From Longimicrobiales bacterium (GTDB lineage Bacteria; Gemmatimonadota; Gemmatimonadetes; Longimicrobiales; RSA9), in NCBI GenBank assembly GCA_035461765.1, contig DATHUY010000153.1, positions 1-64,000 of the forward strand: 64,000 nucleotides of DNA, given 5' to 3'. Below the pieces are notes generated by a model that did not search any database, was not told where the DNA came from, and was given only the letters and a program-made list of their open reading frames with translations. This document shows, piece by piece, positions 1 to 64,000 of this stretch; the first letter of the stretch is position 1, and every line of letters starts with the position of its first letter. A program made the translations under genes and the position numbers.

Positions 1-110
1 GTCTCTTCGGTAGCGCATCTGCTGCAGGCTCAATCGTGGCAAGGGGCGGCGAAGCTATGCGCGTGCGCGCACGAGTGTCAAGGAACGGGCATTGCAGCCG
101 CGGTGAGGCC

Positions 111-1022
111 ATGAGTGATACCAGGTTCAAACAGGAAGGCGACGCGGCGCAGAGCGAGGCCGCGGCGCGCGAGATTGCGACGCTGGCAGCGCAGCCTGCT
201 GCGATCGACGCGGCTGTACTGCGGTCCGTGCCGGACCTGCGCGGGATCCGTTGTGAGGATGCGAGCGGCATCCCGGTCGGACACCTGTGGGGTGCGCTGG
301 CCGAAGCCGAGACGGGACTGCTGCGGTATGTGGACCTCGAGCTGGAGACGCTCGACCGGCACGTACTCGTTCCGATCGGGCACGCCCGCGTCCATGGTGA
401 AGGGCGTGAAGGTCCGTGCATCCGGCTGCGAGCCGCACTGCTCGAGCAGCTCGAGCAGGTGCCGCCGTTCGCCGCGGAAGTGGGCCACATCGATGATCCC
501 TATGAGCGGGCTCTGCTCGAGGCGTATGGCCGCACGTTCCATGGCGAGCGCTATTACGCTCACCCCGCATACGACCACAGCGGCATCTACGTGGGCGAGC
601 ATCCGGTCGTGTCCGGCGACGGCTCGGCCGATGAGCCGCTGCACCGCATGTCCTACCTGACCGGCTGGAAGGTCGCGTCGGGCGAACCTGACATCCGGGG
701 CTGGCCGCTCGTGCTGGCAGGCGACGGCACGCGCGTCGAAGTGATCGACCTGATCATCGACACGGCCGCGGAGCGCGTACGCTACGTCGTCGTGCCGCTG
801 CCCGACAGCGACGGCGCACGCCTCATTCCCATCGGCTTTCTGCGCGTGGATGCAGACACGAAGAAGGTGGTGGCCGAGGGGTTCACTGCGACGGACGTCG
901 CGGAGCTGCCGCCGTACCTGGGCGGAGGCGTGACACGAGTCGCGGAGGACTCACTGAATGCGGCGCTGCGGCGCACGTTCTCGGGCCGCCGCCGTTATCT
1001 GCTTCCCGATTTCCGCGCCTGA
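111..1022 (+). CDS. PRC-barrel domain protein (two repeats)
   Basis: A 303-residue soluble protein with two PRC-barrel-like halves. In the first half (about residues 45-105) the chain reads PDLRGIRCEDASGIPVGHL then VDLELETLDRHVLVPIG. The second half (about 180-250) repeats the plan with MSYLTGWKVASGEPDIRGWP and RYVVVPLP, LIPIGF. PRC-barrels are small beta-barrels found in RimM and photosynthetic reaction-centre H subunits and in many stress-associated proteins of unknown role. The start at 111 (ATG after GGTGAGG) is preferred over an upstream start that would add an arginine-rich leader unlike the rest of the protein. No signal peptide or membrane segment is visible. The fold is fairly certain; the cellular role is not known. 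Confidence 0.75.
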   Translation: MSDTRFKQEGDAAQSEAAAREIATLAAQPAAIDAAVLRSVPDLRGIRCEDASGIPVGHLWGALAEAETGLLRYVDLELETLDRHVLVPIGHARVHGEGREGPCIRLRAALLEQLEQVPPFAAEVGHIDDPYERALLEAYGRTFHGERYYAHPAYDHSGIYVGEHPVVSGDGSADEPLHRMSYLTGWKVASGEPDIRGWPLVLAGDGTRVEVIDLIIDTAAERVRYVVVPLPDSDGARLIPIGFLRVDADTKKVVAEGFTATDVAELPPYLGGGVTRVAEDSLNAALRRTFSGRRRYLLPDFRA

Positions 1023-1051
1023 TTGACACGCGGAGCGGGTGCGGGCATCTT
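1023..1051 (+). promoter_or_regulatory. Sigma-70-type promoter, leaderless start
   Basis: A perfect TTGACA (1023-1028), a 17-bp spacer and CATCTT (1046-1051). The ATG at 1060 is only 8 nt after the -10 element and has no Shine-Dalgarno, so transcription probably begins at or next to the start codon. Confidence 0.55.
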
Positions 1052-1059
1052 GGCGCCCC

Positions 1060-1461
1060 ATGATTCTCAGACTTTCGGCCGTATGTGAGAGCGCCCGCGA
1101 GCGCCCGGACGGGCGTCTCGACCTGTCCGGCATCTTCAACGATCTGAGCGCGCCCGGCTTCCCGGCGATGCAGGAACGCATGACCGTCGTGTTCGTCGTC
1201 GAGTGGGAGGCGGACGAAACCGGCGAGCTGCCGCTGCGCGCGGACATGATCGACGAGAGCGGTCGCAAGCTCCTCACCATCCAGGGCCACACGCAGGTGG
1301 ACGCACGCGGTGCGGATCGCTCGCCGCCCCAGACACGCCTCATCATGCCGCTCGAAAAGGTCGTCTTCCCGAAGCCCGGGCGGTACCGCTTCGAGCTCGT
1401 CGCGGGCGGTGATGCGGCGGACGCATGCTCCTTCTTCGTCGGTCAGGCCACCGCCGGCTGA
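1060..1461 (+). CDS. DUF6941-like protein of unknown function
   Basis: A 133-residue protein that begins MILRLSAVCESARERPDG and continues RLDLSGIFNDLSAPGFP. The opening pattern, in which a hydrophobic strand, a 'CE' and then 'G.LdL.GIF..i....fP' follow one another, is that of the small DUF6941 family, for which I know no biochemical function. The C-terminal half is beta-rich (KVVFPKPGRYRFELVAGG), suggesting a compact beta-sandwich. There is no signal peptide and no Shine-Dalgarno; the start is chosen at 1060 because the promoter just upstream leaves room only for a leaderless message. It is probably monocistronic, since the next gene starts 139 nt later with its own ribosome-binding site. Confidence 0.7.
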   Translation: MILRLSAVCESARERPDGRLDLSGIFNDLSAPGFPAMQERMTVVFVVEWEADETGELPLRADMIDESGRKLLTIQGHTQVDARGADRSPPQTRLIMPLEKVVFPKPGRYRFELVAGGDAADACSFFVGQATAG

Positions 1462-1600
1462 ATCCGTATCGATCACAATCTGCACCCGGGCCGCTCCCGA
1501 TCCGGTACCCCTGCCCACCGGCCAGCAACGCCCTGACGGACCCCGCCCGCCGGGCACGGGTATGATCCGCCCATACGCCGGGATTCATGGGAGGTTGTGC

Positions 1601-1909
1601 GTGGAAGCTCGAGTCCAGCCGGAGGACACGCAGGACGTGGTGCGCGTGCTCTCCGCATTGTCGGATGTTAACAGATATCGTATCGTGGAGCTGCTCGCGA
1701 CGGACGGCGAGCTTTCCTGCGGCACGATCGGCACTGCGCTCGGCATGTCGGCGTCGCTGATCTCGCATCACCTCGGCGTGCTCGAAAGCGCGAGCGTGAT
1801 CCAGCGCAGGAAGGATGGGCTGTGGACGCTCAACCGACTCCGCCGCGATGAGCTCGCCCGGCGACTGTCGGGACTCCAGCGGATCGTAGCGACCACAGAC
1901 GAACAGTAG
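1601..1909 (+). CDS. ArsR/SmtB-type winged-helix regulator
   Basis: A 102-residue DNA-binding protein. The sequence VVRVLSALSDVNRYRIVELLA is the ArsR-family first helix, LSCGTIGTALGMSASLISHHL is the helix-turn-helix, and RRKDGLWTLN forms the wing. The classic CxC metal site of ArsR is absent; the only cysteine is in 'ELSCGTI', just before the recognition helices, so metal sensing is not supported. The start is GTG 1601, with GGGAGG 6-7 nt upstream; an in-frame ATG at 1562 would add 13 residues of no family character. It ends at a strong terminator and precedes the symporter gene, which it may regulate. The effector is unknown. Confidence 0.85.
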   Translation: MEARVQPEDTQDVVRVLSALSDVNRYRIVELLATDGELSCGTIGTALGMSASLISHHLGVLESASVIQRRKDGLWTLNRLRRDELARRLSGLQRIVATTDEQ

Positions 1910-1918
1910 ACTTTCCCG

Positions 1919-1945
1919 CCGTGCCCGTCCGGGCACGGCGTTTTT
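1919..1945 (+). terminator. Rho-independent terminator
   Basis: A stem of CCGTGCCCG/CGGGCACGG with a 2-nt loop followed by CGTTTTT. It ends only 34 nt before the symporter ATG at 1980. Confidence 0.85.
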
Positions 1946-1979
1946 CGGTTCCACACAGACAGTACAACGGAGTCCGTCC

Positions 1980-3365
1980 ATGCATGCTGACGAGCGTGGT
2001 GCGCGCGGTAATGCGAGCACCGGTGGTCGACGGGGGATACCGCTCCATACGAAGATCCTGCTGGGCCTCGCGCTGGGCGCGATTGCAGGCATAGCTGCCA
2101 ACGTATTCGCCGCCGACGCCGCGTGGGTCGAAGCGATCGTGACGTACGTCGCCCAGCCCGTCGGTCAGGTGTTCCTCGGTATGCTCTTCATGGTCGTGAT
2201 GCCGCTGGTGTTCACCACGCTCGCGCTCGGCGTGGCCGGACTGGGCGACCTGAGCAGTCTCGGCCGCGTCGGCGGCAAGACGATAGGCTTCTTCCTGTTC
2301 ACCACCGCATGCGCAGTTGTGCTCGGTCTCACGCTCGCCAACGTAGTCGCACCCGGTGCCGGCATCGACCCGGCAGTGCGCGCGGCACTGCTCGCCGAGT
2401 ACTCCACGCAGGCCGCGGACCGCGTGGTCGCGTCCGAGAACACCGGCTTCGGCATCCAGACGTTCGTCAACATCGTGCCGCGCAACCCGCTCGCCGCCGC
2501 CGTCAACGGCAACATGCTCGGCGTGATTTTCTTTACACTGATGTTCGGTATCGCGCTCACGCGGATTCCGAAAGAGCTGTCCGCACCGGTGATCCGCGGC
2601 CTCGAGGGTATCGCCCAGGCGATCATCGAGATCATCGGCTTCGCGATGAAGCTCGCGCCCTACGGCGTCGCGGGCCTGATCTTCGCCGTCACATCACAGT
2701 TCGGCTTCGACGTGCTGCGCTCACTCGCGCTCTACGTGGCGATGGTGCTCTTCGGCCTGATCGTCCATCAGTTCGGCACGCTCGCCCTCATCGGCAGGTT
2801 CCTCGCCGGCGTCAGTCCGCGCGTGCTGTACAGTCGCGCGCGGTTCATGATGGTCACCGCATTCTCGACTTCCAGCTCCAACGCTACCATGCCGACAACG
2901 CTCCGCACCGCCGAAGAGGAGTTCGGCGTGCCGCGCGAGATCGCCGGGTTCGTGATTCCGCTGGGTGCGACGATGAACATGAACGGTACGGCGCTGTTCG
3001 AGGGCATGACCGTGCTGTTCCTCGCGCAGGTGTTCGGCATAGACCTGTCGCTCGGCGCGCAGCTCATCGTCGTCGTCATGTCGATCATCACCGCGATCGG
3101 AGCCGCCGGCGTGCCTGGCGGCTCCATTCCGCTGCTCGTCATGGTGCTGGTGATGGTCGGCGTACCCGGTGAGGGCATCGCCCTGATCCTCGGCGTGGAC
3201 CGCATCCTCGACATGGCCCGGACCGTCCCTAACGTGACGGCGGACCTGTTGGCGTCCGTGGTGGTCGCGCGGAGCGAAGGCTATGCACTGGTGCCCGCAA
3301 CCGCGCCGGACTTCACGACCGAGGCGGCGACGGAAGTCCTCGAGCACCCGCACCAGATCGCATGA
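1980..3365 (+). CDS. Dicarboxylate/amino acid:cation symporter (DAACS)
   Basis: A 461-residue inner-membrane carrier of the SLC1/GltP/DctA family, which imports glutamate, aspartate or C4-dicarboxylates with H+ or Na+. Family hallmarks are present in order: a serine-rich re-entrant loop (TSSSNATMPTTL, about residue 298), the NMDGT-type motif written here as MNMNGTALFEG (about 338), the second re-entrant loop AAGVPGGSIPLL (about 380) and DRILDMARTVPNVTADL in the last helix, where the aspartate contacts substrate. Length is normal. The N-terminus carries about 20 extra polar residues before the first helix (HTKILLGLALGAIAG). The start is ATG 1980 with GGAG 7 nt upstream. It follows an ArsR-type gene and a terminator. 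Exact substrate cannot be told. Confidence 0.93.
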   Translation: MHADERGARGNASTGGRRGIPLHTKILLGLALGAIAGIAANVFAADAAWVEAIVTYVAQPVGQVFLGMLFMVVMPLVFTTLALGVAGLGDLSSLGRVGGKTIGFFLFTTACAVVLGLTLANVVAPGAGIDPAVRAALLAEYSTQAADRVVASENTGFGIQTFVNIVPRNPLAAAVNGNMLGVIFFTLMFGIALTRIPKELSAPVIRGLEGIAQAIIEIIGFAMKLAPYGVAGLIFAVTSQFGFDVLRSLALYVAMVLFGLIVHQFGTLALIGRFLAGVSPRVLYSRARFMMVTAFSTSSSNATMPTTLRTAEEEFGVPREIAGFVIPLGATMNMNGTALFEGMTVLFLAQVFGIDLSLGAQLIVVVMSIITAIGAAGVPGGSIPLLVMVLVMVGVPGEGIALILGVDRILDMARTVPNVTADLLASVVVARSEGYALVPATAPDFTTEAATEVLEHPHQIA

Positions 3366-3400
3366 GCTGAGATGCCCGGGGACCTGGGCGGTCGATACGC

Positions 3401-4792
3401 TCAGGCCCCCGGCACTCCCGGCTCCGTCATGGCCCTCGCGTCCAGCACCTCATCCAGCTCGGCCTCGGGCAGCACGTTCCTCTCGCGCGCCACCGCGCGT
3501 GCCGTCTTCCCTTCCCTGAACGCCTGCTTGGCGATGGCAGCGGCCTCGTCATAGCCGATCTTCGGCGCGAGCGCCGTGGCAAGCGAGAGGTTGCCCTCGA
3601 GCAGCTCGCGGCACCGATCCTCGTTCGCGACGATGCCATCGACACACTTCTCCGCGAGCACGCGCGCGGCATTGGACAGCAGCGTGATCGACTGCAGCAG
3701 AGCGTGCGTCATCACGGGCATCATGACGTTCAGCTCGAAGTAGCTGCCCTGCCCGCCGACGGTGATGGTCGTGTGATTCCCCATCACCTGCGCGGCAACC
3801 ATGGTGACAGCCTCGGAGATGACGGGGTTGACCTTGCCCGGCATGATGCTGGACCCGGGCTGGATCGCGGGCAGCGTGATCTCGTTCAGACCGGCGCGCG
3901 GACCGCTGCCGAGCAGCCTGATGTCGTTGGCGATGCGCATCATCGAGACCGCGATGGTGTTGAGTGCACCGTGTGCGTAGACGATCGTGTCTCGTGTGCC
4001 CTGCCGCTCGAAGTGGTTGTCCGCTTCACGGAACTCGATGCCAGTACTGCGCGAGATGCGCGCGATCGCCTTTTCCGCGAAGTCCGGCGGCGTATTGATA
4101 CCCGTGCCGACGGCAGTCCCGCCGAGCGGGAGCTCGACCAGGTCGCGTTCGGCGGCGCGCAGCCGCCGGATACCCAGATCGATCTGCGCGGCGTAGCCGC
4201 CGAATTCCTGACCGAGTCGCACCGGCGTCGCATCCATCAGGTGGGTGCGACCGGACTTGACGATATGATCGAACTCGCGCGCCTTCGCGTTCAACGAGTC
4301 GCGCAGCTGCTCGAGCGCGGGGACGAGGTCGCTGCGGATGCTGACACAGGCGGCCACCTGCATGGCCGTCGGGATCACGTCGTTCGAGGACTGGCCCGCG
4401 TTGACGTGATCGTTCGGGTGGATCCTCGCGGATCCGCCGCGGATCTGCGTCGCGCGACTGGCCAGCACTTCGTTGGCGTTCATGTTCGTGGACGTGCCGC
4501 TGCCCGTCTGGAAGATGTCGAGCACGAAGTGGGCGTCATGATCACCGCGTACCACTTCGTCGGCCGCCTCTACTATCGCGTTCACGACGTCCTCATCGAT
4601 CAGCTTCAGTTCCAGGTTCGTCTCGGCCGCCGCCTTCTTGATGATGCCCAGCGCCGCTATGAACGAACGCGGAAACCGCAGGTCGCTGATCGGAAAGTTC
4701 TCCACCGCCCGCTGCGTCTGTGCGCCCCAGAGTGCATCTGCCGGCACCTGCATCTCGCCGAGCGAGTCCTTTTCAATCCTGTGTGTCGCCAT
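3401..4792 (-). CDS. fumC: Fumarate hydratase, class II
   Basis: A 463-residue cytoplasmic TCA-cycle enzyme that interconverts fumarate and L-malate; class II enzymes are iron-independent homotetramers. The superfamily signature GSSIMPGKVNPV is intact and supplies the mobile SS loop with the catalytic serine. TGSGTSTNMNANEVLA (about residues 95-110) and GRTHLMDATPV (about 181-191) form the other conserved active-site regions. Length and start (MATHRIEKDSLGEMQVP) match the family. It lies 96 nt downstream of an SDR gene on the same strand and may be co-transcribed with it. It is convergent with the DAACS carrier, which could import the same C4 acids, although that link is only inferred. Confidence 0.97.
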   Translation of the reverse strand: MATHRIEKDSLGEMQVPADALWGAQTQRAVENFPISDLRFPRSFIAALGIIKKAAAETNLELKLIDEDVVNAIVEAADEVVRGDHDAHFVLDIFQTGSGTSTNMNANEVLASRATQIRGGSARIHPNDHVNAGQSSNDVIPTAMQVAACVSIRSDLVPALEQLRDSLNAKAREFDHIVKSGRTHLMDATPVRLGQEFGGYAAQIDLGIRRLRAAERDLVELPLGGTAVGTGINTPPDFAEKAIARISRSTGIEFREADNHFERQGTRDTIVYAHGALNTIAVSMMRIANDIRLLGSGPRAGLNEITLPAIQPGSSIMPGKVNPVISEAVTMVAAQVMGNHTTITVGGQGSYFELNVMMPVMTHALLQSITLLSNAARVLAEKCVDGIVANEDRCRELLEGNLSLATALAPKIGYDEAAAIAKQAFREGKTARAVARERNVLPEAELDEVLDARAMTEPGVPGA

Positions 4793-4888
4793 TTCGTCCC
4801 GTCAGTGTGTGTTGTCGCCGCGGCACTCACCCGACCCGTCGCCGGTCGCGCCAGCCGGCGCACATCGCCGTCTCGATTCTCACGTCCA

Positions 4889-5614
4889 TCACTTCTGCGG
4901 GCGCGACGGCCGCACCTCGATGCGACTGGGCAGCGTCCGCTCCGGCATCGCCAGCAGGTCCAGCACGATCCGCGCGACATCCTCCGCGCCGATCTTCCAT
5001 TCCTCACCCTTTTTCGAGGTGTTGTCCGGGTGCGAGAACGCCGTGGCGACACTCCCCGGCATGATGCAGCTGACACGCACGCCGTCATGCCGTACTTCCA
5101 GCATGAGCGCCTCACTGAAGCCGAGGAGGCCGAACTTGCTGGCGTTGTAGGCGGCCCCGCGGGCAAACGGGTTCTTGCCCGCGAGACTGCCGATGTTGAT
5201 GACCCAGCCGGCTGCGTTCTTCTTCAGGTGGGGCAGCGCGGCGTGCGTGCAGTAGAACGCGCTGTTCAGGTTCGTGCCAATGACGGCATCCCAATCCTCG
5301 ACGGTCATCTCCTCGACAGTCGCGAACCGGCCGATGCCTGCATTGTTGATGAGAATGTCGATGCCGCCCAGCTCGGCCGCGGCACGCTCAATGAGTGATT
5401 CACAGTCCTCGCGTGAGCGCACATCGCAGCGCACGCCAATGCAGCGCGCCGTGGAATGCTTCTTCTCGAGCTCGCGCGCAGCCTGCTCCACGTCGCCGGC
5501 CGTACGCGCGCCGATCGCTACACTCGCTCCAGCTCCGGCCAGCGCATCCGCTATGGCATAGCCAATGCCCCGGCTGCCGCCCGTCACCACCGCCACCCGT
5601 CCTGTCAGGTCCAT
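4889..5614 (-). CDS. SDR-family oxidoreductase (FabG-like)
   Basis: A 241-residue classical short-chain dehydrogenase/reductase. The Rossmann glycine motif TGGSRGIG, the structural NNAG and the catalytic tetrad (N, Ser in NIGS, and YNASK) are all intact. The reaction is NAD(P)-dependent oxidation or reduction of an alcohol/carbonyl; FabG-type ketoacyl reduction is one option but the substrate is not determined by sequence. Three consecutive ATG codons occur at the 5' end. The third (5614) is chosen because it lies 7 nt from an AGGAGG; the first is only 1 nt away. It is divergent from the pteridine-reductase-like SDR, with 73 nt between the two starts. Confidence 0.9.
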   Translation of the reverse strand: MDLTGRVAVVTGGSRGIGYAIADALAGAGASVAIGARTAGDVEQAARELEKKHSTARCIGVRCDVRSREDCESLIERAAAELGGIDILINNAGIGRFATVEEMTVEDWDAVIGTNLNSAFYCTHAALPHLKKNAAGWVINIGSLAGKNPFARGAAYNASKFGLLGFSEALMLEVRHDGVRVSCIMPGSVATAFSHPDNTSKKGEEWKIGAEDVARIVLDLLAMPERTLPSRIEVRPSRPQK

Positions 5615-5652
5615 CATCATTCCTCCTGCCCGCTTCACGGGACCGAGTTTAA

Positions 5653-5681
5653 TTGCACCGGGGCTGGACCGCTACTATCGT
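5653..5681 (+). promoter_or_regulatory. Promoter with leaderless start
   Basis: TTGCAC (5653-5658), a 17-bp spacer and TATCGT (5676-5681). The ATG is at 5688, 6 nt further, with no Shine-Dalgarno between. Confidence 0.5.
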
Positions 5682-5687
5682 TCCGCC

Positions 5688-6410
5688 ATGGAACCAGCGG
5701 GCAGGATCGCGCTCGTCACAGGGGGGGCGCGACGCGTCGGCCGCGCGTTCAGCCTGGCTCTCGCGGAGGCCGGCTGTGACGTAGTGGTCAACTACAACGG
5801 CTCGGCCGACGAGGCCGCCGTGACCGCAGCCGACATCGAGCGGCTCGGACGGCGCGCGTTACCCGTCCATGCCGACGTATCGCGTCCCGATGACATCGAA
5901 CGCCTGGTGCGCGAAACCGAGCAGGCTTTCGGCCGGCTCGACATCGTGGTCAACAACGCGTCACTTTTCGAACGTGCGCCGGTCGCCGACATCACGGTCG
6001 AGGACTGGGATCGCGTCCTCGCCGTGAATCTCAGGGGCCCGTTCCTACTGGCGCAGGCCGCGGCACCGCTGCTGCGCCGCGACGGCGGCGGTCTCATCGT
6101 CAACATCGTGGATCTCTCGGCCCTCCAGCCGTGGCCTTCCTTCGCGCATCATGCGGTATCGAAGGCCGGCCTCCTCCACCTGACCCGGATCCTCGCGCGT
6201 GCGCTCGCGCCGGACATCAGAGTGAACGCGATCGCGCCCGGCACGATCCTGCCGCCCGAAGACACGGAAGGTGAGGATGGCAGCGAACGCAGGGTGCTGT
6301 CCCGTGCCGGCGAGCCGGCGGACGCCACGCGTGCCCTCCTCTACCTCGTCCAATCCGACTTCGTCACCGGTGAGAATCTGGTTGTCGATGGCGGAAGGAT
6401 GCTGCTGTGA
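5688..6410 (+). CDS. Pteridine-reductase-like SDR with His for catalytic Tyr
   Basis: A 240-residue SDR. The cofactor loop TGGARRVGRA is the NADPH-binding TGxxxRxG form typical of pteridine reductases (PTR1, FolM) rather than the TGxxxGxG of most SDRs. NNAS and the serine strand (NIVDLSAL) are present. The position normally held by the catalytic tyrosine of YxxxK reads HAVSK, so His replaces Tyr; the lysine is kept. VNAIAPGTILPP and the C-terminal VTGENLVVDGG are as expected for the family. A folate/biopterin reduction role is therefore likely by family but doubtful by active site. The PBP gene follows after 16 nt, so the two are probably one transcript. Confidence 0.82.
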   Translation: MEPAGRIALVTGGARRVGRAFSLALAEAGCDVVVNYNGSADEAAVTAADIERLGRRALPVHADVSRPDDIERLVRETEQAFGRLDIVVNNASLFERAPVADITVEDWDRVLAVNLRGPFLLAQAAAPLLRRDGGGLIVNIVDLSALQPWPSFAHHAVSKAGLLHLTRILARALAPDIRVNAIAPGTILPPEDTEGEDGSERRVLSRAGEPADATRALLYLVQSDFVTGENLVVDGGRMLL

Positions 6411-6426
6411 CGGTGTAACAGGCTCC

Positions 6427-8478
6427 ATGAAAAGACACGTGCTGCTGTCGGCGCTCTGCGGTGCCGCCCTGGCCGGCTGCTCGACCGTTGTGACCGCCCA
6501 GGAATGCCCGGGCATCGAGGCGCTGCGGGACTATCGGCCCGCCGAGGCGACACGGGTGTACGCCGCCAATGGCTCGCTGCTAGCCGACCTGTCGCCGGAG
6601 CGACGGGTCGTCATCGATCTGGAGGCCGTCCCGCCCACCGTATCGAACGGCTTCGTGGCCGTCGAGGATCGCCGGTTCTGGCAGCACGAGGGAGTGGACA
6701 TGCGCGGCGCCGGCCGCGCGGTGTGGCGCAACATCACATCGCTGTCGCTGTCCGAGGGATTCTCCACGATCACCATGCAGCTTGCGCGGAATGTCTTTCC
6801 CGCCGAGCTGCCGCGGTCGGACAAGCTGCGCCGCAAGCTGTGCGAGATCCGCCTGGCCGGCCGCATCGAGGATGCGTTCGCGAAGCGCGACATCCTGACG
6901 ATGTACATCAACCAGGTCTACTTCGGCGACGGCAAGTACGGCATCGAGGAGGCCGCACGCGGCTACTTCGGCAAGCCGGCCAGGCAGCTGACGCTGTCGG
7001 AGGCGGCTACGCTGGTCGGGCTCGTGAAGAACCCGGAAGGCTACAATCCGCGGAAGCATCCAGCCCGTGCGATCGCACGGCGCAACGTGGTGCTCGATGT
7101 ATTCGTGCGCGAGGAAGTGGTGAGCGCCGCAGCCGCGGCGGAAGCCAGATCCGACTCGCTGGTCATTGCCGCGCCGCTCGAGGGATCCGGTGCGGCACCG
7201 TACTACGTCGCGGCGGTGCGTCGTGAGCTGCGCGAGCGATTCGGCGCGGACGCGGCCACGCAGGGGCTGCGTGTGCACACCGGTCTCGACCCCGCGCTGC
7301 AGAAGGCCGCACACGCGGCACTGGTCGGGCAGCTGGAACGGATCGAAGCCGGCACGTACGGCAGGTGGACTCATGCCCGGCCGGACGGCTCACTCGCGGC
7401 GGCGCGCGGGAGCGGATCCCAGTACCTGCAGGGCATGGTCATCGTGCTGGACGCACACACCGGCGCCGTGCGCGCGCTGGTGGGCGGCCGGGACTTCGCA
7501 CACTCTTCGTTCGATCGCGCCTTTCATGCGCGGCGGCAGCCCGGCTCGACGTTCAAGCCGATCGTGTACGCGACGGCGCTCCAGCGCGGGCTCTCACCCG
7601 CATCGCGCATCGAGACGACTCCGGTGGAAGTCGCGCTCACCGGCGCCGCGTGGCGTCCGGACGATCTCGTGCCGGACAGCGTGACATCGCTGTCGTTGCG
7701 CGACGCGCTCGTACTGTCGTCGAATAACGGCGCAGTGCGCGTCGGCGAATGGGCGGGGATCGATCACGTTGCGGAGATGGCGAAGACGCTCGGCCTGACA
7801 ACACCCGTTCCGGTCTACCCCTCCATTCTGCTCGGGTCCGCAGAGGTCATTCCAGCCGAGCTGACCGCGGCGTACGCGACGTTCGCCAACGGCGGCTACC
7901 GCGTCACCCCGACTCTCATCTCGCGCGTGGAAGATGCGCACGGCCGCGTGCTGTGGCGCGCGCCGGAAGCGCGCGAGCGGGTGCTCGACAGCGGTGTCGC
8001 CTACCTCACCACATCGATCATGGAGGATGTGGTCGACCGCGGCACCGGTGCGGAAGTGCGCAGCAGCGGGTTCTGGCTGCCCGCTGCCGGCAAGACCGGA
8101 ACGACGAACGATGCGAAGGATGTGTGGTTCGTCGGCATGACGCCCGACCTCGCCGCCGGCGTGTGGATCGGCTTCGATCAGCCAGCGCAGATCCTGCCGC
8201 GCGCCTTCGGCGGGACACTCGCGGCTCCCGTATGGGCGGCGACGATGAAGGCGGCGTATTCGGAACGTGCAGCGCCCGCCGCGTGGGTCGCCCCGGCCAC
8301 CCTGGTGGGCGTGCCCATCGACGGTGTCACGGGGCAGCTCGCGACACCAGGCTGTCCCCCGGCAGACGTGCGGATCGAGTATTTCGCCGGTGGCAGCGCC
8401 CCGGCCGACTACTGCGCCACCCACCCCCACGGTCTGATGGACCGCGTGCTGCGCGGCCTGCGCATCCGCAGGGACTAG
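6427..8478 (+). CDS. Class A penicillin-binding protein (lipoprotein form)
   Basis: A 683-residue bifunctional peptidoglycan synthase. The glycosyltransferase-51 domain begins with VEDRRFWQHEG (catalytic Glu about residue 80) and continues GFSTITMQLARN. The transpeptidase domain has GSTFK (Ser374, Lys377), SSNNG (SxN) and KTGTTND (KTG). Instead of the usual N-terminal transmembrane anchor it has a short leader ending in the lipobox LAGC (Cys18), so it should be an acylated, membrane-tethered lipoprotein that works in the periplasm. Length is modest for a PBP1A/1B, with no added C-terminal domains. It starts 16 nt after the SDR. PBP1C-like assignments are possible, but the C-terminal PBP1C domain is not evident. 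Confidence 0.93.
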   Translation: MKRHVLLSALCGAALAGCSTVVTAQECPGIEALRDYRPAEATRVYAANGSLLADLSPERRVVIDLEAVPPTVSNGFVAVEDRRFWQHEGVDMRGAGRAVWRNITSLSLSEGFSTITMQLARNVFPAELPRSDKLRRKLCEIRLAGRIEDAFAKRDILTMYINQVYFGDGKYGIEEAARGYFGKPARQLTLSEAATLVGLVKNPEGYNPRKHPARAIARRNVVLDVFVREEVVSAAAAAEARSDSLVIAAPLEGSGAAPYYVAAVRRELRERFGADAATQGLRVHTGLDPALQKAAHAALVGQLERIEAGTYGRWTHARPDGSLAAARGSGSQYLQGMVIVLDAHTGAVRALVGGRDFAHSSFDRAFHARRQPGSTFKPIVYATALQRGLSPASRIETTPVEVALTGAAWRPDDLVPDSVTSLSLRDALVLSSNNGAVRVGEWAGIDHVAEMAKTLGLTTPVPVYPSILLGSAEVIPAELTAAYATFANGGYRVTPTLISRVEDAHGRVLWRAPEARERVLDSGVAYLTTSIMEDVVDRGTGAEVRSSGFWLPAAGKTGTTNDAKDVWFVGMTPDLAAGVWIGFDQPAQILPRAFGGTLAAPVWAATMKAAYSERAAPAAWVAPATLVGVPIDGVTGQLATPGCPPADVRIEYFAGGSAPADYCATHPHGLMDRVLRGLRIRRD

Positions 8479-8502
8479 GTTCCGGGCAGCGCCGGCACGC
8501 CG

Positions 8503-9507
8503 TCAGGGTGCCGGCGCCTCCGCCGTCTCGAGGACGGGGCTCTCGCCGTGGCCGTGGTGGGCGAGCCACCGCTCCGCCTCGAGCGCAGCCATACAGCCCG
8601 TACCCGCGGCGGTAATGGCCTGGCGGTAATAGCTGTCCATCACATCGCCCGCCGCGAACACACCATCGACGCTCGTGATGGTTCGCCACGGCTCCGGCGT
8701 GCGAACGTATCCGGTCGGATGGAGATCGAGCTGGCCGTCGAGAAACGCCGTGTTCGGAGTGTGCCCGATGGCAATGAAGAGCCCGCCCACCTCGATCTCC
8801 CGGGTCTCGCCAGTCAGCGCGTCCTCCACGCGCACGCCCGTGACGTGCTCCATGCCGAGCACTTCGACGACCTTCGTGTTCCACAGCACCCGGATCTTCG
8901 GGTGATTGAGCACACGATCCGCCATGATCGGCGATGCCCGGAACCCGTCGCGTCGATGGATGATGAGCACTTCGCTCGCGAATTTCGTCAGGTACATGGC
9001 CTCTTCCATCGCCGAGTCGCCGCCGCCGACGACCGCCAGTACCTTCTCGCGGAAGAGCGGCAGCGCGCCATCGCATACCGCACACGCCGACACCCCACCG
9101 CCGCTCTGTGCCAGCCGCTCCTCGTTCGGCAGCCCCAGCCAGTTGGCGCGGGCGCCCGTCGCGACGATCAGGGATAGCGCTTCCACCGGCTCGCTGTAGT
9201 TGGGCGTCAGCACGAACGGATGGCTACCCAGCTCCACCTTCGCCACGTCCTCCTGAATGACCCGCGTGCCGAACCGGATCGCCTGGTCCTTGAACCGCTC
9301 CATCATCTCCGGCCCCGTCACGCCCTCCGGAAAGCCTGGGTAGTTCTCGACCTCCGTCGTGAACATCAGCTGACCACCGGGCAGCATCGTCCGGCTCGGC
9401 TCACCCTCGTAGACCAGCGGGTTCAGATTCGCGCGCGCGGCGTAGATGGCAGCGGTCCAGGCCGCAGGACCCGATCCGATAATGACGAGTGTCTCGGTCT
9501 GTGGCAT
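8503..9507 (-). CDS. trxB: Thioredoxin-disulfide reductase
   Basis: A 334-residue FAD/NADPH flavoprotein that reduces thioredoxin. FAD binding: [16 protein letters not shown] (from residue 11). The redox-active pair is CAVC (Cys142/Cys145) in [16 protein letters not shown] binding: [10 protein letters not shown] (161-170) followed by [10 protein letters not shown] second FAD stretch is [23 protein letters not shown]. Domain order and length are those of the low-Mr bacterial type, with a short extra acidic/proline tail. It is divergent from the paralog pair at 9.7-11 kb. A promoter with a TATGTT -10 lies about 75 nt upstream of its ATG. It is the enzyme most likely to supply electrons to thioredoxins not seen in this window. 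Confidence 0.96.
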
Positions 9508-9581
9508 GTCGTCTTCCGGTACTGCATGAATCGCGTTGCTGACACCCTGCTAACTCCGCCGGTGCCGGGCCGGTTCCCTGC

Positions 9582-9611
9582 AACATAATTTCGCACACTC
9601 GCGGCGTGCAA
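9582..9611 (-). promoter_or_regulatory. Candidate trxB promoter
   Basis: On the minus strand TTGCAC (9611-9606), an 18-bp spacer and TATGTT (9587-9582), followed by GC. It sits in the 177-nt divergent gap between trxB and the gene at 9685. Confidence 0.4.
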
Positions 9612-9684
9612 CGCGGCCCGACAAATGGCGCGGGGCTTGCCTCGATTGTAGGTTATCGTCCCCAATCAGAGGATACCGGCACCG

Positions 9685-10407
9685 ATGCCAACGGCCGATT
9701 CGCCCATATATCCGGAGAGCGAGATCGAGGGTCTGATCACCGCGCTGCGCGGCGTTCTGGCCGCCCGGGTGACCCTCGGTACGCTCGGTCAGATCGAGGA
9801 AATCCACGTTCTGGCCGCTGAACAGCTGCACCCAAAGCAGATCGTCCGGAACATCGAATCCGCGCTCAGCGCCGGCCTCGGCATCCCGGTCGACCGCCGC
9901 ATGATCAGCGTCGCTCAGGTCCGCGCGGACGACGAGAATGCGTACACTCCTGACGATGCATCCGCGCTACAGGTGCCGCAGGACGCCCCCCGGGATCAGG
10001 CCCGGACGCAGGACGAAAAAATTGCCGTACGCTATGTCTTCGTGGGTTATGACGCCCGGACGCAGCCGGATCTCGAAGCCGCCTGCCGAGTGACCATCCG
10101 CCGAGGCGGCGAGGTGATCAGCGGGTCCGGCACGGGCCCGAGCACCCGCCTGGGCCGGGCCCAGGCGGCCGCAACCGCCGTCTTCTCCGCCATCAGTGCT
10201 GCGCGGCAGGACCACGCGCTCGGTCTCGAGGGCGTCACGCTCGTGGAAAGCCACGGCCGCGACTTCGTGCTCATCGCGGCCAGCGCCGCCGCCGGCCGGG
10301 ACTCCCTGCCCCTCACCGGAGCGGCCGCATTGCATCGCTCCCCCGAGGAGGCGGCCATTCTGGCATCCCTCCAGGCGACCAACCGCTGGTCGGCTATCGA
10401 TGGCTGA
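9685..10407 (+). CDS. Unknown protein, first of a tandem paralog pair
   Basis: A 240-residue soluble protein I cannot name. The N-terminal part (about residues 15-75) has the pattern 'GQIEEIHVLAAEQLHPKQIVRNIESAL' then 'GIPVDRRMISVAQV', that is, a strand that ends in IHV, a helix with PKQIVRNIES, and a strand after DRR. I recall this arrangement from small uncharacterised proteins. The C-terminal part (about 112-235) has a beta-alpha-beta repeat reminiscent of the regulatory domain of isopropylmalate synthase (EVISGSGTGPSTRLGRAQAAATAVF). The next gene overlaps it by 8 nt and has the same two-part plan. No Shine-Dalgarno of note; a purine stretch (AGAGG) lies 12 nt from the ATG. Function is unknown; the two products may form a heteromer. 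Confidence 0.7.
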   Translation: MPTADSPIYPESEIEGLITALRGVLAARVTLGTLGQIEEIHVLAAEQLHPKQIVRNIESALSAGLGIPVDRRMISVAQVRADDENAYTPDDASALQVPQDAPRDQARTQDEKIAVRYVFVGYDARTQPDLEAACRVTIRRGGEVISGSGTGPSTRLGRAQAAATAVFSAISAARQDHALGLEGVTLVESHGRDFVLIAASAAAGRDSLPLTGAAALHRSPEEAAILASLQATNRWSAIDG

Positions 10408-11077
10408 GACCATGACCCGCTTCCCGACCGCCGACCTGCACCAGGTCGAGCTCCGCGCGGTCGGTGAGCTCGAACGCCTGCCCGGCGTCGCCGCGGCCTC
10501 CGTCTGGCTCGGCCATGACGGCCACCTCCGCGACGCCCGACTCCACCTGATGCCCGGCGCGGCCCCCACCATCGTCGTCAATGCCGCGTCACGCGTCCTC
10601 CATGCGCTCGCGGTCCCATTCGATACGCGCGCCGTCCGTACCTGCCCCATCGCGCTGCCCGATGAGATGGCTACCGCGCTCCCCGGGCCGAACCGCTCCC
10701 GGTTCCTCCTGCTTCAGGACCTCACGCTCACGCGCGCTGGCGCCCACATCACCTGCCGCATCCAGCTCGCTCGCGACGGCACCACCGCCACCGGCGAGGC
10801 GAGCGAGCTCGACACCAGCGGCGGGCGCTCGCGCGCCGCCGCCAAGGCCACGCTCCGCGCCGCCGAGAACGCCACCGAAGGACTCGCCCTGGGACTCGAA
10901 GCCGCCGTCATCACCCAGATGTTCGGCCGCAGCTACGCCGTCGTGTCCGTCGAGGCCTCCATCGGTCGCAAAGTCGCTACCCTCTCCGGCATCGTCCCCG
11001 TCGACCCCTCCCGCGCCGCCGAAGAAGCCACCTGCCTCGCCACCCTGCGAGCCATCGACCGCTGGATAGGCATGTGA
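10400..11077 (+). CDS. Unknown protein, second of a tandem paralog pair
   Basis: A 225-residue protein overlapping the preceding gene by 8 nt, so translation is probably coupled. It repeats the layout of its neighbour. The N-terminal part has a strand (AAASVWLGHDGHL), a helix (PTIVVNAASRVLHAL) and 'AVPFDTRAVRTCPI', which parallels 'GIPVDRRMISVAQV'. The C-terminal part (HITCRIQLARDGTTATGEA, then RSRAAAKATLRAAENATEGL) parallels the first gene's beta-alpha-beta half and ends with a similar 'ATLRAIDRWIG' (first gene: ASLQATNRWSAIDG). The conserved charged positions of the N-terminal part are fewer here. The start at ATG 10400 is chosen for the overlap; ATG 10412 is an alternative. Function is unknown. 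Confidence 0.68.
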   Translation: MAETMTRFPTADLHQVELRAVGELERLPGVAAASVWLGHDGHLRDARLHLMPGAAPTIVVNAASRVLHALAVPFDTRAVRTCPIALPDEMATALPGPNRSRFLLLQDLTLTRAGAHITCRIQLARDGTTATGEASELDTSGGRSRAAAKATLRAAENATEGLALGLEAAVITQMFGRSYAVVSVEASIGRKVATLSGIVPVDPSRAAEEATCLATLRAIDRWIGM

Positions 11078-11084
11078 ACGCCGA

Positions 11085-11522
11085 CTAGTCGCGCCAGCCG
11101 ACCAGCACCCGCTCCAGATCCTCCTTGTGACGCGTCTCCTCCGCGACCAGATTCTCCAGCTCCACCTTCAATCCTACCTCGCCCGCCTGCTCCGCCTGAT
11201 CGATCCGCTTCGTGTAGCGAGCGATCGTATCCTTCTCCGCCTGCAGCGACAGCTCCAGCATCTCGTGGTTGTCCTGGCTCAGCCGCACCGGCGCCGGCTG
11301 CGTCGTCGGCGTGCCGCCCAGCGCCACGATCTTCTGCGACAGATACTTCGCGTGCTCCAGCTCGTCCGCGATCTCCCCCTCGAAGAATCCCGCCAGCTCC
11401 AGCCGCCCGCGTCCGTTCGCCAGACGCGAGAACAGCAGATACGAGATGATGGCCGTGTATTCGTTCGCGAGGTCCTCGTTCAGTCCCTCGATCAGCGCGT
11501 CGCGTCCCGTCTTCTTCGCCAT
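11085..11522 (-). CDS. Ferritin-like (bacterioferritin/DUF-type) protein
   Basis: A 145-residue four-helix-bundle protein with di-iron ligands spaced as in ferritin-like proteins: ANEYTAIISYLL (Glu21), ADELEHAKYL (ExxH, Glu54/His57), the LQAEKDTIARY helix (Glu96) and VAEETRHKEDL (ExxH, Glu129/His132). It therefore probably binds two irons and acts in iron storage, oxidation or peroxide defence in the cytoplasm. It is shorter than most bacterioferritins and lacks an obvious haem-ligand methionine, so a DNA-protection or rubrerythrin-like role is also possible. The start is ATG 11522, preceded by GGTGGGG. An AT-rich 19-bp inverted repeat 42 nt upstream resembles a metal-regulator operator. Confidence 0.85.
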   Translation of the reverse strand: MAKKTGRDALIEGLNEDLANEYTAIISYLLFSRLANGRGRLELAGFFEGEIADELEHAKYLSQKIVALGGTPTTQPAPVRLSQDNHEMLELSLQAEKDTIARYTKRIDQAEQAGEVGLKVELENLVAEETRHKEDLERVLVGWRD

Positions 11523-11563
11523 TTTCCCCACCCTGTCGTTGCCAGTTAGCATGTTGCGGATGT

Positions 11564-11582
11564 ACCAATAATAATTATTGAT
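11564..11582 (-). promoter_or_regulatory. AT-rich inverted repeat, possible Fur/PerR-like operator
   Basis: Read on the minus strand: ATCAATAAT, a central T, ATTATTGGT, a 9-bp inverted repeat with one mismatch in a very GC-rich genome, 42-60 nt upstream of the ferritin-like ATG. A TTGCGT 17 bp upstream of ATTATT would put it over the -10 region. The size matches a Fur-family site; the identity is inferred. Confidence 0.4.
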
Positions 11583-11644
11583 AGCTGGAACGCAACTCGG
11601 TTGCGCCCGCTCGTGCATCAGGCAAGGAGGGGGCCTGTGGGACG

Positions 11645-12043
11645 CTACTTCGATGGGGCCGGGCGTGCGGGGCCGACGAAGCGTTCGACTTCCTGGACGA
11701 CGCGGCGCGGCTCGACGGGCTTGGCGAGGTATCCGTCGCAGCCGGCCTGGATGGCCTTCTGGCGGTCCTCTTCGAGGGCATGGGCGGTAAGGGCGATGAT
11801 CGGGATGCCGCTGGTACCGTTGTCGGCCTTGAGCTGCTGCGTCGCTTCCCACCCGTCCATCTTGGGGATGGAGATGTCCATCAGTATGAGATCGGGCATC
11901 TGTTCGCGGGCGCGGGCGACGCCTTCCTCTCCGTCACGAGCTTCCACGACGCGATAGCCCACATGTTCCAGGATGGTGCGATAGACGACGAGATTGTCCT
12001 CGTTGTCTTCGACGAGCAGGATCGTCTTCTGGTTGTCGCTCAT
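11645..12043 (-). CDS. Single-domain response regulator (CheY/DivK-like)
   Basis: A 132-residue receiver domain without an output domain. Acidic pocket E12/D13 (LLVEDNEDN), phospho-acceptor Asp56 in LILMDISIPKMDGWE, Thr86 in IIALTAHA and Lys108 in YLAKPVEP are all in place, so it should be phosphorylated by a histidine kinase. The 'MDISIPKMDGWEAT' form is common in DivK-type and hybrid-kinase-associated regulators. The start is ATG 12043; an upstream start would add 21 hydrophobic residues with no homology. No partner kinase is adjacent: the neighbours are a ferredoxin-NADP reductase and a ferritin-like gene. The partner and output are unknown. Confidence 0.92.
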   Translation of the reverse strand: MSDNQKTILLVEDNEDNLVVYRTILEHVGYRVVEARDGEEGVARAREQMPDLILMDISIPKMDGWEATQQLKADNGTSGIPIIALTAHALEEDRQKAIQAGCDGYLAKPVEPRRVVQEVERFVGPARPAPSK

Positions 12044-12113
12044 GATGGCGGCGCAGTGAAAAAAGCAAAGTGACAGGTGCAATGCGGGATACACGAAACA
12101 TGCCACGCGACGC

Positions 12114-13160
12114 TCATGAGCCGCCCGAGAGAGCGGCCTCTTCGGCGTCCTCCCGCTCCTTGAAGAGCTTCAGGTTGGTGGAGTGTCCGGGGCTGTATCG
12201 GGCCTTGGGATTGATCTCGTGGACGGCGTGGTTGACGGCCATGGCGGCTTCACTGAAGCCGGTGGCGATGAGCTCGAGCTTGCCCTCGTAATGGGCGATA
12301 TCGCCGGCGGCATAGACGCGCGGCAGGTTGGTCTCGAGCAGGTGATTGACCTTGATGGAGTTGCGTTCGAGTTCCAGTCCCCACGAGGCAATGGGTCCGA
12401 GGTCGGGCTTGAAGCCGATGAGGGAGATGACGGCGTCCACCTCGTAGGTCTCGTCCTCGTCGGTGCGGTTGTCGAAGATGGTGACGGCGGTGACGCAGGC
12501 GTCGCCGTGGATCTCGCGGACCTCGCGGAACGTGAGCAGCTCGACCTGTCCGGCGTCGACCGCTTCGCGCATGAGCCGCATGGAATGGGCGTGCGCGCGG
12601 AAGCCTTCGCGGCGGTGAATGATGATGAGGCGGGCAGCGATGTCCTTGAGGTTGAGCACCCAGTCGACGGCGGAGTCACCGCCGCCGACGATGAGGACGC
12701 GTTTGCCGGCGTAGCGGGCGGGGTCTTTCACGTGGTATTCGACGCCCTTGCCGAGGAGCGACTCGTAGCCGGAGCACTCGAGCACACGTGGCGCGAATGC
12801 GCCCTTGCCGCCCGCGATCAGGACGGCACTGGTCGGGTAGCGGTCACTATCGGTGGTGACGATGTAGCCCGCGCCGTCGCGGATGAGCTCGCGGACCTGC
12901 TCCTCGAGGCGGACGTCGGCGCCGAACTGGGTACCCTGCTCCGCCAGGTTGGCGGCGAGGTCACGTGCGAGGATGCGGGGGAATCCACCGACATCGTAGA
13001 TGTACTTCTCGGGATAGAGCGCGGCCAGCTGGCCGCCCAGCTCGGGAAGCGAGTCGATGATGCGGCAGGATATGCCGCGCAGCCCTGCATAGAACGCTGC
13101 GAACAGACCCGTGGGCCCGCCGCCGATGATTGTGAGATCCCGTGGTTCCGCTTCGTGCAT
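12114..13160 (-). CDS. Ferredoxin/flavodoxin-NADP+ reductase, TrxR-like type
   Basis: A 348-residue flavoenzyme of the YumC/FNR2 class, which moves electrons between NADPH and ferredoxin. The fold is that of thioredoxin reductase: FAD motif IIGGGPTGLFAAFYAG (from residue 11), NADPH motif VGGGDSAVDWVLNL with HRREGFRAH, and VYAAGDIAHYEGKLELIATG. The CxxC of TrxR is missing, which separates it from trxB at 8.5-9.5 kb. A C-terminal extension of about 30 residues (HSTNLKLFKEREDAEEAA) follows the FAD domain as in FNR2 enzymes. The start is ATG 13160 since the family begins just before the GGG motif. It is convergent with no gene; the CheY-like gene is 70 nt downstream. Confidence 0.92.
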   Translation of the reverse strand: MHEAEPRDLTIIGGGPTGLFAAFYAGLRGISCRIIDSLPELGGQLAALYPEKYIYDVGGFPRILARDLAANLAEQGTQFGADVRLEEQVRELIRDGAGYIVTTDSDRYPTSAVLIAGGKGAFAPRVLECSGYESLLGKGVEYHVKDPARYAGKRVLIVGGGDSAVDWVLNLKDIAARLIIIHRREGFRAHAHSMRLMREAVDAGQVELLTFREVREIHGDACVTAVTIFDNRTDEDETYEVDAVISLIGFKPDLGPIASWGLELERNSIKVNHLLETNLPRVYAAGDIAHYEGKLELIATGFSEAAMAVNHAVHEINPKARYSPGHSTNLKLFKEREDAEEAALSGGS

Positions 13161-13236
13161 TGACTCCGATCCGTGATGCGGTTGGCGGCGGGATGCTAGC
13201 TGACGTGCGCCGCGCCGCGCAACCCGCGCGCGAGGA

Positions 13237-14487
13237 TCAGGCGGGGGGTGACGGCGTGCCGAGGAACACCGCCGAGCGCCGATAGCGTTCGAGCCCGTGA
13301 CGCAGCAGCAGCTTGATGAGCACCGCCGCCGGCATGGCGATGAGGAGGCCGACGAAGCCGAAGAATGCGCCGCCGACGGCAAGCGCGAGGATGACCCATA
13401 CCGGATGCAGACCGACGGACCCGCCTACGATGCGCGGGCCGGCAATGGTCGAGTCGATCGTCTGGATGATGGCGAAGACGATGCCCGCGCGGATGATGAT
13501 GGAGAGGAAGCTTCCGCTGAGGAGCGCGATGATGAGGACGGGCACCACACTCACGATGAGGCCGAGATACGGCACCAGGTTGAACACGCCGGCGATCGCG
13601 CCGACGAGGCCGGAGTAGGGTACGCCGGCGATCCAGAGTCCCAGCCAGGTGAGCACGCCGACGAGCGCGGCGGCGATCAGCTGACCGCGCAGGAACCTCG
13701 AGAGCAGCGAGTCGTACTCGGTCGCGAAGTCCAGCCAGGCTTCGCGGCGTGCGTGCGGCATCAGGTCGGCCACGCGCAGCTTTATGTTGTCGAAGTCCTT
13801 GAGCAGGTAGATCATCAGCACCGGCGTGAGCACCAGGAATCCGAGCACCGAGAGGACAATGCCGAATCCCCGCCCGACGCCCGTCACGGTGCCCCAAGCG
13901 CCCTGAGTGATGGCCTCCTGCTGCGTCTCCACGTAGGCAGCGATCCGCTGCGGATCGAGCCAGCGCGCGATTGTCGCGTCGGAAATGAACGGCAGATTCC
14001 AGCGCTGCGCGCTCTGGCGCGTCTCCGTGATCCACTCGACCGCGCGGGCTGCGGCGGCCGGCAGCCTCTCGAAGAGCGCCTGGACCTGGTTGATGAGGGC
14101 GGGAATCCCGAAGCCGATCGCGGCGCCGAGCAGCAGCAGGACGGGGAGCATGAGCAGCGCGACGGCGAGCGTCCGCGAAACGCCGCGGCGCTCCAGCACG
14201 TCGACGGCCGGGTCGAGAATGTATGCGAGGACGAACGCGAGGATAAACGGCGCGAGCAGTGAGCCCATGGCATCGAGCAGCCATATGGCGAACGCGAACG
14301 TGACGGCAATGACGACGGTCGTGTGCCGGTCGGTCCCGATATACGGAGCCATCAGCATGAGCACCAGCACGTAGGCGATGATCGGCGACAGTGCGGAGTG
14401 GATGCCCAGCAGGAAGATCGCGGCCGCGGCGAGCACGAGCGCGCCGTACACGTAGCGCAACTCGATCGGTGTTTGCGTCGGCTGCAT
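13237..14487 (-). CDS. AI-2E family transporter (first copy)
   Basis: A 416-residue inner-membrane protein of the TqsA/PerM family with about eight transmembrane segments. There is an N-terminal pair (YGALVLAAAAIFLLG, VVIAVTFAFAIWLL), a periplasm- or cytoplasm-facing middle section of amphipathic helix (INQVQALFERLPAAAARAVEW), and the C-terminal conserved block with YSGLVGAIAGVFNLVPYLG, GLHPVWVILALAVGGAFFGFVGLLIAMPAAV. Family members export autoinducer-2 or act as Na+/H+ or small-molecule exporters; the substrate here is not determinable. A second, distinct copy is at 58.4-59.4 kb. It follows the NUDIX gene by 29 nt on the same strand and may be the next gene of the lysC-asd transcript. Confidence 0.9.
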   Translation of the reverse strand: MQPTQTPIELRYVYGALVLAAAAIFLLGIHSALSPIIAYVLVLMLMAPYIGTDRHTTVVIAVTFAFAIWLLDAMGSLLAPFILAFVLAYILDPAVDVLERRGVSRTLAVALLMLPVLLLLGAAIGFGIPALINQVQALFERLPAAAARAVEWITETRQSAQRWNLPFISDATIARWLDPQRIAAYVETQQEAITQGAWGTVTGVGRGFGIVLSVLGFLVLTPVLMIYLLKDFDNIKLRVADLMPHARREAWLDFATEYDSLLSRFLRGQLIAAALVGVLTWLGLWIAGVPYSGLVGAIAGVFNLVPYLGLIVSVVPVLIIALLSGSFLSIIIRAGIVFAIIQTIDSTIAGPRIVGGSVGLHPVWVILALAVGGAFFGFVGLLIAMPAAVLIKLLLRHGLERYRRSAVFLGTPSPPA

Positions 14488-14516
14488 CGCTCGTTCTGTG
14501 AAGGGTGGTACGGGCG

Positions 14517-15044
14517 TCAGCGCACCGTGTCGCGCAACTCCAGCAATTCGGCAAAGTCCTCAGGCAGCTCGCCGGCACCGGTGAGCCAGCGTGCGGCGGC
14601 ACGCATCACCTCGCGCGCATTGGAATAACTTACCGTCTCGATGGCCATGCCGGCAGAGTGCCACACGCACTCGGTTATGCCTTCGGTGAGCTGCGGCTCC
14701 GGATCACCGGACACGGATTCCACGAGGAAGAAATGGCAGAACTTGTGGACGAGCCGGCCGCGGTCGCGAAAAAACCAGTCGATCGTCGGCAGCTGCGTCA
14801 CAACCGTCAGCTCCATCAGACCGGTCTCCTCCGACACCTCGCGCAGGGCCGCTTCTTCCGGCGTCTCGCCGCCCTCGATGTGACCCTTGGGTAGCCCCCA
14901 GTTGTTGTACGGGTCGCGGATCAGCAGGAAGTCGACGTCGTCACCGCGGCGGAACACGACGCCGCCCGAGCTCGTCTCGACACGCGCCCTGCGTGCATTG
15001 CGGCCGCGGCGGCGGCCACGCGGCGGGCGCGGCGTCTCACCCAT
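14517..15044 (-). CDS. NUDIX hydrolase
   Basis: A 175-residue enzyme with a complete Nudix box at about residues 54-76: GHIEGGETPEEAALREVSEE followed by TGL, matching Gx5Ex7REUxEExGU. It hydrolyses nucleoside diphosphates linked to another group; RDPYNNWGLPKGHIEGG resembles Ap4A/MutT-like members. The N-terminus is an arginine-rich tail (PRPPRGRRRGRNARRARVE), which may bind nucleic acid. The gene begins inside the end of asd (8-nt overlap), so it should be translated with asd and lysC. It may be a housekeeping or sanitising enzyme; the substrate is not known. Confidence 0.92.
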   Translation of the reverse strand: MGETPRPPRGRRRGRNARRARVETSSGGVVFRRGDDVDFLLIRDPYNNWGLPKGHIEGGETPEEAALREVSEETGLMELTVVTQLPTIDWFFRDRGRLVHKFCHFFLVESVSGDPEPQLTEGITECVWHSAGMAIETVSYSNAREVMRAAARWLTGAGELPEDFAELLELRDTVR

Positions 15045-16032
15045 GCGAAGGCGCCAGCTGGACGGCCACGGTTTCCGCGATCTGCACCGCGTTCGTCGCG
15101 GCCCCCTTGCGCAGGTTGTCCGCCACTATCCAAAGGTGTACGGCGCCGGGCAGGTCACGATCGCTCCGGACGTGCCCGACATACACGTCATCGCGGCCCG
15201 CGATATCGCGGGCGAGCGGGTCGTGGTCCGGGTCCGACAGCACGAGCCCTTCCATGCTGCTCAGCGCCTCGCGTATCTGTCGCGGAGAGAGCGGTCGCGC
15301 CAGCTCCACGGTGGCCGAGATCGAGTGGCCGGTATGAACCGGCACGCGCACGCACGTGGCCGCAACGGCGAGACCCGGCAACTCGAGAATCTTCCGGGTC
15401 TCCGTGCGGATCTTCTCCTCTTCCTCGTTCCAGCCGTCCTCCATGCGCGGACCGATCCACGGAATCGCGTTGCCGGCGATCGGTGCCACGAACGGTGATG
15501 AGTCCGCCGTCCCGCCCGCGAGCTCGGCTTCGAGCGCCGCGACGCCGTTGTGTCCCGCGCCGGATACCGCCTGGAGAGACGTGACCACGACCCGGCGCAG
15601 CCCCGAATGCCGGTGCAGCGCTGCCAGCGCCACGACCAGCTGAATGGTGGCACAGTTGGGATTGGCGATGATTCCCAGCGGCCGGTCCGCCGCCGCCGCG
15701 CCATTGACCTCCGGCACGATGAGCGGGACGCGCGGGTGCATGCGCCACGCGGACGAGTTGTCGATGACCACGGCACCGGCCGCGGCGGCGACGGGGCCCC
15801 ATTCCCGGCTGCGGCTCGCGCCAGCCGAGAACAGCGCGATGTCGCACCCGTCGAACGCGCGCGGCCCCGGCTGACCGACCGTCCAGTCACGGCCCTGCCA
15901 GCGCACGGCCGAGCCGGCGGACCGTTCCGATGCGAGCGGCACGATCTCCTGCGCCGGAAAGCCCCGTTCCTCGAGCACCTCCAGTATGGTGCGGCCGACG
16001 GCGCCGGTCGCTCCCAGAACTGCCACCTTCAT
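15037..16032 (-). CDS. asd: Aspartate-semialdehyde dehydrogenase
   Basis: A 331-residue enzyme that reduces aspartyl phosphate to aspartate semialdehyde with NADPH, the branch point to lysine/diaminopimelate, threonine and methionine. The Rossmann motif GATGAVGRTILEVLEERGFP opens the chain. SAGASRS and DNSSAWRM bind substrate, and the catalytic cysteine is Cys127 in IANPNCATIQ. EVNG and the His-containing RVPVHTGHS loop are intact. Length is normal. Its ATG is immediately after the lysC stop (TGA directly followed by ATG, no gap), and its stop overlaps the NUDIX gene, so lysC-asd-nudix is one translationally coupled operon. Confidence 0.97.
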   Translation of the reverse strand: MKVAVLGATGAVGRTILEVLEERGFPAQEIVPLASERSAGSAVRWQGRDWTVGQPGPRAFDGCDIALFSAGASRSREWGPVAAAAGAVVIDNSSAWRMHPRVPLIVPEVNGAAAADRPLGIIANPNCATIQLVVALAALHRHSGLRRVVVTSLQAVSGAGHNGVAALEAELAGGTADSSPFVAPIAGNAIPWIGPRMEDGWNEEEEKIRTETRKILELPGLAVAATCVRVPVHTGHSISATVELARPLSPRQIREALSSMEGLVLSDPDHDPLARDIAGRDDVYVGHVRSDRDLPGAVHLWIVADNLRKGAATNAVQIAETVAVQLAPSHG

Positions 16033-17262
16033 TCAGTCTTCCTTCGCCAGGTCGAACGCTGCGTGCAGCGCTTGCAAGGTCCGATCCTCCGCGGCCGCAT
16101 CGACGAGGAAGGAGATGGAAACGGACGACGTGCCCACGGCATGAACATCGACATCGGCCGCCAGCAGCGCCTCCAGCGCCCGGGCATACACACCGGGTAG
16201 TCCCGTCATGCCGCTGCCGACCAGCGTCACCTTGCACAGACCCCGCTGCACGTCGACCGCGTCGCCGCCGATCCGCTCCACGACGCCGCGACAGAGCTGC
16301 ACGCTCCTGTCGATGTCGGACTCGTGGATCGTCACCTGGAGCTGGCGCCGCCCGTCGGCGCGGTCGGCCGGTGTCAGCGTGTCGACGGATATTCCGTGGC
16401 CCGCCAGCTCGCTCATGATCGCGGTCATGGCCGCCATCGTGGGCGGCAGCCCGCGAACCGTCAGCTTCGCCTGGGCGCCGGCGCTCGCCAGGCCCGTCAG
16501 CACCAGCCCTTCCATGCGGTCCTTCCGTCTCGTGATGAGCGTCCCGCCCCCGTCCTCGAACGACGAGAGCACACGGATCGGCACGTCGTAGCGTGCGCCG
16601 ATCTCGACCGCCCTGGGATGCATGACCTGTGCACCCGACGCGGCCAGCTCGACCATGTCATCGTAATCGATCACACTCAGCACGCGCGCGTCGGGTACGC
16701 GCCGCGGATCAGCCGTGTAGACGCCGGCGACATCGGTAAAGATATCGCAGCGATCCGCATTCAGTGCCGCTCCGAGCGCGACCGCCGTCGTGTCCGAGCC
16801 GCCGCGCCCGAGCGTCGTCACCTCGCGGGCCCGGCTCACACCCTGAAACCCTGCCACAATGACCACGCGACCGCGGCCCAGCTCTTCGAGCACGCGCTGC
16901 GTCCGCACCTCCTCGATGCGGGCCCCCGTATGCGTGTTGTCCGTGATGATCGCCGCCTGCGAGCCCGTCAGGCTGATCGCCTCGATGCCGCAGTCGCGGA
17001 TCGCCATGGCGGCCAGCGCCATCGTGATCCGTTCCCCGGCCGTCAGCAGCATGTCCAGCTCGCGCGGATGCTCACGGCGAGCGTCCGCGGTCACTTCCGT
17101 CGCAAGCCGCGTGAGCTCATCCGTCGTGTGACCCATGGCCGACACGACGACCACGACGTCCGCACCCCCGCGGCGCTCCGCCGCCACCCGCCGTGCAACG
17201 GCCTTGATCCGGTCCGGCGACCCCACCGACGTGCCGCCGTACTTCTGGACGATGAGGCTCAT
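16033..17262 (-). CDS. lysC: Aspartate kinase
   Basis: A 409-residue monofunctional aspartokinase that phosphorylates L-aspartate, the committed step toward lysine, threonine and methionine. The kinase domain has KYGGTSVGS near the start, [10 protein letters not shown], and the GRGGSDTTA and ITAGERI-type substrate loops ([10 protein letters not shown]). The C-terminal third has two ACT domains ([19 protein letters not shown] and [20 protein letters not shown]), where lysine or threonine feedback inhibition would act. The start at 17262 (ATG) gives the canonical [10 protein letters not shown]; the upstream in-frame extension is repetitive noncoding DNA. It is translated directly into asd. No lysine riboswitch is seen upstream. 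Confidence 0.97.
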
Positions 17263-17271
17263 GGACTGACG

Positions 17272-17385
17272 CGGGATCGGGAGCGGGATCGTGATCGTGT
17301 GCGGGATCGGGTAACGGCCATGTGCGGGCACGAGCTCAGGCTGTTCCCGAACACGCTCCCGGACACGATCCCGCTCCCGGTCCCG
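17272..17385. repeat. 22-bp inverted repeat between lysC and mlaD
   Basis: Arms 17272-17293 and 17364-17385 are inverted copies with one mismatch in 22 bp, separated by 70 nt. Within and around the arms the words GGGATCG and GGGAGCG recur. It could form a large stem in the lysC leader or terminate the mla transcript; no U-tract is present. Confidence 0.6.
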
Positions 17386-17392
17386 ATCTCGT

Positions 17393-18382
17393 TCAAAAGA
17401 TCGTCAGGTTGATGTAGCGCCGCGGATTCCGTCGTATGTCGCGTAGCAAGGTCTGCACCTCGAGGTTCGTCTCGACGAGGTTGACATAGAGAGTCGTGTC
17501 GCGCAGCAGGCGGCCGAGCGAGCCCTCGCCGCGCTCGATACCGGAGGCGATGCTGCTGACCTGGCGGAACGTGCTGTCCGCGGAGACGGCCGTACGCCGC
17601 AGTTCGCGGCTGGCATCGACGAGCAGCGCCACGAGCGAGTCCGTCCGCGCCGACGTGCGCTCGACGTTGCTCACGATGTTCAGGAGCCGTCCACCCGATA
17701 TCGCACTCTCGACCTCCGCGAACGCCCGCTGCATCGTCTGGGCCGCCTGCCCGGCGGCCTCCGACGTCAGCTCCAGGTTCTCGGACACGCCTTCAATGGC
17801 TACCTGCTGCGAGCTGACGAGACCCGCGAGCTCACTGCTGGCGCGCTGGATGTTCTCGATCGCCTCGCGGACGTTGAGTGCGGTCTCCTCGGTGAACGCC
17901 AGCTCCACGCGGTTGCTGATCGTGGCCAGATTGCCGGCGATCTCATCGGCCACGGCCGTCAGCCGCGACATGTCGGGCAGCGTGTACCCCGGCAGCATGT
18001 CGCTTTCCACCGGCTCCGTGTACTCGTACATCGCATACGTGCCGCGCGAGACTATCTCCGCCTGCCAGTCACCGAACAGCGACTCCGGCGCCAGCATGAC
18101 GGCCGGATCCTGCGGCAGCGATACGTCGGCATCGATCGTCATCGTCACGATGACGCCCGCACCGCCCTCCTCCAGCCTGATGGTTTCGACGCGTCCGATA
18201 GGCACGCCCCGGAACTTGACCTTGCTGCCCTCCAGCAGCTGCGCGACTTCCATGAAGCGCGCGCGTACTTCGCGCTCCTCGCTGCCGAACCGGAGTCCCT
18301 GCAGCCAGAACGTGCTGAACACGATCAGCAGCACGCCCAGTATCAGTACCGTGCCGACGACGACTTCATTCCTGCGGTTCAC
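17393..18382 (-). CDS. mlaD: MlaD-like MCE-domain lipid-binding protein
   Basis: A 329-residue protein with one N-terminal transmembrane helix ([21 protein letters not shown]) and one MCE domain (about residues 38-120: [30 protein letters not shown]), then a long helical tail (about 150-320) rich in Gln, Glu and Ala. In Mla-type systems this periplasmic ring subunit carries phospholipids between the outer and inner membranes. It starts GTG 18382, overlapping the mlaF stop (GTGA), so it is coupled to mlaF and mlaE. The tail, longer than in E. coli MlaD, resembles the needle-like tails of PqiB/YebT-type or actinobacterial proteins. A second MCE gene at 20.8 kb shares the plan. Confidence 0.92.
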
Positions 18383-19128
18383 GCTACGGCCTCCTGTGCC
18401 AGCTCGGGCCTGCCCTCGATGAAGCCACGCACCACCCGGTCCTCCGCCTGCTGGATCTCCGCCGGCGTCCCGATGAAGCGGATGCCGCCGTCATAGAGCA
18501 TCGCAACACGGTCCGCGACGCGGTAGGCACTCTTCATGTCGTGCGTCACGACCACGCTCGTGACGTTCAGCTCGTGCGCCATCTTCTGGATGAGTCCATC
18601 GATGACCGATGTCGTCACCGGGTCGAGCCCCGTCGTGGGCTCATCGTACAGCACGTACTTCGGCCGCGTCGCGATCGCACGCGCCAGTCCGATGCGCTTG
18701 CGCTGACCGCCGGAGAGCTGCGCCGGGAGCCGGTCATCGTAGCCGGTCATCTCTACGAGCCGCAGCGACTCCGCGACGCGATCGGCGAGCTCCGGCTCCG
18801 GCATGCTGATGCGGCGCAGACCCATTGCGACGTTGTCGAACACGGTCATGGAATCGAAGAGCGCGGCGAACTGGAACACGTAGCCGACCCGGCGACGCAG
18901 GTCGTACAGCTCGTCGCGCTGCAGCTTCGACACATCCTGTCCGTCCACATGCACATCGCCCGAGTCCGGCTCGAGCAGCCGTACGATCGTCTTCAGCAGA
19001 ACGGACTTGCCGACGCCCGAATAGCCGATGACGGCCAGCGTCTCACCCTCCTGCACGGTCAGCGACACGCCGTTCAGGATCACGCGGCTGCCGAACGCCT
19101 TGTGCACATCGCGCATCTCGATGCTCAC
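18379..19128 (-). CDS. mlaF: Mla-type ABC transporter ATP-binding protein
   Basis: A 249-residue ABC ATPase that powers the MlaE permease. Walker A GYSGVGKS, signature LSGGQRKRIGLARAI, Walker B YVLYDEPTTGLDP and the switch VVVTHDM are intact. The FQFAALFDSMTVFDNVAMG Q-loop region is the characteristic MlaF sequence. The start is GTG 19128, which overlaps the mlaE stop by 4 nt, and its stop overlaps the GTG of mlaD, so mlaE-mlaF-mlaD is one coupled operon. An open frame continues far upstream of this start across mlaE but is antisense-frame noise. Confidence 0.95.
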   Translation of the reverse strand: MSIEMRDVHKAFGSRVILNGVSLTVQEGETLAVIGYSGVGKSVLLKTIVRLLEPDSGDVHVDGQDVSKLQRDELYDLRRRVGYVFQFAALFDSMTVFDNVAMGLRRISMPEPELADRVAESLRLVEMTGYDDRLPAQLSGGQRKRIGLARAIATRPKYVLYDEPTTGLDPVTTSVIDGLIQKMAHELNVTSVVVTHDMKSAYRVADRVAMLYDGGIRFIGTPAEIQQAEDRVVRGFIEGRPELAQEAVA

Positions 19129-19907
19129 AGCAGCACCACCGCCCAGAAGGCGTCGAGAACGAGGATCATCATGCTGCTGACCACGACCGCCTGCGTGGTG
19201 GAGCGCCCGACCGCCGCTGCGCCGCCCATGGTGTTGAAGCCGTAGTACGCGCCAATCGCCGTGACCGAGAGGCCGAACGATGCGGCCTTGATCAGCGAGT
19301 ACTGGATGTCGAACGGGACGAAGAAGAGGCGCAGTCCCCGTACGAACTGCGGCGTCGACATGTCGAGCAGGTTGATCGCTGTGATCCAGCCGCCGAGGAT
19401 ACCGATCGCGTTGGCGAACGCGACGACCACGGGGAACATGAGGATCCCCGCCACCACGCGCGGGACGACCAGGTACGCGAGCGGATCGTAGCCGAGCGTT
19501 TCCAGTGCATCGATCTGCTCCGTGACACGCATCGTGCCGATCTCGGCGGCGATGTTGGCGCCGACGCGACCGGCGAGGGCGAGGCCGGTGAGGACCGGGC
19601 CCAGCTCGAGGATCATCGTCTTGCCGACGAGCACGCCGACGAAGTACAGCGGGATCGCGCCGGTGAAGGTATAGGAGGCCTGGAGGGCCAGAACGATACC
19701 GGTGAAGGCGGCGATGAAGAGCGCGATGGGCAGCGACTCGACCCCGAGCCGGGCCATGTGGGACACCAGCAGGCGACCCCAGGTGCCTGCATCGCGCGTG
19801 CTGCGGGCCACGCCGGACGCAAACGCGCCGAACCGGCCGAAGCCGCCCGCGGTGTCGAGTGCAGACCGGCCGACCCAGGCGACGGGTGACGTCCAGGCTT
19901 GGTTCAT
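19125..19907 (-). CDS. mlaE: Mla-type ABC transporter permease
   Basis: A 260-residue inner-membrane permease of the MlaE/YrbE family with about five helices. The conserved pieces are LPIALFIAAFTGIVLALQASY, LVGKTMILELGPVLTGLALAGRVGANIAAEIGTM, EQIDALETLGYDPLAYLVVPR (the coupling helix to the ATPase) and GAYYGFNTMGGAAAVGRSTTQAVV. It starts the mlaE-mlaF-mlaD operon. No outer-membrane MlaA or periplasmic MlaC gene lies nearby. The substrate is phospholipid by analogy. Confidence 0.95.
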   Translation of the reverse strand: MNQAWTSPVAWVGRSALDTAGGFGRFGAFASGVARSTRDAGTWGRLLVSHMARLGVESLPIALFIAAFTGIVLALQASYTFTGAIPLYFVGVLVGKTMILELGPVLTGLALAGRVGANIAAEIGTMRVTEQIDALETLGYDPLAYLVVPRVVAGILMFPVVVAFANAIGILGGWITAINLLDMSTPQFVRGLRLFFVPFDIQYSLIKAASFGLSVTAIGAYYGFNTMGGAAAVGRSTTQAVVVSSMMILVLDAFWAVVLL

Positions 19908-19997
19908 GGCCGAAAAGTAGTCGCGCGCGAGAGCGGATGTCCACCCTCAGGCCCGCGGCTTGCACGTTACGGCGCGGCGGGCGGCATGTTCCGGCCC

Positions 19998-20819
19998 TCA
20001 GTCCCGCTCCGGCGGCAGGATGTCGAGCGACGCGATGTGCGGGGCCTCCCCGATCCGGGCGGCCAGCTCGTAGAAGTGCAGCAGGCCCTGCTGCATGGCG
20101 GGATCGAAATCGAACCTGAGCGAATGCCAGTACTGCAGCAGACGATCCGACGTGAGGCCGAAGCCGGGCGCGTAGCGCGCCGCGAGCTCGTCGGCGTGCA
20201 GGCTGAACCATGCGCGCGATTCGCGCAGCAGTGCAGCCAGCCGGCGGACTTCACCGCTGTCGGCATTGCGGCGCACCTGCCATACCGCGAACGCAAACGG
20301 CAGCCCGGTCCAGTCCCACCACGCCGCTCCCAGATCGTGAGCAGCGCGACCGGAATGGACGGGGTGGCGCAGCGCGATGTCACCGATCCTCAGCGCAGCA
20401 GCCGCACCGCCGGCAACGGGATCGCACGTATCGGACTGCTCGAACCACTCGTAGCTCGGACGCACTCCCACGCGCAGCTCGAGCAGCACGCGCAGCAGCA
20501 CGACCGACGTGGCGGACGCAGTCGGGATCGCGACGACCGCACCATCGAGCTGGTCAAGCGGCACGGCACTCTCCAGCAGTATGCTCTGGACCGGACCCGC
20601 CGAGCCTATGGCGTGACCGGGGAGGATGGCGTACTCACCGGCGTGGCGCGCATACTCGATGCTCGAGCACGGCGCAACGTCGACCGTGCCGGCCGCGAGC
20701 GCGGCGTTCAGCCGCGACGGGATATCCCGAATGAGCTCTACATCGCGCGCACCGCGTTCCAGCAGCAGAGCATGCACGGGAACGCAGTTGCTGTAATCGA
20801 TATGACCGAGGCGGATCAT
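19998..20819 (-). CDS. mqnA: Chorismate dehydratase (futalosine pathway)
   Basis: A 273-residue MqnA, which removes water from chorismate to give 3-enolpyruvyl-benzoate, the first step of futalosine-dependent menaquinone synthesis. It starts MIRLGHIDYSNCVPVHALL, the family's near-invariant opening, then DIPSRLNAALAAGTVDVAPCSSIEYARH and the loop with the SNP-type specificity residues. Length is normal. It is divergent from a second MCE gene and their start codons overlap on opposite strands (CATG, 20817-20820). A TATTAT at 20833-20828 on the minus strand, 8 nt before the ATG, suggests a leaderless start. The other mqn genes are not in the window. Confidence 0.93.
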   Translation of the reverse strand: MIRLGHIDYSNCVPVHALLLERGARDVELIRDIPSRLNAALAAGTVDVAPCSSIEYARHAGEYAILPGHAIGSAGPVQSILLESAVPLDQLDGAVVAIPTASATSVVLLRVLLELRVGVRPSYEWFEQSDTCDPVAGGAAAALRIGDIALRHPVHSGRAAHDLGAAWWDWTGLPFAFAVWQVRRNADSGEVRRLAALLRESRAWFSLHADELAARYAPGFGLTSDRLLQYWHSLRFDFDPAMQQGLLHFYELAARIGEAPHIASLDILPPERD

Positions 20820-21780
20820 GGCGGGCGATAATAACACGGCGGGCAAGCCGCGCCAGACGCGACGCGTCGTCACCGGCACTTTCATCATCATCGGCCTGGC
20901 CGCCGGCGCACTCCTCATCTTCTTCATGGACAGCCTGCTCAGCTCCCTCGAGCGGAACTACACCATCCACGTCGTGCTGCCCGGCGCGACCGGGCTCGCG
21001 CCCCGCTCACCCGTATGGGTCAGTGGACACCAGGTCGGCTCCGTCACGTCCGTCGGGCTGCTGCCGGCCGGCGGTGATTCACTCGCACGCGTCATCCTCG
21101 CCGTGTCGCTGCCCGCCAGCGTGCAGTCGCACGTGCGCGCAGACAGCGAGGTGCGCATTACCTCCATCGGCCCGGTGAGCGAGCCCGCTGTCAACATTTC
21201 CGTCGGCTCCGCTGACGCCGCCATGCTCTCGCCTGGTGACACGCTCATGTCGACGCGGCGCACCTCGCCCGCGCAGCTGGCCAGTCGCGCGGCGATCGTG
21301 AAGACCGACCTCGATCGCGCACTCGCCGAGCTCCAGGCACAGACCCCCGGCATTTACGATCGGCTTCAGCAGACGCAGCGTGCGTTCACCGGACTCGACG
21401 CAGTCCTGCTCGAGGCGCGTCAGCTGCAGACCGACCTCGACGCCAATCCCGGCATGGCCCTGCTCCAGGACCCGTCATTTGCAGCGTCGCTCGAGCGTAC
21501 CCGCGGGCATGCGGCTGAGCTCCCGCTGATGTTCGGCCGCCTGCGCGACAGTACCGGACCTGCCGCCGAGGTGCAGGCTGCGATCGCGCGGCTCCAGCTC
21601 CGCGCCGACTCGCTCAGCACTCAGCTCGCCGCCGCAACAGCCGCGCTCGACAATCCGAACGGCACCCTGTCCCGCATGCAGCAGGACACGGCCATCATGC
21701 GCGCCGTCAACGCGGCCCGCGCCGAGCTGGATTCGCTGATTGCGGACATGCGTCGTAATCCGCTCCGCTACGTCTTCTAG
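20818..21780 (+). CDS. Second MCE-domain protein (MlaD-like)
   Basis: A 320-residue protein with an N-terminal signal-anchor helix (VVTGTFIIIGLAAGALLIFFM, about residues 17-37), an MCE domain (about 45-135: YTIHVVLPGATGLAPRSPVWVSGHQVGSVTSVGL) and a long Gln/Ala/Leu-rich helical tail (about 150-300), ending NPLRYVF. It is a paralog of mlaD at 17.4 kb but not adjacent to a permease or ATPase gene. It may be an alternative subunit for the same ABC transporter or part of a different lipid path. The start codon ATG 20818 overlaps that of mqnA in antisense; GAGGCGG lies 7 nt upstream. The next feature is a 28-bp inverted-repeat element. Confidence 0.9.
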   Translation: MAGDNNTAGKPRQTRRVVTGTFIIIGLAAGALLIFFMDSLLSSLERNYTIHVVLPGATGLAPRSPVWVSGHQVGSVTSVGLLPAGGDSLARVILAVSLPASVQSHVRADSEVRITSIGPVSEPAVNISVGSADAAMLSPGDTLMSTRRTSPAQLASRAAIVKTDLDRALAELQAQTPGIYDRLQQTQRAFTGLDAVLLEARQLQTDLDANPGMALLQDPSFAASLERTRGHAAELPLMFGRLRDSTGPAAEVQAAIARLQLRADSLSTQLAAATAALDNPNGTLSRMQQDTAIMRAVNAARAELDSLIADMRRNPLRYVF

Positions 21781-21785
21781 CCTCC

Positions 21786-21969
21786 GGACGCGGCACCCGT
21801 TCTGCATTCTGGCTTGTCCGGAAATCATTCCGCCCGGAGCCCATGGTGCCTGGCGCGCGTACCGGCACCACGTCACCACGGCGCGCACGTTCGCCGCGAC
21901 CTCGTCAGGCGTGATGCTGAAACGGCTGCATGGCCGCATGGGCCAGAATGCAGAACGGGTTCCGCGTCC
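21786..21969. repeat. Intergenic element with 28-bp inverted repeats
   Basis: Arms 21786-21813 and 21942-21969 are inverted copies with a single mismatch in 28 bp, around 128 nt of interior. It fills the gap between two convergent genes (stops at 21780 and 22017). No transposase, U-tract or clear target duplication is visible. It could be a MITE-like element or a long-stem RNA structure. Confidence 0.75.
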
Positions 21970-22016
21970 GGCGGGCTCGGGCAGAGACCGCCGGCGACGC
22001 GGCGGCCTGACGACCG

Positions 22017-22364
22017 TCAGGAGCGCCGCTTCTGCGTCCTCTGACCGTCGATCGTAAAGACGAGCGGTTCCTCGCCGCCGGGCGGGGCAGTCTCGACAAT
22101 GATGCGGCGCACGACGCCCTGCGGGTCGTCGAGCTCCACCTCGAAATCGACGCGCTGCTCGCGTGAGGTGATGCGTGTGCGGATACGACTGCCGGGCGCC
22201 TGCTCGCGCTTCGCGCCATTGCGGAACAGCGTCTTCGTCGACTGACGGCCGCTCTCCAGCGTGCGCGTGACCTTCACCAGCCGCAGCCAGTCCGGCTGAT
22301 AGCTCAGCTCGTAGTCTTCGCCTCTCTGATCCGATCCACGAGCGTCGCGGTTGTGGCGGGCCAT
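22017..22364 (-). CDS. Unknown small beta-rich protein
   Basis: A 115-residue soluble protein with no recognised family. The middle reads LSYQPDWLRLVKVTRTLESGRQSTKTLFRN followed by SRIRTRITSREQRVDFEVELDDPQGVVRRIIVETAPPG, which suggests a sandwich of beta strands. The C-terminus is basic (GQRTQKRRS). The start is ATG 22364 with GGAGA 5 nt upstream; the longer open frame upstream is unsupported. It is divergent from rho by 326 nt and convergent with the inverted-repeat element. A TTGACA stands on its strand about 70 nt upstream, but the -10 spacing is poor. Confidence 0.7.
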   Translation of the reverse strand: MARHNRDARGSDQRGEDYELSYQPDWLRLVKVTRTLESGRQSTKTLFRNGAKREQAPGSRIRTRITSREQRVDFEVELDDPQGVVRRIIVETAPPGGEEPLVFTIDGQRTQKRRS

Positions 22365-22690
22365 GCGGTCTCCAGCCTGAGTAAACAAATCGTACGACGG
22401 GGGACGTATACTTCGGAGACCCTCCGACCGTGTCAAGCTGTGGCATCCGTACAGCATGCCGCGCGGGCCAAGTACGATCCTTGCATTCCCGCGTCACACG
22501 ACTCTTGACCGCCGTTTTCCTGCGTGGTAGACTGATCGGCATAACCCGCGACAATTACCTCCCGCATCACGGAGGCGCGAGCCACGCGCCGACCTTTCCT
22601 GGTCGAATATCAAGGTCCGTCCAGACAAGTGGCCAACCGTGGACGGAGTCGCTCACCCGACGTTCATACCATGCACAACCGGAGTGATCC
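22365..22690. other. 326-nt divergent gap: rho promoter and leader
   Basis: This gap holds the rho promoter (22505-22533), the roughly 150-nt rho leader, and on the minus strand a TTGACA (22435-22430) that may belong to the small gene ending at 22017. CGGAG/CTCCG repeats lie at 22415-22427. No small ORF with a convincing start was seen. Confidence 0.5.
22505..22533 (+). promoter_or_regulatory. rho promoter
   Basis: TTGACC (22505-22510), a 17-bp spacer and TAGACT (22528-22533). Transcription would start near 22540, leaving a leader of about 150 nt before the rho GTG at 22691. Confidence 0.6.
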
Positions 22691-23941
22691 GTGGACATCG
22701 CCGAGCTGAAAAGCAAATCCATTGCCGAGCTGCACGAGATGGCAGAGGAACTCAACATTTCGAACTATTCGGGTCTGCGTAAGCAGGACCTGATCTTCCG
22801 CATAGAACAGAATCTTCTCGACAGTGATGTAGTCCTGCGCGGTGAGGGCGTACTGGAGATCCTGCCGGAGGGCTACGGCTTCCTCCGATCACAGGACTGG
22901 AACTATCTGTACGGCCCGGACGACATCTATGTCAGCCCGTCGCAGATCAAGCGCTTCGACCTGCGCACGGGCGACACCGTGATGGGTCAGGTCCGGCCGC
23001 CGAAGGAGGGCGAGCGCTATCTCGCGCTGCTGAAGGTGGAGCAGGTCAACCTGGACGATCCGGAGAAGGCGAAGCACCGCATCGCGTTCGACAACCTGCG
23101 GCCGCGCTACCCGGAGGAGCGGTTCAAGCTGGAGAATGCCGAGGGGCACATCTCGATGCGCCTGCTCGACCTGATGACACCGATCGGAAAGGGCCAGCGC
23201 GGACTGATCGTCTCACCGCCGAAGGCGGGCAAGACGATGCTGATGCAGCAGATGGCCAACTCGATCATCGAGAACCATCCGGAAGTCCACCTCATCGTGC
23301 TGCTGATCGACGAGCGGCCCGAGGAGGTGACGGACATGGAAGAGCACGTGAAGGGCGAGGTCATCTCGTCCACGTTCGACGAGCCTGCCGACCGTCACAC
23401 GCAGGTCGCCGAGATGGTGATCGAAAAGGCAAAGCGACTGACCGAGCACGGTCGTGACGTCGTCATCCTCCTCGACTCCATCACACGCCTCGCCCGCGCC
23501 TACAACGTCACCGTCCCGCACTCCGGCAAGATCCTCTCCGGTGGTGTCGATGCGCATGCGCTGCACAAGCCGAAGCGCTTCTTCGGCGCCGCACGCAACA
23601 TCGACCAGGGCGGTTCGCTCACGATCATAGCCACGGCACTGATCGAGACGGGCTCGCGCATGGACGAGGTGATCTTCGAGGAGTTCAAGGGCACGGGTAA
23701 CATGGAGGTCGTGCTCGACCGCCACATCGCCGACAAGCGCATCTTCCCGGCGGTCGACATCAACCGCTCGGGCACGCGCAAGGAAGAGCTGCTCATGGAC
23801 GAGGTGGAGCTCAACCGGGTCTACCTGCTCCGTAATTTCCTTGCCGACATGCCGCCGGCCGAAGCCCTCGAGTTCCTGCTCGATCGCGTCAAGCGGACGA
23901 AGACGAACAAGGAATTCCTGGACAGCATGGCGCGCGGCTAG
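22691..23941 (+). CDS. rho: Transcription termination factor Rho
   Basis: A 416-residue hexameric RNA helicase that ends transcription of untranslated RNA. It has an N-terminal helical domain (about residues 1-45, starting [20 protein letters not shown]), an RNA-binding domain ([26 protein letters not shown]), Walker A SPPKAGKT (175-182), and the Rho-specific loops [30 protein letters not shown] and [13 protein letters not shown]. Length is the core size, with no insertion of the kind seen in actinobacteria and Bacteroidota. It starts GTG 22691 with GGAG 6 nt upstream. It is followed by a terminator and convergent with a hypothetical gene at 24051. The 150-nt leader could allow autoregulation. 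Confidence 0.97.
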
Positions 23942-23973
23942 GCTCAGACTCCGACGGAGCTCCCGAAAAGCAG

Positions 23974-24009
23974 AACGGCCGCGCGAGACAGTCCTCCGCG
24001 GCCGTTTCC
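23974..24009 (+). terminator. Terminator downstream of rho
   Basis: Arms AACGGCCGCG (23974-23983) and CGCGGCCGTT (23997-24006) around a 13-nt loop, followed by TTCCC. The U-tract is short. It lies between convergent genes. Confidence 0.55.
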
Positions 24010-24050
24010 CTTGCCGAGCGCGCACGCGTGCTCGACTGGCCGCACCCGGA

Positions 24051-24485
24051 TCATGCGCCGCTGAGCTTGCGCTCCACAAGCAGCGCCACGGTCGCCGCCT
24101 GCGCCGCGCTCATCTCGACAGGCCGGGACAGGACCATGACGCCGGCAGCCGTTTCAGCGGGGATGTGGAGAACGAGTCCTGCGGCAGACCCGGGTGTCCA
24201 GGCTGCGGCGCGGCCCTCTTCATCTATGCGCACGACATCGCCGGGAGACGTCATGGAGGCGAGGTAATTGCCGTACTCCAGCCAGACGGGTAGCGGGTCA
24301 CGTTCGGTGAGCGCGGGGAGCACGTCCTGCTCATAATGGCGTACAGCGCGGTCGAACGATTGGGGCTGCTCCTCACGGAGCTGGCGCAGCCGCTCGCGAT
24401 AGGACGGTCGCGGGTCGACGATACCCTGTACACGAGCGGCTTCGGCGAGGCGGGCTTCGGCGCGGGCGCGCATTTCGGCATCCAT
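24051..24485 (-). CDS. Unknown soluble protein
   Basis: A 144-residue protein without recognised motifs. The N-terminus is a charged helix (MRARAEARLAEAARVQG), the middle reads PSYRERLRQLREEQPQSFDRAVRHYEQDVLPAL, and the C-terminal half is beta-like (WLEYGNYLAS, GDVVRIDEEGRAAAWTP, AGVMVLSRPVEMSAAQAA). The last helix starts SAAQAATVALLVERKLSGA. The start could be ATG 24485 or the in-frame 24497. It is divergent from the phosphoribosyltransferase gene and its coding sequence is convergent with rho. I do not recognise a family. Confidence 0.65.
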   Translation of the reverse strand: MDAEMRARAEARLAEAARVQGIVDPRPSYRERLRQLREEQPQSFDRAVRHYEQDVLPALTERDPLPVWLEYGNYLASMTSPGDVVRIDEEGRAAAWTPGSAAGLVLHIPAETAAGVMVLSRPVEMSAAQAATVALLVERKLSGA

Positions 24486-24528
24486 GGCGCGGCACAATGC
24501 CCCGGCGCGACCATGCTGTCAACATGGC

Positions 24529-24557
24529 TTTCGCAGGCCGTCCCCACCGGCTACCTT
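24529..24557 (+). promoter_or_regulatory. Promoter for the phosphoribosyltransferase gene
   Basis: TTTCGC (24529-24534), a 17-bp spacer and TACCTT (24552-24557) followed by GC. The ATG is at 24587 with GAGGAAGG just before it. Confidence 0.45.
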
Positions 24558-24586
24558 GCGGGGCCAAGCCTGCGAGGAAGGTGACC

Positions 24587-25129
24587 ATGCACGCACCGGT
24601 GAACGTCAAACGTGCCCGCGGAATGCCCGAGACTGATTTTCTGGAGCTTTCCTGGGAATTCTTCGGCGAGTTGTGCCGCGTACTGGCGCTGAAGGTCGCC
24701 ACCGACGGGTTCAAGCCGGATCTCGTCATCGGCATCGCGAAGGCCGGTGTGATTCCCGGCGCAGTCGTCGCATCGATCCTGCGCTGCGACTTCTACTCGC
24801 TTAAGATCAGCCGGGACACGGGCGGAGAGCGCGCCCGGGTGCGCCCGAAGATCCTGTCCGCCGCGCCGAAGGAAGCTGCCGGCAGGCGCGTCCTCATCGT
24901 CGATGAGATCTGCACGTCCGGTGAGACGATGCGTATTGCGCTGAACGCGCTGCGCCAGGTCTCGCCCGCCGAGGTACGCACCGCGACGAGCCTGGTGAAG
25001 GTCGGTGGCTACAAGCCCGACTATCACGCTCTCGAGACGAGCGCCACTGTCGTGTTCCCATGGGACCGCCACATACTCGATGACGCCGGAAACATCGTGG
25101 CAAACCCGATTTACGATGGGCTGTCCTAG
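24587..25129 (+). CDS. Phosphoribosyltransferase (type I PRT)
   Basis: A 180-residue enzyme with the type I PRTase PRPP-binding motif VLIVDEICTSGETM (about residues 104-117), and the flexible loop and substrate hood upstream (DLVIGIAKAGVIPGAVVASILRC). Members transfer ribose phosphate from PRPP to a purine or other base. The sequence most resembles the xanthine/guanine or 'Xpt/Gpt-like' uncharacterised branch, with no C-terminal extension. A purine salvage role is the best guess; the base is not known. The start ATG 24587 has GAGGAAGG 5 nt upstream. Its stop codon lies within a perfect inverted repeat (25126-25163). Confidence 0.85.
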   Translation: MHAPVNVKRARGMPETDFLELSWEFFGELCRVLALKVATDGFKPDLVIGIAKAGVIPGAVVASILRCDFYSLKISRDTGGERARVRPKILSAAPKEAAGRRVLIVDEICTSGETMRIALNALRQVSPAEVRTATSLVKVGGYKPDYHALETSATVVFPWDRHILDDAGNIVANPIYDGLS

Positions 25130-25163
25130 TGCTGTGATTCTGAAATTTGAATCACAGCACTAG
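25126..25163. repeat. 38-nt perfect palindromic element between convergent stops
   Basis: Arms 25126-25140 and 25149-25163, each 15 nt and perfectly complementary, with an 8-nt AT-rich loop. Both ends are CTAG. The left arm contains the TAG stop of the phosphoribosyltransferase; the next gene's stop (minus strand) abuts the right end. A/T content is much higher than in the surroundings. It may be a palindromic repetitive element or act as a bidirectional terminator, though it has no U-tract. Confidence 0.8.
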
Positions 25164-25445
25164 CTAGACCGGCGGGTCGCCGTATCCGTGACTCCCGGGC
25201 TCCGCAGCGGCATCATGGCTGAAGTCCATGGTCTGGGAACGGCCGAACATCTCGGTCAGCTCATTCTCCTTCAGCGCCTCGACATCGCGGCCCTCCAGCA
25301 GCGGATCCGGCACCTCGACGACGCGGTACGGCCGCTGGCTGTTGCTGATGCAGTGGAACACGATAGTGTGCACGGCCCGCTCCGAGTCGTGCGCATCGCT
25401 CGACACGCGCCACGTGTCGCCATCGGCATGAAAGAGTTCGCGCAT
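25164..25445 (-). CDS. Unknown small protein
   Basis: A 93-residue protein with an excellent AGGAGG 5 nt before its ATG (25445). The sequence reads MRELFHADGDTWRVSSDAHD, ERAVHTIVFHCISNSQRPYRVVEVPDPLLEGRDVEAL, then a charged, Gly/His-rich tail (SHDAAAEPGSHGYGDPPV). The 'VFHCISNSQRPYRV' stretch looks like a beta hairpin with a buried cysteine. No family is recognised. It is divergent from the zinc-ribbon membrane protein gene, with 54 nt between the two starts, and they may share a regulator. Confidence 0.75.
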   Translation of the reverse strand: MRELFHADGDTWRVSSDAHDSERAVHTIVFHCISNSQRPYRVVEVPDPLLEGRDVEALKENELTEMFGRSQTMDFSHDAAAEPGSHGYGDPPV

Positions 25446-25465
25446 CCCGACCTCCTGATCTGAGT

Positions 25466-25482
25466 TGCAGCCTGGGGCTGCA
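25466..25482. promoter_or_regulatory. 7-bp inverted repeat in a divergent gap
   Basis: TGCAGCC and GGCTGCA separated by TGG, centred in the 54-nt gap between two divergent starts. It could be an operator; no promoter elements are clear. Confidence 0.25.
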
Positions 25483-25499
25483 TCACCCGTACCAGACTC

Positions 25500-26543
25500 G
25501 TGCGTGCGGCTTTTATGTACCGCAACTGCATCTTCTGCTCGGCACCCTTCGGCTCCAACGAAGCGCTGGAACCCTTCCCTGTCGGCAGGCAGCTGGCATT
25601 CGACGCCTGGAAGGGCAGGCTCTGGGCGGTCTGTCCGGTTTGCGCGCGATGGAACCTGGCGCCGATCGAGGAACGCTGGGAAAGTGTAGAGGCAGCGGAG
25701 AAGCTGTTCGTCGACGCGAGGCTCCGGGTTCAGTCCGAGAACGTCGGCATCGCGCAGCTTCCGGACGGCACGCGGCTCGTGCGCGTCGGCGGCGCGGTGC
25801 CGGGTGAGCTCGCGGCCTGGAGGTACGGCCGACACCTGCTGCAGCGGCGGCGGCGGTACCTGATCGGAGGCGCGGCCAGCACGGCACTCTCCCTCGCCGT
25901 GTACGGCGGGATCGCTGCGTCGGCCGCCGGGCTCCTCGGCGTCACGGCATTCAGCAGCTGGATCAGCAGCCGGCGGCAGCAGAAGGTGATCTATCGGCTG
26001 CCGGACCCTGAGCGATCGTCGGCGGAGCTCGTCATCCGCCGCTGGCATCTCGACGGCTTGAACCTCGACGCAACGGCGTCGGGCGAAATCGAGGTCCACA
26101 TCCGCGACGCGCACGACACGAAGCCGAAAGGGTGGGACGGCAAGGTTCGAAGCCGGTCGCGCGACGTGGCCGTTGTTGCCGGCAACAACGCACGCGCCCT
26201 GCTGGCGCGCGCCATGGTCTTCGTGAACCGCAAGGGCGCGACCGAACGGAAGCTCGCGGACGCGAACCGCATCCTGGCGCGCGTCGGATCCGCGGAGCAG
26301 ATCCTGCGCATGGCGGCCGCCAACGGATCGGCTCTCGGCGAAAAGGCCGGTCGGCAGATCAGACCGACCGACGCGCTCGTTTTCGAGATGGCGCTGAACG
26401 AGGAGTCGGAGCGCCGCGCGATGGAGGGTGAGCTCGCCGCACTCGAGGCGGCATGGCGGGAAGCCGAGGAAATCGCCGCGATCGCCGACACGCTGCCCGG
26501 CGAGGCCGCGCTGAACCGCCTGATCGACCGGATGTCTCGCTGA
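25500..26543 (+). CDS. Zinc-ribbon membrane protein of unknown function
   Basis: A 347-residue protein. The N-terminus has two CxxC pairs, CIFC (about residues 10-13) and CPVC (about 45-48), forming a zinc ribbon. A hydrophobic stretch (YLIGGAASTALSLAVYGGIAASAAGLLGVTAF, about 120-150) follows an arginine-rich LLQRRRRY, so it is probably inserted in the membrane with the ribbon in the cytoplasm. The C-terminal half is soluble, with LPDPERSSAELVIRRWHL, EIEVHIRDAHD and a helical region with repeated Ala/Glu/Arg (EEIAAIADTL). The start is GTG 25500 or, less likely, ATG 25515. No family recognised; a scaffolding or signal role is possible. Confidence 0.72.
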   Translation: MRAAFMYRNCIFCSAPFGSNEALEPFPVGRQLAFDAWKGRLWAVCPVCARWNLAPIEERWESVEAAEKLFVDARLRVQSENVGIAQLPDGTRLVRVGGAVPGELAAWRYGRHLLQRRRRYLIGGAASTALSLAVYGGIAASAAGLLGVTAFSSWISSRRQQKVIYRLPDPERSSAELVIRRWHLDGLNLDATASGEIEVHIRDAHDTKPKGWDGKVRSRSRDVAVVAGNNARALLARAMVFVNRKGATERKLADANRILARVGSAEQILRMAAANGSALGEKAGRQIRPTDALVFEMALNEESERRAMEGELAALEAAWREAEEIAAIADTLPGEAALNRLIDRMSR

Positions 26544-26656
26544 ACGGATGACGCCCCGCCTCCGGATGTCGCGCTGAACGCATGACGCCCCCATGCCGGC
26601 GCACATGTGGCCCGGGTTGCGCTCGCTGCGTGCACCGCTCACGGTCGGTGCGACGC

Positions 26657-26685
26657 TTGACAGCCATGAGACGCCGCCGGACCTT
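26657..26685 (+). promoter_or_regulatory. Tryptophanase promoter with leaderless start
   Basis: A perfect TTGACA (26657-26662), a 17-bp spacer and GACCTT (26680-26685). The ATG at 26692 comes 6 nt later, and there is no Shine-Dalgarno, so the transcript would begin at the start codon. Confidence 0.6.
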
Positions 26686-26691
26686 CACCCC

Positions 26692-28092
26692 ATGAAGACG
26701 ATCATCGAGCCGTTCCGCATCAAGGCCGTCGAGCCCATCCGCATGACGACGCCGGCTGAGCGCGCTTCCTTCCTCGCGGCCGCCGGCTACAATGTGTTTC
26801 TGCTGCGCTCCGACGATGTACTGATCGATCTGCTCACCGACAGCGGCACGTCCGCCATGAGCGCCGAACAGTGGGCCGCCGTCATGCGCGGCGATGAAGC
26901 CTACGCCGGCAGCCGCTCCTGGTACCGCTTCGAGGAGGCCGTCCGCGATCTGTTCGGCTTCCGGCACGTCATTCCCACGCACCAGGGTCGCGCGGCGGAG
27001 CGCATCCTCTTCAGTACGGTCTGCCGGCCCGGCGACGTCGTACCGAACAACACTCACTTCGATACGACCCGCGCAAACGTCGAGGCAGTCGGCGCACGCG
27101 CCGTCGATCTTCCGTGCGCCGAGGCGCGCGACACGCAGTCGCGGTTTCCGTTCAAGGGCAACATGGATGTGGCCGGTCTGGAGTCGCTGATCGCGGACGT
27201 CGGCGCCGACCGCATACCCATCTGCATGATCACGCTGACCAACAACTCGGGCGGCGGCCAGCCCGCGTCGATGGAGAACATCCGCGCGGTGCGCGACGTG
27301 TGCCGGAGGCATGACATCCCGTTCTACATCGATGCGTGCCGCTTCGCCGAAAATGCGTTCCTCATACGTGAACGCGAAAACGGTTACGCCGGCCGGTCGG
27401 TGCACGACATCGCGCGCGAGATCTTTTCGCATGCCGATGGCTGCACATTCTCCGCGAAGAAGGACGGGCTCGCCAACATCGGCGGATTTCTCAGCACCAA
27501 CAATGACAGCCACGCAGAGCAGGAGACGAACCTCCTGATCCTCACCGAGGGGTTCCCGACATACGGCGGACTCGCCGGACGAGACCTCGACGCCATCGCC
27601 GTCGGACTGCGCGAAGTCGTCGAAGAGGATTACCTCAATTACCGTATCGCATCCGTACGCTATCTCGGCGAGCACATCTCAGCCGCCGGCGTTCCCATTA
27701 TCCAGCCGCCGGGCGGTCACGCCATCTACATTGATGCGGCCGGGTTCCTGCCCCACGTTCCTCCCAGCGAGCTGCCCGGTCAGGCCCTCGTGGCCGAACT
27801 GTATCGCGCGGGCGGCATCCGCGCGGTCGAGATCGGTACAGTGATGTTCGGGAAGCGCGATCCGGAGACGGGCGCGGAGACCACCGCCCCCATGGAGCTG
27901 GTACGGCTGGCCATTCCGCGCCGCGTATACACGCAGAGCCACATCGATTACGTCATCGAAGTGATCCGCGAGGTGTGGGAGAATCGGGATCGAATCGGTG
28001 GCCTGCGCATCACGCATCAGGCGCCAGTGCTGCGGCACTTCACGGCCCGGTTCGAGCCGCTCGGGCCGCTCGCCACGCGACAACATGCCTGA
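26692..28092 (+). CDS. tnaA: Tryptophanase (tryptophan indole-lyase)
   Basis: A 466-residue PLP enzyme that splits tryptophan to indole, pyruvate and ammonia. The PLP lysine lies in FSAKKDG (about Lys257), with DACRFAENAFLI and NNSGGGQP in the active site, and RAVEIGTVMFG. It is distinguished from tyrosine phenol-lyase by the C-terminal sequence VLRHFTARFE: the histidine (about 449) aligns with the tryptophanase-specific His463 of E. coli, where tyrosine phenol-lyase has Phe. The start is MKTIIEPFRIKAVEPI; an upstream in-frame start would add 33 residues. No tnaC-like leader peptide lies upstream and the message should be leaderless. Indole signalling is a possibility; no indole transporter is adjacent. 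Confidence 0.92.
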   Translation: MKTIIEPFRIKAVEPIRMTTPAERASFLAAAGYNVFLLRSDDVLIDLLTDSGTSAMSAEQWAAVMRGDEAYAGSRSWYRFEEAVRDLFGFRHVIPTHQGRAAERILFSTVCRPGDVVPNNTHFDTTRANVEAVGARAVDLPCAEARDTQSRFPFKGNMDVAGLESLIADVGADRIPICMITLTNNSGGGQPASMENIRAVRDVCRRHDIPFYIDACRFAENAFLIRERENGYAGRSVHDIAREIFSHADGCTFSAKKDGLANIGGFLSTNNDSHAEQETNLLILTEGFPTYGGLAGRDLDAIAVGLREVVEEDYLNYRIASVRYLGEHISAAGVPIIQPPGGHAIYIDAAGFLPHVPPSELPGQALVAELYRAGGIRAVEIGTVMFGKRDPETGAETTAPMELVRLAIPRRVYTQSHIDYVIEVIREVWENRDRIGGLRITHQAPVLRHFTARFEPLGPLATRQHA

Positions 28093-28107
28093 CTTCCGGC
28101 ATGACGA

Positions 28108-28140
28108 GGCCAGGCGCATGAGTCCCTTACGCGCCTGGCC
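28108..28140. terminator. Possible bidirectional hairpin after tryptophanase
   Basis: GGCCAGGCGC and GCGCCTGGCC pair around a 13-nt loop between convergent genes (stops at 28092 and 28163). No U-tract follows, so it is a weak terminator call. Confidence 0.35.
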
Positions 28141-28162
28141 GGGCACTACGCTCAGCTGACGT

Positions 28163-29551
28163 TCACTGCACGATCTCGCCGAACTCCTTCACCTGCTCCT
28201 CTATCGCCGATCTGTCACCTACGATTACCACGACCATCCGTTCCGGATCCAGGTACGTCTGCGCCATCCGCTGCACATCTGCCGGAGTCACCGCATGGAT
28301 GCTGCGCACGTAGTTGGAATGGAAGTCGTCGGGCAGATCGTGCAGGTTGCGCTGGCGCAGCATGCCGAGCACGCCGCCGCGCGAAGAGGCCTGGAGCGTG
28401 AACGTACCCGCCATGTAGTTCTGGATGCCGCGCAGCTCCTCGGCCGGCGGCGGCTCCGCGCGGAGCCGCTCGATCTCGCTGAAGATCTCCCGGAGCGCGG
28501 GACCCGTCACGGCAGTCGTCACATCGGCTATCTCTGCCCAGTAGCCGGTGCGATAGCGGGTGCTGACGTTGCTGAACGGTGAGTATGTGTAGCCCTTGTC
28601 TTCGCGTATGTTGCGAGTGATGCGGGAGGCAAACGCACCGCCGAGCAGCATGTTCGTTACCTGCAGTGGCACGTAATCGGGGTGTGACGGGTCGATGACC
28701 GGCAGCCCCACATACATCGACGACTGCACGGCACCGGGACGGTCGACCACGTGGATGCGGCGCGTCGTCTGAGCGGCATCCGGTACATTCAGCGCCGGAG
28801 CCGTGCCCGCCCTCCAGTCGGCGAACGCCTGGCGCACCACGCTCTCCATGTCCCGTGCATCGACGCGCCCGACGATGAACAGATGAGCGCGCGCCGCGCC
28901 GACGTGTGTCTCGTAAAACCGCTTCAGCTGATCCACCGTGTACCCGGACAGCATCGCCTCCGAAGGGAACACGCGGCCGTAGGGATGACCCGGGTAGAGC
29001 ACGGCATGGAACCGCTCCAGTGCTAGCGACTGCGGCTGACTCTTCTGCACGGCAAGATTGCGCAGGCGGCTCGCTCTCAGGCGCTCCAGCTCGGAGGGCG
29101 GGAATGCCGGATTGATCGCGAGATCCGCGATCAGGCGCACGAGGTCGGCGGCCGACTCGGACAGGGCCGACCCGCTGACGCTGAGCTCATCCGGGGACAC
29201 GCCGACACTCACCCCTCCCCCCATGCGTGCGGCCTCGAGCGAGATCTCGCTCGACGAACGCGATGTTGTGCCCTCCCGCATCAGATCGGCCATGAGGTCG
29301 GCCAGCCATACTTCGTCCGCGGCTTCGTTCACGTTGCCCACGCGCACGACCAGTTGCGCATCGACCTTCGGGACCGTGCCGAACGACACGATCGATACGC
29401 CCATGCCGTTGTCCAGCGTGAACGTGTGCGGTGCGGGCAGCTCGACATTCTTCGGTGTGCCGGGGGCGGGCGGTGTCTCCTGGGCACGGGCCGGCACGGT
29501 CGCACCAGCCATCACGACGAGCGAGAGCCCCACGATCGAATTCATCTTCAT
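28163..29551 (-). CDS. M16-family peptidase-like protein, active site lost
   Basis: A 462-residue secreted protein (signal sequence VGLSLVVMAGATVPARAQ). It has the M16 fold: an N-terminal half with LDNGMGVSIVSFGTVPK, LVVRVG, and a C-terminal half with DRPGAVQSSMYVGLPVIDPSHPDY and the typical GGAFASRITRNIREDKGYTYSPFS. The zinc motif HxxEH is replaced by DLMAD in VWLADLMADLMREGT, so it cannot bind catalytic zinc. It is the standard inactive partner of the active M16 encoded just upstream (11-nt gap), as in mitochondrial processing peptidase and other bacterial pairs. It lies in the periplasm. The pair probably degrades peptides or processes surface proteins. Confidence 0.92.
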   Translation of the reverse strand: MKMNSIVGLSLVVMAGATVPARAQETPPAPGTPKNVELPAPHTFTLDNGMGVSIVSFGTVPKVDAQLVVRVGNVNEAADEVWLADLMADLMREGTTSRSSSEISLEAARMGGGVSVGVSPDELSVSGSALSESAADLVRLIADLAINPAFPPSELERLRASRLRNLAVQKSQPQSLALERFHAVLYPGHPYGRVFPSEAMLSGYTVDQLKRFYETHVGAARAHLFIVGRVDARDMESVVRQAFADWRAGTAPALNVPDAAQTTRRIHVVDRPGAVQSSMYVGLPVIDPSHPDYVPLQVTNMLLGGAFASRITRNIREDKGYTYSPFSNVSTRYRTGYWAEIADVTTAVTGPALREIFSEIERLRAEPPPAEELRGIQNYMAGTFTLQASSRGGVLGMLRQRNLHDLPDDFHSNYVRSIHAVTPADVQRMAQTYLDPERMVVVIVGDRSAIEEQVKEFGEIVQ

Positions 29552-29562
29552 TTTCGCTCTCC

Positions 29563-30927
29563 TCAGCTCGCGGGACGGTTCTCGACGCGGAGCACCGTGC
29601 GATTCGTCGTCCGCAGGTACTCGCGCGCAGTGCGCATGATCAGTTCCGGTGTGACCTTGCGGAGCTCATCCTCGATGCGGTTGATCTTCCCGGGGTCATC
29701 ATCGAACAGTGCGAAAGCGGCGAGCAGGTCAGCACGGCCAAAGCCGCTCTCAACGTTGGAGTACAGCCATGACCTCATCTTGACGAGTGCCAGGTCGAGC
29801 GTCTCCGGATCCACCGGCCGGGTCTGCAGGTCGGTGATGACGGAATCGATCGCCGCCACGATCGACGCGGCCGGCGTAGTCTCGTCATGCAGCAGCGAAA
29901 TGGAGTAGAGCGTCGGACCGTTGATATTGAACATGTTGCCAAGCGCGAAGTTGGCTCCCGCACTGACTCCGGACGTCATCGCCCGGTCCTGCACCAGCGC
30001 CTGGTAGAGCCGGCTGTCACGCCCCTGCGCCAGGATCTGATCGATGAGAGCCATGGCGTAGTATTCCGGCGTGTCCTTCGCCGGCATGTGATAGCCGAGC
30101 GCCAGTGCCGGCCGGTTCGCCAGCGGGTCCTGCTTTACCGCCTGTTTCTCTTCGGTCTGGCGCGGCTCCGTGATGTCCGGCTTCGGCTCCAGCTCCACTG
30201 CGGGGATGGGACCGAAATACTGGCGGATCCACGCCATCGTCTGCTGCGGGTCGAAGTCGCCGACCACCACGAGGACCGCGTTGTTCGGTGCGTAGTACTG
30301 CCTGAAGAACGACTGCACATCCTCGAGGGTCGCCGCCTCCAGGTCCGCAAGGTCGCCGTAGAAGTTGTGCGCGTTGTGCCAGTTCTCGTTCGCATACTGC
30401 GGCAGGTCGAGCCACGGGAAGCCGCCATAGGGCTGATTCAGAACGTTGACCTTGACCTCGTTCGCCACTACACCCTGCTGATTGGTCAGATTCTCCTGTG
30501 TGATGTCGAGGCCCTTCATGCGATCGGCCTCCGCCCACAGCATCGTCTCCAGTGTGTGCGCCGGCACCACCTGGAAATAGTTCGTGTGATCGAACCGGGT
30601 GGAGCCATTCAGCACACCGCCATTCGACTGCACCAGCTGGATGAACTCGTTCTTGCCGAGATTCCGCGAGCCCTGAAACATCATGTGCTCGAACAGATGT
30701 GCGAACCCGGTCCGGTCCCGTGGCTCGATCCGGAATCCGATGTTGTAATAGACGGCCACCGTGGCCGTGGGTGCGCTGTGATCCTCCGACAGCACGATCC
30801 TGAGACCGTTGTCCAGCGAGTCGTAGGTGACAGGTACCGTCAGCTGTTCGGCCTGGGCGTGCGTCGATGCCGGCGCGGCCACGAAGCCCGTCACGAGTGC
30901 GAGGGCAATCGGGAGTGAACGGCGCAT
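29563..30927 (-). CDS. M16-family zinc metallopeptidase, active
   Basis: A 454-residue secreted protease. Signal sequence MRRSLPIALALVTGFVAAPA ending in an AQA-type site. The zinc-binding inverted motif HLFEH lies at about residue 69 in TGFAHLFEHMMFQGS, with the third ligand Glu downstream (NEVKVNVLNQPYGGFPW). Residues KNEFIQLVQSNGG and RFDHTNYFQ follow as in the family. The start is ATG 30927 with a purine-rich ribosome-binding site. With the inactive M16 (28163-29551) it should make a heterodimer in the periplasm. Substrate unknown. A third, larger M16 gene at 54.6-57.3 kb is cytoplasmic by sequence. Confidence 0.94.
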   Translation of the reverse strand: MRRSLPIALALVTGFVAAPASTHAQAEQLTVPVTYDSLDNGLRIVLSEDHSAPTATVAVYYNIGFRIEPRDRTGFAHLFEHMMFQGSRNLGKNEFIQLVQSNGGVLNGSTRFDHTNYFQVVPAHTLETMLWAEADRMKGLDITQENLTNQQGVVANEVKVNVLNQPYGGFPWLDLPQYANENWHNAHNFYGDLADLEAATLEDVQSFFRQYYAPNNAVLVVVGDFDPQQTMAWIRQYFGPIPAVELEPKPDITEPRQTEEKQAVKQDPLANRPALALGYHMPAKDTPEYYAMALIDQILAQGRDSRLYQALVQDRAMTSGVSAGANFALGNMFNINGPTLYSISLLHDETTPAASIVAAIDSVITDLQTRPVDPETLDLALVKMRSWLYSNVESGFGRADLLAAFALFDDDPGKINRIEDELRKVTPELIMRTAREYLRTTNRTVLRVENRPAS

Positions 30928-31033
30928 GGCTTTTCTCCCCGTACAGGTAAACTCCGCCGGCCTTCGTTGCGTGGCCGGTTCATGAGAATCAGTCGAACAT
31001 CCGTCTGCCGGATGGCACTTTACACCTGCGGCA

Positions 31034-31510
31034 TCATTCCACGAACGGCGTCGCGACCGCGCTGTCCGGATCACCGTAGTCGCCGCGCAGCAGCTTCAGC
31101 ATGTGAATCTCCAGGTCGATCTCGCGCTGCGTGCGGAAGCCCAGCCGCCGATGCAGCTCCAGCGGCGGACACCACCCCTGGAGCGAGTGCTGCAGCAGGA
31201 ATCCGGACGTCACGAGCGCCAGCACGTACCACCGCTTCCGCCCCATCGCCCCCAGCAGCATGCCTGTCACCGAGCTCGCCGAGGACTGCAGCGCGAGCAC
31301 CCGCTCGATGCTCCACTCCCGCTCGAGATCCGCCTGGCGGGAACGCAACAGATGCTCCGACGCGTTCACGTAGGAGCCGACCCGCCCGATCAGCTCCGTG
31401 TCCATCCTGGTCTGACGCCCCAGATCGGTCCGCTGCCGCACCCGGTCCGTAACCGTGATGTCGTCCAGCTCGCGCAGCAGCGTCAGCACCAGCGAATCGG
31501 TGTCTTCCAT
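31034..31510 (-). CDS. YgaP-like membrane protein of unknown function
   Basis: A 158-residue protein. The N-terminal half is a charged, amphipathic helix (RELDDITVTDRVRQRTDLGRQ) and coiled-coil-like. It is followed by a hydrophobic segment (WYVLALVTSGFLLQHSL) and the motif GWCPPLELHRRLGFRTQREIDLE, which resembles the DUF2892/YgaP C-terminal pattern 'G.CP...lG..T'. It therefore probably sits in the inner membrane and the cysteine may be functionally important. The start is ATG 31510 with GGAGCGAG. It is divergent from DUF4153 by 202 nt, and the M16 pair is 106 nt away in the same direction. Function unknown. Confidence 0.65.
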   Translation of the reverse strand: MEDTDSLVLTLLRELDDITVTDRVRQRTDLGRQTRMDTELIGRVGSYVNASEHLLRSRQADLEREWSIERVLALQSSASSVTGMLLGAMGRKRWYVLALVTSGFLLQHSLQGWCPPLELHRRLGFRTQREIDLEIHMLKLLRGDYGDPDSAVATPFVE

Positions 31511-31649
31511 GTCTCGCTCCGTGGGAATCGTCCCCTGCTTCGCGATGCACGTCCCGCGCCTGCAGTGCGCTGGTGCGACCGGCCCGTCGGCCCCGGGCAG
31601 CATCCGTCGATCCCCACGCGGGGGGCCGGGATCCGACCTTGCTTTATGA

Positions 31650-31665
31650 GATAAAGCGCTTTATC
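31650..31665. promoter_or_regulatory. 16-bp perfect palindrome, likely operator
   Basis: GATAAAGCGCTTTATC is exactly self-complementary. A further CTTTAT half-site lies just upstream (31642-31647). It sits 48 nt before the DUF4153 start, between a TTGCTT (31639) and TTATCA (31661) spaced 16 bp, so a bound protein would block that promoter. No regulator gene adjoins it. Confidence 0.55.
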
Positions 31666-31712
31666 ATGGAGCGGATTGCGCGGACTGCGTCTTTACACTC
31701 CGGGAGACGGAC

Positions 31713-33632
31713 ATGACGACCTCACTGACCGCACGCGCCAGCCGGTACATGAGCGACTCGCTTCGGGGCGTGCGCCAGGCCCCGGTGGAGGTGATCGCCA
31801 CGCTCGTCGTGGCGGCGACGTTCTCGTGGGCACTGGAATCGGGCGCGGGCGACGCCGCGTTTCAGGCCTGGGCGGAGATCGCGGTCCCGTGTGCGCTGCT
31901 GCTCGTGGTCGCGTGGACGGGGACGCTGCTGTACGCCTCGGGACGCTGGGATGCCGTGCGGCGCTGGGCGTTCACGATCGGGGGCGCAGTCGTCGTCGGG
32001 ATCTACGCGTGGACGCTGGTGGATCTCCGTTACGAGGCGGAAGCCTGGCGCGCGGCGCTGCTGGTGGCTGCGGCCGTGGCGTGGCTGGTCGCGCTCCCGG
32101 CGTTCAGCGGTCGCGGAGATGCCGGCGCGGAGCGGGTGGCGCGGATGCGGCGCGTGGACGGGCGTTTCTCATTGCGGGTCATTGGCGCGGTACTGTACGG
32201 CGCCGCGCTGTTCATCGGCCTCGCGCTGGCGCTCGCGGCCGTGGACAACCTCTTCGAGGTGCGGCTCGACGAGCAGATCTTCATGCACGTCTGGGGCTGG
32301 ATTGCGTTCGTGCTGATCCCGTGGATCGTGCTCGGCGGCCTGGAGGATTATGTCCGCGCTGCGGCGCCCGCGTCGGCGGCAGCGGCCGAAGCAGGTGTGG
32401 GACCGGAGCGGCCGCCCGAGGGTGGAGATGCGGCCATGACAGCGGCTGGTGCGCCATCGTCCGGAGTGGCGTCCGTCGCCTATCGGATCGCGCTGTGGCT
32501 GGTGCCTCCGCTGCTCGCCCTGTACACGCTGATCCTGTACGCGTATGTCATCCGTATCCTCGCAACCGGAGAGATCCCGAAGAATCTGGTATCGCCCATG
32601 CTGCTGGCGGCCGGCGGGCTGACGGCGCTGGCGCTGCTGCTGTTCGACCCGCGGCCGGGACGCGGTGTGCTCGCGCGTTGGCTCCGGCTCGCCCCCGCGC
32701 TCTTCATCCCGCTGGCCCCGCTGGGGTACTGGGTACTGCTGATGCGCATCGACCAGTACGGCTGGACGGAGTTCCGGGTGGTGCGCGTCGTCGTGCTGAG
32801 CGCACTGGTGACGCTCGCGATCGGGGCGACGTTGCAGCTCTGGCGTCGCCGCGGGTTCAGCCTCCACGCCGCGCCGCTCGTGCTTGCGGGTGCCCTCCTG
32901 CTGAGCGCCGTGGGGCCGTGGAGCGCGCTGTCGATATCGCGACGGAGTCAGGAAGGCAGACTCACGACGGCGCTGGCGGACGTGGGCATCGCGGCGGAAG
33001 CAGTCGGCGCGGACGCGGCAGCTGCCACTGACGCCGACTCATCGCGCATCGTTCCCGCGACAGCATACGAGCAGATCCGCGAGAGCGCGCGTTACCTGGC
33101 GCTGCACTTCGGCCCGGACGCCCTGCCCGCCTCCCTGGCCGCGTTCGCGGACGAGCAGCCCGGCCGCGTCGACTACGCCGCGCGGCTGGGTCTGAAGCCG
33201 GACGCCCTTCCGGCGCGCGACGGGCTGGCCATCGGCGGGACGCTCGGTCGGGGGGCGCCTCTCGAGATCGGGGGCGGAACCGCGTACCGGATCTCCTGGA
33301 CCAGAGGTCCGCTCGGCGACGACCGACCGGAGGGCGTGGTCGCGCCGGATGACCGGAGCGTCGTCGGTGTCGCGCTGCGGGAGGGCATGCGCCTCGAGCT
33401 GCTCGTCGACAGCCGGTTGCTCATGGCGGACCTGGCGCCGCTGCTGCGCGAGCTCGAGAGGACCGCCGACCCGCGCGGGCTCGACCGGTTGCCGCAGGAG
33501 CACGCACTGGTGCCACTCGCCGACGCGGCCGGTAACCGTGCTGGCGACCTCGTGGTCTGGTCGCTACGTGCCAGCGCCGACTCCACCGGCTGGCGGCTCC
33601 AGCGGGCTGAAGCTCTCGCAGTGGTGCAGTAG
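31713..33632 (+). CDS. DUF4153-family membrane protein
   Basis: A 639-residue protein with about ten predicted membrane helices in its N-terminal two thirds, starting VIATLVVAATFSWALESG and including RVIGAVLYGAALFIGLALAL, IFMHVWGWIAFVLIPWIVLGGLEDY (the region most like DUF4153) and LYTLILYAYVIRILATGEIP. The last third is soluble (about residues 400-639), with beta-rich segments such as GVVAPDDRSVVGVALREGMRLELLVDSR. Loops between helices carry an acidic, alanine-rich insert (about 215-245). The start ATG 31713 has GGAGACGG 4 nt upstream. DUF4153 proteins are often linked to a PadR/HTH regulator, but here only the palindrome at 31650 is present. Function unknown. Confidence 0.85.
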   Translation: MTTSLTARASRYMSDSLRGVRQAPVEVIATLVVAATFSWALESGAGDAAFQAWAEIAVPCALLLVVAWTGTLLYASGRWDAVRRWAFTIGGAVVVGIYAWTLVDLRYEAEAWRAALLVAAAVAWLVALPAFSGRGDAGAERVARMRRVDGRFSLRVIGAVLYGAALFIGLALALAAVDNLFEVRLDEQIFMHVWGWIAFVLIPWIVLGGLEDYVRAAAPASAAAAEAGVGPERPPEGGDAAMTAAGAPSSGVASVAYRIALWLVPPLLALYTLILYAYVIRILATGEIPKNLVSPMLLAAGGLTALALLLFDPRPGRGVLARWLRLAPALFIPLAPLGYWVLLMRIDQYGWTEFRVVRVVVLSALVTLAIGATLQLWRRRGFSLHAAPLVLAGALLLSAVGPWSALSISRRSQEGRLTTALADVGIAAEAVGADAAAATDADSSRIVPATAYEQIRESARYLALHFGPDALPASLAAFADEQPGRVDYAARLGLKPDALPARDGLAIGGTLGRGAPLEIGGGTAYRISWTRGPLGDDRPEGVVAPDDRSVVGVALREGMRLELLVDSRLLMADLAPLLRELERTADPRGLDRLPQEHALVPLADAAGNRAGDLVVWSLRASADSTGWRLQRAEALAVVQ

Positions 33633-33647
33633 CAGCTCGTTGCGTCT

Positions 33648-35159
33648 TCACGTCCGCACGTCCTGCCTCGCGGCAGGTGGTCCGAACCAGGTCGTCAGTG
33701 CAGCGACGAGGCCTTCCTGGTTCTGCTCCCCTGCCCACGCCACATATCCATCAGGCCGAATCAGCACGGCAGTCGGCGCAGCGACCGCGCCGATCGCCGG
33801 CAGCTCCCACGCACCCTCGTATTTCGCATCGATCAGCTGAACGCGATCGGCCCACGGACGAATGTCGATGGCACCGGCCGCACCCAGGTTGAGCAGCACG
33901 GGCCGCGCACCGTGCAGCAGCGTGAACAGCCGCAGCGAACCCGCTGCGGTCGTGATGTCGAGATCGGGCATACGGCGTCCGAGCAGCGGATGTCCCTCGC
34001 CCAGGTCGTAGCGAACGTCGAGGCCGGACATCATGGCGGCAAATCGCCTGCGCGGCTCGGCCATGCTCAGCAGCTCGGACACGACATCGCGCAACGCGTC
34101 GATGCGATCGTCGGCGCGCATGAGGGCCACCTGCGCCATCGTGTTGCGCAGTACGCGCGCACCAACGGGATGGCGCTCGGCATGATAGGTATCGAGCAGA
34201 CTCTCGTGCGACGTCTGTTTGACCACCTGCGCCAGCTTCCAGCCGAGATTCACTGCATCCTGCACACCGATGTTGAGGCCCTGGCCGCCTACCGGTGAGT
34301 GCACATGCGCGGCGTCGCCCGCCAGCAGGACCCGTCGGTCGCGGTAGGCGGCGGCCTGCCGGGTCATATCGGTGAACCGCGTGATCCACGTGGGACTGTG
34401 GACCCCGTAGTCGGTCCCATACACTGCGATCAGCCCCTCGCTGATATCGCGCAGAGTGGGCTCCCTCGTGCCGACGTGCGACTCGGTCAGCATCACCCCG
34501 ACCGTCCCGCCCGGCTCGTAAACGACTTCGCCGTCCCTGATCTCGTACTCGACCTTGCCGAGAGCGTGTATGCCCGAAGGCGTGCGGCGGATGCCCAGCT
34601 CCGGCTCCTCCGTCATCTCGACCTCGGCGAGCAGCGCGCTCGTCGTCGGATCCCAGCCGGGGAAGTCGATGCCGGCTGCTTTACGCACCACACTGCGGCC
34701 ACCGTCGCAGCCGACGAGGTACTGTGCACGCAGCGACTGGCCGTCGAGCAGCGCGACGTCGACGCCGGTGTCGTCCTGCGCGAAACCGGTCACCTCACGT
34801 CCACGATAGAACGTCACCGGCAGCTCACCGACCCACCCGGCCAGGATGCGCTCGACATGCTTCTGCCACAGGCCGAGCCCGTACGGATGCCGGGTGGGGA
34901 AGTCGCTGATGTCCAGCCGGATGCTGGCGAATCCCGCGACCTGAGCCACCTGTCCCTCAGAGAGGAAACGATCGGCGATGCCGCGCTGGTCGAGCACCTC
35001 GATCGTGCGTGAGTGCAGGCCGCCTGCCCTGGACCCAGGAAGGTCCTGACTCGGCCGTCGCTCGACAATAGCGACGTCGATATCCGCCAGCGCCAGCTCA
35101 GCCGCCAGCATCAGCCCTGTCGGACCGCCTCCGACGATCACCACTGCATGTTCCATCAT
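33648..35159 (-). CDS. FAD-dependent monooxygenase, rifampicin-monooxygenase-like
   Basis: A 503-residue class A flavoprotein monooxygenase of the PheA/TfdB/Rox type. FAD motif GGGPTGLMLAAELALADIDV and ERR; GLHSRTIEVLDQRGIADRFL; the DG motif YLVGCDGGRSVVRKAAGIDFPG; and the GD motif LLAGDAAHVHSPVGGQGLNIG. The C-terminal 100 residues are a thioredoxin-like domain (LFTLLHGARPVLLNLG, VLIRPDGYVAWAGE) as in phenol hydroxylase and the rifampicin monooxygenases. These features and the 'GLHSRTIEVLDQRG' sequence point to the Rox group that hydroxylates aromatic antibiotics, though other aromatics are possible. The start is the first of two ATGs (35159), 6 nt after AAGGAGG. Convergent with DUF4153. Confidence 0.9.
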   Translation of the reverse strand: MMEHAVVIVGGGPTGLMLAAELALADIDVAIVERRPSQDLPGSRAGGLHSRTIEVLDQRGIADRFLSEGQVAQVAGFASIRLDISDFPTRHPYGLGLWQKHVERILAGWVGELPVTFYRGREVTGFAQDDTGVDVALLDGQSLRAQYLVGCDGGRSVVRKAAGIDFPGWDPTTSALLAEVEMTEEPELGIRRTPSGIHALGKVEYEIRDGEVVYEPGGTVGVMLTESHVGTREPTLRDISEGLIAVYGTDYGVHSPTWITRFTDMTRQAAAYRDRRVLLAGDAAHVHSPVGGQGLNIGVQDAVNLGWKLAQVVKQTSHESLLDTYHAERHPVGARVLRNTMAQVALMRADDRIDALRDVVSELLSMAEPRRRFAAMMSGLDVRYDLGEGHPLLGRRMPDLDITTAAGSLRLFTLLHGARPVLLNLGAAGAIDIRPWADRVQLIDAKYEGAWELPAIGAVAAPTAVLIRPDGYVAWAGEQNQEGLVAALTTWFGPPAARQDVRT

Positions 35160-35213
35160 CGCGTGCCTCCTTTTCCGCAGATTCTGCCCTGAGACTGCAA
35201 CGCGACCGGGCTC

Positions 35214-35242
35214 TTGCCGCAAGCCCGCGGGTGAGTTATATG
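35214..35242 (+). promoter_or_regulatory. Candidate promoter of a short transcript
   Basis: TTGCCG (35214-35219), 17-bp spacer and TATATG (35237-35242). A terminator ends about 60 nt downstream, so the transcript would be short. Confidence 0.4.
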
Positions 35243-35248
35243 CTGTAT

Positions 35249-35312
35249 GTGGCAAGGAGCCGGTACGTGCTGGAAAAAGCGAAAGCCCGCCGACGAGTCG
35301 GCGGGCTTTTCT
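35249..35312 (+). ncRNA. Possible small RNA or attenuated leader
   Basis: Between the candidate promoter and a strong terminator lie only about 60 nt. They include AAGGAG followed by a GTG that opens a 20-codon frame crossing the terminator (MLEKAKARRRVGG, then LFCC and GLR). It could be a small RNA, a leader peptide with attenuator, or debris from a lost gene. Confidence 0.35.
35282..35312. terminator. Strong intrinsic terminator
   Basis: AAAGCCCGCCGAC and its partner pair around GAG, and a run of Ts (CTTTTCTGTT) follows. The A-rich side upstream also makes it active in the minus direction. Confidence 0.85.
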
Positions 35313-35371
35313 GTTGCGGTCTACGTTGAACGTCTCGGGGATCACCTGTGCGACCTCCTGTGGCTACGGAT

Positions 35372-35443
35372 CAACGCGGCTGGTGCAGCGCTATTGCGAC
35401 ATTGTCGAAATAGCCGCACTGAGACGCGCGGCGCTGCCCGTGG
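35372..35443. repeat. Copy A of a 72-bp repeat with a 23-bp palindrome
   Basis: About 86% identical (one 1-nt gap) to 46785-46855. It contains a nearly perfect 23-bp palindrome at 35391-35413 with centre CGACATTGTCG. It lies directly before a FIMAH-like gene remnant. In copy B the same segment is the promoter/operator region of a PadR gene. Confidence 0.75.
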
Positions 35444-35616
35444 AGCTCGATGCAGCGGCGGTGCAGCTCGGCCGCGGCAACGAGACGGCCCCGGCCGGCC
35501 GGCTGGGGACGTTCATCAACCAGCTGCACGCGCTGGACGGCTCCGGACGTCTCGATCGTGAGACGGCGGGTCCGCTCGCGAACCAGGCTCAGCGGATCAT
35601 CGACGCGCTGGACTGA
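35444..35616 (+). pseudogene. FIMAH-like C-terminal remnant
   Basis: The last 57 codons read like the C-terminal half of a FIMAH domain, the small helical tail found on many secreted Gemmatimonadota-type proteins: 'LDAAAVQLGRGNETAPAGRL', 'GTFINQLHALDGSGRLDRET' and 'AGPLANQAQRIIDALD'. The open frame begins upstream at a TTG (35314), inside the tail of a terminator, and passes through the repeat, so there is no plausible start for the domain. The N-terminal part of the parent protein is missing. A terminator follows at 35645-35679. It may be a leftover of a larger secreted protein cut at the repeat. Confidence 0.55.
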
Positions 35617-35644
35617 GCCGTTCGGTCGGACCGGACCACCGGGG

Positions 35645-35679
35645 AAGGCCCGCACCGTGACTCGCGGTGCGGGCCTTTT
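35645..35679 (+). terminator. Intrinsic terminator
   Basis: AAGGCCCGCACCG and CGGTGCGGGCCTT pair around TGACTCG, followed by TTTTCC. Downstream of the FIMAH-like remnant and just before the promoter of the amide cluster. Confidence 0.85.
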
Positions 35680-35704
35680 CCGCCGCGCGCCCGCGACCTA
35701 GGTT
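35676..35704 (+). promoter_or_regulatory. Candidate promoter of the ATP-grasp operon
   Basis: TTTTCC (35676-35681), a 17-bp spacer and TAGGTT (35699-35704), about 45 nt before the esterase TTG. It uses the T-tract of the preceding terminator as its -35. Confidence 0.35.
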
Positions 35705-35749
35705 CGCTGCTGCCCCCTGTCCGGACCCTGCCGCCGGAGATGAGACGAT

Positions 35750-36466
35750 TTGTGGCACCGTGAATATCAGCGCTGGTACAGCCCGACACTCGGTCGTGAC
35801 ATGGAGCTGCTCGTCCTCGGCCACAGCGGCGCGCGTGTCCTCGTGTTCCCTACATCGCAGGGCCGGTTCTTCGAATGGGAGGACCGCCAGATGGACGCTG
35901 CACTCGGCGAACACCTGGCGAACGGATGGCTCCAGCTGTTCTGCGTCGACAGCGTCGATGCGGAGAGCTGGTACGATCGGTCCCGCCCGCCCGGCGACCG
36001 TGCATGGCGGCACGAGCTCTACGACCGGTACATCCTGAACGAAGTGCTGCCGTTCACGCAGCACCGCAACCCGAACCCGTTCCTGATTGTGACCGGTGCA
36101 AGCCTCGGCGCGTATCACGCCGTCAATTTCGCATTCCGCCACCCGCACCTGGTCGGCCGCGTCATCGGCCTGAGCGGGATGTACAATATCAAGGAGCTCA
36201 CACGCGGCTACTCGGACGCGAACGTGTACGCGAACGACCCCTCCAGCTACATGCAGCACGTGGGCGACGCGGGCTGGTACGACGCTCTGCGTCGCATGGA
36301 CATCATTCTCGTCATCGGCCGGGACGATCCGCATTACGAGGACAACGTCCACCTGTCCAACGTGCTGTGGAGCCGCGGCATCTGGCACGCGTTCCGGCCC
36401 TGGGATGGCTGGGCGCACGACTGGCCGTACTGGAAGCAGATGATCAGAACGTACGTGGGGGGCTGA
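35750..36466 (+). CDS. Esterase (alpha/beta hydrolase), first gene of ATP-grasp operon
   Basis: A 238-residue alpha/beta hydrolase of the putative-esterase family. The nucleophile elbow is GASLGA in VTGASLGAYHAVNFAFRHP (Ser about residue 123), with the acid region IGRDDPHYEDN and the His in WDGWAHDWPYW. The start is TTG 35750 (no ATG or GTG fits), giving WHREYQRWYSPTLGRDMELLVLGH, the usual opening for these proteins. Spacing to the next gene is 21 nt. Within this operon it probably hydrolyses an ester or thioester link in the product or releases it. Oddly, a second esterase of a different branch sits in the opposite operon. Confidence 0.88.
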   Translation: MWHREYQRWYSPTLGRDMELLVLGHSGARVLVFPTSQGRFFEWEDRQMDAALGEHLANGWLQLFCVDSVDAESWYDRSRPPGDRAWRHELYDRYILNEVLPFTQHRNPNPFLIVTGASLGAYHAVNFAFRHPHLVGRVIGLSGMYNIKELTRGYSDANVYANDPSSYMQHVGDAGWYDALRRMDIILVIGRDDPHYEDNVHLSNVLWSRGIWHAFRPWDGWAHDWPYWKQMIRTYVGG

Positions 36467-36487
36467 CGCCAAAGCATTGGGGGTTGG

Positions 36488-37462
36488 ATGACAGTGAAGG
36501 TTGGCCTGCTGGTCGGACGGGAATGGTCGTTCCCGCCAGCGTTCATCGAGGAGCTCGCGCGGCGTGATGAGGGTGTGGTCGCGGAGTATGTCACGCTCGG
36601 CGGCACGGCAATGGACGAGCCATGTCCCTATGCCGTGATCATCGACCGCATCTCGCACGAGGTGCCGTACTACCGGTCCTATCTGAAGCACGCGGTGCTG
36701 GAGGGCGTGCATGTCGTCAACAATCCGTTCATGTGGACGGCGGACGACAAGTTCTTCGGTGCGTCGCTTGCCACGAAGCTCGGCATAGCACACCCGAAGA
36801 CGCTCGCACTGCCGAACCGCGAGTACGTGCCGGGCATCGTGCACGACGAGTCGCTGCGCAACCTGGCCTACCCGCTCGACTGGGACGCAATCCTCGACTA
36901 CATCGGCCTGCCCTGCATCCTGAAGGACGCGCACGGCGGCGGCTGGAAGGAAGTCTACGTCTGCCACACGCGCGATGACGTGCTCCGCCACTATAACGAG
37001 TCCGGCCAGCTGCAGATGATCCTCCAGGAGTTCATCGAATGGGATCACTTCGTGCGGTGCATCTGCCTCGGCCGCGATGAGGTGCTGCCGATCCGATATG
37101 ACCCGAAGGAACGTCGTTATCACGTCGAGCACGACCACCTCTCGCCGGAGCTCGGGCAGCGTATCGTCGACGATTCGCTGAAGCTCGTGCGGGCACTCGG
37201 CTACGACATGAACTCGATGGAGTGGGCCGTCCGCGATGGCGTGCCGTACGCCATCGACTTCATGAACCCGGCACCCGACATGGACGTGAACTCGCTCACG
37301 CCGCATTACTTCGACTGGGTGGTAGAGCACATGGCGGACATGGCCACACGACTTGCGAAGCAGCCGCGCGCCCAGCTCCGGGAACTGCACTGGAGCGAGC
37401 TGTTCGGGGCGCGAGGCGGGGCGGACCGGCCGCGTGGTGCGGAACGCGGGGCAACGGAATGA
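36488..37462 (+). CDS. ATP-grasp ligase (RimK-like)
   Basis: A 324-residue ATP-grasp protein. The nucleotide-binding lysine and glycine-rich loop are in PCILKDAHGGGWKEVYV (about residues 140-155), the adenine-binding segment is MILQEFIEWDHFVRC (about 178), and the metal site is AIDFMNPAPDMDVNS (about 256-270). The N-terminal preATP-grasp domain is Rossmann-like (VKVGLLVGREWSFPPAFIEELAR). This enzyme class activates a carboxylate as acyl phosphate and couples it to an amine, as in RimK and glutathione synthetase. It overlaps the next gene by 4 nt (ATGA), so the two are coupled. The substrate is unknown. Confidence 0.88.
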   Translation: MTVKVGLLVGREWSFPPAFIEELARRDEGVVAEYVTLGGTAMDEPCPYAVIIDRISHEVPYYRSYLKHAVLEGVHVVNNPFMWTADDKFFGASLATKLGIAHPKTLALPNREYVPGIVHDESLRNLAYPLDWDAILDYIGLPCILKDAHGGGWKEVYVCHTRDDVLRHYNESGQLQMILQEFIEWDHFVRCICLGRDEVLPIRYDPKERRYHVEHDHLSPELGQRIVDDSLKLVRALGYDMNSMEWAVRDGVPYAIDFMNPAPDMDVNSLTPHYFDWVVEHMADMATRLAKQPRAQLRELHWSELFGARGGADRPRGAERGATE

Positions 37463-38811
37463 GCCTGCAGGGAGCGATCGAGGACTACCACGGGCTGCTG
37501 ACGGACGAGGTCGCGCAGGAAACGCAGGCGCAGCTCGATGACCAGCTCCGTCGCCGCGGACTGTTCTTCGGTAACCGGCCGCTGTGCACGGTGCTGCGGC
37601 CGCGGTTCCTGACCCCTGCTCAGTACACGTTCCTTCAGCGCGAGGTGGGTCGTCTGCTCGGCGCGTTCGACCGCGCCTATGAGCGCGCGATCGGCGACCC
37701 GGCGTTCCGGCGGCAGTTCCGGCTGCTCGACTGGGAGGAGACGCTGATCGAGCATGACTCCGGGTTCCCCGATCCGTCACCTGTGTCGCGGCTGGACGCG
37801 TTCTTCACGCACGAGCGCGGCGGACTCCGGTTCACGGAGTACAATGCCGAGACGCCGGCGGCGGCGGCGTACAACGATGTGCTCGCGGAAGTCACGTACG
37901 GCCTGCCCGTCATGCGGATGTTTCTGCGGAAGTATGATGTCCGGCCGCTGCCTGCGCGGCACCTGGTGATGCACGCATTGCTCGACGCCTACCGCAGCTG
38001 GTCGGGCAGCCTCACGCGACCCACGATCGGGATCCTGGACTGGCGCGAGGTGCCGACGTACAGCGAGTTCCTCATCACCCAGCAGTACCTGCACTCGCAG
38101 GGGCTCGACTGTGTGATCGCCGACCCGCGCGACTGCGAGTACCGCGGTGGCAAGCTGTACGCGGATGGCCGCCACATCGATCTCATCTACAAGCGCGTGC
38201 TGATCACCGAGCTGATCGAGCGGGGCGGGCTCGATCATCCCATCGTGCGTGCCGTGCGCGATGGCGCCGTCTGCATGGTGAACCCGTTCCGCTGCAAGAT
38301 CCTGCACAAGAAGGCGAGCCTGGCCGTGCTGAGCGACGAGGTGAACGCCGACATGTTCACGGCGGACCAGCAGGAGGCGATTGCCTCGCACATCCCGTGG
38401 ACACGGGTGGTCGAGGAACGGCGCACGATCCTGCACGGAGATGAGATCGACCTGGTCCCGCACATCGCGGCGAACCGCGATCGCTTCGTGTTGAAGCCGA
38501 ATGACGAGTACGGCGGCAGCGGCATCGTGCTCGGCTGGGATGTCGACGACGACGCCTGGAGCTCGGCGATACGGCAGGCCCTCGACGAACCGTATGTAGT
38601 GCAGGAGCGCATCACGCTGCCCGAAGAGTCGTACCCGTCGCTGGTCGGCGGACGTGTCGCCTTCTCCGACAGGATCATCGACACGGCGCCGTTCGTCTTC
38701 CACGGCGCGTTCATGGACAGCTGCCTGACCCGGCTGTCGAGCGATCCGCTGGTCAATGTCACCGCAGGAACGGGATCCAGCCTGGCCACGTTCGTTGTCG
38801 AAGCGCGCTGA
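37459..38811 (+). CDS. Circularly permuted ATP-grasp, GspS-like amide ligase
   Basis: A 450-residue protein of the circularly permuted ATP-grasp type 2 family, related to the synthetase part of glutathionylspermidine synthase. The conserved region is in the last 150 residues: VLKPNDEYGGSGIVLGWDVD and YVVQERITLPEESYP (ATP binding) with MVNPFRCKILHKKASLAVL before it, where the LHKK basic segment is typical. The N-terminal part has CTVLRPRFLTPAQY, LRFTEYNAETPAAAAYNDVL and PTIGILDWREVPTYSEF. It should make an amide bond between a carboxylate and a polyamine-like or amino acid amine. The start ATG 37459 lies inside the end of the ATP-grasp gene. Followed after 8 nt by the GCS2 gene. Confidence 0.87.
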   Translation: MSLQGAIEDYHGLLTDEVAQETQAQLDDQLRRRGLFFGNRPLCTVLRPRFLTPAQYTFLQREVGRLLGAFDRAYERAIGDPAFRRQFRLLDWEETLIEHDSGFPDPSPVSRLDAFFTHERGGLRFTEYNAETPAAAAYNDVLAEVTYGLPVMRMFLRKYDVRPLPARHLVMHALLDAYRSWSGSLTRPTIGILDWREVPTYSEFLITQQYLHSQGLDCVIADPRDCEYRGGKLYADGRHIDLIYKRVLITELIERGGLDHPIVRAVRDGAVCMVNPFRCKILHKKASLAVLSDEVNADMFTADQQEAIASHIPWTRVVEERRTILHGDEIDLVPHIAANRDRFVLKPNDEYGGSGIVLGWDVDDDAWSSAIRQALDEPYVVQERITLPEESYPSLVGGRVAFSDRIIDTAPFVFHGAFMDSCLTRLSSDPLVNVTAGTGSSLATFVVEAR

Positions 38812-38819
38812 GGAGCCAC

Positions 38820-39944
38820 ATGAAGCCGCCGTCGCTCACCATCGGTATCGAGGAAGAATACCAGATCATCGACCCGCAGACGCGTGAGTTGCGCTCCTAC
38901 ATCAGCGAGATCCTGAAGGAGGACGAGCTGATCCTGCGCGAGGTGAAGCCGGAGCTGCACCAGTCGATCGTGGAGGTCGGCACCACGATATGCCAGACAC
39001 CACTGGAGGCACGCCGCGAGCTCATTCGGCTGCGGGCGCTCGTGCTCGGGCTGGCGCGCAAGAAGAATCTGGCCATCGCCGCAGCGGGCACCCATCCGTT
39101 CTCATCATGGGTCGACCAGGAGATCACGCCGCTCGAGCGGTATGTCGGCGTGAAGCAGGACATGCAGGACCTGGCGCAGCAGCTGCTGATCTTCGGCACG
39201 CACGTGCACATCGGCATCGAGGACCGCGAGTTCCTGATCGATGCGATGAACGTCAGCCGCTACTTCCTCCCCCACCTGCTCTGCCTCACGTCCAGCTCAC
39301 CGTTCTGGGTCGGGCGGAACACCGGACTCATGTCATACCGCAGCGTCATCTTCCGCAACTTCCCGCGCACCGGCATACCGCGTGTCATGCACTCGTACGG
39401 CGACTACTCGTACCTGCTCGAGCGGCTGGTCCGGACGCGCTGCATACCGGACGGATCGAAGATCTACTGGGACGTGCGACCGCACCACAACTACCCGACG
39501 CTGGAGTTCCGCTTCGCGGACGTATGCACGCGCGTCGATGAGGCCGTCTGCCTGGCCGCCATCCTCCAGGCCATCATCGCCAAGGTCTACCGGCTGCGCC
39601 GCGACAACATGACGTTCCGCGTTTATCCCTCGGACCTGATCGAGGAGAACAAGTGGCGCGCCGTCCGCTACGGCATGCACGGCCAGCTGATCGACTTCGG
39701 CAAGGAGCGCGAGTGTCCTGCGCGCGACCTGATCCTGGAGCTGATCGAATGGTTCATCGACGATGTGGTGGACGAGCTGGGCAGCCGCGCCGAGGTCGAG
39801 TACGCCTACCGCATCCTCGAGAACGGCTCCAGCGCGGACCGCCAGCTGCGCGTGTTCCAGGAAACGGGAGACCTCCACGCAGTCGTCGATTCGCTGGTCC
39901 GCGAAACGGCGGAGGGCGTGGATCAGCCACTTCCGATGCGCTAG
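38820..39944 (+). CDS. GCS2-type carboxylate-amine ligase (YbdK-like)
   Basis: A 374-residue member of the glutamate-cysteine ligase family 2 (YbdK/EgtA). Signatures: [20 protein letters not shown] (opening), [20 protein letters not shown] (metal site), [28 protein letters not shown], and [19 protein letters not shown]. Such enzymes join the gamma-carboxylate of glutamate or another acid to an amine with ATP; YbdK itself is a weak gamma-glutamyl-cysteine ligase. Length normal. The start has GAGGAG 5 nt upstream, 8 nt after the preceding gene. In this operon it would make one of the peptide/amide bonds next to two ATP-grasp enzymes. Confidence 0.93.
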
Positions 39945-39952
39945 ATTCAGGG

Positions 39953-40747
39953 ATGGAATACACCGGCATCAGGAGCAGAACCGAGCCGCGGCCGCTGATC
40001 GGCGTGCCCGCTCAGACGCTCCAGGCGATCGATGGAATACCCGCGGAGCTGCCGCACTCGTGGGTGATGAACCACCGCTACCTGACGGCGCTCGCCGCGG
40101 TCGGCGCAGCGCCCGTTCTCGTCCCCCTGCTCGTACACAATATCGAGGCATTGCGCGGCGTCTACGAGTCGCTCGACGGCGTGTTCATCGCCGGCGGCGT
40201 CGATGTCGACCCGTCCAGCTACGCTGCGGAGCGCGGTGCCTTCTGCGGCCGCACTGACCTGGATCGGGATGCTGTGGAGATCCAGCTGGCGCGGTGGGCG
40301 CGCGAGGACGGCAAGCCGGTGTTCGGCGTGTGTCGCGGGTTGCAGGTAGTGAACGTCGCGGCGGGGGGCTCGCTGCTGCAGGACTGCGCCGCGGACGCGC
40401 CGGGCTCGCTCAAGCACGACTACTTCCCGAATGCAGGATACGCCCGCGACTTCCTCGCCCACAGCGTTCGCGTGGAGCCGGGCTCGCGGCTGCACGAGAT
40501 TTTCGGCGCGGACGAGGTGCAGGTGAACAGCATGCACCATCAGGTAGTCGAACGCCTGGCGGATGGCCTGGTCGTCACTGCGACGGCGCCGGACGGGCTG
40601 ATCGAGGCGATCGAGGCGCCGGGCGAGCCGTTCACGCTGGGCGTGCAGTGGCATCCGGAGATGCTTATCGACAGCGATGTCGGCACGCGGAGGCTGTTCG
40701 AAGCGTTCGTCGAGGCGAGTGCGGCGCGGCGCGGCGTGCTGAGCTAA
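39953..40747 (+). CDS. PuuD-like gamma-glutamyl amide hydrolase
   Basis: A 264-residue class I glutamine-amidotransferase-type hydrolase. The catalytic cysteine is in FGVCRGLQVVN, and the His/Glu pair in LGVQWHPEM; the oxyanion loop is FIAGGVDVDPSSYA. PuuD removes gamma-glutamyl groups from gamma-glutamyl-GABA; here the target could be a gamma-glutamyl intermediate built by the GCS2 enzyme of the same operon. ATG 39953 lies 8 nt after the ligase stop. It is the last gene of the plus-strand operon and ends 33 nt before the convergent esterase stop. Confidence 0.94.
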   Translation: MEYTGIRSRTEPRPLIGVPAQTLQAIDGIPAELPHSWVMNHRYLTALAAVGAAPVLVPLLVHNIEALRGVYESLDGVFIAGGVDVDPSSYAAERGAFCGRTDLDRDAVEIQLARWAREDGKPVFGVCRGLQVVNVAAGGSLLQDCAADAPGSLKHDYFPNAGYARDFLAHSVRVEPGSRLHEIFGADEVQVNSMHHQVVERLADGLVVTATAPDGLIEAIEAPGEPFTLGVQWHPEMLIDSDVGTRRLFEAFVEASAARRGVLS

Positions 40748-40780
40748 CTGAGCAGGGCGGCGCCGGGCGCCGCTCGCGTT

Positions 40781-41614
40781 TCAGCCGCGTCGGGCCGACT
40801 GGCCGAGCACGAACGCCAGCTTCCGCCGGACGCGCCGCGCCCATGCGCGCTCGCTGTGGTCCCCGGCCGTATCGACCACGAACATCAGGTCGTCCAGGTT
40901 GCGGTAGCCTTTCGCCTCGAGTATGTCGCGCAACAGCATGACATCCTGCAGCGTGCGCTCGCCTTCCTTCATTCCCACATCGATGTAGATGCGGCCGCCC
41001 ACGAACTGCTGCCGCTTCACCCATTCGAGCATGGCCCGGTCCGCAAACCAGAGCGACGGGCTCATGACGCCGGCAAAGCCGAACACGTGGCGGTATCTGA
41101 AGAACGCGTAGAGGCTGATCAGACCGCCCATCGATGAGCCGGAGATGCCGGTGTTCGCCGGGTCGGTCAGCGTACGGAAGGACCGGTCGACGAGCGGCTT
41201 CACGGTTTCGGCAATGAAGCGCAGGTACAGCTCGCCGCGCCCGCCGCCACCCTGGCCGCCGTCCAGCGTCTCGTCGCGGAACGGGCTGTATTCGTCGGTG
41301 CGCTCCGGCCCCATGTTCGGGATGGCGACGACAATGACCTCGAGACCATCCTCGCTCGCCGCCTCCAGCGTCTGATCGACGGCCCACTCGCCCGCGAAGC
41401 TCGTTGCGGGGTCGAAGAGGTTCTGGCCGTCGTGCATGTAGACGACGGGGTACCGCGCATTGCTGCCGTCATCGTAGGACGGCGGCAGGTACACGAGCAG
41501 GTCGCGGTCATTGCCGAGCTGCGGGCTGTGCACGCGCTCCAGCTGCTTGATGCAGCCGACGACGCCATGACGCGATGGATCGACGGCAGCAGGGTAGTCC
41601 TTCCACTCCGGCAT
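40781..41614 (-). CDS. Esterase (Fes/IroE-like alpha/beta hydrolase)
   Basis: A 277-residue esterase of the enterochelin-esterase-like branch: LVYLPPSYDDGSNARYPVVYMHDGQNLFDP (opening), GISGSSMGGLISLYAF (nucleophile elbow GSSMG, Ser about residue 157) and the C-terminal GDHSERAWARR that supplies His. It is of a different branch from the first esterase at 35750. Gap to the ATP-grasp gene that precedes it on the minus strand is 20 nt, so the two are co-transcribed. The enzyme might cleave an ester in a siderophore or peptide product; no siderophore genes are visible, so the substrate is not known. No signal peptide. Confidence 0.91.
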   Translation of the reverse strand: MPEWKDYPAAVDPSRHGVVGCIKQLERVHSPQLGNDRDLLVYLPPSYDDGSNARYPVVYMHDGQNLFDPATSFAGEWAVDQTLEAASEDGLEVIVVAIPNMGPERTDEYSPFRDETLDGGQGGGGRGELYLRFIAETVKPLVDRSFRTLTDPANTGISGSSMGGLISLYAFFRYRHVFGFAGVMSPSLWFADRAMLEWVKRQQFVGGRIYIDVGMKEGERTLQDVMLLRDILEAKGYRNLDDLMFVVDTAGDHSERAWARRVRRKLAFVLGQSARRG

Positions 41615-41634
41615 CTCGTTCTACTTCACGGTTT

Positions 41635-42828
41635 CTACTGGGTCGCTCGATCCGGTGCGGGCATGGACGTATAGAAGTCCGCGTGGAACCGGTGCAGGTA
41701 CGTGTCGAGCAGCTGCTCCACGCGCGCGGCCTCCGGCGCCGCGACGACGAGCCCTGCGTGGTGCCGCATGCGCAGCCGCCAGACGATCTCGGGATCATCA
41801 TATGCCGAGGTGTCGGGCCATTCCTGCCGCGCCAGCGAGATCAGCACGCCGGCATGCGCGCGGCCGAACTGCGGCGGCGTGTAGGATGTATTGCGGGCCA
41901 GTGCCAGCTCGAGACGTGCCCATTCCCGCCACAGGTCGACGCCTGCCGATGCGTGCACCATGTCGGCGATGTGCGCGCCTCCCACTCGTGCTGCGATCTC
42001 GAGGAAGTAGTAGACACCCGTGTCCGCCGCGCGGATGAACTCAGCGTGGACCGCACCATTGCGCAGGCCGACCGCACTGACCAGCCGAGTGGTCTGCTCA
42101 CGCAGTGCGGCCTCCTCCTCCCCGCCGCGCTGGACGGTGCGGCTGCAGAATACGCCGCCCGCATGCATCACGTCGAAGGGCGGCTGCGCGTAGCGGTGGA
42201 CCTCCATGATCTTCATGGCGCCGTCGGCGACAATGCCGTCGACGTGGTAGACGTTGCCGGGTATGTACCGCTCGAGCAGGTGGTGAGACTGCCTGTCGCC
42301 GAGCGTTTCGAGCAACGGCCACAGCTCGGACGGCTCGTGCACCTTGCGGATGCCGATGGCGGATGCCTGCGAGCGCGGCTTGAGCACCCACGGCCCGTCG
42401 GTAGACTCCATGAACGCGCTGACCACATCGTGATTCAGCATACCTGTGAACTCCGGCACGGCCAGCCCGGCGTCCCGTGTGAGCTCGCGCATCGTCAGCT
42501 TGTCACGTACCGCGCGCGTCGCGGTGACGCCGAGGCCGGGCACGCGCAGGTGCTCGCGCAGCGTTGCGGCCAGCTCCATGTCGAACTCATCGAGGGCGAC
42601 GATCCGCGAGAAGCGCTCCGTGCGGGCGAGATAGCTGACGGCATTGATGACGTGCTCGACATTGTCGAGCGTCGGCAGCAGGTACAGCTCCGCCAGCATG
42701 TCGCGCGGCCAGTCCGCATCGCGCAGCTTCTCGACCGTGATGAGGATCGTGCGCGCGCCGTTCTCGGCACATTCGCGCAGGAACTCGTGGCCCTTGCTGT
42801 AGCTGCTGAGGCAGAGGATCGTCTCCAT
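41635..42828 (-). CDS. ATP-grasp enzyme of the carbamoyl-phosphate-synthase-like type
   Basis: A 397-residue ATP-grasp protein of the third kind in this locus. The ATP-binding segments are WVLKPRSQASAIGIRKVHEP (about residues 134-153) and HHLLERYIPGNVYHVDGIVADGAM (about 174-197); the metal site is YYFLEIAARVGGAHIADMVH (about 278-297). The N-terminal domain opens METILCLSSYSKGHEFLREC as in the preATP-grasp folds of peptide ligases. The start ATG 42828 is preferred to the upstream open frame. It is transcribed with the Fes-like esterase (20-nt gap), convergent to the other operon. The reaction would be ATP-dependent carboxylate-amine ligation. Confidence 0.9.
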   Translation of the reverse strand: METILCLSSYSKGHEFLRECAENGARTILITVEKLRDADWPRDMLAELYLLPTLDNVEHVINAVSYLARTERFSRIVALDEFDMELAATLREHLRVPGLGVTATRAVRDKLTMRELTRDAGLAVPEFTGMLNHDVVSAFMESTDGPWVLKPRSQASAIGIRKVHEPSELWPLLETLGDRQSHHLLERYIPGNVYHVDGIVADGAMKIMEVHRYAQPPFDVMHAGGVFCSRTVQRGGEEEAALREQTTRLVSAVGLRNGAVHAEFIRAADTGVYYFLEIAARVGGAHIADMVHASAGVDLWREWARLELALARNTSYTPPQFGRAHAGVLISLARQEWPDTSAYDDPEIVWRLRMRHHAGLVVAAPEAARVEQLLDTYLHRFHADFYTSMPAPDRATQ

Positions 42829-42941
42829 CCCCGAAGCATGACACGCCGCTCGACATCGCCGCAAGGACTCCGTCAGCGAGCTGAACGGTGTCCCTGCCCA
42901 ACCGGCGGACCTCGACTGGCAGCGGTAGAGATCCCGAAGGA

Positions 42942-45671
42942 TCAGTCCGCAGCGAGGGTTTGGACCGGATCCACCCGCGCCGCCGATCGCGCGGGCAGAA
43001 CGCACGCGGCGGCGCACACGAGCATGAGCAGCAGCGCGATCGCGCCGGTCACCAGCGGCGCTGGGGCACCCGCCCCCGGGATCAGTGCGCCCAGCGCGCG
43101 TGTCACGCCGGCCGTCGCCAGTGCTCCGATCAGGACGCCCGCCGCTGCAACGGCGACGCCCTGGACCACGACGAATCGCAGTATTCCGCCTCGGGTAGCG
43201 CCGAGTGCGAGCCTGATGCCCATCTCACGCCGGCGCTGTGCGACGGAATACGCCATCACCCCGTATACGCCTGCGAGTGCGAGCAGCAGGCCGAGTGCCG
43301 CGAACGCCGTCATCGACAGTACCGCGAACCGTTCGTTCGACAGCACGTCGTCGCTGCGCTGCTGCATCGAGCGCACGTCGTGCACGGCGAGGCTTCCATC
43401 AGCCGCGACTGCGCTCCTCAGCGCGGGCACGAGCGTGAGCGGGTCACCGGCTGCGCGCGCCGTGACGATGGCACGGGGCCACGTGAACTGCAGGTAGGAC
43501 GTGTAGAAGTCCGGTTCGATCGGGTCACGTGGATTGCCATAGACTACGTCGCCGACCACACCGACGATCTCGGTCAGGGAATCCGGCGATGCGAAGCCGC
43601 CGCCACTGCCGAAACGAACCCGTTTCCCGATCGGGTCCTCTCCGGGCCAGAACGTGCGCGCGGCAGTCTCGTTGATCACTGCGACGCGCGGCCGACCCTC
43701 GCGATCGTCAGCGGTCAGGCCGCGACCGCGCAGAAGCGGAATGCCGAACGTGCGGAAATGGTCCGGCGCCACGTAGTGCCGGCCGACCACGGGCGCATCG
43801 GGCGGTGACGTGGCATCGAGGTAGAGCGGCGTCGATGAGCAGCCCATGTACGGGGTGCAGAAGCTCAGCGTCGCAGCCGTGACGCCAGGCACCGCCTGTA
43901 CCCGCTCGAGCATCCGTTCCAGCATCGGCGCGCCGATCGCATGCGCGGTGGCAAAGTCCATGTCCACGTGGTCGCCGGCGACGCTCAGCGTGATCAGCTC
44001 TTCCGCCGTGTAGCCGGGATCCACCGCACGCAATCGCTCGAGCTCACGCAGCAGGAGCGCCGCCCCGACGACCAGCACGAGCGCACTGGCGACCTGCGCG
44101 ACCGCTGCAACGGACAGTGCGGTCGGTCGGCGCAACGTGCCGACCCCCATGGTGCTGCCACGCGCGCCGATCTTGAGCGTGGCGCTCAGCGCACCGCGCG
44201 TCGCGCGCAGCGCCGGCAGCAGCGCGGCCGCCAGACCGGCGCCCATTGCGATGACGGCTGTGAACGCCGCAACGCGCCAGTCGAGCGTCGGCGCATCGAA
44301 CGACGTCATGTCCGCGAACCATGGACCGGGCCCCGCAAGTCTATCTGCGGCCACGGCGGCGAGCGTTCGGATCAGCTGAGCGGCAAGCGCCACTCCGAGC
44401 ACTGCGCCGAGCGTACCGATCGCTGCGCCTTCCGTCATTATCTGCCGGATCAGACGACGTCGCCCCGCGCCGAGTGCGGTACGAAGCGCGAGCTCACGGG
44501 ACCGCTCCACTGCCCTCGCCAGGAACAGCGCAGTCAGGTTCACCGCGGCGATCAGCAGCACGAGCGACACAGCGCCCGCAAGCACGACACGCGCGCGCAC
44601 CGCCTCCGGGCTCCGCCGCGCTGCATCGAGCGGCACGACGTCCGCACTCCATGCTCCCGCCTCGGCGCCACGGGCAGCCGCTGCGGCATTCGCTCCCGCC
44701 ACAGCAACCTCGGCGCGCGCCTGCTCGATCGTGACGCCACCCGCGAGGCGCGCGATCACCGAATGGAAGTGCTGCGACGATGTGAGCTGCCCGGCGTAGC
44801 TGACGGTCGGCGCCATCGCCTGCGGAATCCACAGCGCCGCCTCACCCGTCATGCCGCGGAAGCCGGGCGGCGCCACGCCGACCACCTCCAGGGGAACGCC
44901 GTTCACGCGCACAGTCCGTCCAATGACTGCAGCGTCGGATCCGAAATGCTGCTGCCACTCCGCATGCGCGAGGATGGCCACCGGGCGCGCGCCCGGCACC
45001 GCATCCTCCTCCGGCAGGAACGTACGACCGCGGATCGGCACAACGCGCAGCGTCTCGAGATACCCTGCCGACACGTGCTCGATGGACGTGCGCAATGCGC
45101 CGCCCTCGACGCGCAGGTTAACTGTAGCTGCGGCGTATGACGCGATGTCACTGAATGCGCCGACGGCCGCCTGCAGCGCGTCATATTCCGGATACGACCA
45201 CCGCAGCGCCCGGGGCGCACGATCGTCTTCGGCAATGGCCTGCTGCAGCACGACCAGGCGGTCAGGATCCTCGAACGGCAGCGGTCGCAGCAGCGTCGCA
45301 TTCACCAGGCTGAACACTGCCGCATTCGAGCCCACGCCCAGCGCCAGTGTCAGTACGGCGATCACGGTGAACATCGGACGCCGCGCCAGTGAGCGCGCTG
45401 CGAAGTGCAGATCCGAGCGCAGCTCATCGTACAGCCGCAGACCGCGAGCCTGGCGGCTCTCTTCCCTGAACCGGTCCGCGCTGCCAAACTCCAGCCGTGC
45501 CCTGCGTGCCGCCGCGACCGGCGACAAGCCGGACTGTATCAGGTGATCCGTTCGGAGCGCGATGTGGGCGCTGAACTCGTCCTCGAGATCCGAGTCCAGG
45601 CGCGCATGACCCCGATCGGGCGATCCGCGCAGCCCCCGGAGCAGCGAACGAGCGCGTGACAGCAGGCTCAT
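42942..45671 (-). CDS. ADOP-type FtsX/MacB permease (first copy)
   Basis: A 909-residue permease with two MacB-periplasmic-core/FtsX units fused in one chain, the acidobacterial duplicated orphan permease type. The N-terminal helical prefix (about residues 1-85) reads EDEFSAHIALRTDHLIQSGLSPVAAARRARLEFG. Then the first transmembrane helix FTVIAVLTLALGVGSNAAVFSLVN, first FtsX block (LVLLIAAVNLTALFLARAVERSRELALRTALG) and, after the second core, the second block (GLLLALAGVYGVMAYSVAQRRREMGIRLALG). No ATP-binding partner gene adjoins it. It follows PadR1 with 1 nt between stop and ATG, so the regulator is co-transcribed and probably controls it. The substrate is unknown. Confidence 0.92.
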   Translation of the reverse strand: MSLLSRARSLLRGLRGSPDRGHARLDSDLEDEFSAHIALRTDHLIQSGLSPVAAARRARLEFGSADRFREESRQARGLRLYDELRSDLHFAARSLARRPMFTVIAVLTLALGVGSNAAVFSLVNATLLRPLPFEDPDRLVVLQQAIAEDDRAPRALRWSYPEYDALQAAVGAFSDIASYAAATVNLRVEGGALRTSIEHVSAGYLETLRVVPIRGRTFLPEEDAVPGARPVAILAHAEWQQHFGSDAAVIGRTVRVNGVPLEVVGVAPPGFRGMTGEAALWIPQAMAPTVSYAGQLTSSQHFHSVIARLAGGVTIEQARAEVAVAGANAAAAARGAEAGAWSADVVPLDAARRSPEAVRARVVLAGAVSLVLLIAAVNLTALFLARAVERSRELALRTALGAGRRRLIRQIMTEGAAIGTLGAVLGVALAAQLIRTLAAVAADRLAGPGPWFADMTSFDAPTLDWRVAAFTAVIAMGAGLAAALLPALRATRGALSATLKIGARGSTMGVGTLRRPTALSVAAVAQVASALVLVVGAALLLRELERLRAVDPGYTAEELITLSVAGDHVDMDFATAHAIGAPMLERMLERVQAVPGVTAATLSFCTPYMGCSSTPLYLDATSPPDAPVVGRHYVAPDHFRTFGIPLLRGRGLTADDREGRPRVAVINETAARTFWPGEDPIGKRVRFGSGGGFASPDSLTEIVGVVGDVVYGNPRDPIEPDFYTSYLQFTWPRAIVTARAAGDPLTLVPALRSAVAADGSLAVHDVRSMQQRSDDVLSNERFAVLSMTAFAALGLLLALAGVYGVMAYSVAQRRREMGIRLALGATRGGILRFVVVQGVAVAAAGVLIGALATAGVTRALGALIPGAGAPAPLVTGAIALLLMLVCAAACVLPARSAARVDPVQTLAAD

Positions 45672-45672
45672 C

Positions 45673-46014
45673 TCAGCCCTCCTGCGGCGCCGCGCTGAGA
45701 GCCAGCGCGATCGCGTCCGAGAGCGCCGTCCAGCTCGAGACCTCCGCGCCCAGGCGCCGCCGGCCCGCCGCCGTCAGCTTGTAGTACTTCGCTCGGCGGT
45801 TGTTCTCCGACACACCCCACTCCGTCTGGAGCATGCCCTGATGCTCCAAGCGATGCAGCGCAGGGTACAGCGCCCCCTGCTGCACCTGGAGTGCACCGCC
45901 GGTGATCTGCTCGATGCGCAGCAGCACGCCGTACCCGTGCAGCTGCCCGAGCGATACTGCCTTGAGCACGAGCATGTCGAGTGTGCCGGGCAGCAGCTCT
46001 GCCAGTTTCCCCAT
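45673..46014 (-). CDS. PadR-family regulator (PadR1)
   Basis: A 113-residue winged-helix repressor of the PadR type: LPGTLDMLVLKAVSLGQLHGYGVLLRIEQITGGALQVQQGALYPALHRLEHQG, where the glycine-rich loop and the 'QGALYPALHRLE' recognition helix are the family signature, and the wing NRRAKYYKLTAAGRRRLG. The C-terminal helix is short. It starts at 46014 next to GAGGAGAG and ends 1 nt before the ADOP gene. Family knowledge: PadR proteins sense phenolics or drugs and often repress their own operon. Its promoter region has four TCTCCT half-sites (46019-46072). Confidence 0.94.
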   Translation of the reverse strand: MGKLAELLPGTLDMLVLKAVSLGQLHGYGVLLRIEQITGGALQVQQGALYPALHRLEHQGMLQTEWGVSENNRRAKYYKLTAAGRRRLGAEVSSWTALSDAIALALSAAPQEG

Positions 46015-46018
46015 GCGC

Positions 46019-46072
46019 TCTCCTCAGTTGGTGAGGAGAAGATGCGCCGGGTCTCCTAAGCTGTCAAGGAGA
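46019..46072 (-). promoter_or_regulatory. PadR1 promoter bracketed by two inverted repeats
   Basis: On the minus strand TTGACA (46067-46062), 17-bp spacer, CATCTT (46044-46039). Inverted repeat 46019-46039 is TCTCCTCA/TGAGGAGA with a 5-nt loop and covers the Shine-Dalgarno region. Inverted repeat 46052-46072 is TCTCCT/AGGAGA and encloses the -35. The shared half-site TCTCCT occurs four times, consistent with autoregulation by PadR1. Confidence 0.5.
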
Positions 46073-46129
46073 GCGCTCAGCCGGCCGTTGGGGGAACGGC
46101 AAGGTCTTTAGTCAGGGATCGGCCGTAAA

Positions 46130-46157
46130 CCTTACTCACCCGACGCTGTGAATAAGG
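46130..46157. promoter_or_regulatory. 28-bp near-palindrome upstream of PadR1
   Basis: CCTTACTCAC and GTGAATAAGG are inverted copies with one mismatch around an 8-nt spacer, 116 nt upstream of the PadR1 start, in a 195-nt gap. Role unknown; possibly a distal operator. Confidence 0.4.
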
Positions 46158-46209
46158 GATCCTGTCCCCGGCGCCCGACCTCCGCCGGCTAGTTCGATGA
46201 TCGGCCCGG

Positions 46210-46530
46210 TCACGCCGGCAGCACCACCCTGAACGTACTCCCGCGCCCCGGCTCGCTCTCCGCTTCGACGCTGCCGCCGTGCTGCTCCACGATCAGCCGT
46301 GCGATCGCGAGGCCGAGCCCGCTGCCGTCCGCGCCGCGCGCTGCATCGCCGCGATAGAAGCGGTCGAACACGCGGGGCAGCTCCTCCGGCTGGATCCCGC
46401 GCCCCGTATCCGCGACGGTGACCTCCACGCCGCCGTCCTCCAGCACACGCGCGCGAATGATCACTTCACCGCGATCCGTGAACCGCACGGCGTTCGCGAC
46501 CAGGTTGACGAAGACCGGGTGAACGTTCAT
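46210..46530 (-). pseudogene. Histidine-kinase fragment (HATPase domain only)
   Basis: A 106-codon frame holding only a C-terminal HATPase domain: FVNLVANAVRFTDRG (N box), VADTGRGI (G1 box), FDRFYRGDAA (F box), SGLGLAIARLI (G2 box) and GSTFRVVLPA at the end. A functional sensor kinase needs a sensor, transmembrane and dimerisation/His-phosphorylation region (about 300 residues more), all missing: ATG 46530 lies 4 codons before the N box. Its ATG overlaps the stop (TAATG) of the response-regulator remnant, as in an intact pair. A deletion after the fourth codon is the simplest explanation. Non-functional. Confidence 0.8.
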
Positions 46531-46787
46531 TACGTCGCCGCTTCCGTGTCGTGCAGGATGTAGCCGAACCCGCGGACGGTGCCGATCAGCTTCCGTTCCG
46601 GATCGATCTTGTTGCGCCGCGAATTTGATGAACACGTCGACGACGTTAGTTCCCGCACGAAACGGATCCCCCAGACGTTCTCCATGACCATCGTGCGGGA
46701 GAGCGAGCGGCCGGCGTTGCGCATGAGGTACTCCAGCAGCGCGAACTCGCGCGGCGTCAGGGAGACCGGTGTGCCCCTTGCGCGCAA
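46530..46787 (-). pseudogene. OmpR-type response-regulator remnant
   Basis: An 85-codon frame with only a C-terminal winged-helix output domain, starting VSLTPREFALLEYLMRNAGRSLSR and continuing MVMENVWG, then RRNKIDPERKLIGTVRGFGYIL. The receiver domain is gone. Between residues about 41 and 50, where the recognition helix should be, the frame reads LTSSTCSSNS, while another frame there reads TNVVDVFIKF, the expected sequence; two compensating frameshifts have replaced the DNA-contact helix. The 5' end stops at the repeat of copy B. With the kinase fragment it represents a destroyed two-component system. Confidence 0.8.
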
Positions 46788-46806
46788 CGCGGCTGGCGCG
46801 CATTAT
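46778..46806 (+). promoter_or_regulatory. PadR2 promoter inside repeat copy B
   Basis: TTGCGC (46778-46783), a 17-bp spacer and CATTAT (46801-46806). The palindrome (46804-46824) overlaps the -10 region, so a protein bound to it would repress this promoter. Confidence 0.5.
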
Positions 46807-46855
46807 TCCGACATTGTCGAAATAGCTGGGCTGAGCCGCGCGGCGCTGCCCGTGA
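46785..46855. repeat. Copy B of the 72-bp repeat with a 21-bp palindrome
   Basis: About 86% identical to 35372-35443. It contains a near-perfect palindrome at 46804-46824 (one mismatch; centre CGACATTGTCG). It spans from the truncated response regulator to the leader of PadR2, 22 nt before its GTG start. Confidence 0.75.
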
Positions 46856-46876
46856 CTACCCGCTGGGGGATAGAAC

Positions 46877-47179
46877 GTGAGCCTCGGTGAACTGCAGCAC
46901 CTGGTGATGCTGGCCGTCGTCCGACTTCGCGACGACGCGTATGGCGCCGCGATCCGCGACGAGCTGCGTCGCGTGGCGGGACGTTCCGTTTCCGTGCAGA
47001 CGGTGTGGGTCACGCTGGTGCGGCTGGAGGAGCAGGGGCTGACGGGGTCGGACGATGTGGCGGCGCCGGAAGGCGGCCGGCCGCGGCGCGTGTTCCGGCT
47101 GACCCCGGCGGGGTGGCGGGCGCTGGAGGAGGCGCGCGTGTCCATGGCTCGGATGTGGGAGGGAGTGGTGCGACCGTGA
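46877..47179 (+). CDS. PadR-family regulator (PadR2)
   Basis: A 100-residue PadR-type winged-helix repressor: LGELQHLVMLAVVRLRDDAYGAAIRDELRRVAGRSVSVQTVWVTLVRLEEQG, where the QTVWVTLVRLE recognition helix replaces the usual QGALYPALHRLE, and the wing GRPRRVFRLTPAGWRAL. The start is GTG 46877 with TGGGGGA upstream. Its stop overlaps the GTG of the ADOP gene (GTGA), so the two are coupled. The palindromic operator in its promoter is different from the TCTCCT sites of PadR1, so the two PadR proteins are likely to be insulated from each other. Confidence 0.92.
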   Translation: MSLGELQHLVMLAVVRLRDDAYGAAIRDELRRVAGRSVSVQTVWVTLVRLEEQGLTGSDDVAAPEGGRPRRVFRLTPAGWRALEEARVSMARMWEGVVRP

Positions 47180-49971
47180 CGCGGGCGCACGACGCGCCGC
47201 CCGCGGCCCGCGCCGTCTTCCGGCGACTCCTGCCGGGCGCGCGCGGACGTGAGGTGTTGCGGGACCTGGACCGCGAGTATGCGGCTGTTCGTGAGCGTCG
47301 TTCGCGCGCAGGAGCCGACGTCTGGTACGTCGCCCAGCTCCTGCGTCCCGACACGTGGCGTCTGGCGTTCGCGCTGCGTCGGCTCGCGCGCGCTGCTGCG
47401 TCGGCGGGAACGCTGCCCGCGGCCCGCGGCGACGTGCGCGGCTTCCGCAGTGACGGCGGTCGCGCGTGGCTGAGCGGCCTCTCCCTCGATCTGCGGCTCG
47501 CGTGGCGGATGCTGCTGAAGTCGCCGGGCCTGACGGTTGTCGGTGTGCTCGGCATCGCGATCGGCACCGCGCTCGGCGTCGGCGCGTTCGTGGTGCTGAC
47601 GGGCCTCGTTTACCCGAAACTGCCGTTGGACGAGGGCGAGCGCGTCGTCGCACTCACGATGCTGGACGCCGAGTCGGGCAGTGCGGAGAGGCAACTGGTG
47701 CACGAGTTCGTGACGTGGCGCGAAGAGCTGCGATCGGTCGAGCACGTTGCCGCGGCGACGATGGGTATGCGCGGTCTGGTCACTGGCGACGCGCCGGCGA
47801 TGGGTGTGCGTGCGGCGGAGATGACGGCGTCGGCGTTCCGGGTCGCGCGCGTGCAGCCGCTGATCGGGCGGTACCTTCTGCCGGAGGACGAGCACGAAGC
47901 CGCGCCGCGTGTGGTGGTGATCGGCTACGAGCTGTGGCAGTCGCGCTTCGAGGGGGACCCCGCGGTGGTTGGCCGCACCGTGCTGGTCGGCGGCGTGCCG
48001 CACGACGTGGTCGGCGTGATGCCGCCGGGCTTCGCGATGCCGCGGGAGCAGGAGTTGTGGACGCCGTTGCGTGTCGACCCCGGTCAGTACGCGCGCGGCG
48101 CGGGTCCGATCCTGTACGTGTTCGGTCGGCTGGCGCCGGGCGTCACGCGCGAACGGGCGCAGGCCGAGCTGACGGTGCTGGGCCGGCGCGCCGCCGCTGC
48201 GTTCCCGGAGACGGACGCGCACCTGCGCCCGCTCGTCCTGCCGTACACGTACCCCCTCGACGGCATCGAAGACAGGGGGGATCTGTGGAACGCGGCGATG
48301 ATGCAGCTCATACTTAGCCTGCTGCTGATCGCGATCGCCGTGAACGTGGCCGTGCTCGTGTACGCGCGCACGGCGATGCGGCGGAGCGAGATTGCGGTAC
48401 GCGTTGCGCTCGGCGCGAGCCGTCGCCGCATCATCACGCAACTCTTCATCGAGGCGCTCGCCCTGTCGTCCGTCGGTGCGGCGCTCGGGCTGGCTATCGC
48501 CCACACTGCGCTCGAGCAGTTCGGGGCCCTGACGGCGGCCCGGGGCGAGTCCGCTTTCTGGGTCGACTACGGTCTGCAGCCGCGCTCGGTGCTGTTCGCG
48601 GCGGCGCTCGCCGTACTGAGCGCATGCATCGTCGGCGTCGTGCCGGCTCTCAAGGCGACGGGGCGACGCGTGCAGTCGGACCTGCGCGGTCTCAGCGGCG
48701 CGACTGCCCGGCTCGGCCGCGGCTGGACCGCGCTCATCGTCGTGCAGGTCGGCGTTGCCGTCACCGTCCTGCCGCCCGCGCTGAGCCAGGGCTACCGCGA
48801 CATCCGCACGGCCGACGTGCGGCCGACGTTCGCGGCGCACGAATTCCTCACCGCGGATCTCGCAGTTGCGACGCCACTGGACCCCGGCATGGACGGTGTC
48901 GCACATCGCGCAGCTGCCGCTGCCCGCCTGGCTCTACGTCTCTCGGAACTCGAGCGACGTCTCGAGGCCGAGCCCGCCCTCGCTGGCGTCACATTCGAGG
49001 GCGACGCGGTGTCCGGCGGTGCGCGCGTCGAGCTCGAGAACGCGTCCGGCGGTGCCGTGTTCGCCACGCCCGACGCGCAGCTCACCGGCGTCGCACCCGA
49101 CTACTTCGAGGTGCTCGACGTCCCCCTCATGGCCGGCCGCGGCCTGACGACTGTCGATGCTGGCGCCGATGCGGGCACGATCGCTGGGGAAACGGCGCGC
49201 GCGCCGGGCGTCGGCGTGGTCGTGAACGAGGCGTTCGTGCGCCAGCTGCTCGACGGCGGCAACGCACTCGGCCGGCGGCTGCGCTTCGTGCCGCCCCCGG
49301 AGAGCGGCGCCTGGAGCGATGAGCACGTGGCGGCAGAGGCAGGCCCGTGGCACGAGGTCGTCGGCGTCGTACCGAACCTCCACGCGAGCTCGTTCGACAG
49401 TACGTACGCGACGCCCTCGGTCTACTACGCCGTGACGCCGGAGCTCCAGACCGCGACTCTGCTGGTCCGCGTTCGCGGCGACGATGTCGACGCCTTCGCA
49501 CCGCGGCTGCGGGAGATCGCCAGCACGCTCGATCCCGATCTGCGCATCGATCGCGTCGCGAACTTGGCACGGCTGCCCAACACACGCTTCCTCGCCATGG
49601 TCGCCATCCTGCTGCAGCTCATCTTCGGCATCGTCGTACTGCTCTCCGCCGCCGGCGTGCACGCGCTCATGTCGGTCACCGTAACACGACGACGGCGTGA
49701 GATCGGTGTGCGTGCCGCGCTCGGTGCGCAACCGCATCGCCTGCTCATGAGCGTCTTCTCGCGGGCCGGCGCGCAGCTCGCGTTCGGAGCGCTGGTGGGC
49801 GCGGCCCTCGCCGCCGCGCTGCTCCAGGGCAGCGGGCTCGGCCTGATCCGGAACGCGGGGTTCGTGGGTCTCGTCGTCGGCGTGATGATGCTGGCCGGCC
49901 TGATCGCTGCGACGGGTCCCGCGCTGCGCGGGCTGCGCATCCATCCCATGGAGGCGCTCCGGGACGAGTGA
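47176..49971 (+). CDS. ADOP-type FtsX/MacB permease (second copy)
   Basis: A 931-residue duplicated permease like the first but with a different N-terminal prefix (FRRLLPGARGREVLRDLDREYAAVRERRSRAGADVWYVAQLL). The first MacB-core/FtsX unit begins GLSLDLRLAWRMLLKSPGLTVVGVLGIAIGTALGVGAFVV; the inner FtsX block reads LLLIAIAVNVAVLVYARTAMRRSEIAVRVALGASRRR; the C-terminal block has FGIVVLLSAAGVHALMSVTVTRRRREIGVRAALGAQP and ends HPMEALRDE. Large periplasmic cores lie between. The start is GTG 47176, overlapping the PadR2 stop. No ABC ATPase adjoins it. Substrate unknown; the pair with the first ADOP is back to back with an inverted orientation. Confidence 0.92.
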   Translation: MTRAHDAPPAARAVFRRLLPGARGREVLRDLDREYAAVRERRSRAGADVWYVAQLLRPDTWRLAFALRRLARAAASAGTLPAARGDVRGFRSDGGRAWLSGLSLDLRLAWRMLLKSPGLTVVGVLGIAIGTALGVGAFVVLTGLVYPKLPLDEGERVVALTMLDAESGSAERQLVHEFVTWREELRSVEHVAAATMGMRGLVTGDAPAMGVRAAEMTASAFRVARVQPLIGRYLLPEDEHEAAPRVVVIGYELWQSRFEGDPAVVGRTVLVGGVPHDVVGVMPPGFAMPREQELWTPLRVDPGQYARGAGPILYVFGRLAPGVTRERAQAELTVLGRRAAAAFPETDAHLRPLVLPYTYPLDGIEDRGDLWNAAMMQLILSLLLIAIAVNVAVLVYARTAMRRSEIAVRVALGASRRRIITQLFIEALALSSVGAALGLAIAHTALEQFGALTAARGESAFWVDYGLQPRSVLFAAALAVLSACIVGVVPALKATGRRVQSDLRGLSGATARLGRGWTALIVVQVGVAVTVLPPALSQGYRDIRTADVRPTFAAHEFLTADLAVATPLDPGMDGVAHRAAAAARLALRLSELERRLEAEPALAGVTFEGDAVSGGARVELENASGGAVFATPDAQLTGVAPDYFEVLDVPLMAGRGLTTVDAGADAGTIAGETARAPGVGVVVNEAFVRQLLDGGNALGRRLRFVPPPESGAWSDEHVAAEAGPWHEVVGVVPNLHASSFDSTYATPSVYYAVTPELQTATLLVRVRGDDVDAFAPRLREIASTLDPDLRIDRVANLARLPNTRFLAMVAILLQLIFGIVVLLSAAGVHALMSVTVTRRRREIGVRAALGAQPHRLLMSVFSRAGAQLAFGALVGAALAAALLQGSGLGLIRNAGFVGLVVGVMMLAGLIAATGPALRGLRIHPMEALRDE

Positions 49972-50123
49972 CGGCGGCGACGACCTGAGTGCAGAAAGCT
50001 CTCCGCCGCAGGCGCCAGGCAGCAGGCGCTCGTGGATCTCGCTGTGCCGATACCTGAAGGCAGAGCCCGCGCTGCGTGAGATATGGCGATGCCGTTGAGG
50101 TCGCCCCCGAGCTGACGCGACGA

Positions 50124-52178
<2,055 letters not shown>

Positions 52179-52211
52179 TTACGCCCGGCCCGGGCCTGAA
52201 AAAGCGGCTCG

Positions 52212-52550
52212 TCAACGCCGCTCCTGCGGCTGCCCGCCCTGCTCGTCTTCACCCGCCATCAGGAAGCGGATCCGCTCGATCCGGCCGCGCTCGCGGCCCT
52301 CGTTGAGGCGCCGCAGGATCTCGCGCTCCATGAGGCGGAGCTCCATCAGCCAGGCACTGGTCCGCACGGCCACGAGCAGCGTGCCGCGCGATGTCCGGAG
52401 CGGCGTCGTCACGGCCGCGATCGCCTCACCCACGCGCTCGGCCCATTCCGGGACGATCGTGGCCTCCTCGACGCGCTCGTCGAGCCCGCTGTCGCGCAGG
52501 TAGTTCTGGAGGGCATCACCGAGCTTCGTCGGCTTCTTCGGCCCGCTCAC
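52212..52550 (-). CDS. dciA: DciA-like protein (DUF721)
   Basis: A 112-residue DUF721 protein: KPTKLGDALQNYLRDSGL, VEEATIVPEWAERVGEAIAAVTTPLRTSRGTLLVAVRTSAWLMELRLMEREIL. In many bacteria this protein (DciA) helps load the replicative helicase DnaB. The domain starts with a KH-like motif region (VPEWAERVGEAIAAVT), and the C-terminus is charged (GEDEQGGQPQERR). Its ATG overlaps the stop of recF by 4 nt (ATGA), a common layout. Length is as expected. It lies 153 nt before gyrB. Confidence 0.93.
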   Translation of the reverse strand: MSGPKKPTKLGDALQNYLRDSGLDERVEEATIVPEWAERVGEAIAAVTTPLRTSRGTLLVAVRTSAWLMELRLMEREILRRLNEGRERGRIERIRFLMAGEDEQGGQPQERR

Positions 52551-53719
52551 GTGAATACCTCGGCGGCCGCTATGCGCCAGCGCGCGAGCGGCGCGACGAG
52601 CGCGTCATCGCCTGCTTCGTCGAGCAGCACGTCCGACTCCTTCGGTGCGGTCAGGATCACCTGGCCGTGCCGGTCTCCGCGGAACAGCTCGAGTATGCGG
52701 CGCGACCGGTCGACATCCAGCTCGGCGAACACATCGTCGAGCAGCAGCAGCGGCTGGAAGCCGCGCGCCTCGCGTACCGTCTCCGCCTCGATCATGCGCA
52801 GCGCGATGGCACCCGTACGCACCTGCCCGCCGGAACCAAACTGCCGCAGGTCCACCTCGGACTCTCCCGATCGCATCGCCAGCGCCAGATCATCGCGGTG
52901 TGGGCCGGCGAGTGTCACGCCCCGCTCACGTTCCCGCTGTGCAACGCGCTCCAGGCGTGCCTCGAACGCGCGCGCAACATCCTCGCGTGATTCGCCCTCG
53001 TCCAGGCTGATATCGCTGTCATAGGTGAGTGTCGCCGGGCTCGAGCCGCCGATGGCCGCGTAGATCTGTGCGAAACGCTCCGCGTGGCTCCGCACCCAGG
53101 CCGCACGCGCGCCGATCACTATGCAGCCGCTCTCGATCAGGCCTGCATCCCACGCGGTCAGTGCGGCGGGCGATCTGCCGTCGCGCAGCAGCGCATTGCG
53201 TTGTCGCAGCACCTGCCGGTAACGCTGGAGCGCGTCGAGGTAGCCGCGCACGTTCAGTGACAGCACGATGTCCAGATAGCGCCGCCGCTCACCCGGCGCA
53301 CCCGCAACGATATCCACGTCCGACGGCGAGAAGATAACGGTACCGATCCGGCCGATCGCATCACCGAGCCGCTCTGCTTCGACGCCATCGACCGTCACCC
53401 GCTTGCGGCGCGTGCGCGGCTCGTATGCAGCCGTGATCTCCAGGCTGCGACCGGACGCGCGGTCCTCGAACACGCCACGCACGTGGAACGCCTCCGCACC
53501 GAATCGCACCAGCTGCTCATCGGCGGCGCCGCGGAACGACCGGAAGATCTCGAGATAGTGGACGGCCTCGAGCAGATTCGTCTTGCCCGACCCGTTGTCG
53601 CCGATGATCGCCGCACCGGCAGCCGGGAACTCGAGGTCGAGCGTCGCGAAGTTCCGGTAATGCCGGAGTCGGATCTGCCGGCACACGAGGGCGGTCGCGG
53701 GGACTTCCTCCGCCGGCAC
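52547..53719 (-). CDS. recF: DNA replication/repair protein RecF
   Basis: A 390-residue SMC-like ATPase that loads RecA at gaps. The Walker A loop is GDNGSGKTN (residues 40-48) after RQIRLRHYRNFATLDLEF; the signature region is FGSGGQVRTGAIALRM and the Walker B is LLLLDDVFAELDVDR. It starts GTG 53719, and the stop codon of the preceding enoyl-CoA hydratase gene is directly adjacent (TGA then GTG, no gap), so the two are translationally coupled. It also overlaps dciA by 4 nt. The C-terminal arm is normal. Confidence 0.97.
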   Translation of the reverse strand: MPAEEVPATALVCRQIRLRHYRNFATLDLEFPAAGAAIIGDNGSGKTNLLEAVHYLEIFRSFRGAADEQLVRFGAEAFHVRGVFEDRASGRSLEITAAYEPRTRRKRVTVDGVEAERLGDAIGRIGTVIFSPSDVDIVAGAPGERRRYLDIVLSLNVRGYLDALQRYRQVLRQRNALLRDGRSPAALTAWDAGLIESGCIVIGARAAWVRSHAERFAQIYAAIGGSSPATLTYDSDISLDEGESREDVARAFEARLERVAQRERERGVTLAGPHRDDLALAMRSGESEVDLRQFGSGGQVRTGAIALRMIEAETVREARGFQPLLLLDDVFAELDVDRSRRILELFRGDRHGQVILTAPKESDVLLDEAGDDALVAPLARWRIAAAEVFT

Positions 53720-54511
53720 TCAGTGCCCTCGGAACTCCGCCCGCCTCTTCTCCAGGAACGCCTTCATCCCCTCGCGCATGTCGTCGGTCGAGGCGAGCAG
53801 GCCGAAGAGATTGGATTCGAGGGTCTGCGCATCGTCGATCGTGCTGCTCATGCCGTGATCCACCGACTCGAGCGCCATGGCAATGGCGATCGGCCCGTTC
53901 GCGATCATCTTGCGCGCGAGGTCGCGCGCGCCATCGAACAATGCGTCGGGCTCGGCGATGCGGTTGACGAGACCGATGCGATATGCCTCTTCGGCGTCGA
54001 TCATCTCGCCCGTGAGCATCATCTCGAGTGCGCGGCCGCGGCCGACCAGCCGGGGCAGGCGAATGGTCCCGCCGTAGCCGGGGATGATGCCGAGCTTGAC
54101 CTCCGGCAGTCCGAACTTCGCGCGCGTTGACGCGATCCGGATATGGCACGCGAGCGCCAGCTCGAGTCCGCCGCCGAGAGCGAACCCGTTGATCACACCG
54201 ATCACGGGCTTCGGCATCGCCTCCATCATGCGGAACGTCGCCTGGCCTTCGCGCGAAACGGCCACGCCGTCGATCGGACCCATGCGCGACAACTCTGCGA
54301 TGTCGGCTCCTGCCACGAACGCCTTCTCACCGGCACCCGTGAGCAGGATGACGCGGATCGCGTCATCATCGCGTGCTTCGCGCAGCCTGGCGTCCAGCTG
54401 GCGCACGGTATCGGCGTTCAGGGCGTTCAGCTTGTCGGGACGATTGACCGTGATGACAGCGATCCCATCCGCTTCCCGCTCGAGCAGGATCGTGTTGTTT
54501 GCGTCGCTCAT
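53720..54511 (-). CDS. Enoyl-CoA hydratase/isomerase (crotonase family)
   Basis: A 263-residue crotonase. Signatures: MITVNRPDKLNALN-like opening (AVITVNRPDKLNALNADTV), oxyanion loop AGADIAEL, the family pattern IGVINGFALGGGLELALACHI with GGG, and LPEVKLGIIPGYGGTIRL, which provides the catalytic glutamate. It hydrates trans-2-enoyl-CoA in fatty-acid or amino-acid degradation; the exact chain length is not known. ATG 54511. Its stop is immediately before the recF GTG, an unusual operon partner. It follows the large M16 gene by 69 nt on the same strand. Confidence 0.94.
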   Translation of the reverse strand: MSDANNTILLEREADGIAVITVNRPDKLNALNADTVRQLDARLREARDDDAIRVILLTGAGEKAFVAGADIAELSRMGPIDGVAVSREGQATFRMMEAMPKPVIGVINGFALGGGLELALACHIRIASTRAKFGLPEVKLGIIPGYGGTIRLPRLVGRGRALEMMLTGEMIDAEEAYRIGLVNRIAEPDALFDGARDLARKMIANGPIAIAMALESVDHGMSSTIDDAQTLESNLFGLLASTDDMREGMKAFLEKRRAEFRGH

Positions 54512-54580
54512 GCATTCTCCGTGTAAAGGACGGCGGGAATATGCGCACGCGCGCGGACGTTCGCAAAATCGGCCCGCGCC

Positions 54581-57259
54581 TCAGCGCGAGGCGCCCGTCC
54601 CGCGGATGACCGCTTCCACGACGTGCTCGGGCCGGATCCAGCGTTCCGCCGCCGCGCGCACATCTTCCGCGCTCACTGCCTGGATGCGCGACACGTACTC
54701 GCGCAGCTCGGCCAGCCCCTCGCCGAGCAGCAGCGCACCCGCCAGATCGCCCAGCTGGCGCGAGTGCGTCTGCTGGCGGATCTGCCAGGACCCGATGAGA
54801 TAACGGCGCGCCCGCTCCAGCTCATCGGCGTCCAGCGGCTGCATGGTCGTGCGCAGCAGCTCGCGCAGCATCTCCTCACGCGCCTCCTCCTCCCGCTCCG
54901 GAGCCATGCCGATGTAGGCCACGAACGCTCCGGCCTGCCACCGCGCGATGGGCGCGGCGGACACCGAGTACGCCAGTGAGCGCCGGCTGCGCAGCTCCTC
55001 GAACAGCCGGCCACCGAGACCCGAGACGGCGGACGACAGCAGCTGCAGCGCATGAACGTCCGGATGGTTTCGCGGCGGGCCGGGGAACGCCAGCACGAGC
55101 GCCGTCTGCGCCTTCTCACGGTGCTCCACGCGCTGAACCGGGTCCTCCGGCCAGTGCGGCGGCGCGGGGTGCACGCCCTGCGGGTCATGGATCCGGCCGT
55201 CAAGCCGTTCCGCGACCAGCGCCGCAGCGGCATCCGGATCGGCGATATCCCCGACGACGAGCACGTGCGGTGCGCCGTGCAGAACGCGCTGCTCGTGCCA
55301 GGCACCGAGTCCTGCCAGGTCCGCCTCCCGGATGGACTGCTCCAGCTGCGTCAGCTCGAAACCGTAGGGATGTGTCCGGAACGCGGCCGCCAGTGCGAGC
55401 CGCAGCGGATACTGGTGCATGTCGTCGCGCAGATGCTCCAGGCCGCTCAGCGTGATCTTGCGCTCGCGCTCGGCATCCTCGACATGGAACGCCGGGTTCA
55501 GCGCCGCGTCCAGCAGCAGCTCGAGCCCGCCCGCGAAATGACGGCTCGGCACGGACATCGTCCAGTCGATCGTGTCCATCGACACACCCGGCGATATGCT
55601 CGCACCCATCGCCTCCGACTCTTCCGCCAGCTGGATTCCCGTCCGCGAATGCGTACCCTTCACGGACGTGCGTGACATCAGGCCGGTCATGCCCGCCGTT
55701 TCCGGCAGCTCCGCCAGCACACCGCCGCGGCAGTACAGCCCCATCGATACCAGTGCGACAGTGGTGCGCGGCTTCACCACGATCCGCACATCGCTTCCTG
55801 GTGCGATGTAGAACCGCACGCCGTCCTCCACGCGCTGCGGCTGGAGCCGGTCGCGCGCGCCGGTTGCCGCACGCTGCACGCGCCCGTCATCGCCTACCCT
55901 GGTTGCGGGAGGTTCCCCCTCGGCAGGGCCGGCCGCGCGCTCTGCGTCCGACGGCTTGAACAGCCGGTCGTATACAATGGCCGATTGCTTCGCGTGCTGC
56001 GGCTGGCCCGTCGGCCGGTAGAGCAGCAGAGTGAGCGCATCCGGATCGAGGTAGCGGCGCGCTGCATCGTGCAGCTGGTCCGCCGTGACCGCGAGCACGC
56101 GCGCCAGGTAATCGTCGGCGAGGTGCCAGTCGCCGAGCGCCTGCCAGTCCGCAATCAGATTGGCCTGACCTTCCACGGTCTCCGTGCGGCGCAGCATGCG
56201 CGCTTCCAGGATGTTGCGTGCGCGTTCCACTTCGCCGGTCGTGAAGCCCTCCTGGCGTACGGCGCGGATGACGTCCGCGATCGCACGCAGCGCACTGTCG
56301 CTGTCCTCCGGATTCAGCTCTGCGCCGATGCCGAAGACGCCGATGTCGCCCGGGTTGTAGTTGTAGGCGGAAATCGCTGCGACGAACCCGCCGTCGCGGA
56401 CGTGCCGATAGAGTCGCGACGCGCGGCCGCTGCCGAGTGCGATCGCCAGCACGTCGAGCGCCGGCGTGTCCTCATGCGTGCGACCCGGCGTGCGCCAGCC
56501 GAGCTCCACGTGCGTCTGCGCAATGTCACCGTCGATCTCGCGATACCGGAACTCGCGGCGCTCCGGCTCCGCCGCACCGTGGTCCCGGACGATCTCGCCC
56601 GCGTCCATCCCGCCGTAGTACTGCTCCGCCAGGTCGAATGCGCGCTCCGCATCGACATCGCCGGCAATGACGACGATCGTATTCGCTGCGCGGTACAGAT
56701 TGCGGTAATAGTCCCACACTTCCGAGCGCGTGAATCCCTGGAGCACCGACTCCGTACCGATCCGCCACCGGCGGATGCGATGCACGTCGAACATCGTCTC
56801 GAACAGCGTCTCCTGCGCTACGGCGCCGGGATTGTCCAGCTTCCGCTTCGCTTCCTGGATGATCACCTGCAGCTCGCGCCGCAGCTCGTCCTCATCGATC
56901 GCGGAACGCTGCAGCGCGTCCGATTGAATGTCGAGCGCCTGCTCGAGCGAGTCCGACGGCAGCACCGTGTAGTACGATGTGTGGTCGTAGATCGTGCCCG
57001 CATTCAGATAACCGCCCGCGCCCTTCGTCTCCCTGGCGATCTCGCCGGGGCCGCGGCTGTCCGTACCCTTGAAGTACATGTGCTCGAGCACGTGGCTGAT
57101 GCCGATCAGCGCGTCCGGCTCGTCGAAATACCCCGCCCTGACGTGTGTCACCACAGCGACGACCGGCGCACTGCGGTCCTCGCGTACGATGACCGTGAGG
57201 CCGTTGCCGAGCCGGCGTTCGTGCGTCGGCAGTCGCTGCAGGAATGTGGCTTCCGTCAT
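54581..57259 (-). CDS. Two-domain M16 zinc metallopeptidase
   Basis: An 892-residue protein with two M16 halves in one chain, like pitrilysin or PqqL. The first half carries the zinc motif HVLEH in GISHVLEHMYFKGTDS (about residue 56) with the following Glu helix; the second half (from about residue 450) has the degenerate GLMSRTSVKG at the same place and thus no zinc. Other M16 landmarks are ATILEV-like GAYFDE (RAGYFDEPDALIG), GAGGYLNAGTIYDHTSYYTVLP and LFEELRSRRSLAYSVSAA. No signal peptide is seen, so it probably works in the cytoplasm or is exported by another way. ATG 57259 has GAGGAGCAC upstream. It starts the M16-ech-recF-dciA-gyrB group. Confidence 0.94.
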   Translation of the reverse strand: MTEATFLQRLPTHERRLGNGLTVIVREDRSAPVVAVVTHVRAGYFDEPDALIGISHVLEHMYFKGTDSRGPGEIARETKGAGGYLNAGTIYDHTSYYTVLPSDSLEQALDIQSDALQRSAIDEDELRRELQVIIQEAKRKLDNPGAVAQETLFETMFDVHRIRRWRIGTESVLQGFTRSEVWDYYRNLYRAANTIVVIAGDVDAERAFDLAEQYYGGMDAGEIVRDHGAAEPERREFRYREIDGDIAQTHVELGWRTPGRTHEDTPALDVLAIALGSGRASRLYRHVRDGGFVAAISAYNYNPGDIGVFGIGAELNPEDSDSALRAIADVIRAVRQEGFTTGEVERARNILEARMLRRTETVEGQANLIADWQALGDWHLADDYLARVLAVTADQLHDAARRYLDPDALTLLLYRPTGQPQHAKQSAIVYDRLFKPSDAERAAGPAEGEPPATRVGDDGRVQRAATGARDRLQPQRVEDGVRFYIAPGSDVRIVVKPRTTVALVSMGLYCRGGVLAELPETAGMTGLMSRTSVKGTHSRTGIQLAEESEAMGASISPGVSMDTIDWTMSVPSRHFAGGLELLLDAALNPAFHVEDAERERKITLSGLEHLRDDMHQYPLRLALAAAFRTHPYGFELTQLEQSIREADLAGLGAWHEQRVLHGAPHVLVVGDIADPDAAAALVAERLDGRIHDPQGVHPAPPHWPEDPVQRVEHREKAQTALVLAFPGPPRNHPDVHALQLLSSAVSGLGGRLFEELRSRRSLAYSVSAAPIARWQAGAFVAYIGMAPEREEEAREEMLRELLRTTMQPLDADELERARRYLIGSWQIRQQTHSRQLGDLAGALLLGEGLAELREYVSRIQAVSAEDVRAAAERWIRPEHVVEAVIRGTGASR

Positions 57260-57423
57260 GTGCTCCTCTATCGTGAACCACCCGCGCCCGCCCCCGCGTG
57301 CGAGCCCGTGCCCGACCAATGCCCCGGCCGCCTGCGAGCCCGTCCCTCATTCCAGCGCCCGCGTGCGACCCGGACCGCTCGCGAAAAGTGCCTCGCAGCA
57401 CGCCGGCCGGCAATCTGCAGCAA

Positions 57424-57452
57424 TTGACGGTCCGTGACCGTGATGTCATTGT
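57424..57452 (+). promoter_or_regulatory. Candidate dat promoter
   Basis: TTGACG (57424-57429), a 17-bp spacer and CATTGT (57447-57452), about 31 nt before the ATG at 57483. Confidence 0.4.
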
Positions 57453-57482
57453 GCAGGGTCTCGAACCGCTGTGGAGGGGCGG

Positions 57483-58340
57483 ATGCAAGTCTATCTGAAC
57501 GGAAAATACGTTGATCATACAGAGGCCACGATCCCGGTTGATGATCGCGGCTTTCTCTTTGCCGACGGCGTCTACGAGGTGGTGCGTATCTACGGCGGCC
57601 GTCCGTTCCTCATGGAACCGCATCTGCGGCGGCTGCGCGCGGGCCTCGCCGCACTTCAGATCGACCACGGCATCGTCGCCGGACTGGCCAGCGTCGCGGA
57701 ACGGCTCATCAGTGAAAATGGCGTCGATGGCGATGGCACGATCTACATCCAGGTCACGCGTGGCGTCGCGCCCCGGCGGCACGCGTTCCCCGATCCGGCC
57801 GTGGAGCCGACCGCCTACGTGCTCGCCAAACCGTTCAGGCAGTATCCCGACGAATACTTCGACAACGGTGTCGCGGCGATCACGGTCCCGGACACACGCT
57901 GGACGCGCTGCGACATCAAGTCCATTGCGCTCCTCCCGAACGTCCTCGCCAACCAGCAGGCGCATCACGAGGGAGCGTTCGAGGCTCTGTTCCTCAAGGA
58001 CGGCGTCCTGATCGAGGGCTCACACTCCAACCTGTTCGGAGTACTCGATGGCCGTCTGATCACGTATCCGTCGTGTAACTACATCCTGTCCGGCATCACG
58101 CGCGCGCTCGTCCTGGAGATGGCCCGCGAGCTCGACATACCCGCCGCCGAGGCACCGATCCCGTGGGACCGCATCGGTGATGTCGAGGAGCTGTTCCTGT
58201 CCGGCACCACCACCGAGGTGATGCCCGTCTCGCGTCTCGACGGCCGTGTCGTGGGCAACGGCGGCCGCGGCCCGATTACGGCCCGCCTCCAGCAGGCCTA
58301 CCGTGAGCGCGCCGCGGAGCTCAGCAGTGTAGGAGCGTAA
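57483..58340 (+). CDS. dat: D-amino acid aminotransferase
   Basis: A 285-residue class IV PLP aminotransferase. The catalytic lysine is Lys146 in CDIKSIALLPNVLA. QVTRGVAPRRHAFP contains Arg98 and His100, the alpha-carboxylate-binding pair of D-amino acid aminotransferases (branched-chain enzymes lack the RxH form). TTTEVMPVSRLDG closes the active site. It interconverts D-alanine and D-glutamate with their keto acids and feeds peptidoglycan synthesis. The start is ATG 57483; a GTG 12 nt upstream is in frame, but GGAGGGGCGG fits 57483 well. Its end is close to the convergent AI-2E gene (10 nt). Confidence 0.94.
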   Translation: MQVYLNGKYVDHTEATIPVDDRGFLFADGVYEVVRIYGGRPFLMEPHLRRLRAGLAALQIDHGIVAGLASVAERLISENGVDGDGTIYIQVTRGVAPRRHAFPDPAVEPTAYVLAKPFRQYPDEYFDNGVAAITVPDTRWTRCDIKSIALLPNVLANQQAHHEGAFEALFLKDGVLIEGSHSNLFGVLDGRLITYPSCNYILSGITRALVLEMARELDIPAAEAPIPWDRIGDVEELFLSGTTTEVMPVSRLDGRVVGNGGRGPITARLQQAYRERAAELSSVGA

Positions 58341-58349
58341 CCCCGGAGA

Positions 58350-59423
58350 TCAGTGTTCATCCGCCACGGCCTCGACGTAGAGCTCCTCCACGAGGATCTT
58401 GGACGTGGCGAGGATCGGGACCGCGAGAATGAGACCGAGAAATCCGAACAGCGTGGCCATCAGTGTCTGGAAAAGGAGCGTCAGGGCGGGCGGCAGTTTC
58501 ACCATCTGCTTCATGAGCAGTGGCATGAGCAGGTTTGACTCCACTCCCTGCACCACTGCATACAGTCCGAGCACCCACAGCGCCTTCTCCGGTGAGATCG
58601 CCAGGGCCACCACGGTGGCCGGCACGAAGCTGAGCGCGGGTCCGATGTAGGGGATGAACTCGAGCAGGCCCGCGATCAGTCCGAGTGCCAGGGCAGCGGG
58701 AACGCCGATGATCGTCAGTCCGATCGCGCTGATGACCCCCACCACCGCCATGCCGATGGCCGTCCCCTTCATCCACTGCACCAGCGCTGTGCCCGCCTCC
58801 GGGAGGACTTCGCCCGCACGGCGTCGGCGAGTGCGGGGAATCAGCACGATGATCCCGCGCATGTAGGTGCGTGGCGATATGGCGATGAACATCCCGGCGA
58901 CGATGACCAGCACCAGCCCTGTCACTGCGCCGACCGCGGTATTGAGCAGCGGCAGCGCGCCGCCGACGAGGGTGCCCATCTCCGACGTCATCCGGGAACG
59001 CAGCTCCTGCCGGATCTCCGTGTCCGTCGCCCCCATCGAGCCCATGACGGCCGCGATCTGCCGGTCGATCCAGTCCTGGATGCCATCGACCGCCGGCGGC
59101 AGCTGCTGCTGAATGACGCCGAACTGCTCGCGCAGGGTCGGCCATGTCACCAGGAACAGGCCGACGAAGATCGCCAGCAGGACCACCAGCACGAGTGGCG
59201 CGGAGATGGAACGGCTGACGCCGCGCCGGTGCAGCGGCTCGACGAAGATGGAGAGGAAGGAAGCGACGAGGAATGCGAAGAAAGCGATGAATAGGACGTC
59301 GCGTGCGAGCCACAGGGCATTGGCGAGCGCCCATAGACCGATAACGAGCAGGGTCGACTTGGCGACCAGTTCGAGATTGATTTCGCCTCTGCCCGCACCC
59401 GCGCCGGTCGACTTGTCCGCCAT
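58350..59423 (-). CDS. AI-2E family transporter (second copy)
   Basis: A 357-residue membrane protein of the same family as that at 13.2-14.5 kb but with different sequence. About eight helices: STLLVIGLWALANALWLAR, DVLFIAFFAFLVASFLSIF, LVLVVLLAIFVGLFLVTW, the conserved GVPAALALGLIAGLLEFIPYIGPALSFVPATVVAL and QVGVES-like region (LYAVVQGVESNLLMPLLM) and LFGFLGLILAVPILATSKILVEELYVE. The middle region (about 105-160) is amphipathic. The start is ATG 59423 with AGGGGGAGTC; a long upstream open frame is noise. Divergent from ssb, with 130 nt between the starts. Transport substrate unknown. Confidence 0.91.
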   Translation of the reverse strand: MADKSTGAGAGRGEINLELVAKSTLLVIGLWALANALWLARDVLFIAFFAFLVASFLSIFVEPLHRRGVSRSISAPLVLVVLLAIFVGLFLVTWPTLREQFGVIQQQLPPAVDGIQDWIDRQIAAVMGSMGATDTEIRQELRSRMTSEMGTLVGGALPLLNTAVGAVTGLVLVIVAGMFIAISPRTYMRGIIVLIPRTRRRRAGEVLPEAGTALVQWMKGTAIGMAVVGVISAIGLTIIGVPAALALGLIAGLLEFIPYIGPALSFVPATVVALAISPEKALWVLGLYAVVQGVESNLLMPLLMKQMVKLPPALTLLFQTLMATLFGFLGLILAVPILATSKILVEELYVEAVADEH

Positions 59424-59489
59424 GACTCCCCCTGTCCGCTCTGTACACGAGGTTGTCGCAGAGGGCATGCCAGCCGTCGCCTCCCGCCA

Positions 59490-59518
59490 TTTACGCGGCG
59501 CGCGCGCCACCTTACCTT
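59490..59518 (+). promoter_or_regulatory. ssb promoter
   Basis: TTTACG (59490-59495), a 17-bp spacer and TACCTT (59513-59518) followed by GG, 35 nt before the ssb ATG. Confidence 0.45.
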
Positions 59519-59553
59519 GGGCGCTGAGTCCAACACCCAGCAAGGCGGAAAGC

Positions 59554-60018
59554 ATGAGTCGCTCCCTGAACAAAGTGATGCTGATCGGCAACGTCGGAAA
59601 TGATCCCGAGATCAAGACGACCGGCGGCGGAACGAAGATCGCCAAGGTGTCGCTCGCGACGAATCGCACGTTCAGCGACCGCAGCGGCCAGCAGCAGGAA
59701 AAGACCGAGTGGCACCGCCTGACGTTCTGGGACAAGATGGCGGACCTGGTGGACCAGTACGTGAAGAAGGGCGACCGGCTCTACATCGAGGGGCGCCTCG
59801 AGTACTCGACCACCGAGGATGACAAGGGCAACCAGCGGTTCTGGACCGACATCGTCGTGCGCGAGATGGTCATGCTCGGGGGTGCGGGTGGCGCAGGCGG
59901 CTCCGGTGGCGGCGGATACGACTCCGCGCCGAGGCGACGCCAGCCTGCGCAGGGCGGCTCGAACCGGCCGTCATCCCCCTCACCGTTCGACGCGGACGAC
60001 GACGACCTGCCGTTCTAG
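59554..60018 (+). CDS. ssb: Single-stranded DNA-binding protein
   Basis: A 154-residue SSB. The OB-fold core opens MSRSLNKVMLIGNVGNDPEIKTTGGGTKIAKVSLATNR and continues KTEWHRLTFWDKMADLVDQYVKKGDRLYIEGRLEY and DIVVREMVMLGG. A glycine-rich linker (about residues 110-125) leads to the acidic C-terminal tip DADDDDLPF, the protein-interaction signal that recruits repair enzymes. Short linker, one OB-fold. The start is ATG 59554 with AAGGCGGAA upstream; the long frame before it is antisense to the AI-2E gene. A strong terminator follows. Confidence 0.97.
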   Translation: MSRSLNKVMLIGNVGNDPEIKTTGGGTKIAKVSLATNRTFSDRSGQQQEKTEWHRLTFWDKMADLVDQYVKKGDRLYIEGRLEYSTTEDDKGNQRFWTDIVVREMVMLGGAGGAGGSGGGGYDSAPRRRQPAQGGSNRPSSPSPFDADDDDLPF

Positions 60019-60059
60019 ACGCACCGGCCCTCGCAGTCGAGCTGGTTGCAGGATGACAG

Positions 60060-60087
60060 AAGGGCGACCCCGGCAGGGTCGCCCTTC
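60060..60087. terminator. Intrinsic-type hairpin after ssb
   Basis: AAGGGCGACCC and GGGTCGCCCTT pair around CGGCA, between convergent genes; the downstream T-run is weak (CGTGTT). Confidence 0.65.
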
Positions 60088-60110
60088 GTGTTGCTGACCA
60101 GCGCTGACCG

Positions 60111-60671
60111 TCAGTAACGTCCATCCCCGCGGTGGCTGCCACCCGAGAAGTCACGGAGACGCGCAGTCACTGCGGCGCCGATCGCTGACGTGACCGCTCC
60201 CGCGAGCTGGTGCTTCAGCGCGTCGAGCCGGCCGCCCTCGTCACCCGTATCGCGACCGCTGCCGATCCGGTTGCGCAGGCGCTCGCGCCTCATGCGACGC
60301 CACTCGCGCAGCTCGGCGCGATCGCGGTCGCTCAGCCCGCTCCGGCCACGCAGCGACCGCGACGCCTTCAATTCGCGCCCGCCCTTCTTCTCATCACGCC
60401 CGGCCTCCTCGCGGTGCTCGCGTCCGCCCAGACTGCCCAGCAGCGCACCGACGCCGACCGCAACCGCTACCGCCGTCAGCGGTCGCACCGACACCTGCTT
60501 CCGCACGGGCCGCAGCACGTCCATCCGGTCCTGCATCGCATGCTTCTTTTCCACGATCCGGTCCTCGAGTGCATCGAGCGTCGTGGAGATCCGCTGCCGC
60601 GAACGCTCCACCGCGTCCTTCGCCTCGTCCACCGTCTGCGGTTCCACCGCGACATCCATCCTGCTGCTCAT
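60111..60671 (-). CDS. DUF3618-like membrane-associated protein
   Basis: A 186-residue protein with a DUF3618/YqjD-like N-terminus (ERSRQRISTTLDALEDRIVEKKHAM, residues about 20-45), a hydrophobic stretch (LTAVAVAVGVGALLGSLGG, about 66-84) and a very basic C-terminal domain (SGLSDRDRAELREWRRMRRERLRNRIGSG). A last helix (LAGAVTSAIGAAVTARLRD) ends the chain. Members are ribosome- or membrane-linked stress proteins; the exact role is not known. ATG 60671, with GGAGG 8 nt upstream, is chosen over a GTG two codons upstream. Convergent with ssb. Confidence 0.78.
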   Translation of the reverse strand: MSSRMDVAVEPQTVDEAKDAVERSRQRISTTLDALEDRIVEKKHAMQDRMDVLRPVRKQVSVRPLTAVAVAVGVGALLGSLGGREHREEAGRDEKKGGRELKASRSLRGRSGLSDRDRAELREWRRMRRERLRNRIGSGRDTGDEGGRLDALKHQLAGAVTSAIGAAVTARLRDFSGGSHRGDGRY

Positions 60672-60761
60672 GAGCACTGCCTCCGTGATGCACCGGCCTG
60701 AACCGAACCACCCCTCAGGACCATCGTTGCATCATTCGTTCCGGAGAACGCGCTCTCAGCT

Positions 60762-61019
60762 CTATGGCAGCGCCCGTTTCGCTTTCGCGGACTCGCGCTC
60801 CGGCGGCAGCGGCACTGCCGTCACCACCTCCAGCTCACCCGGCGTGAAATACCGGGTGGCCGACTCCCCATCCAGCACCACGCCAAGCGCCTGCGTCCGA
60901 TACTCCGACGCGGCCACGACCACGCCCGTGCGCCCCGCCACCGCGGGATCCTGCGGCAGCGGACCCCGCTGCACCTTTACCCTCGTGCCTTCCGGCAGCA
61001 CTGCTATCGGGATCGACAT
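60762..61019 (-). CDS. Small beta-rich protein of unknown function
   Basis: An 85-residue protein with an SH3/KOW-like pattern: PIAVLPEGTRVKVQRGPLPQDPAVAGRTGVVV, where 'GTRVKV..G....AGRTGVVV' resembles the KOW motif of ribosomal/NusG domains, then AASEYRTQALGVVLDGESATRYFTPGELEVV. The last 18 residues are charged and disordered-looking. The ATG at 61019 has an excellent CAGGAGG 4 nt upstream. It is on the same strand as the DUF3618-like gene (90 nt apart). No family is recognised. Confidence 0.72.
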   Translation of the reverse strand: MSIPIAVLPEGTRVKVQRGPLPQDPAVAGRTGVVVAASEYRTQALGVVLDGESATRYFTPGELEVVTAVPLPPERESAKAKRALP

Positions 61020-61085
61020 TCAGCCTCCTGTTTCCGTGCGCGATAGGATGCCGGCGCAACGCGGCGCGCGCAATCCCGCGCACGC

Positions 61086-61114
61086 TTGCCCGGCCCCCGC
61101 CGCGCCAATATCTT
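61086..61114 (+). promoter_or_regulatory. Promoter
   Basis: TTGCCC (61086-61091), a 17-bp spacer and TATCTT (61109-61114), 33 nt before the ATG at 61148. Confidence 0.5.
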
Positions 61115-61147
61115 GGCGCCTCGCGTTCAGCTCTTATGGAGAACAGT

Positions 61148-61387
61148 ATGGCAACGGAATCCGCCGGCCCACCTCAGAACACGGTCGCACTCGGCGCCGG
61201 CTTCGGCATTGGCATCCTCTGGTGGGTGATGGCCGTGACCTGCTTCTGGAGCTCGTACCGCGGATACGACCACGGCCGCTATGACTGGGGACTCATCTGG
61301 GGACTCATCGGCCTGCTGCTCGCCGCCGCCGGCACGGCCGCGATGGTCGGGACCTGGTGGCATCTGTCGAGGGTGAAGCAGCACTGA
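61148..61387 (+). CDS. Small two-helix membrane protein
   Basis: A 79-residue protein with two transmembrane segments, ALGAGFGIGILWWVMAVTCFW and WGLIWGLIGLLLAAAGTAAMVG, and a short polar tail (HLSRVKQH). Start choice: GGAGA lies 5 nt before ATG 61148; an in-frame ATG at 61136 is possible but has no ribosome-binding site. No family recognised. It is probably a minor inner-membrane protein, expressed from the promoter at 61086-61114. Confidence 0.7.
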   Translation: MATESAGPPQNTVALGAGFGIGILWWVMAVTCFWSSYRGYDHGRYDWGLIWGLIGLLLAAAGTAAMVGTWWHLSRVKQH

Positions 61388-61459
61388 CGAGACGGGAACG
61401 CGAGCGCCGGCGGGATCATGCGCGCACGCAACCCCACCCCGGTCCACGCGCGCGCCTCG

Positions 61460-61735
61460 TTACCGCGCTTCCTTCCAGAACCCGAGCAGCCGCGCTTCCA
61501 CAGCGCCCGGGTTCCTGCGATACAACTCCAGCCACTCAGCGAACGTCGGCAGCTCGAGCTGCTGGGTCAGCACCTCGGTAACACGCTCTACCACACCACG
61601 GTACGACGACAGGTCGTTCGTATCCTGCGGCAGGGGTGACGCTGGACGTTCTGCGGTCGGGACCTCTTCTCGTGAAGAACGCTCCGCCAGCTCGAAGATC
61701 TCGTCGGGACTCAGCGCCAGGAAGTGATCTGCCAC
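61460..61735 (-). CDS. Unknown protein, possibly 5'-truncated
   Basis: A 91-codon frame from GTG 61735. The sequence ALSPDEIFELAERSSREEVPTAE then GVVERVTEVLTQQLELPTFAEWLELYRRNPGAVEARLLGFWKEAR. The same frame stays open upstream to 61930 without ATG/GTG/TTG, and it encodes residues that look like a continuation (RVLRAKYLDWCSAQVADHF), so the true protein probably started farther upstream and lost its start, perhaps by frameshift. The last part resembles the C-terminus of the protein at 62706-63377 (LPPFEVWVSDYLAHPDQYRRY). Function unknown. Confidence 0.45.
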   Translation of the reverse strand: MADHFLALSPDEIFELAERSSREEVPTAERPASPLPQDTNDLSSYRGVVERVTEVLTQQLELPTFAEWLELYRRNPGAVEARLLGFWKEAR

Positions 61736-61950
61736 CTGCGCCGAGCACCAGTCCAGGTACTTCGCGCGCAGTACGCGATCATCATCCGCGTGAGTCGACG
61801 GCTCCGTTCGCTTTCCCGTTGTAATGATGTCGCTCTGCTGCTGGTGATCGCCCCGGAGGTCTCCACGTGGGAGGGCCGATTCCTCCAGGCGCGTCCGGCA
61901 CCAGTACGCCCTGCTGGATTGGATACGCTATGTTCGCAGCCGCGAGCTCG

Positions 61951-62160
61951 TCAAGTTTCTTCGCGCTTCGCTCCGAACGCCGTACGCGTGGCGAGATGAT
62001 CGAATATCGTCCGTCTGGTCACCGCGTAAAGTACCATTCTGCTCAGCATCTCCGGGTCCGACTTCTGCACCTGCTCCACTTCCGCCGCAACGCTCTTCGG
62101 CAGCTTCACCTGCAGGTCGACGGCACACGTTTCCCACATTCTTCTCGCCTCGTCGCCCAT
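61951..62160 (-). CDS. Small protein with ribbon-helix-helix-like pattern
   Basis: A 69-residue protein: MWETCAVDLQVKLPKSVAAEVEQVQKSDPEMLSRMVLYAVTRRTIF, where a beta strand (VDLQVKLP), a helix and a second helix follow as in small DNA-binding ribbon-helix-helix proteins (antitoxin-like), although the fit is loose. ATG 62160. A perfect 8-bp inverted repeat at 62194-62216, 34 nt upstream, could be its operator. The frames that follow it on the same strand toward 61460 look shifted. If an antitoxin, a toxin partner is not visible. Confidence 0.4.
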   Translation of the reverse strand: MGDEARRMWETCAVDLQVKLPKSVAAEVEQVQKSDPEMLSRMVLYAVTRRTIFDHLATRTAFGAKREET

Positions 62161-62705
62161 CGATTTTTCAGAATTTTTCGAAATGGAAGCAACCCTCTGT
62201 CATGCGCGGACAGAGGCCGCGTGATTGCTTGAGCAAGTGGCACACAAGATAGAAGTGAGGCACACGTCAGTCAAGCATGTCCCGTAATTGACAGCATGAC
62301 AACCTGTTATGGGATGTTGTTGCAGGAGCGCAACTTACACGATTGCTCCACAGTGTCGGATGCGCGCGAAACAGCACGGCTCGAACATCGCATATCAGTT
62401 CGTTTGCTTTCCGGAAGACGTGCTGCTGTGCGGAGTTCCGCAGGCGGTATCCCGGAAAATGTCAAAGCTGGAAAACTACATAATTTGAAAAAATGGTGAG
62501 CGCGTACACGTCGTCAGGCACAGTGCGGTCGCTTGACCATTACCAGGAGCGCGATTAGCGTGAGACTGCCGCGGTTCGTGTGTGCAGGTGACGGGCGCTG
62601 CGGCAGATCCCGACCGGTGCACGCAGGACGTGCGCTCGCAGTGACATGACCTTCCCGGGTACACATGACACGGTCCCGCCGCCGCAGAGCAGAGAGGCAA
62701 GGCAC
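62161..62705. other. 545-nt lower-GC intergenic stretch
   Basis: No convincing gene. A short frame (62296-62499, 67 codons) has no homology I can see. The region has AT-rich words (ATTTTTC twice at 62164-62179), direct repeats GGCACAC (62243-62249 and 62260-62266, 17-bp period), and the hairpin at 62194-62216. Base composition is clearly lower in GC than its neighbours. Confidence 0.5.
62194..62216. promoter_or_regulatory. Inverted repeat upstream of the 69-codon gene
   Basis: CCTCTGTC and GACAGAGG pair perfectly around a 7-nt loop, 34 nt upstream of ATG 62160 on the minus strand. It may be an operator or a stem in the leader; no U-tract is present. Confidence 0.45.
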
Positions 62706-63377
62706 GTGAGCGATGCCGACCGCCTGCGGTGCCGCTCGTTCTGCTTTCTGGAGCGCAGCGGCGAGCGGTGGACCGCCTTTCTGATCACGTATCCGCGACC
62801 GGACGGGCAGTGGCGCGGATACTTCACGTTCCGGTCAGCGCTGATGACGGCCGGGCCGGGTGAGATCCGGACGGCCGATCTGTTTCTGGAGCGGGACGAG
62901 GCGACGGTCGATCAGCGCGCGCGCGGTCTTGGTCGTCCGCTGCTGCTGGCACTCCTCGATTCGGCCCTGTCGACTCAGGAGCGTCGCAGTGGTGGCACAC
63001 CGGAGCTGCACCGCTGGTTCAGGCAGGAGTTGAAGCGCAGTGCCAGCCAGCGGGAGGGCGAGTGGCAGCGGCGGGAGCCGCCGACGCTGGAGCGTCTGCG
63101 CGCGCTGTACGATTCCTACCGTCTGGATCAGGTCGCGCATCTGATCGCGTTGCTGGACCCGTCGGATTTCCGTGAGATGGTGGAGGTGCTGCTATCGGGA
63201 CGCCGCATCGACTATCGGGAGAGCGATCGGTTCCAGATGGCGATGGGTGTGGTGCAGGAGCTGGAGCGGCGCCTGCCTCTGCCGCCGTTCGAGGTATGGG
63301 TCAGTGACTACCTGGCGCACCCGGATCAGTACCGCCGCTACGCGTTCGAGCTGCACCGGGGTGAGGATCTGCCGTGA
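62706..63377 (+). CDS. Unknown protein of about 220 residues
   Basis: A 223-residue soluble protein, GTG 62706 with AGAGAGG upstream. The N-terminal half has beta segments (RCRSFCFLERSGERWTAFLITYPRPDGQWRGYFTFRS) and then a charged helix-rich region (LRALYDSYRLDQVAHLIALLDPSDFREMVEVLLSGRRIDYRESDR). The C-terminus reads LPLPPFEVWVSDYLAHPDQYRRYAFELHRGEDLP, which resembles the end of the protein at 61460 (LELPTFAEWLELYRRNPGA). No family recognised. It may be a small stress or regulatory protein. A long palindromic terminator follows. Confidence 0.65.
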   Translation: MSDADRLRCRSFCFLERSGERWTAFLITYPRPDGQWRGYFTFRSALMTAGPGEIRTADLFLERDEATVDQRARGLGRPLLLALLDSALSTQERRSGGTPELHRWFRQELKRSASQREGEWQRREPPTLERLRALYDSYRLDQVAHLIALLDPSDFREMVEVLLSGRRIDYRESDRFQMAMGVVQELERRLPLPPFEVWVSDYLAHPDQYRRYAFELHRGEDLP

Positions 63378-63402
63378 GCATCTGAGTGATGCCGGCAGCG
63401 GA

Positions 63403-63445
63403 GAGAACGGCCGCGCGGTGCGATCGCACTGCGCGGCCGTTCTCG
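63403..63445. terminator. Long palindromic bidirectional terminator
   Basis: Arms GAGAACGGCCGCGC and GCGCGGCCGTTCTC enclose another perfect palindrome, GTGCGATCGCAC, giving a 40-nt near-continuous stem between convergent genes. No T-run is present. Confidence 0.6.
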
Positions 63446-63468
63446 CAGCAGTCAGCCGGTCCGGGGCA

Positions 63469-64000
63469 TCATCCGCCGATCGCGCGAATGGCGTTGATGC
63501 CGGCCGGAACCGTGCGCGTCAGGACGACCACGAGCAGCGGGGGCACGATGACGCGCAGCGTCCACAGCCAGCCCACCATGATGCTGCGAATTCCGGGCGA
63601 CGCTCCCTCGGCGAACATCTCGATGCGCCGGCTCGGCGGTCCCCAGCCGACGAGCAGGGCGAGGAACAGTCCGCCGAGCGGCAGGAACACTTCGGACGCG
63701 ACGGCATCCATGGCTCCCAGGATGTTGATGTCGCTTGCGGGCAGTATGCCGAGCAGTGCGATCACGATGCCCATCGTGATCGACGCCTTGCGCCGATCGA
63801 ACTTCGATTCGTCGATCACGGAAGACACGACGACCTCCAGCAGCGCGATACCGGATGTGATGGCACCGATGAAGAGCGCGCCGAAGAACAGCAGACCGAC
63901 AGCGCGCCCCGTCGGCCCCATCGCCTGGAATGCCCCCGGCAAGGAGATGAACAGAGCGCCCACGGTGCTCTCGCTGACCGCGTCCTGCAGGCCGAGGGCG
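63469..64000 (-). CDS. Sodium-dependent transporter (NSS/SNF family), 5' end outside window
   Basis: The C-terminal 176 residues of a sodium:neurotransmitter symporter family carrier. The frame enters from the window edge (ALGLQDAVSESTVGALFISL) and continues PGAFQAMGPTGRAVGLLFFGALFIGAITSGIALLEVVVSSVIDE, which matches the family's unwound helix region, then about four more helices (RRKASITMGIVIALLGILPA, EVFLPLGGLFLALLVGWGPP, IMVGWLWTLRVIVPPLLVVVL). Such carriers import amino acids with sodium. The start lies beyond 64000. The gene ends at 63469, convergent with the unknown gene. Confidence 0.85.
   Translation of the reverse strand, partial: ALGLQDAVSESTVGALFISLPGAFQAMGPTGRAVGLLFFGALFIGAITSGIALLEVVVSSVIDESKFDRRKASITMGIVIALLGILPASDINILGAMDAVASEVFLPLGGLFLALLVGWGPPSRRIEMFAEGASPGIRSIMVGWLWTLRVIVPPLLVVVLTRTVPAGINAIRAIGG

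Follow-up and report, generated by a model that had tools for sequence, protein, structure and literature searches.

Within the 64,000 nt of DNA from a Longimicrobiales bacterium that were analyzed here (the window), two convergent genes are separated by a unit with long, near-perfect inverted repeats at its ends, which raises the question of what such a unit is and how it came to be there. The original prediction proposed a MITE-like or REP/BIME-type element, or alternatively a structured RNA.

The inverted repeat consists of 33-nt arms at positions 21781-21813 and 21942-21974, complementary at 31 of 33 positions (94%), with exactly the predicted 128 nt between them. Across the 29-nt core (21785-21813) there is a single mismatch (C/A, arm position 10), which bears out the claim that the arms differ at one position. 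The near-perfect repeat was likewise correctly described, although its arms are slightly longer than the 28 bp first given. The left arm (21781..21813, + strand) carries the core CGGACGCGGCACCCGTTCTGCATTCTGGC and the right arm (21942..21974, - strand) the core CGGACGCGGAACCCGTTCTGCATTCTGGC when read inward. Between them lies a spacer or loop (21814..21941) that contains no gene and shows little conservation among copies of the unit. In total, this miniature terminal inverted repeat (TIR) hairpin element measures 186 bp (21785..21970) and falls in a class of 185-190 bp, of which 17 members were aligned. As predicted, it occupies the gap between convergent genes, in this case between the stop of an MlaD-like ORF (20818-21780, + strand, named from a reading of its sequence), whose stop codon lies 4 nt before the element core, and the end at 22017 of a 146-codon ORF (22017-22457, - strand), both ORFs being given as context only.

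No inverted repeat of such kind was found in 40 windows simulated with a first-order Markov model that matched the dinucleotide make-up of the real window, which contains one. The folding energy of the unit is -122 kcal/mol, compared to -86 +/- 4.6 for shuffled sequences (z = -7.8). The peptide (H/N)PFCILA, which had been noted as readable from the arm on each strand, arises when the conserved arm is translated in a single frame and was rejected as a gene.

A dispersed family of hairpin elements

A BLAST search with the unit gave 115 matches in its own genome, a number that does not equal the number of elements, since left arms are matched by right arms as well. Two full-length copies of the window element, 69% and 68% identical, are located at C31:22338-22531 and C136:6162-6355, respectively. 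A search with the arm pattern identified 122 arms in this genome (60 forward and 62 reverse), compared to three control matches. Based on the pattern and BLAST searches together, approximately 60 elements related to the window unit are spread over intergenic sites of its own genome, along with 30-38 in a congener, showing that the unit is not single copy. From the fetched loci, at least 54 convergent arm pairs were assembled in the own genome (G000) and 19 were read in the congener (G001). The sizes of the elements are bimodal, with 27 of the at least 54 pairs spanning 130-131 bp from end to end and 17 spanning 185-190 bp.

The arms share the consensus CGGACGCGGMACCC, of which positions 1-9 (CGGACGCGG), the first nine positions of the core, are almost invariant among 108 arms of the own genome. 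Other positions of the stem, including 10, 15, 16, 22, and 23, vary jointly on both sides, and among aligned members the pairing survives changes between A-T, G-C, and C-G. There are 1.4 mismatches between arms within elements compared to 3.2 between elements, a difference reached in none of 10,000 permutations, and this covariation could partly come from both arms being copied as a unit. The covarying arms and the poorly conserved spacer show the unit to be a long hairpin whose stem measures approximately 29 bp, in which the two ends are constrained and the loop is free to vary.

Repeats of other kinds were also observed beside the elements. Tandem duplications of the arm adjoin some of them, at L135:523-732 (40-nt units), L122:3027-3191 (17-nt units), and L054:401-565 (35-nt units). 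Many adjoin short tandem repeats at the 3′ ends of genes, as in the flanks of L051, L054, L059, L066, and L119, and the reading frame of a gene can extend into an arm, for example in L119, where ANQPE repeats are followed by the arm.

An arm-bracketed transposase gene

A search for Y1/HUH transposases in the own genome identified two genes. One of these encodes a RAYT-type HUH transposase (C107:99547-100530) and is flanked by arms with the same ends as the miniature elements, at 99504 and 100585. In the congener, the orthologous locus holds a RAYT gene whose product is 73% identical, and this gene is also flanked by arms (C390:2038 and 3118). The C107 protein matches Pfam Y1_Tnp above the cut-off, NCBIfam REP_Tyr_transpos (E 6e-18, with a score short of the curated cut-off), and the solved structure of TnpA-REP (PDB 4er8, E 3e-5). 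Residues H69, H71, and Y128 are invariant across eight relatives, as is N132, forming the HxH and Y---NP motifs. At the C-terminus, residues 284-325 give a weak match to HTH_23 (E 0.0013), which is below the Pfam cut-off. The second gene is a RAYT paralog with 47% identity, the locus of which is orthologous in the two species (L073:1800-2738 on the - strand and L117:2183-3106), and no such arms were found around it within the 5.5 kb fetched. RAYT is the only transposase seen encoded between such arms. Each of the two genomes has a single bracketed transposase gene, and its locus is the same in both, so the gene for the enzyme has not jumped recently.

The numerous relatives of the unit, together with a REP-type tyrosine transposase bracketed by arms with the same ends, support the MITE-like or REP/BIME-type reading of the original prediction, which had suggested a search for a related transposase; the best fit of the two is a MITE-like form combined with a REP-type transposase. 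It is very probable that the unit is a non-autonomous miniature TIRtron element and that the RAYT/TIRYT-type transposase at C107:99547-100530 is its likely mobilizer.

A possible mechanism is suggested by analogy with the IS200/IS605 and TnpA-REP enzymes, and cleavage and strand transfer by TnpA-REP have been documented (PMC8266576). The analysis shows the structure of the elements, their association with the transposase, and the differences in occupied sites between the species, while movement of the elements by the C107 enzyme, the position of the nick, and any current mobility are inferred. In single-stranded DNA, the arms (29-33 nt) and the free spacer would form one long hairpin, the arms of which may be recognized by the transposase. 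The conserved ends (CGGAC..., with a species-specific base in front) would be nicked, and copies would be inserted without target duplication, mostly between genes.

Element sites and bracketed genes in two species

Among 61 related genomes, a multi-copy arm family and a close RAYT are each present only in the same two, the own genome and that of the congener. Two further genomes contained one isolated two-mismatch match to the pattern each, a frequency equal to that of the control. When GTDB contigs were scanned with the exact-arm pattern, only the congener was found, Gemmatimonadetes bacterium SH-MAG3, a match that assigns the window to Gemmatimonadota. The arms of the congener carry either CGGACGCGG or CGGACCTGG, with both sides altered together.

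The window site is occupied in both species, with the element at a near-identical spot after the stop codon and its sequence diverged. Seven further sites are occupied in both, the RAYT and ylxP loci among them, and the congener has no element at the sites orthologous to L043, L056, L065, and L059, the last of which has repetitive flanks. If approximately 1500 intergenic sites are assumed to be usable, chance alone would produce about one shared site, and the chance probability is 2e-6 for at least nine shared sites and of the order of 1e-5 for the eight counted. Most of the shared sites are therefore either inherited or strongly preferred.

A site common to two species, located between convergent genes and occupied by a stable hairpin with compensatory changes, could also be explained by a structured RNA or transcription terminator that is retained for a host function at gene ends. 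The dispersed copies with divergent loops, the differences between congeners in which sites are occupied, the absence of the family from the other 59 relatives, and the tie between the arms and a transposase all count against this explanation, which we regard as very improbable. An Rfam search with the unit returned only a spurious plant miRNA match, which was far below threshold and was caused by the symmetry of the sequence. For a miniature TIRtron element, a side role as a bidirectional terminator or 3′-end stabilizer between convergent genes is possible.

Target duplications, which the original prediction had proposed to look for, did not exceed the shuffled expectation at lengths of 2-8 bp and end offsets of 0-3 nt. 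The flanks beside the elements are 71-87% identical between the species and are too diverged to fix the exact insertion junction. A classical MITE, mobilized by a DDE transposase and having IS-type TIRs, would account for the terminal inverted repeats and the high copy number, but would be expected to leave such duplications, and the only transposase gene between arms of this kind is a RAYT; this alternative is thus highly unlikely. The base directly outside the arm is G in all 38 congener arms (mostly as AG), while 102 of the 108 arms in the own genome have T or C there (mostly as GT or GC). Either the true end or the cleavage site may include this species-specific base.

Gene-sized segments were also found between convergent arms. 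These contain genes identified from their translations as copA (L077:2796-5554), an amidohydrolase (L075:4889-7053), and, in both species, ylxP/DUF503 (L045:405-880), as well as a segment of two genes (L119:1679-3141). Lone arms would be expected to produce a mean of 0.02 convergent gene-sized pairs, assuming that there are 12 lone arms. Mixed (discordant) arms were present in four of five gene-sized pairs compared to four of 49 miniature elements (Fisher p 0.001), and four gene-sized pairs, including that of the RAYT gene, have the same mixed types, GGAACCC upstream and GGCACCC downstream. Horizontally acquired cargo was considered as an explanation and rejected for copA and the amidohydrolase, since in the congener both genes occupy the corresponding position and have no arms around them. 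This implies that the arms came to these genes or that the congener lost its arms there. It is conceivable, if rather doubtful, that the transposase can set its two ends around resident genes (copA, amidohydrolase, and ylxP), leaving them bracketed as its own gene is. If so, the bracketed genes would be potentially mobile or insulated units.

Comparison with known systems

TIRtrons are RAYT-like genes (TIRYT) that are flanked not by GTAG REPs but by terminal inverted repeats, and some TIRYT genes have dispersed families of TIRs (Di Nocera et al. 2013, PMC3733652). A later survey placed most TIRYTs in TnpA-REP subclass 2.1, whose members are long, have an HTH at the C-terminus, and lack nearby REPs (PMC6006769). 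The present system matches TIRtron/TIRYT better than it does GTAG REP/REPIN. It includes a RAYT-type HUH Y1 transposase, the gene is bracketed by terminal inverted repeats in both species, dispersed pairs of the TIRs occur elsewhere in the genome, and there is no GTAG REP. The match to an HTH at the C-terminus of the transposase is weak. It differs in its strict hairpin units of two sizes (~131 and ~187 bp) and in its arms (CGGACGCGGAACCC...), which do not contain the GGGGWSAS motif; this motif is common in the TIRs of TIRYTs, but not universal.

Classical REP/BIMEs or REPINs are pairs of GTAG-type REP hairpins mobilized by a group 2 or 3 RAYT. Like the elements described here, REPINs are non-autonomous, extragenic inverted doublets that form a hairpin with a free spacer and have an associated RAYT gene (Bertels and Rainey 2011, PMC3116915), and the RAYT gene in this genome is at a vertically kept locus. 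However, the foot of the arm does not have a GTAG/CGTC tag, and no GTAG-type tetranucleotide was found at the hairpin foot in the arm alignments. The ends are instead long TIRs, and the elements, at 131-187 bp, are longer than the spacing of 71 bp given for the GI doublet (PMC3116915). In addition, the protein resembles subclass 2.1/TIRYT, which was reported without REPs (PMC6006769), and the palindrome within the arm, CCRTTCTGCAGAAYGG, is not maintained through compensatory substitutions (at position 16, C pairs with 25 A in the comparison). A hairpin formed by a single arm was rejected as the recognized REP, as covariation gives it no support. A REP/BIME or REPIN origin is accordingly considered unlikely.

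The two genomes represent a clean two-species TIRYT system with intact catalytic residues, belonging to the Gemmatimonadota, a phylum not named as a host in PMC3733652 or PMC6006769. It combines two strict size classes, both empty and occupied sites, and a base outside the ends that differs between species, making it a good test case for how a RAYT-type enzyme chooses its ends without a GTAG REP, and for whether host genes do in fact become bracketed. In other Gemmatimonadota, related RAYT transposases are also encoded between inverted repeats (L160, L162-L164, L167, L168, L170, L172, and L173), but their protein identity is ~25-34% and their arm sequence differs, being GGGGTCAGAG, which carries the GGGGWSAS motif. 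Little weight attaches to the lack of flanking repeats at several other loci, such as L090 and L092, in which the reading frame was lost at indels. The retention of this motif around the other Gemmatimonadota RAYTs suggests that the TIR family of the present genus has diverged, and the elements most likely constitute a new TIR family of the already known TIRtron/TIRYT kind.
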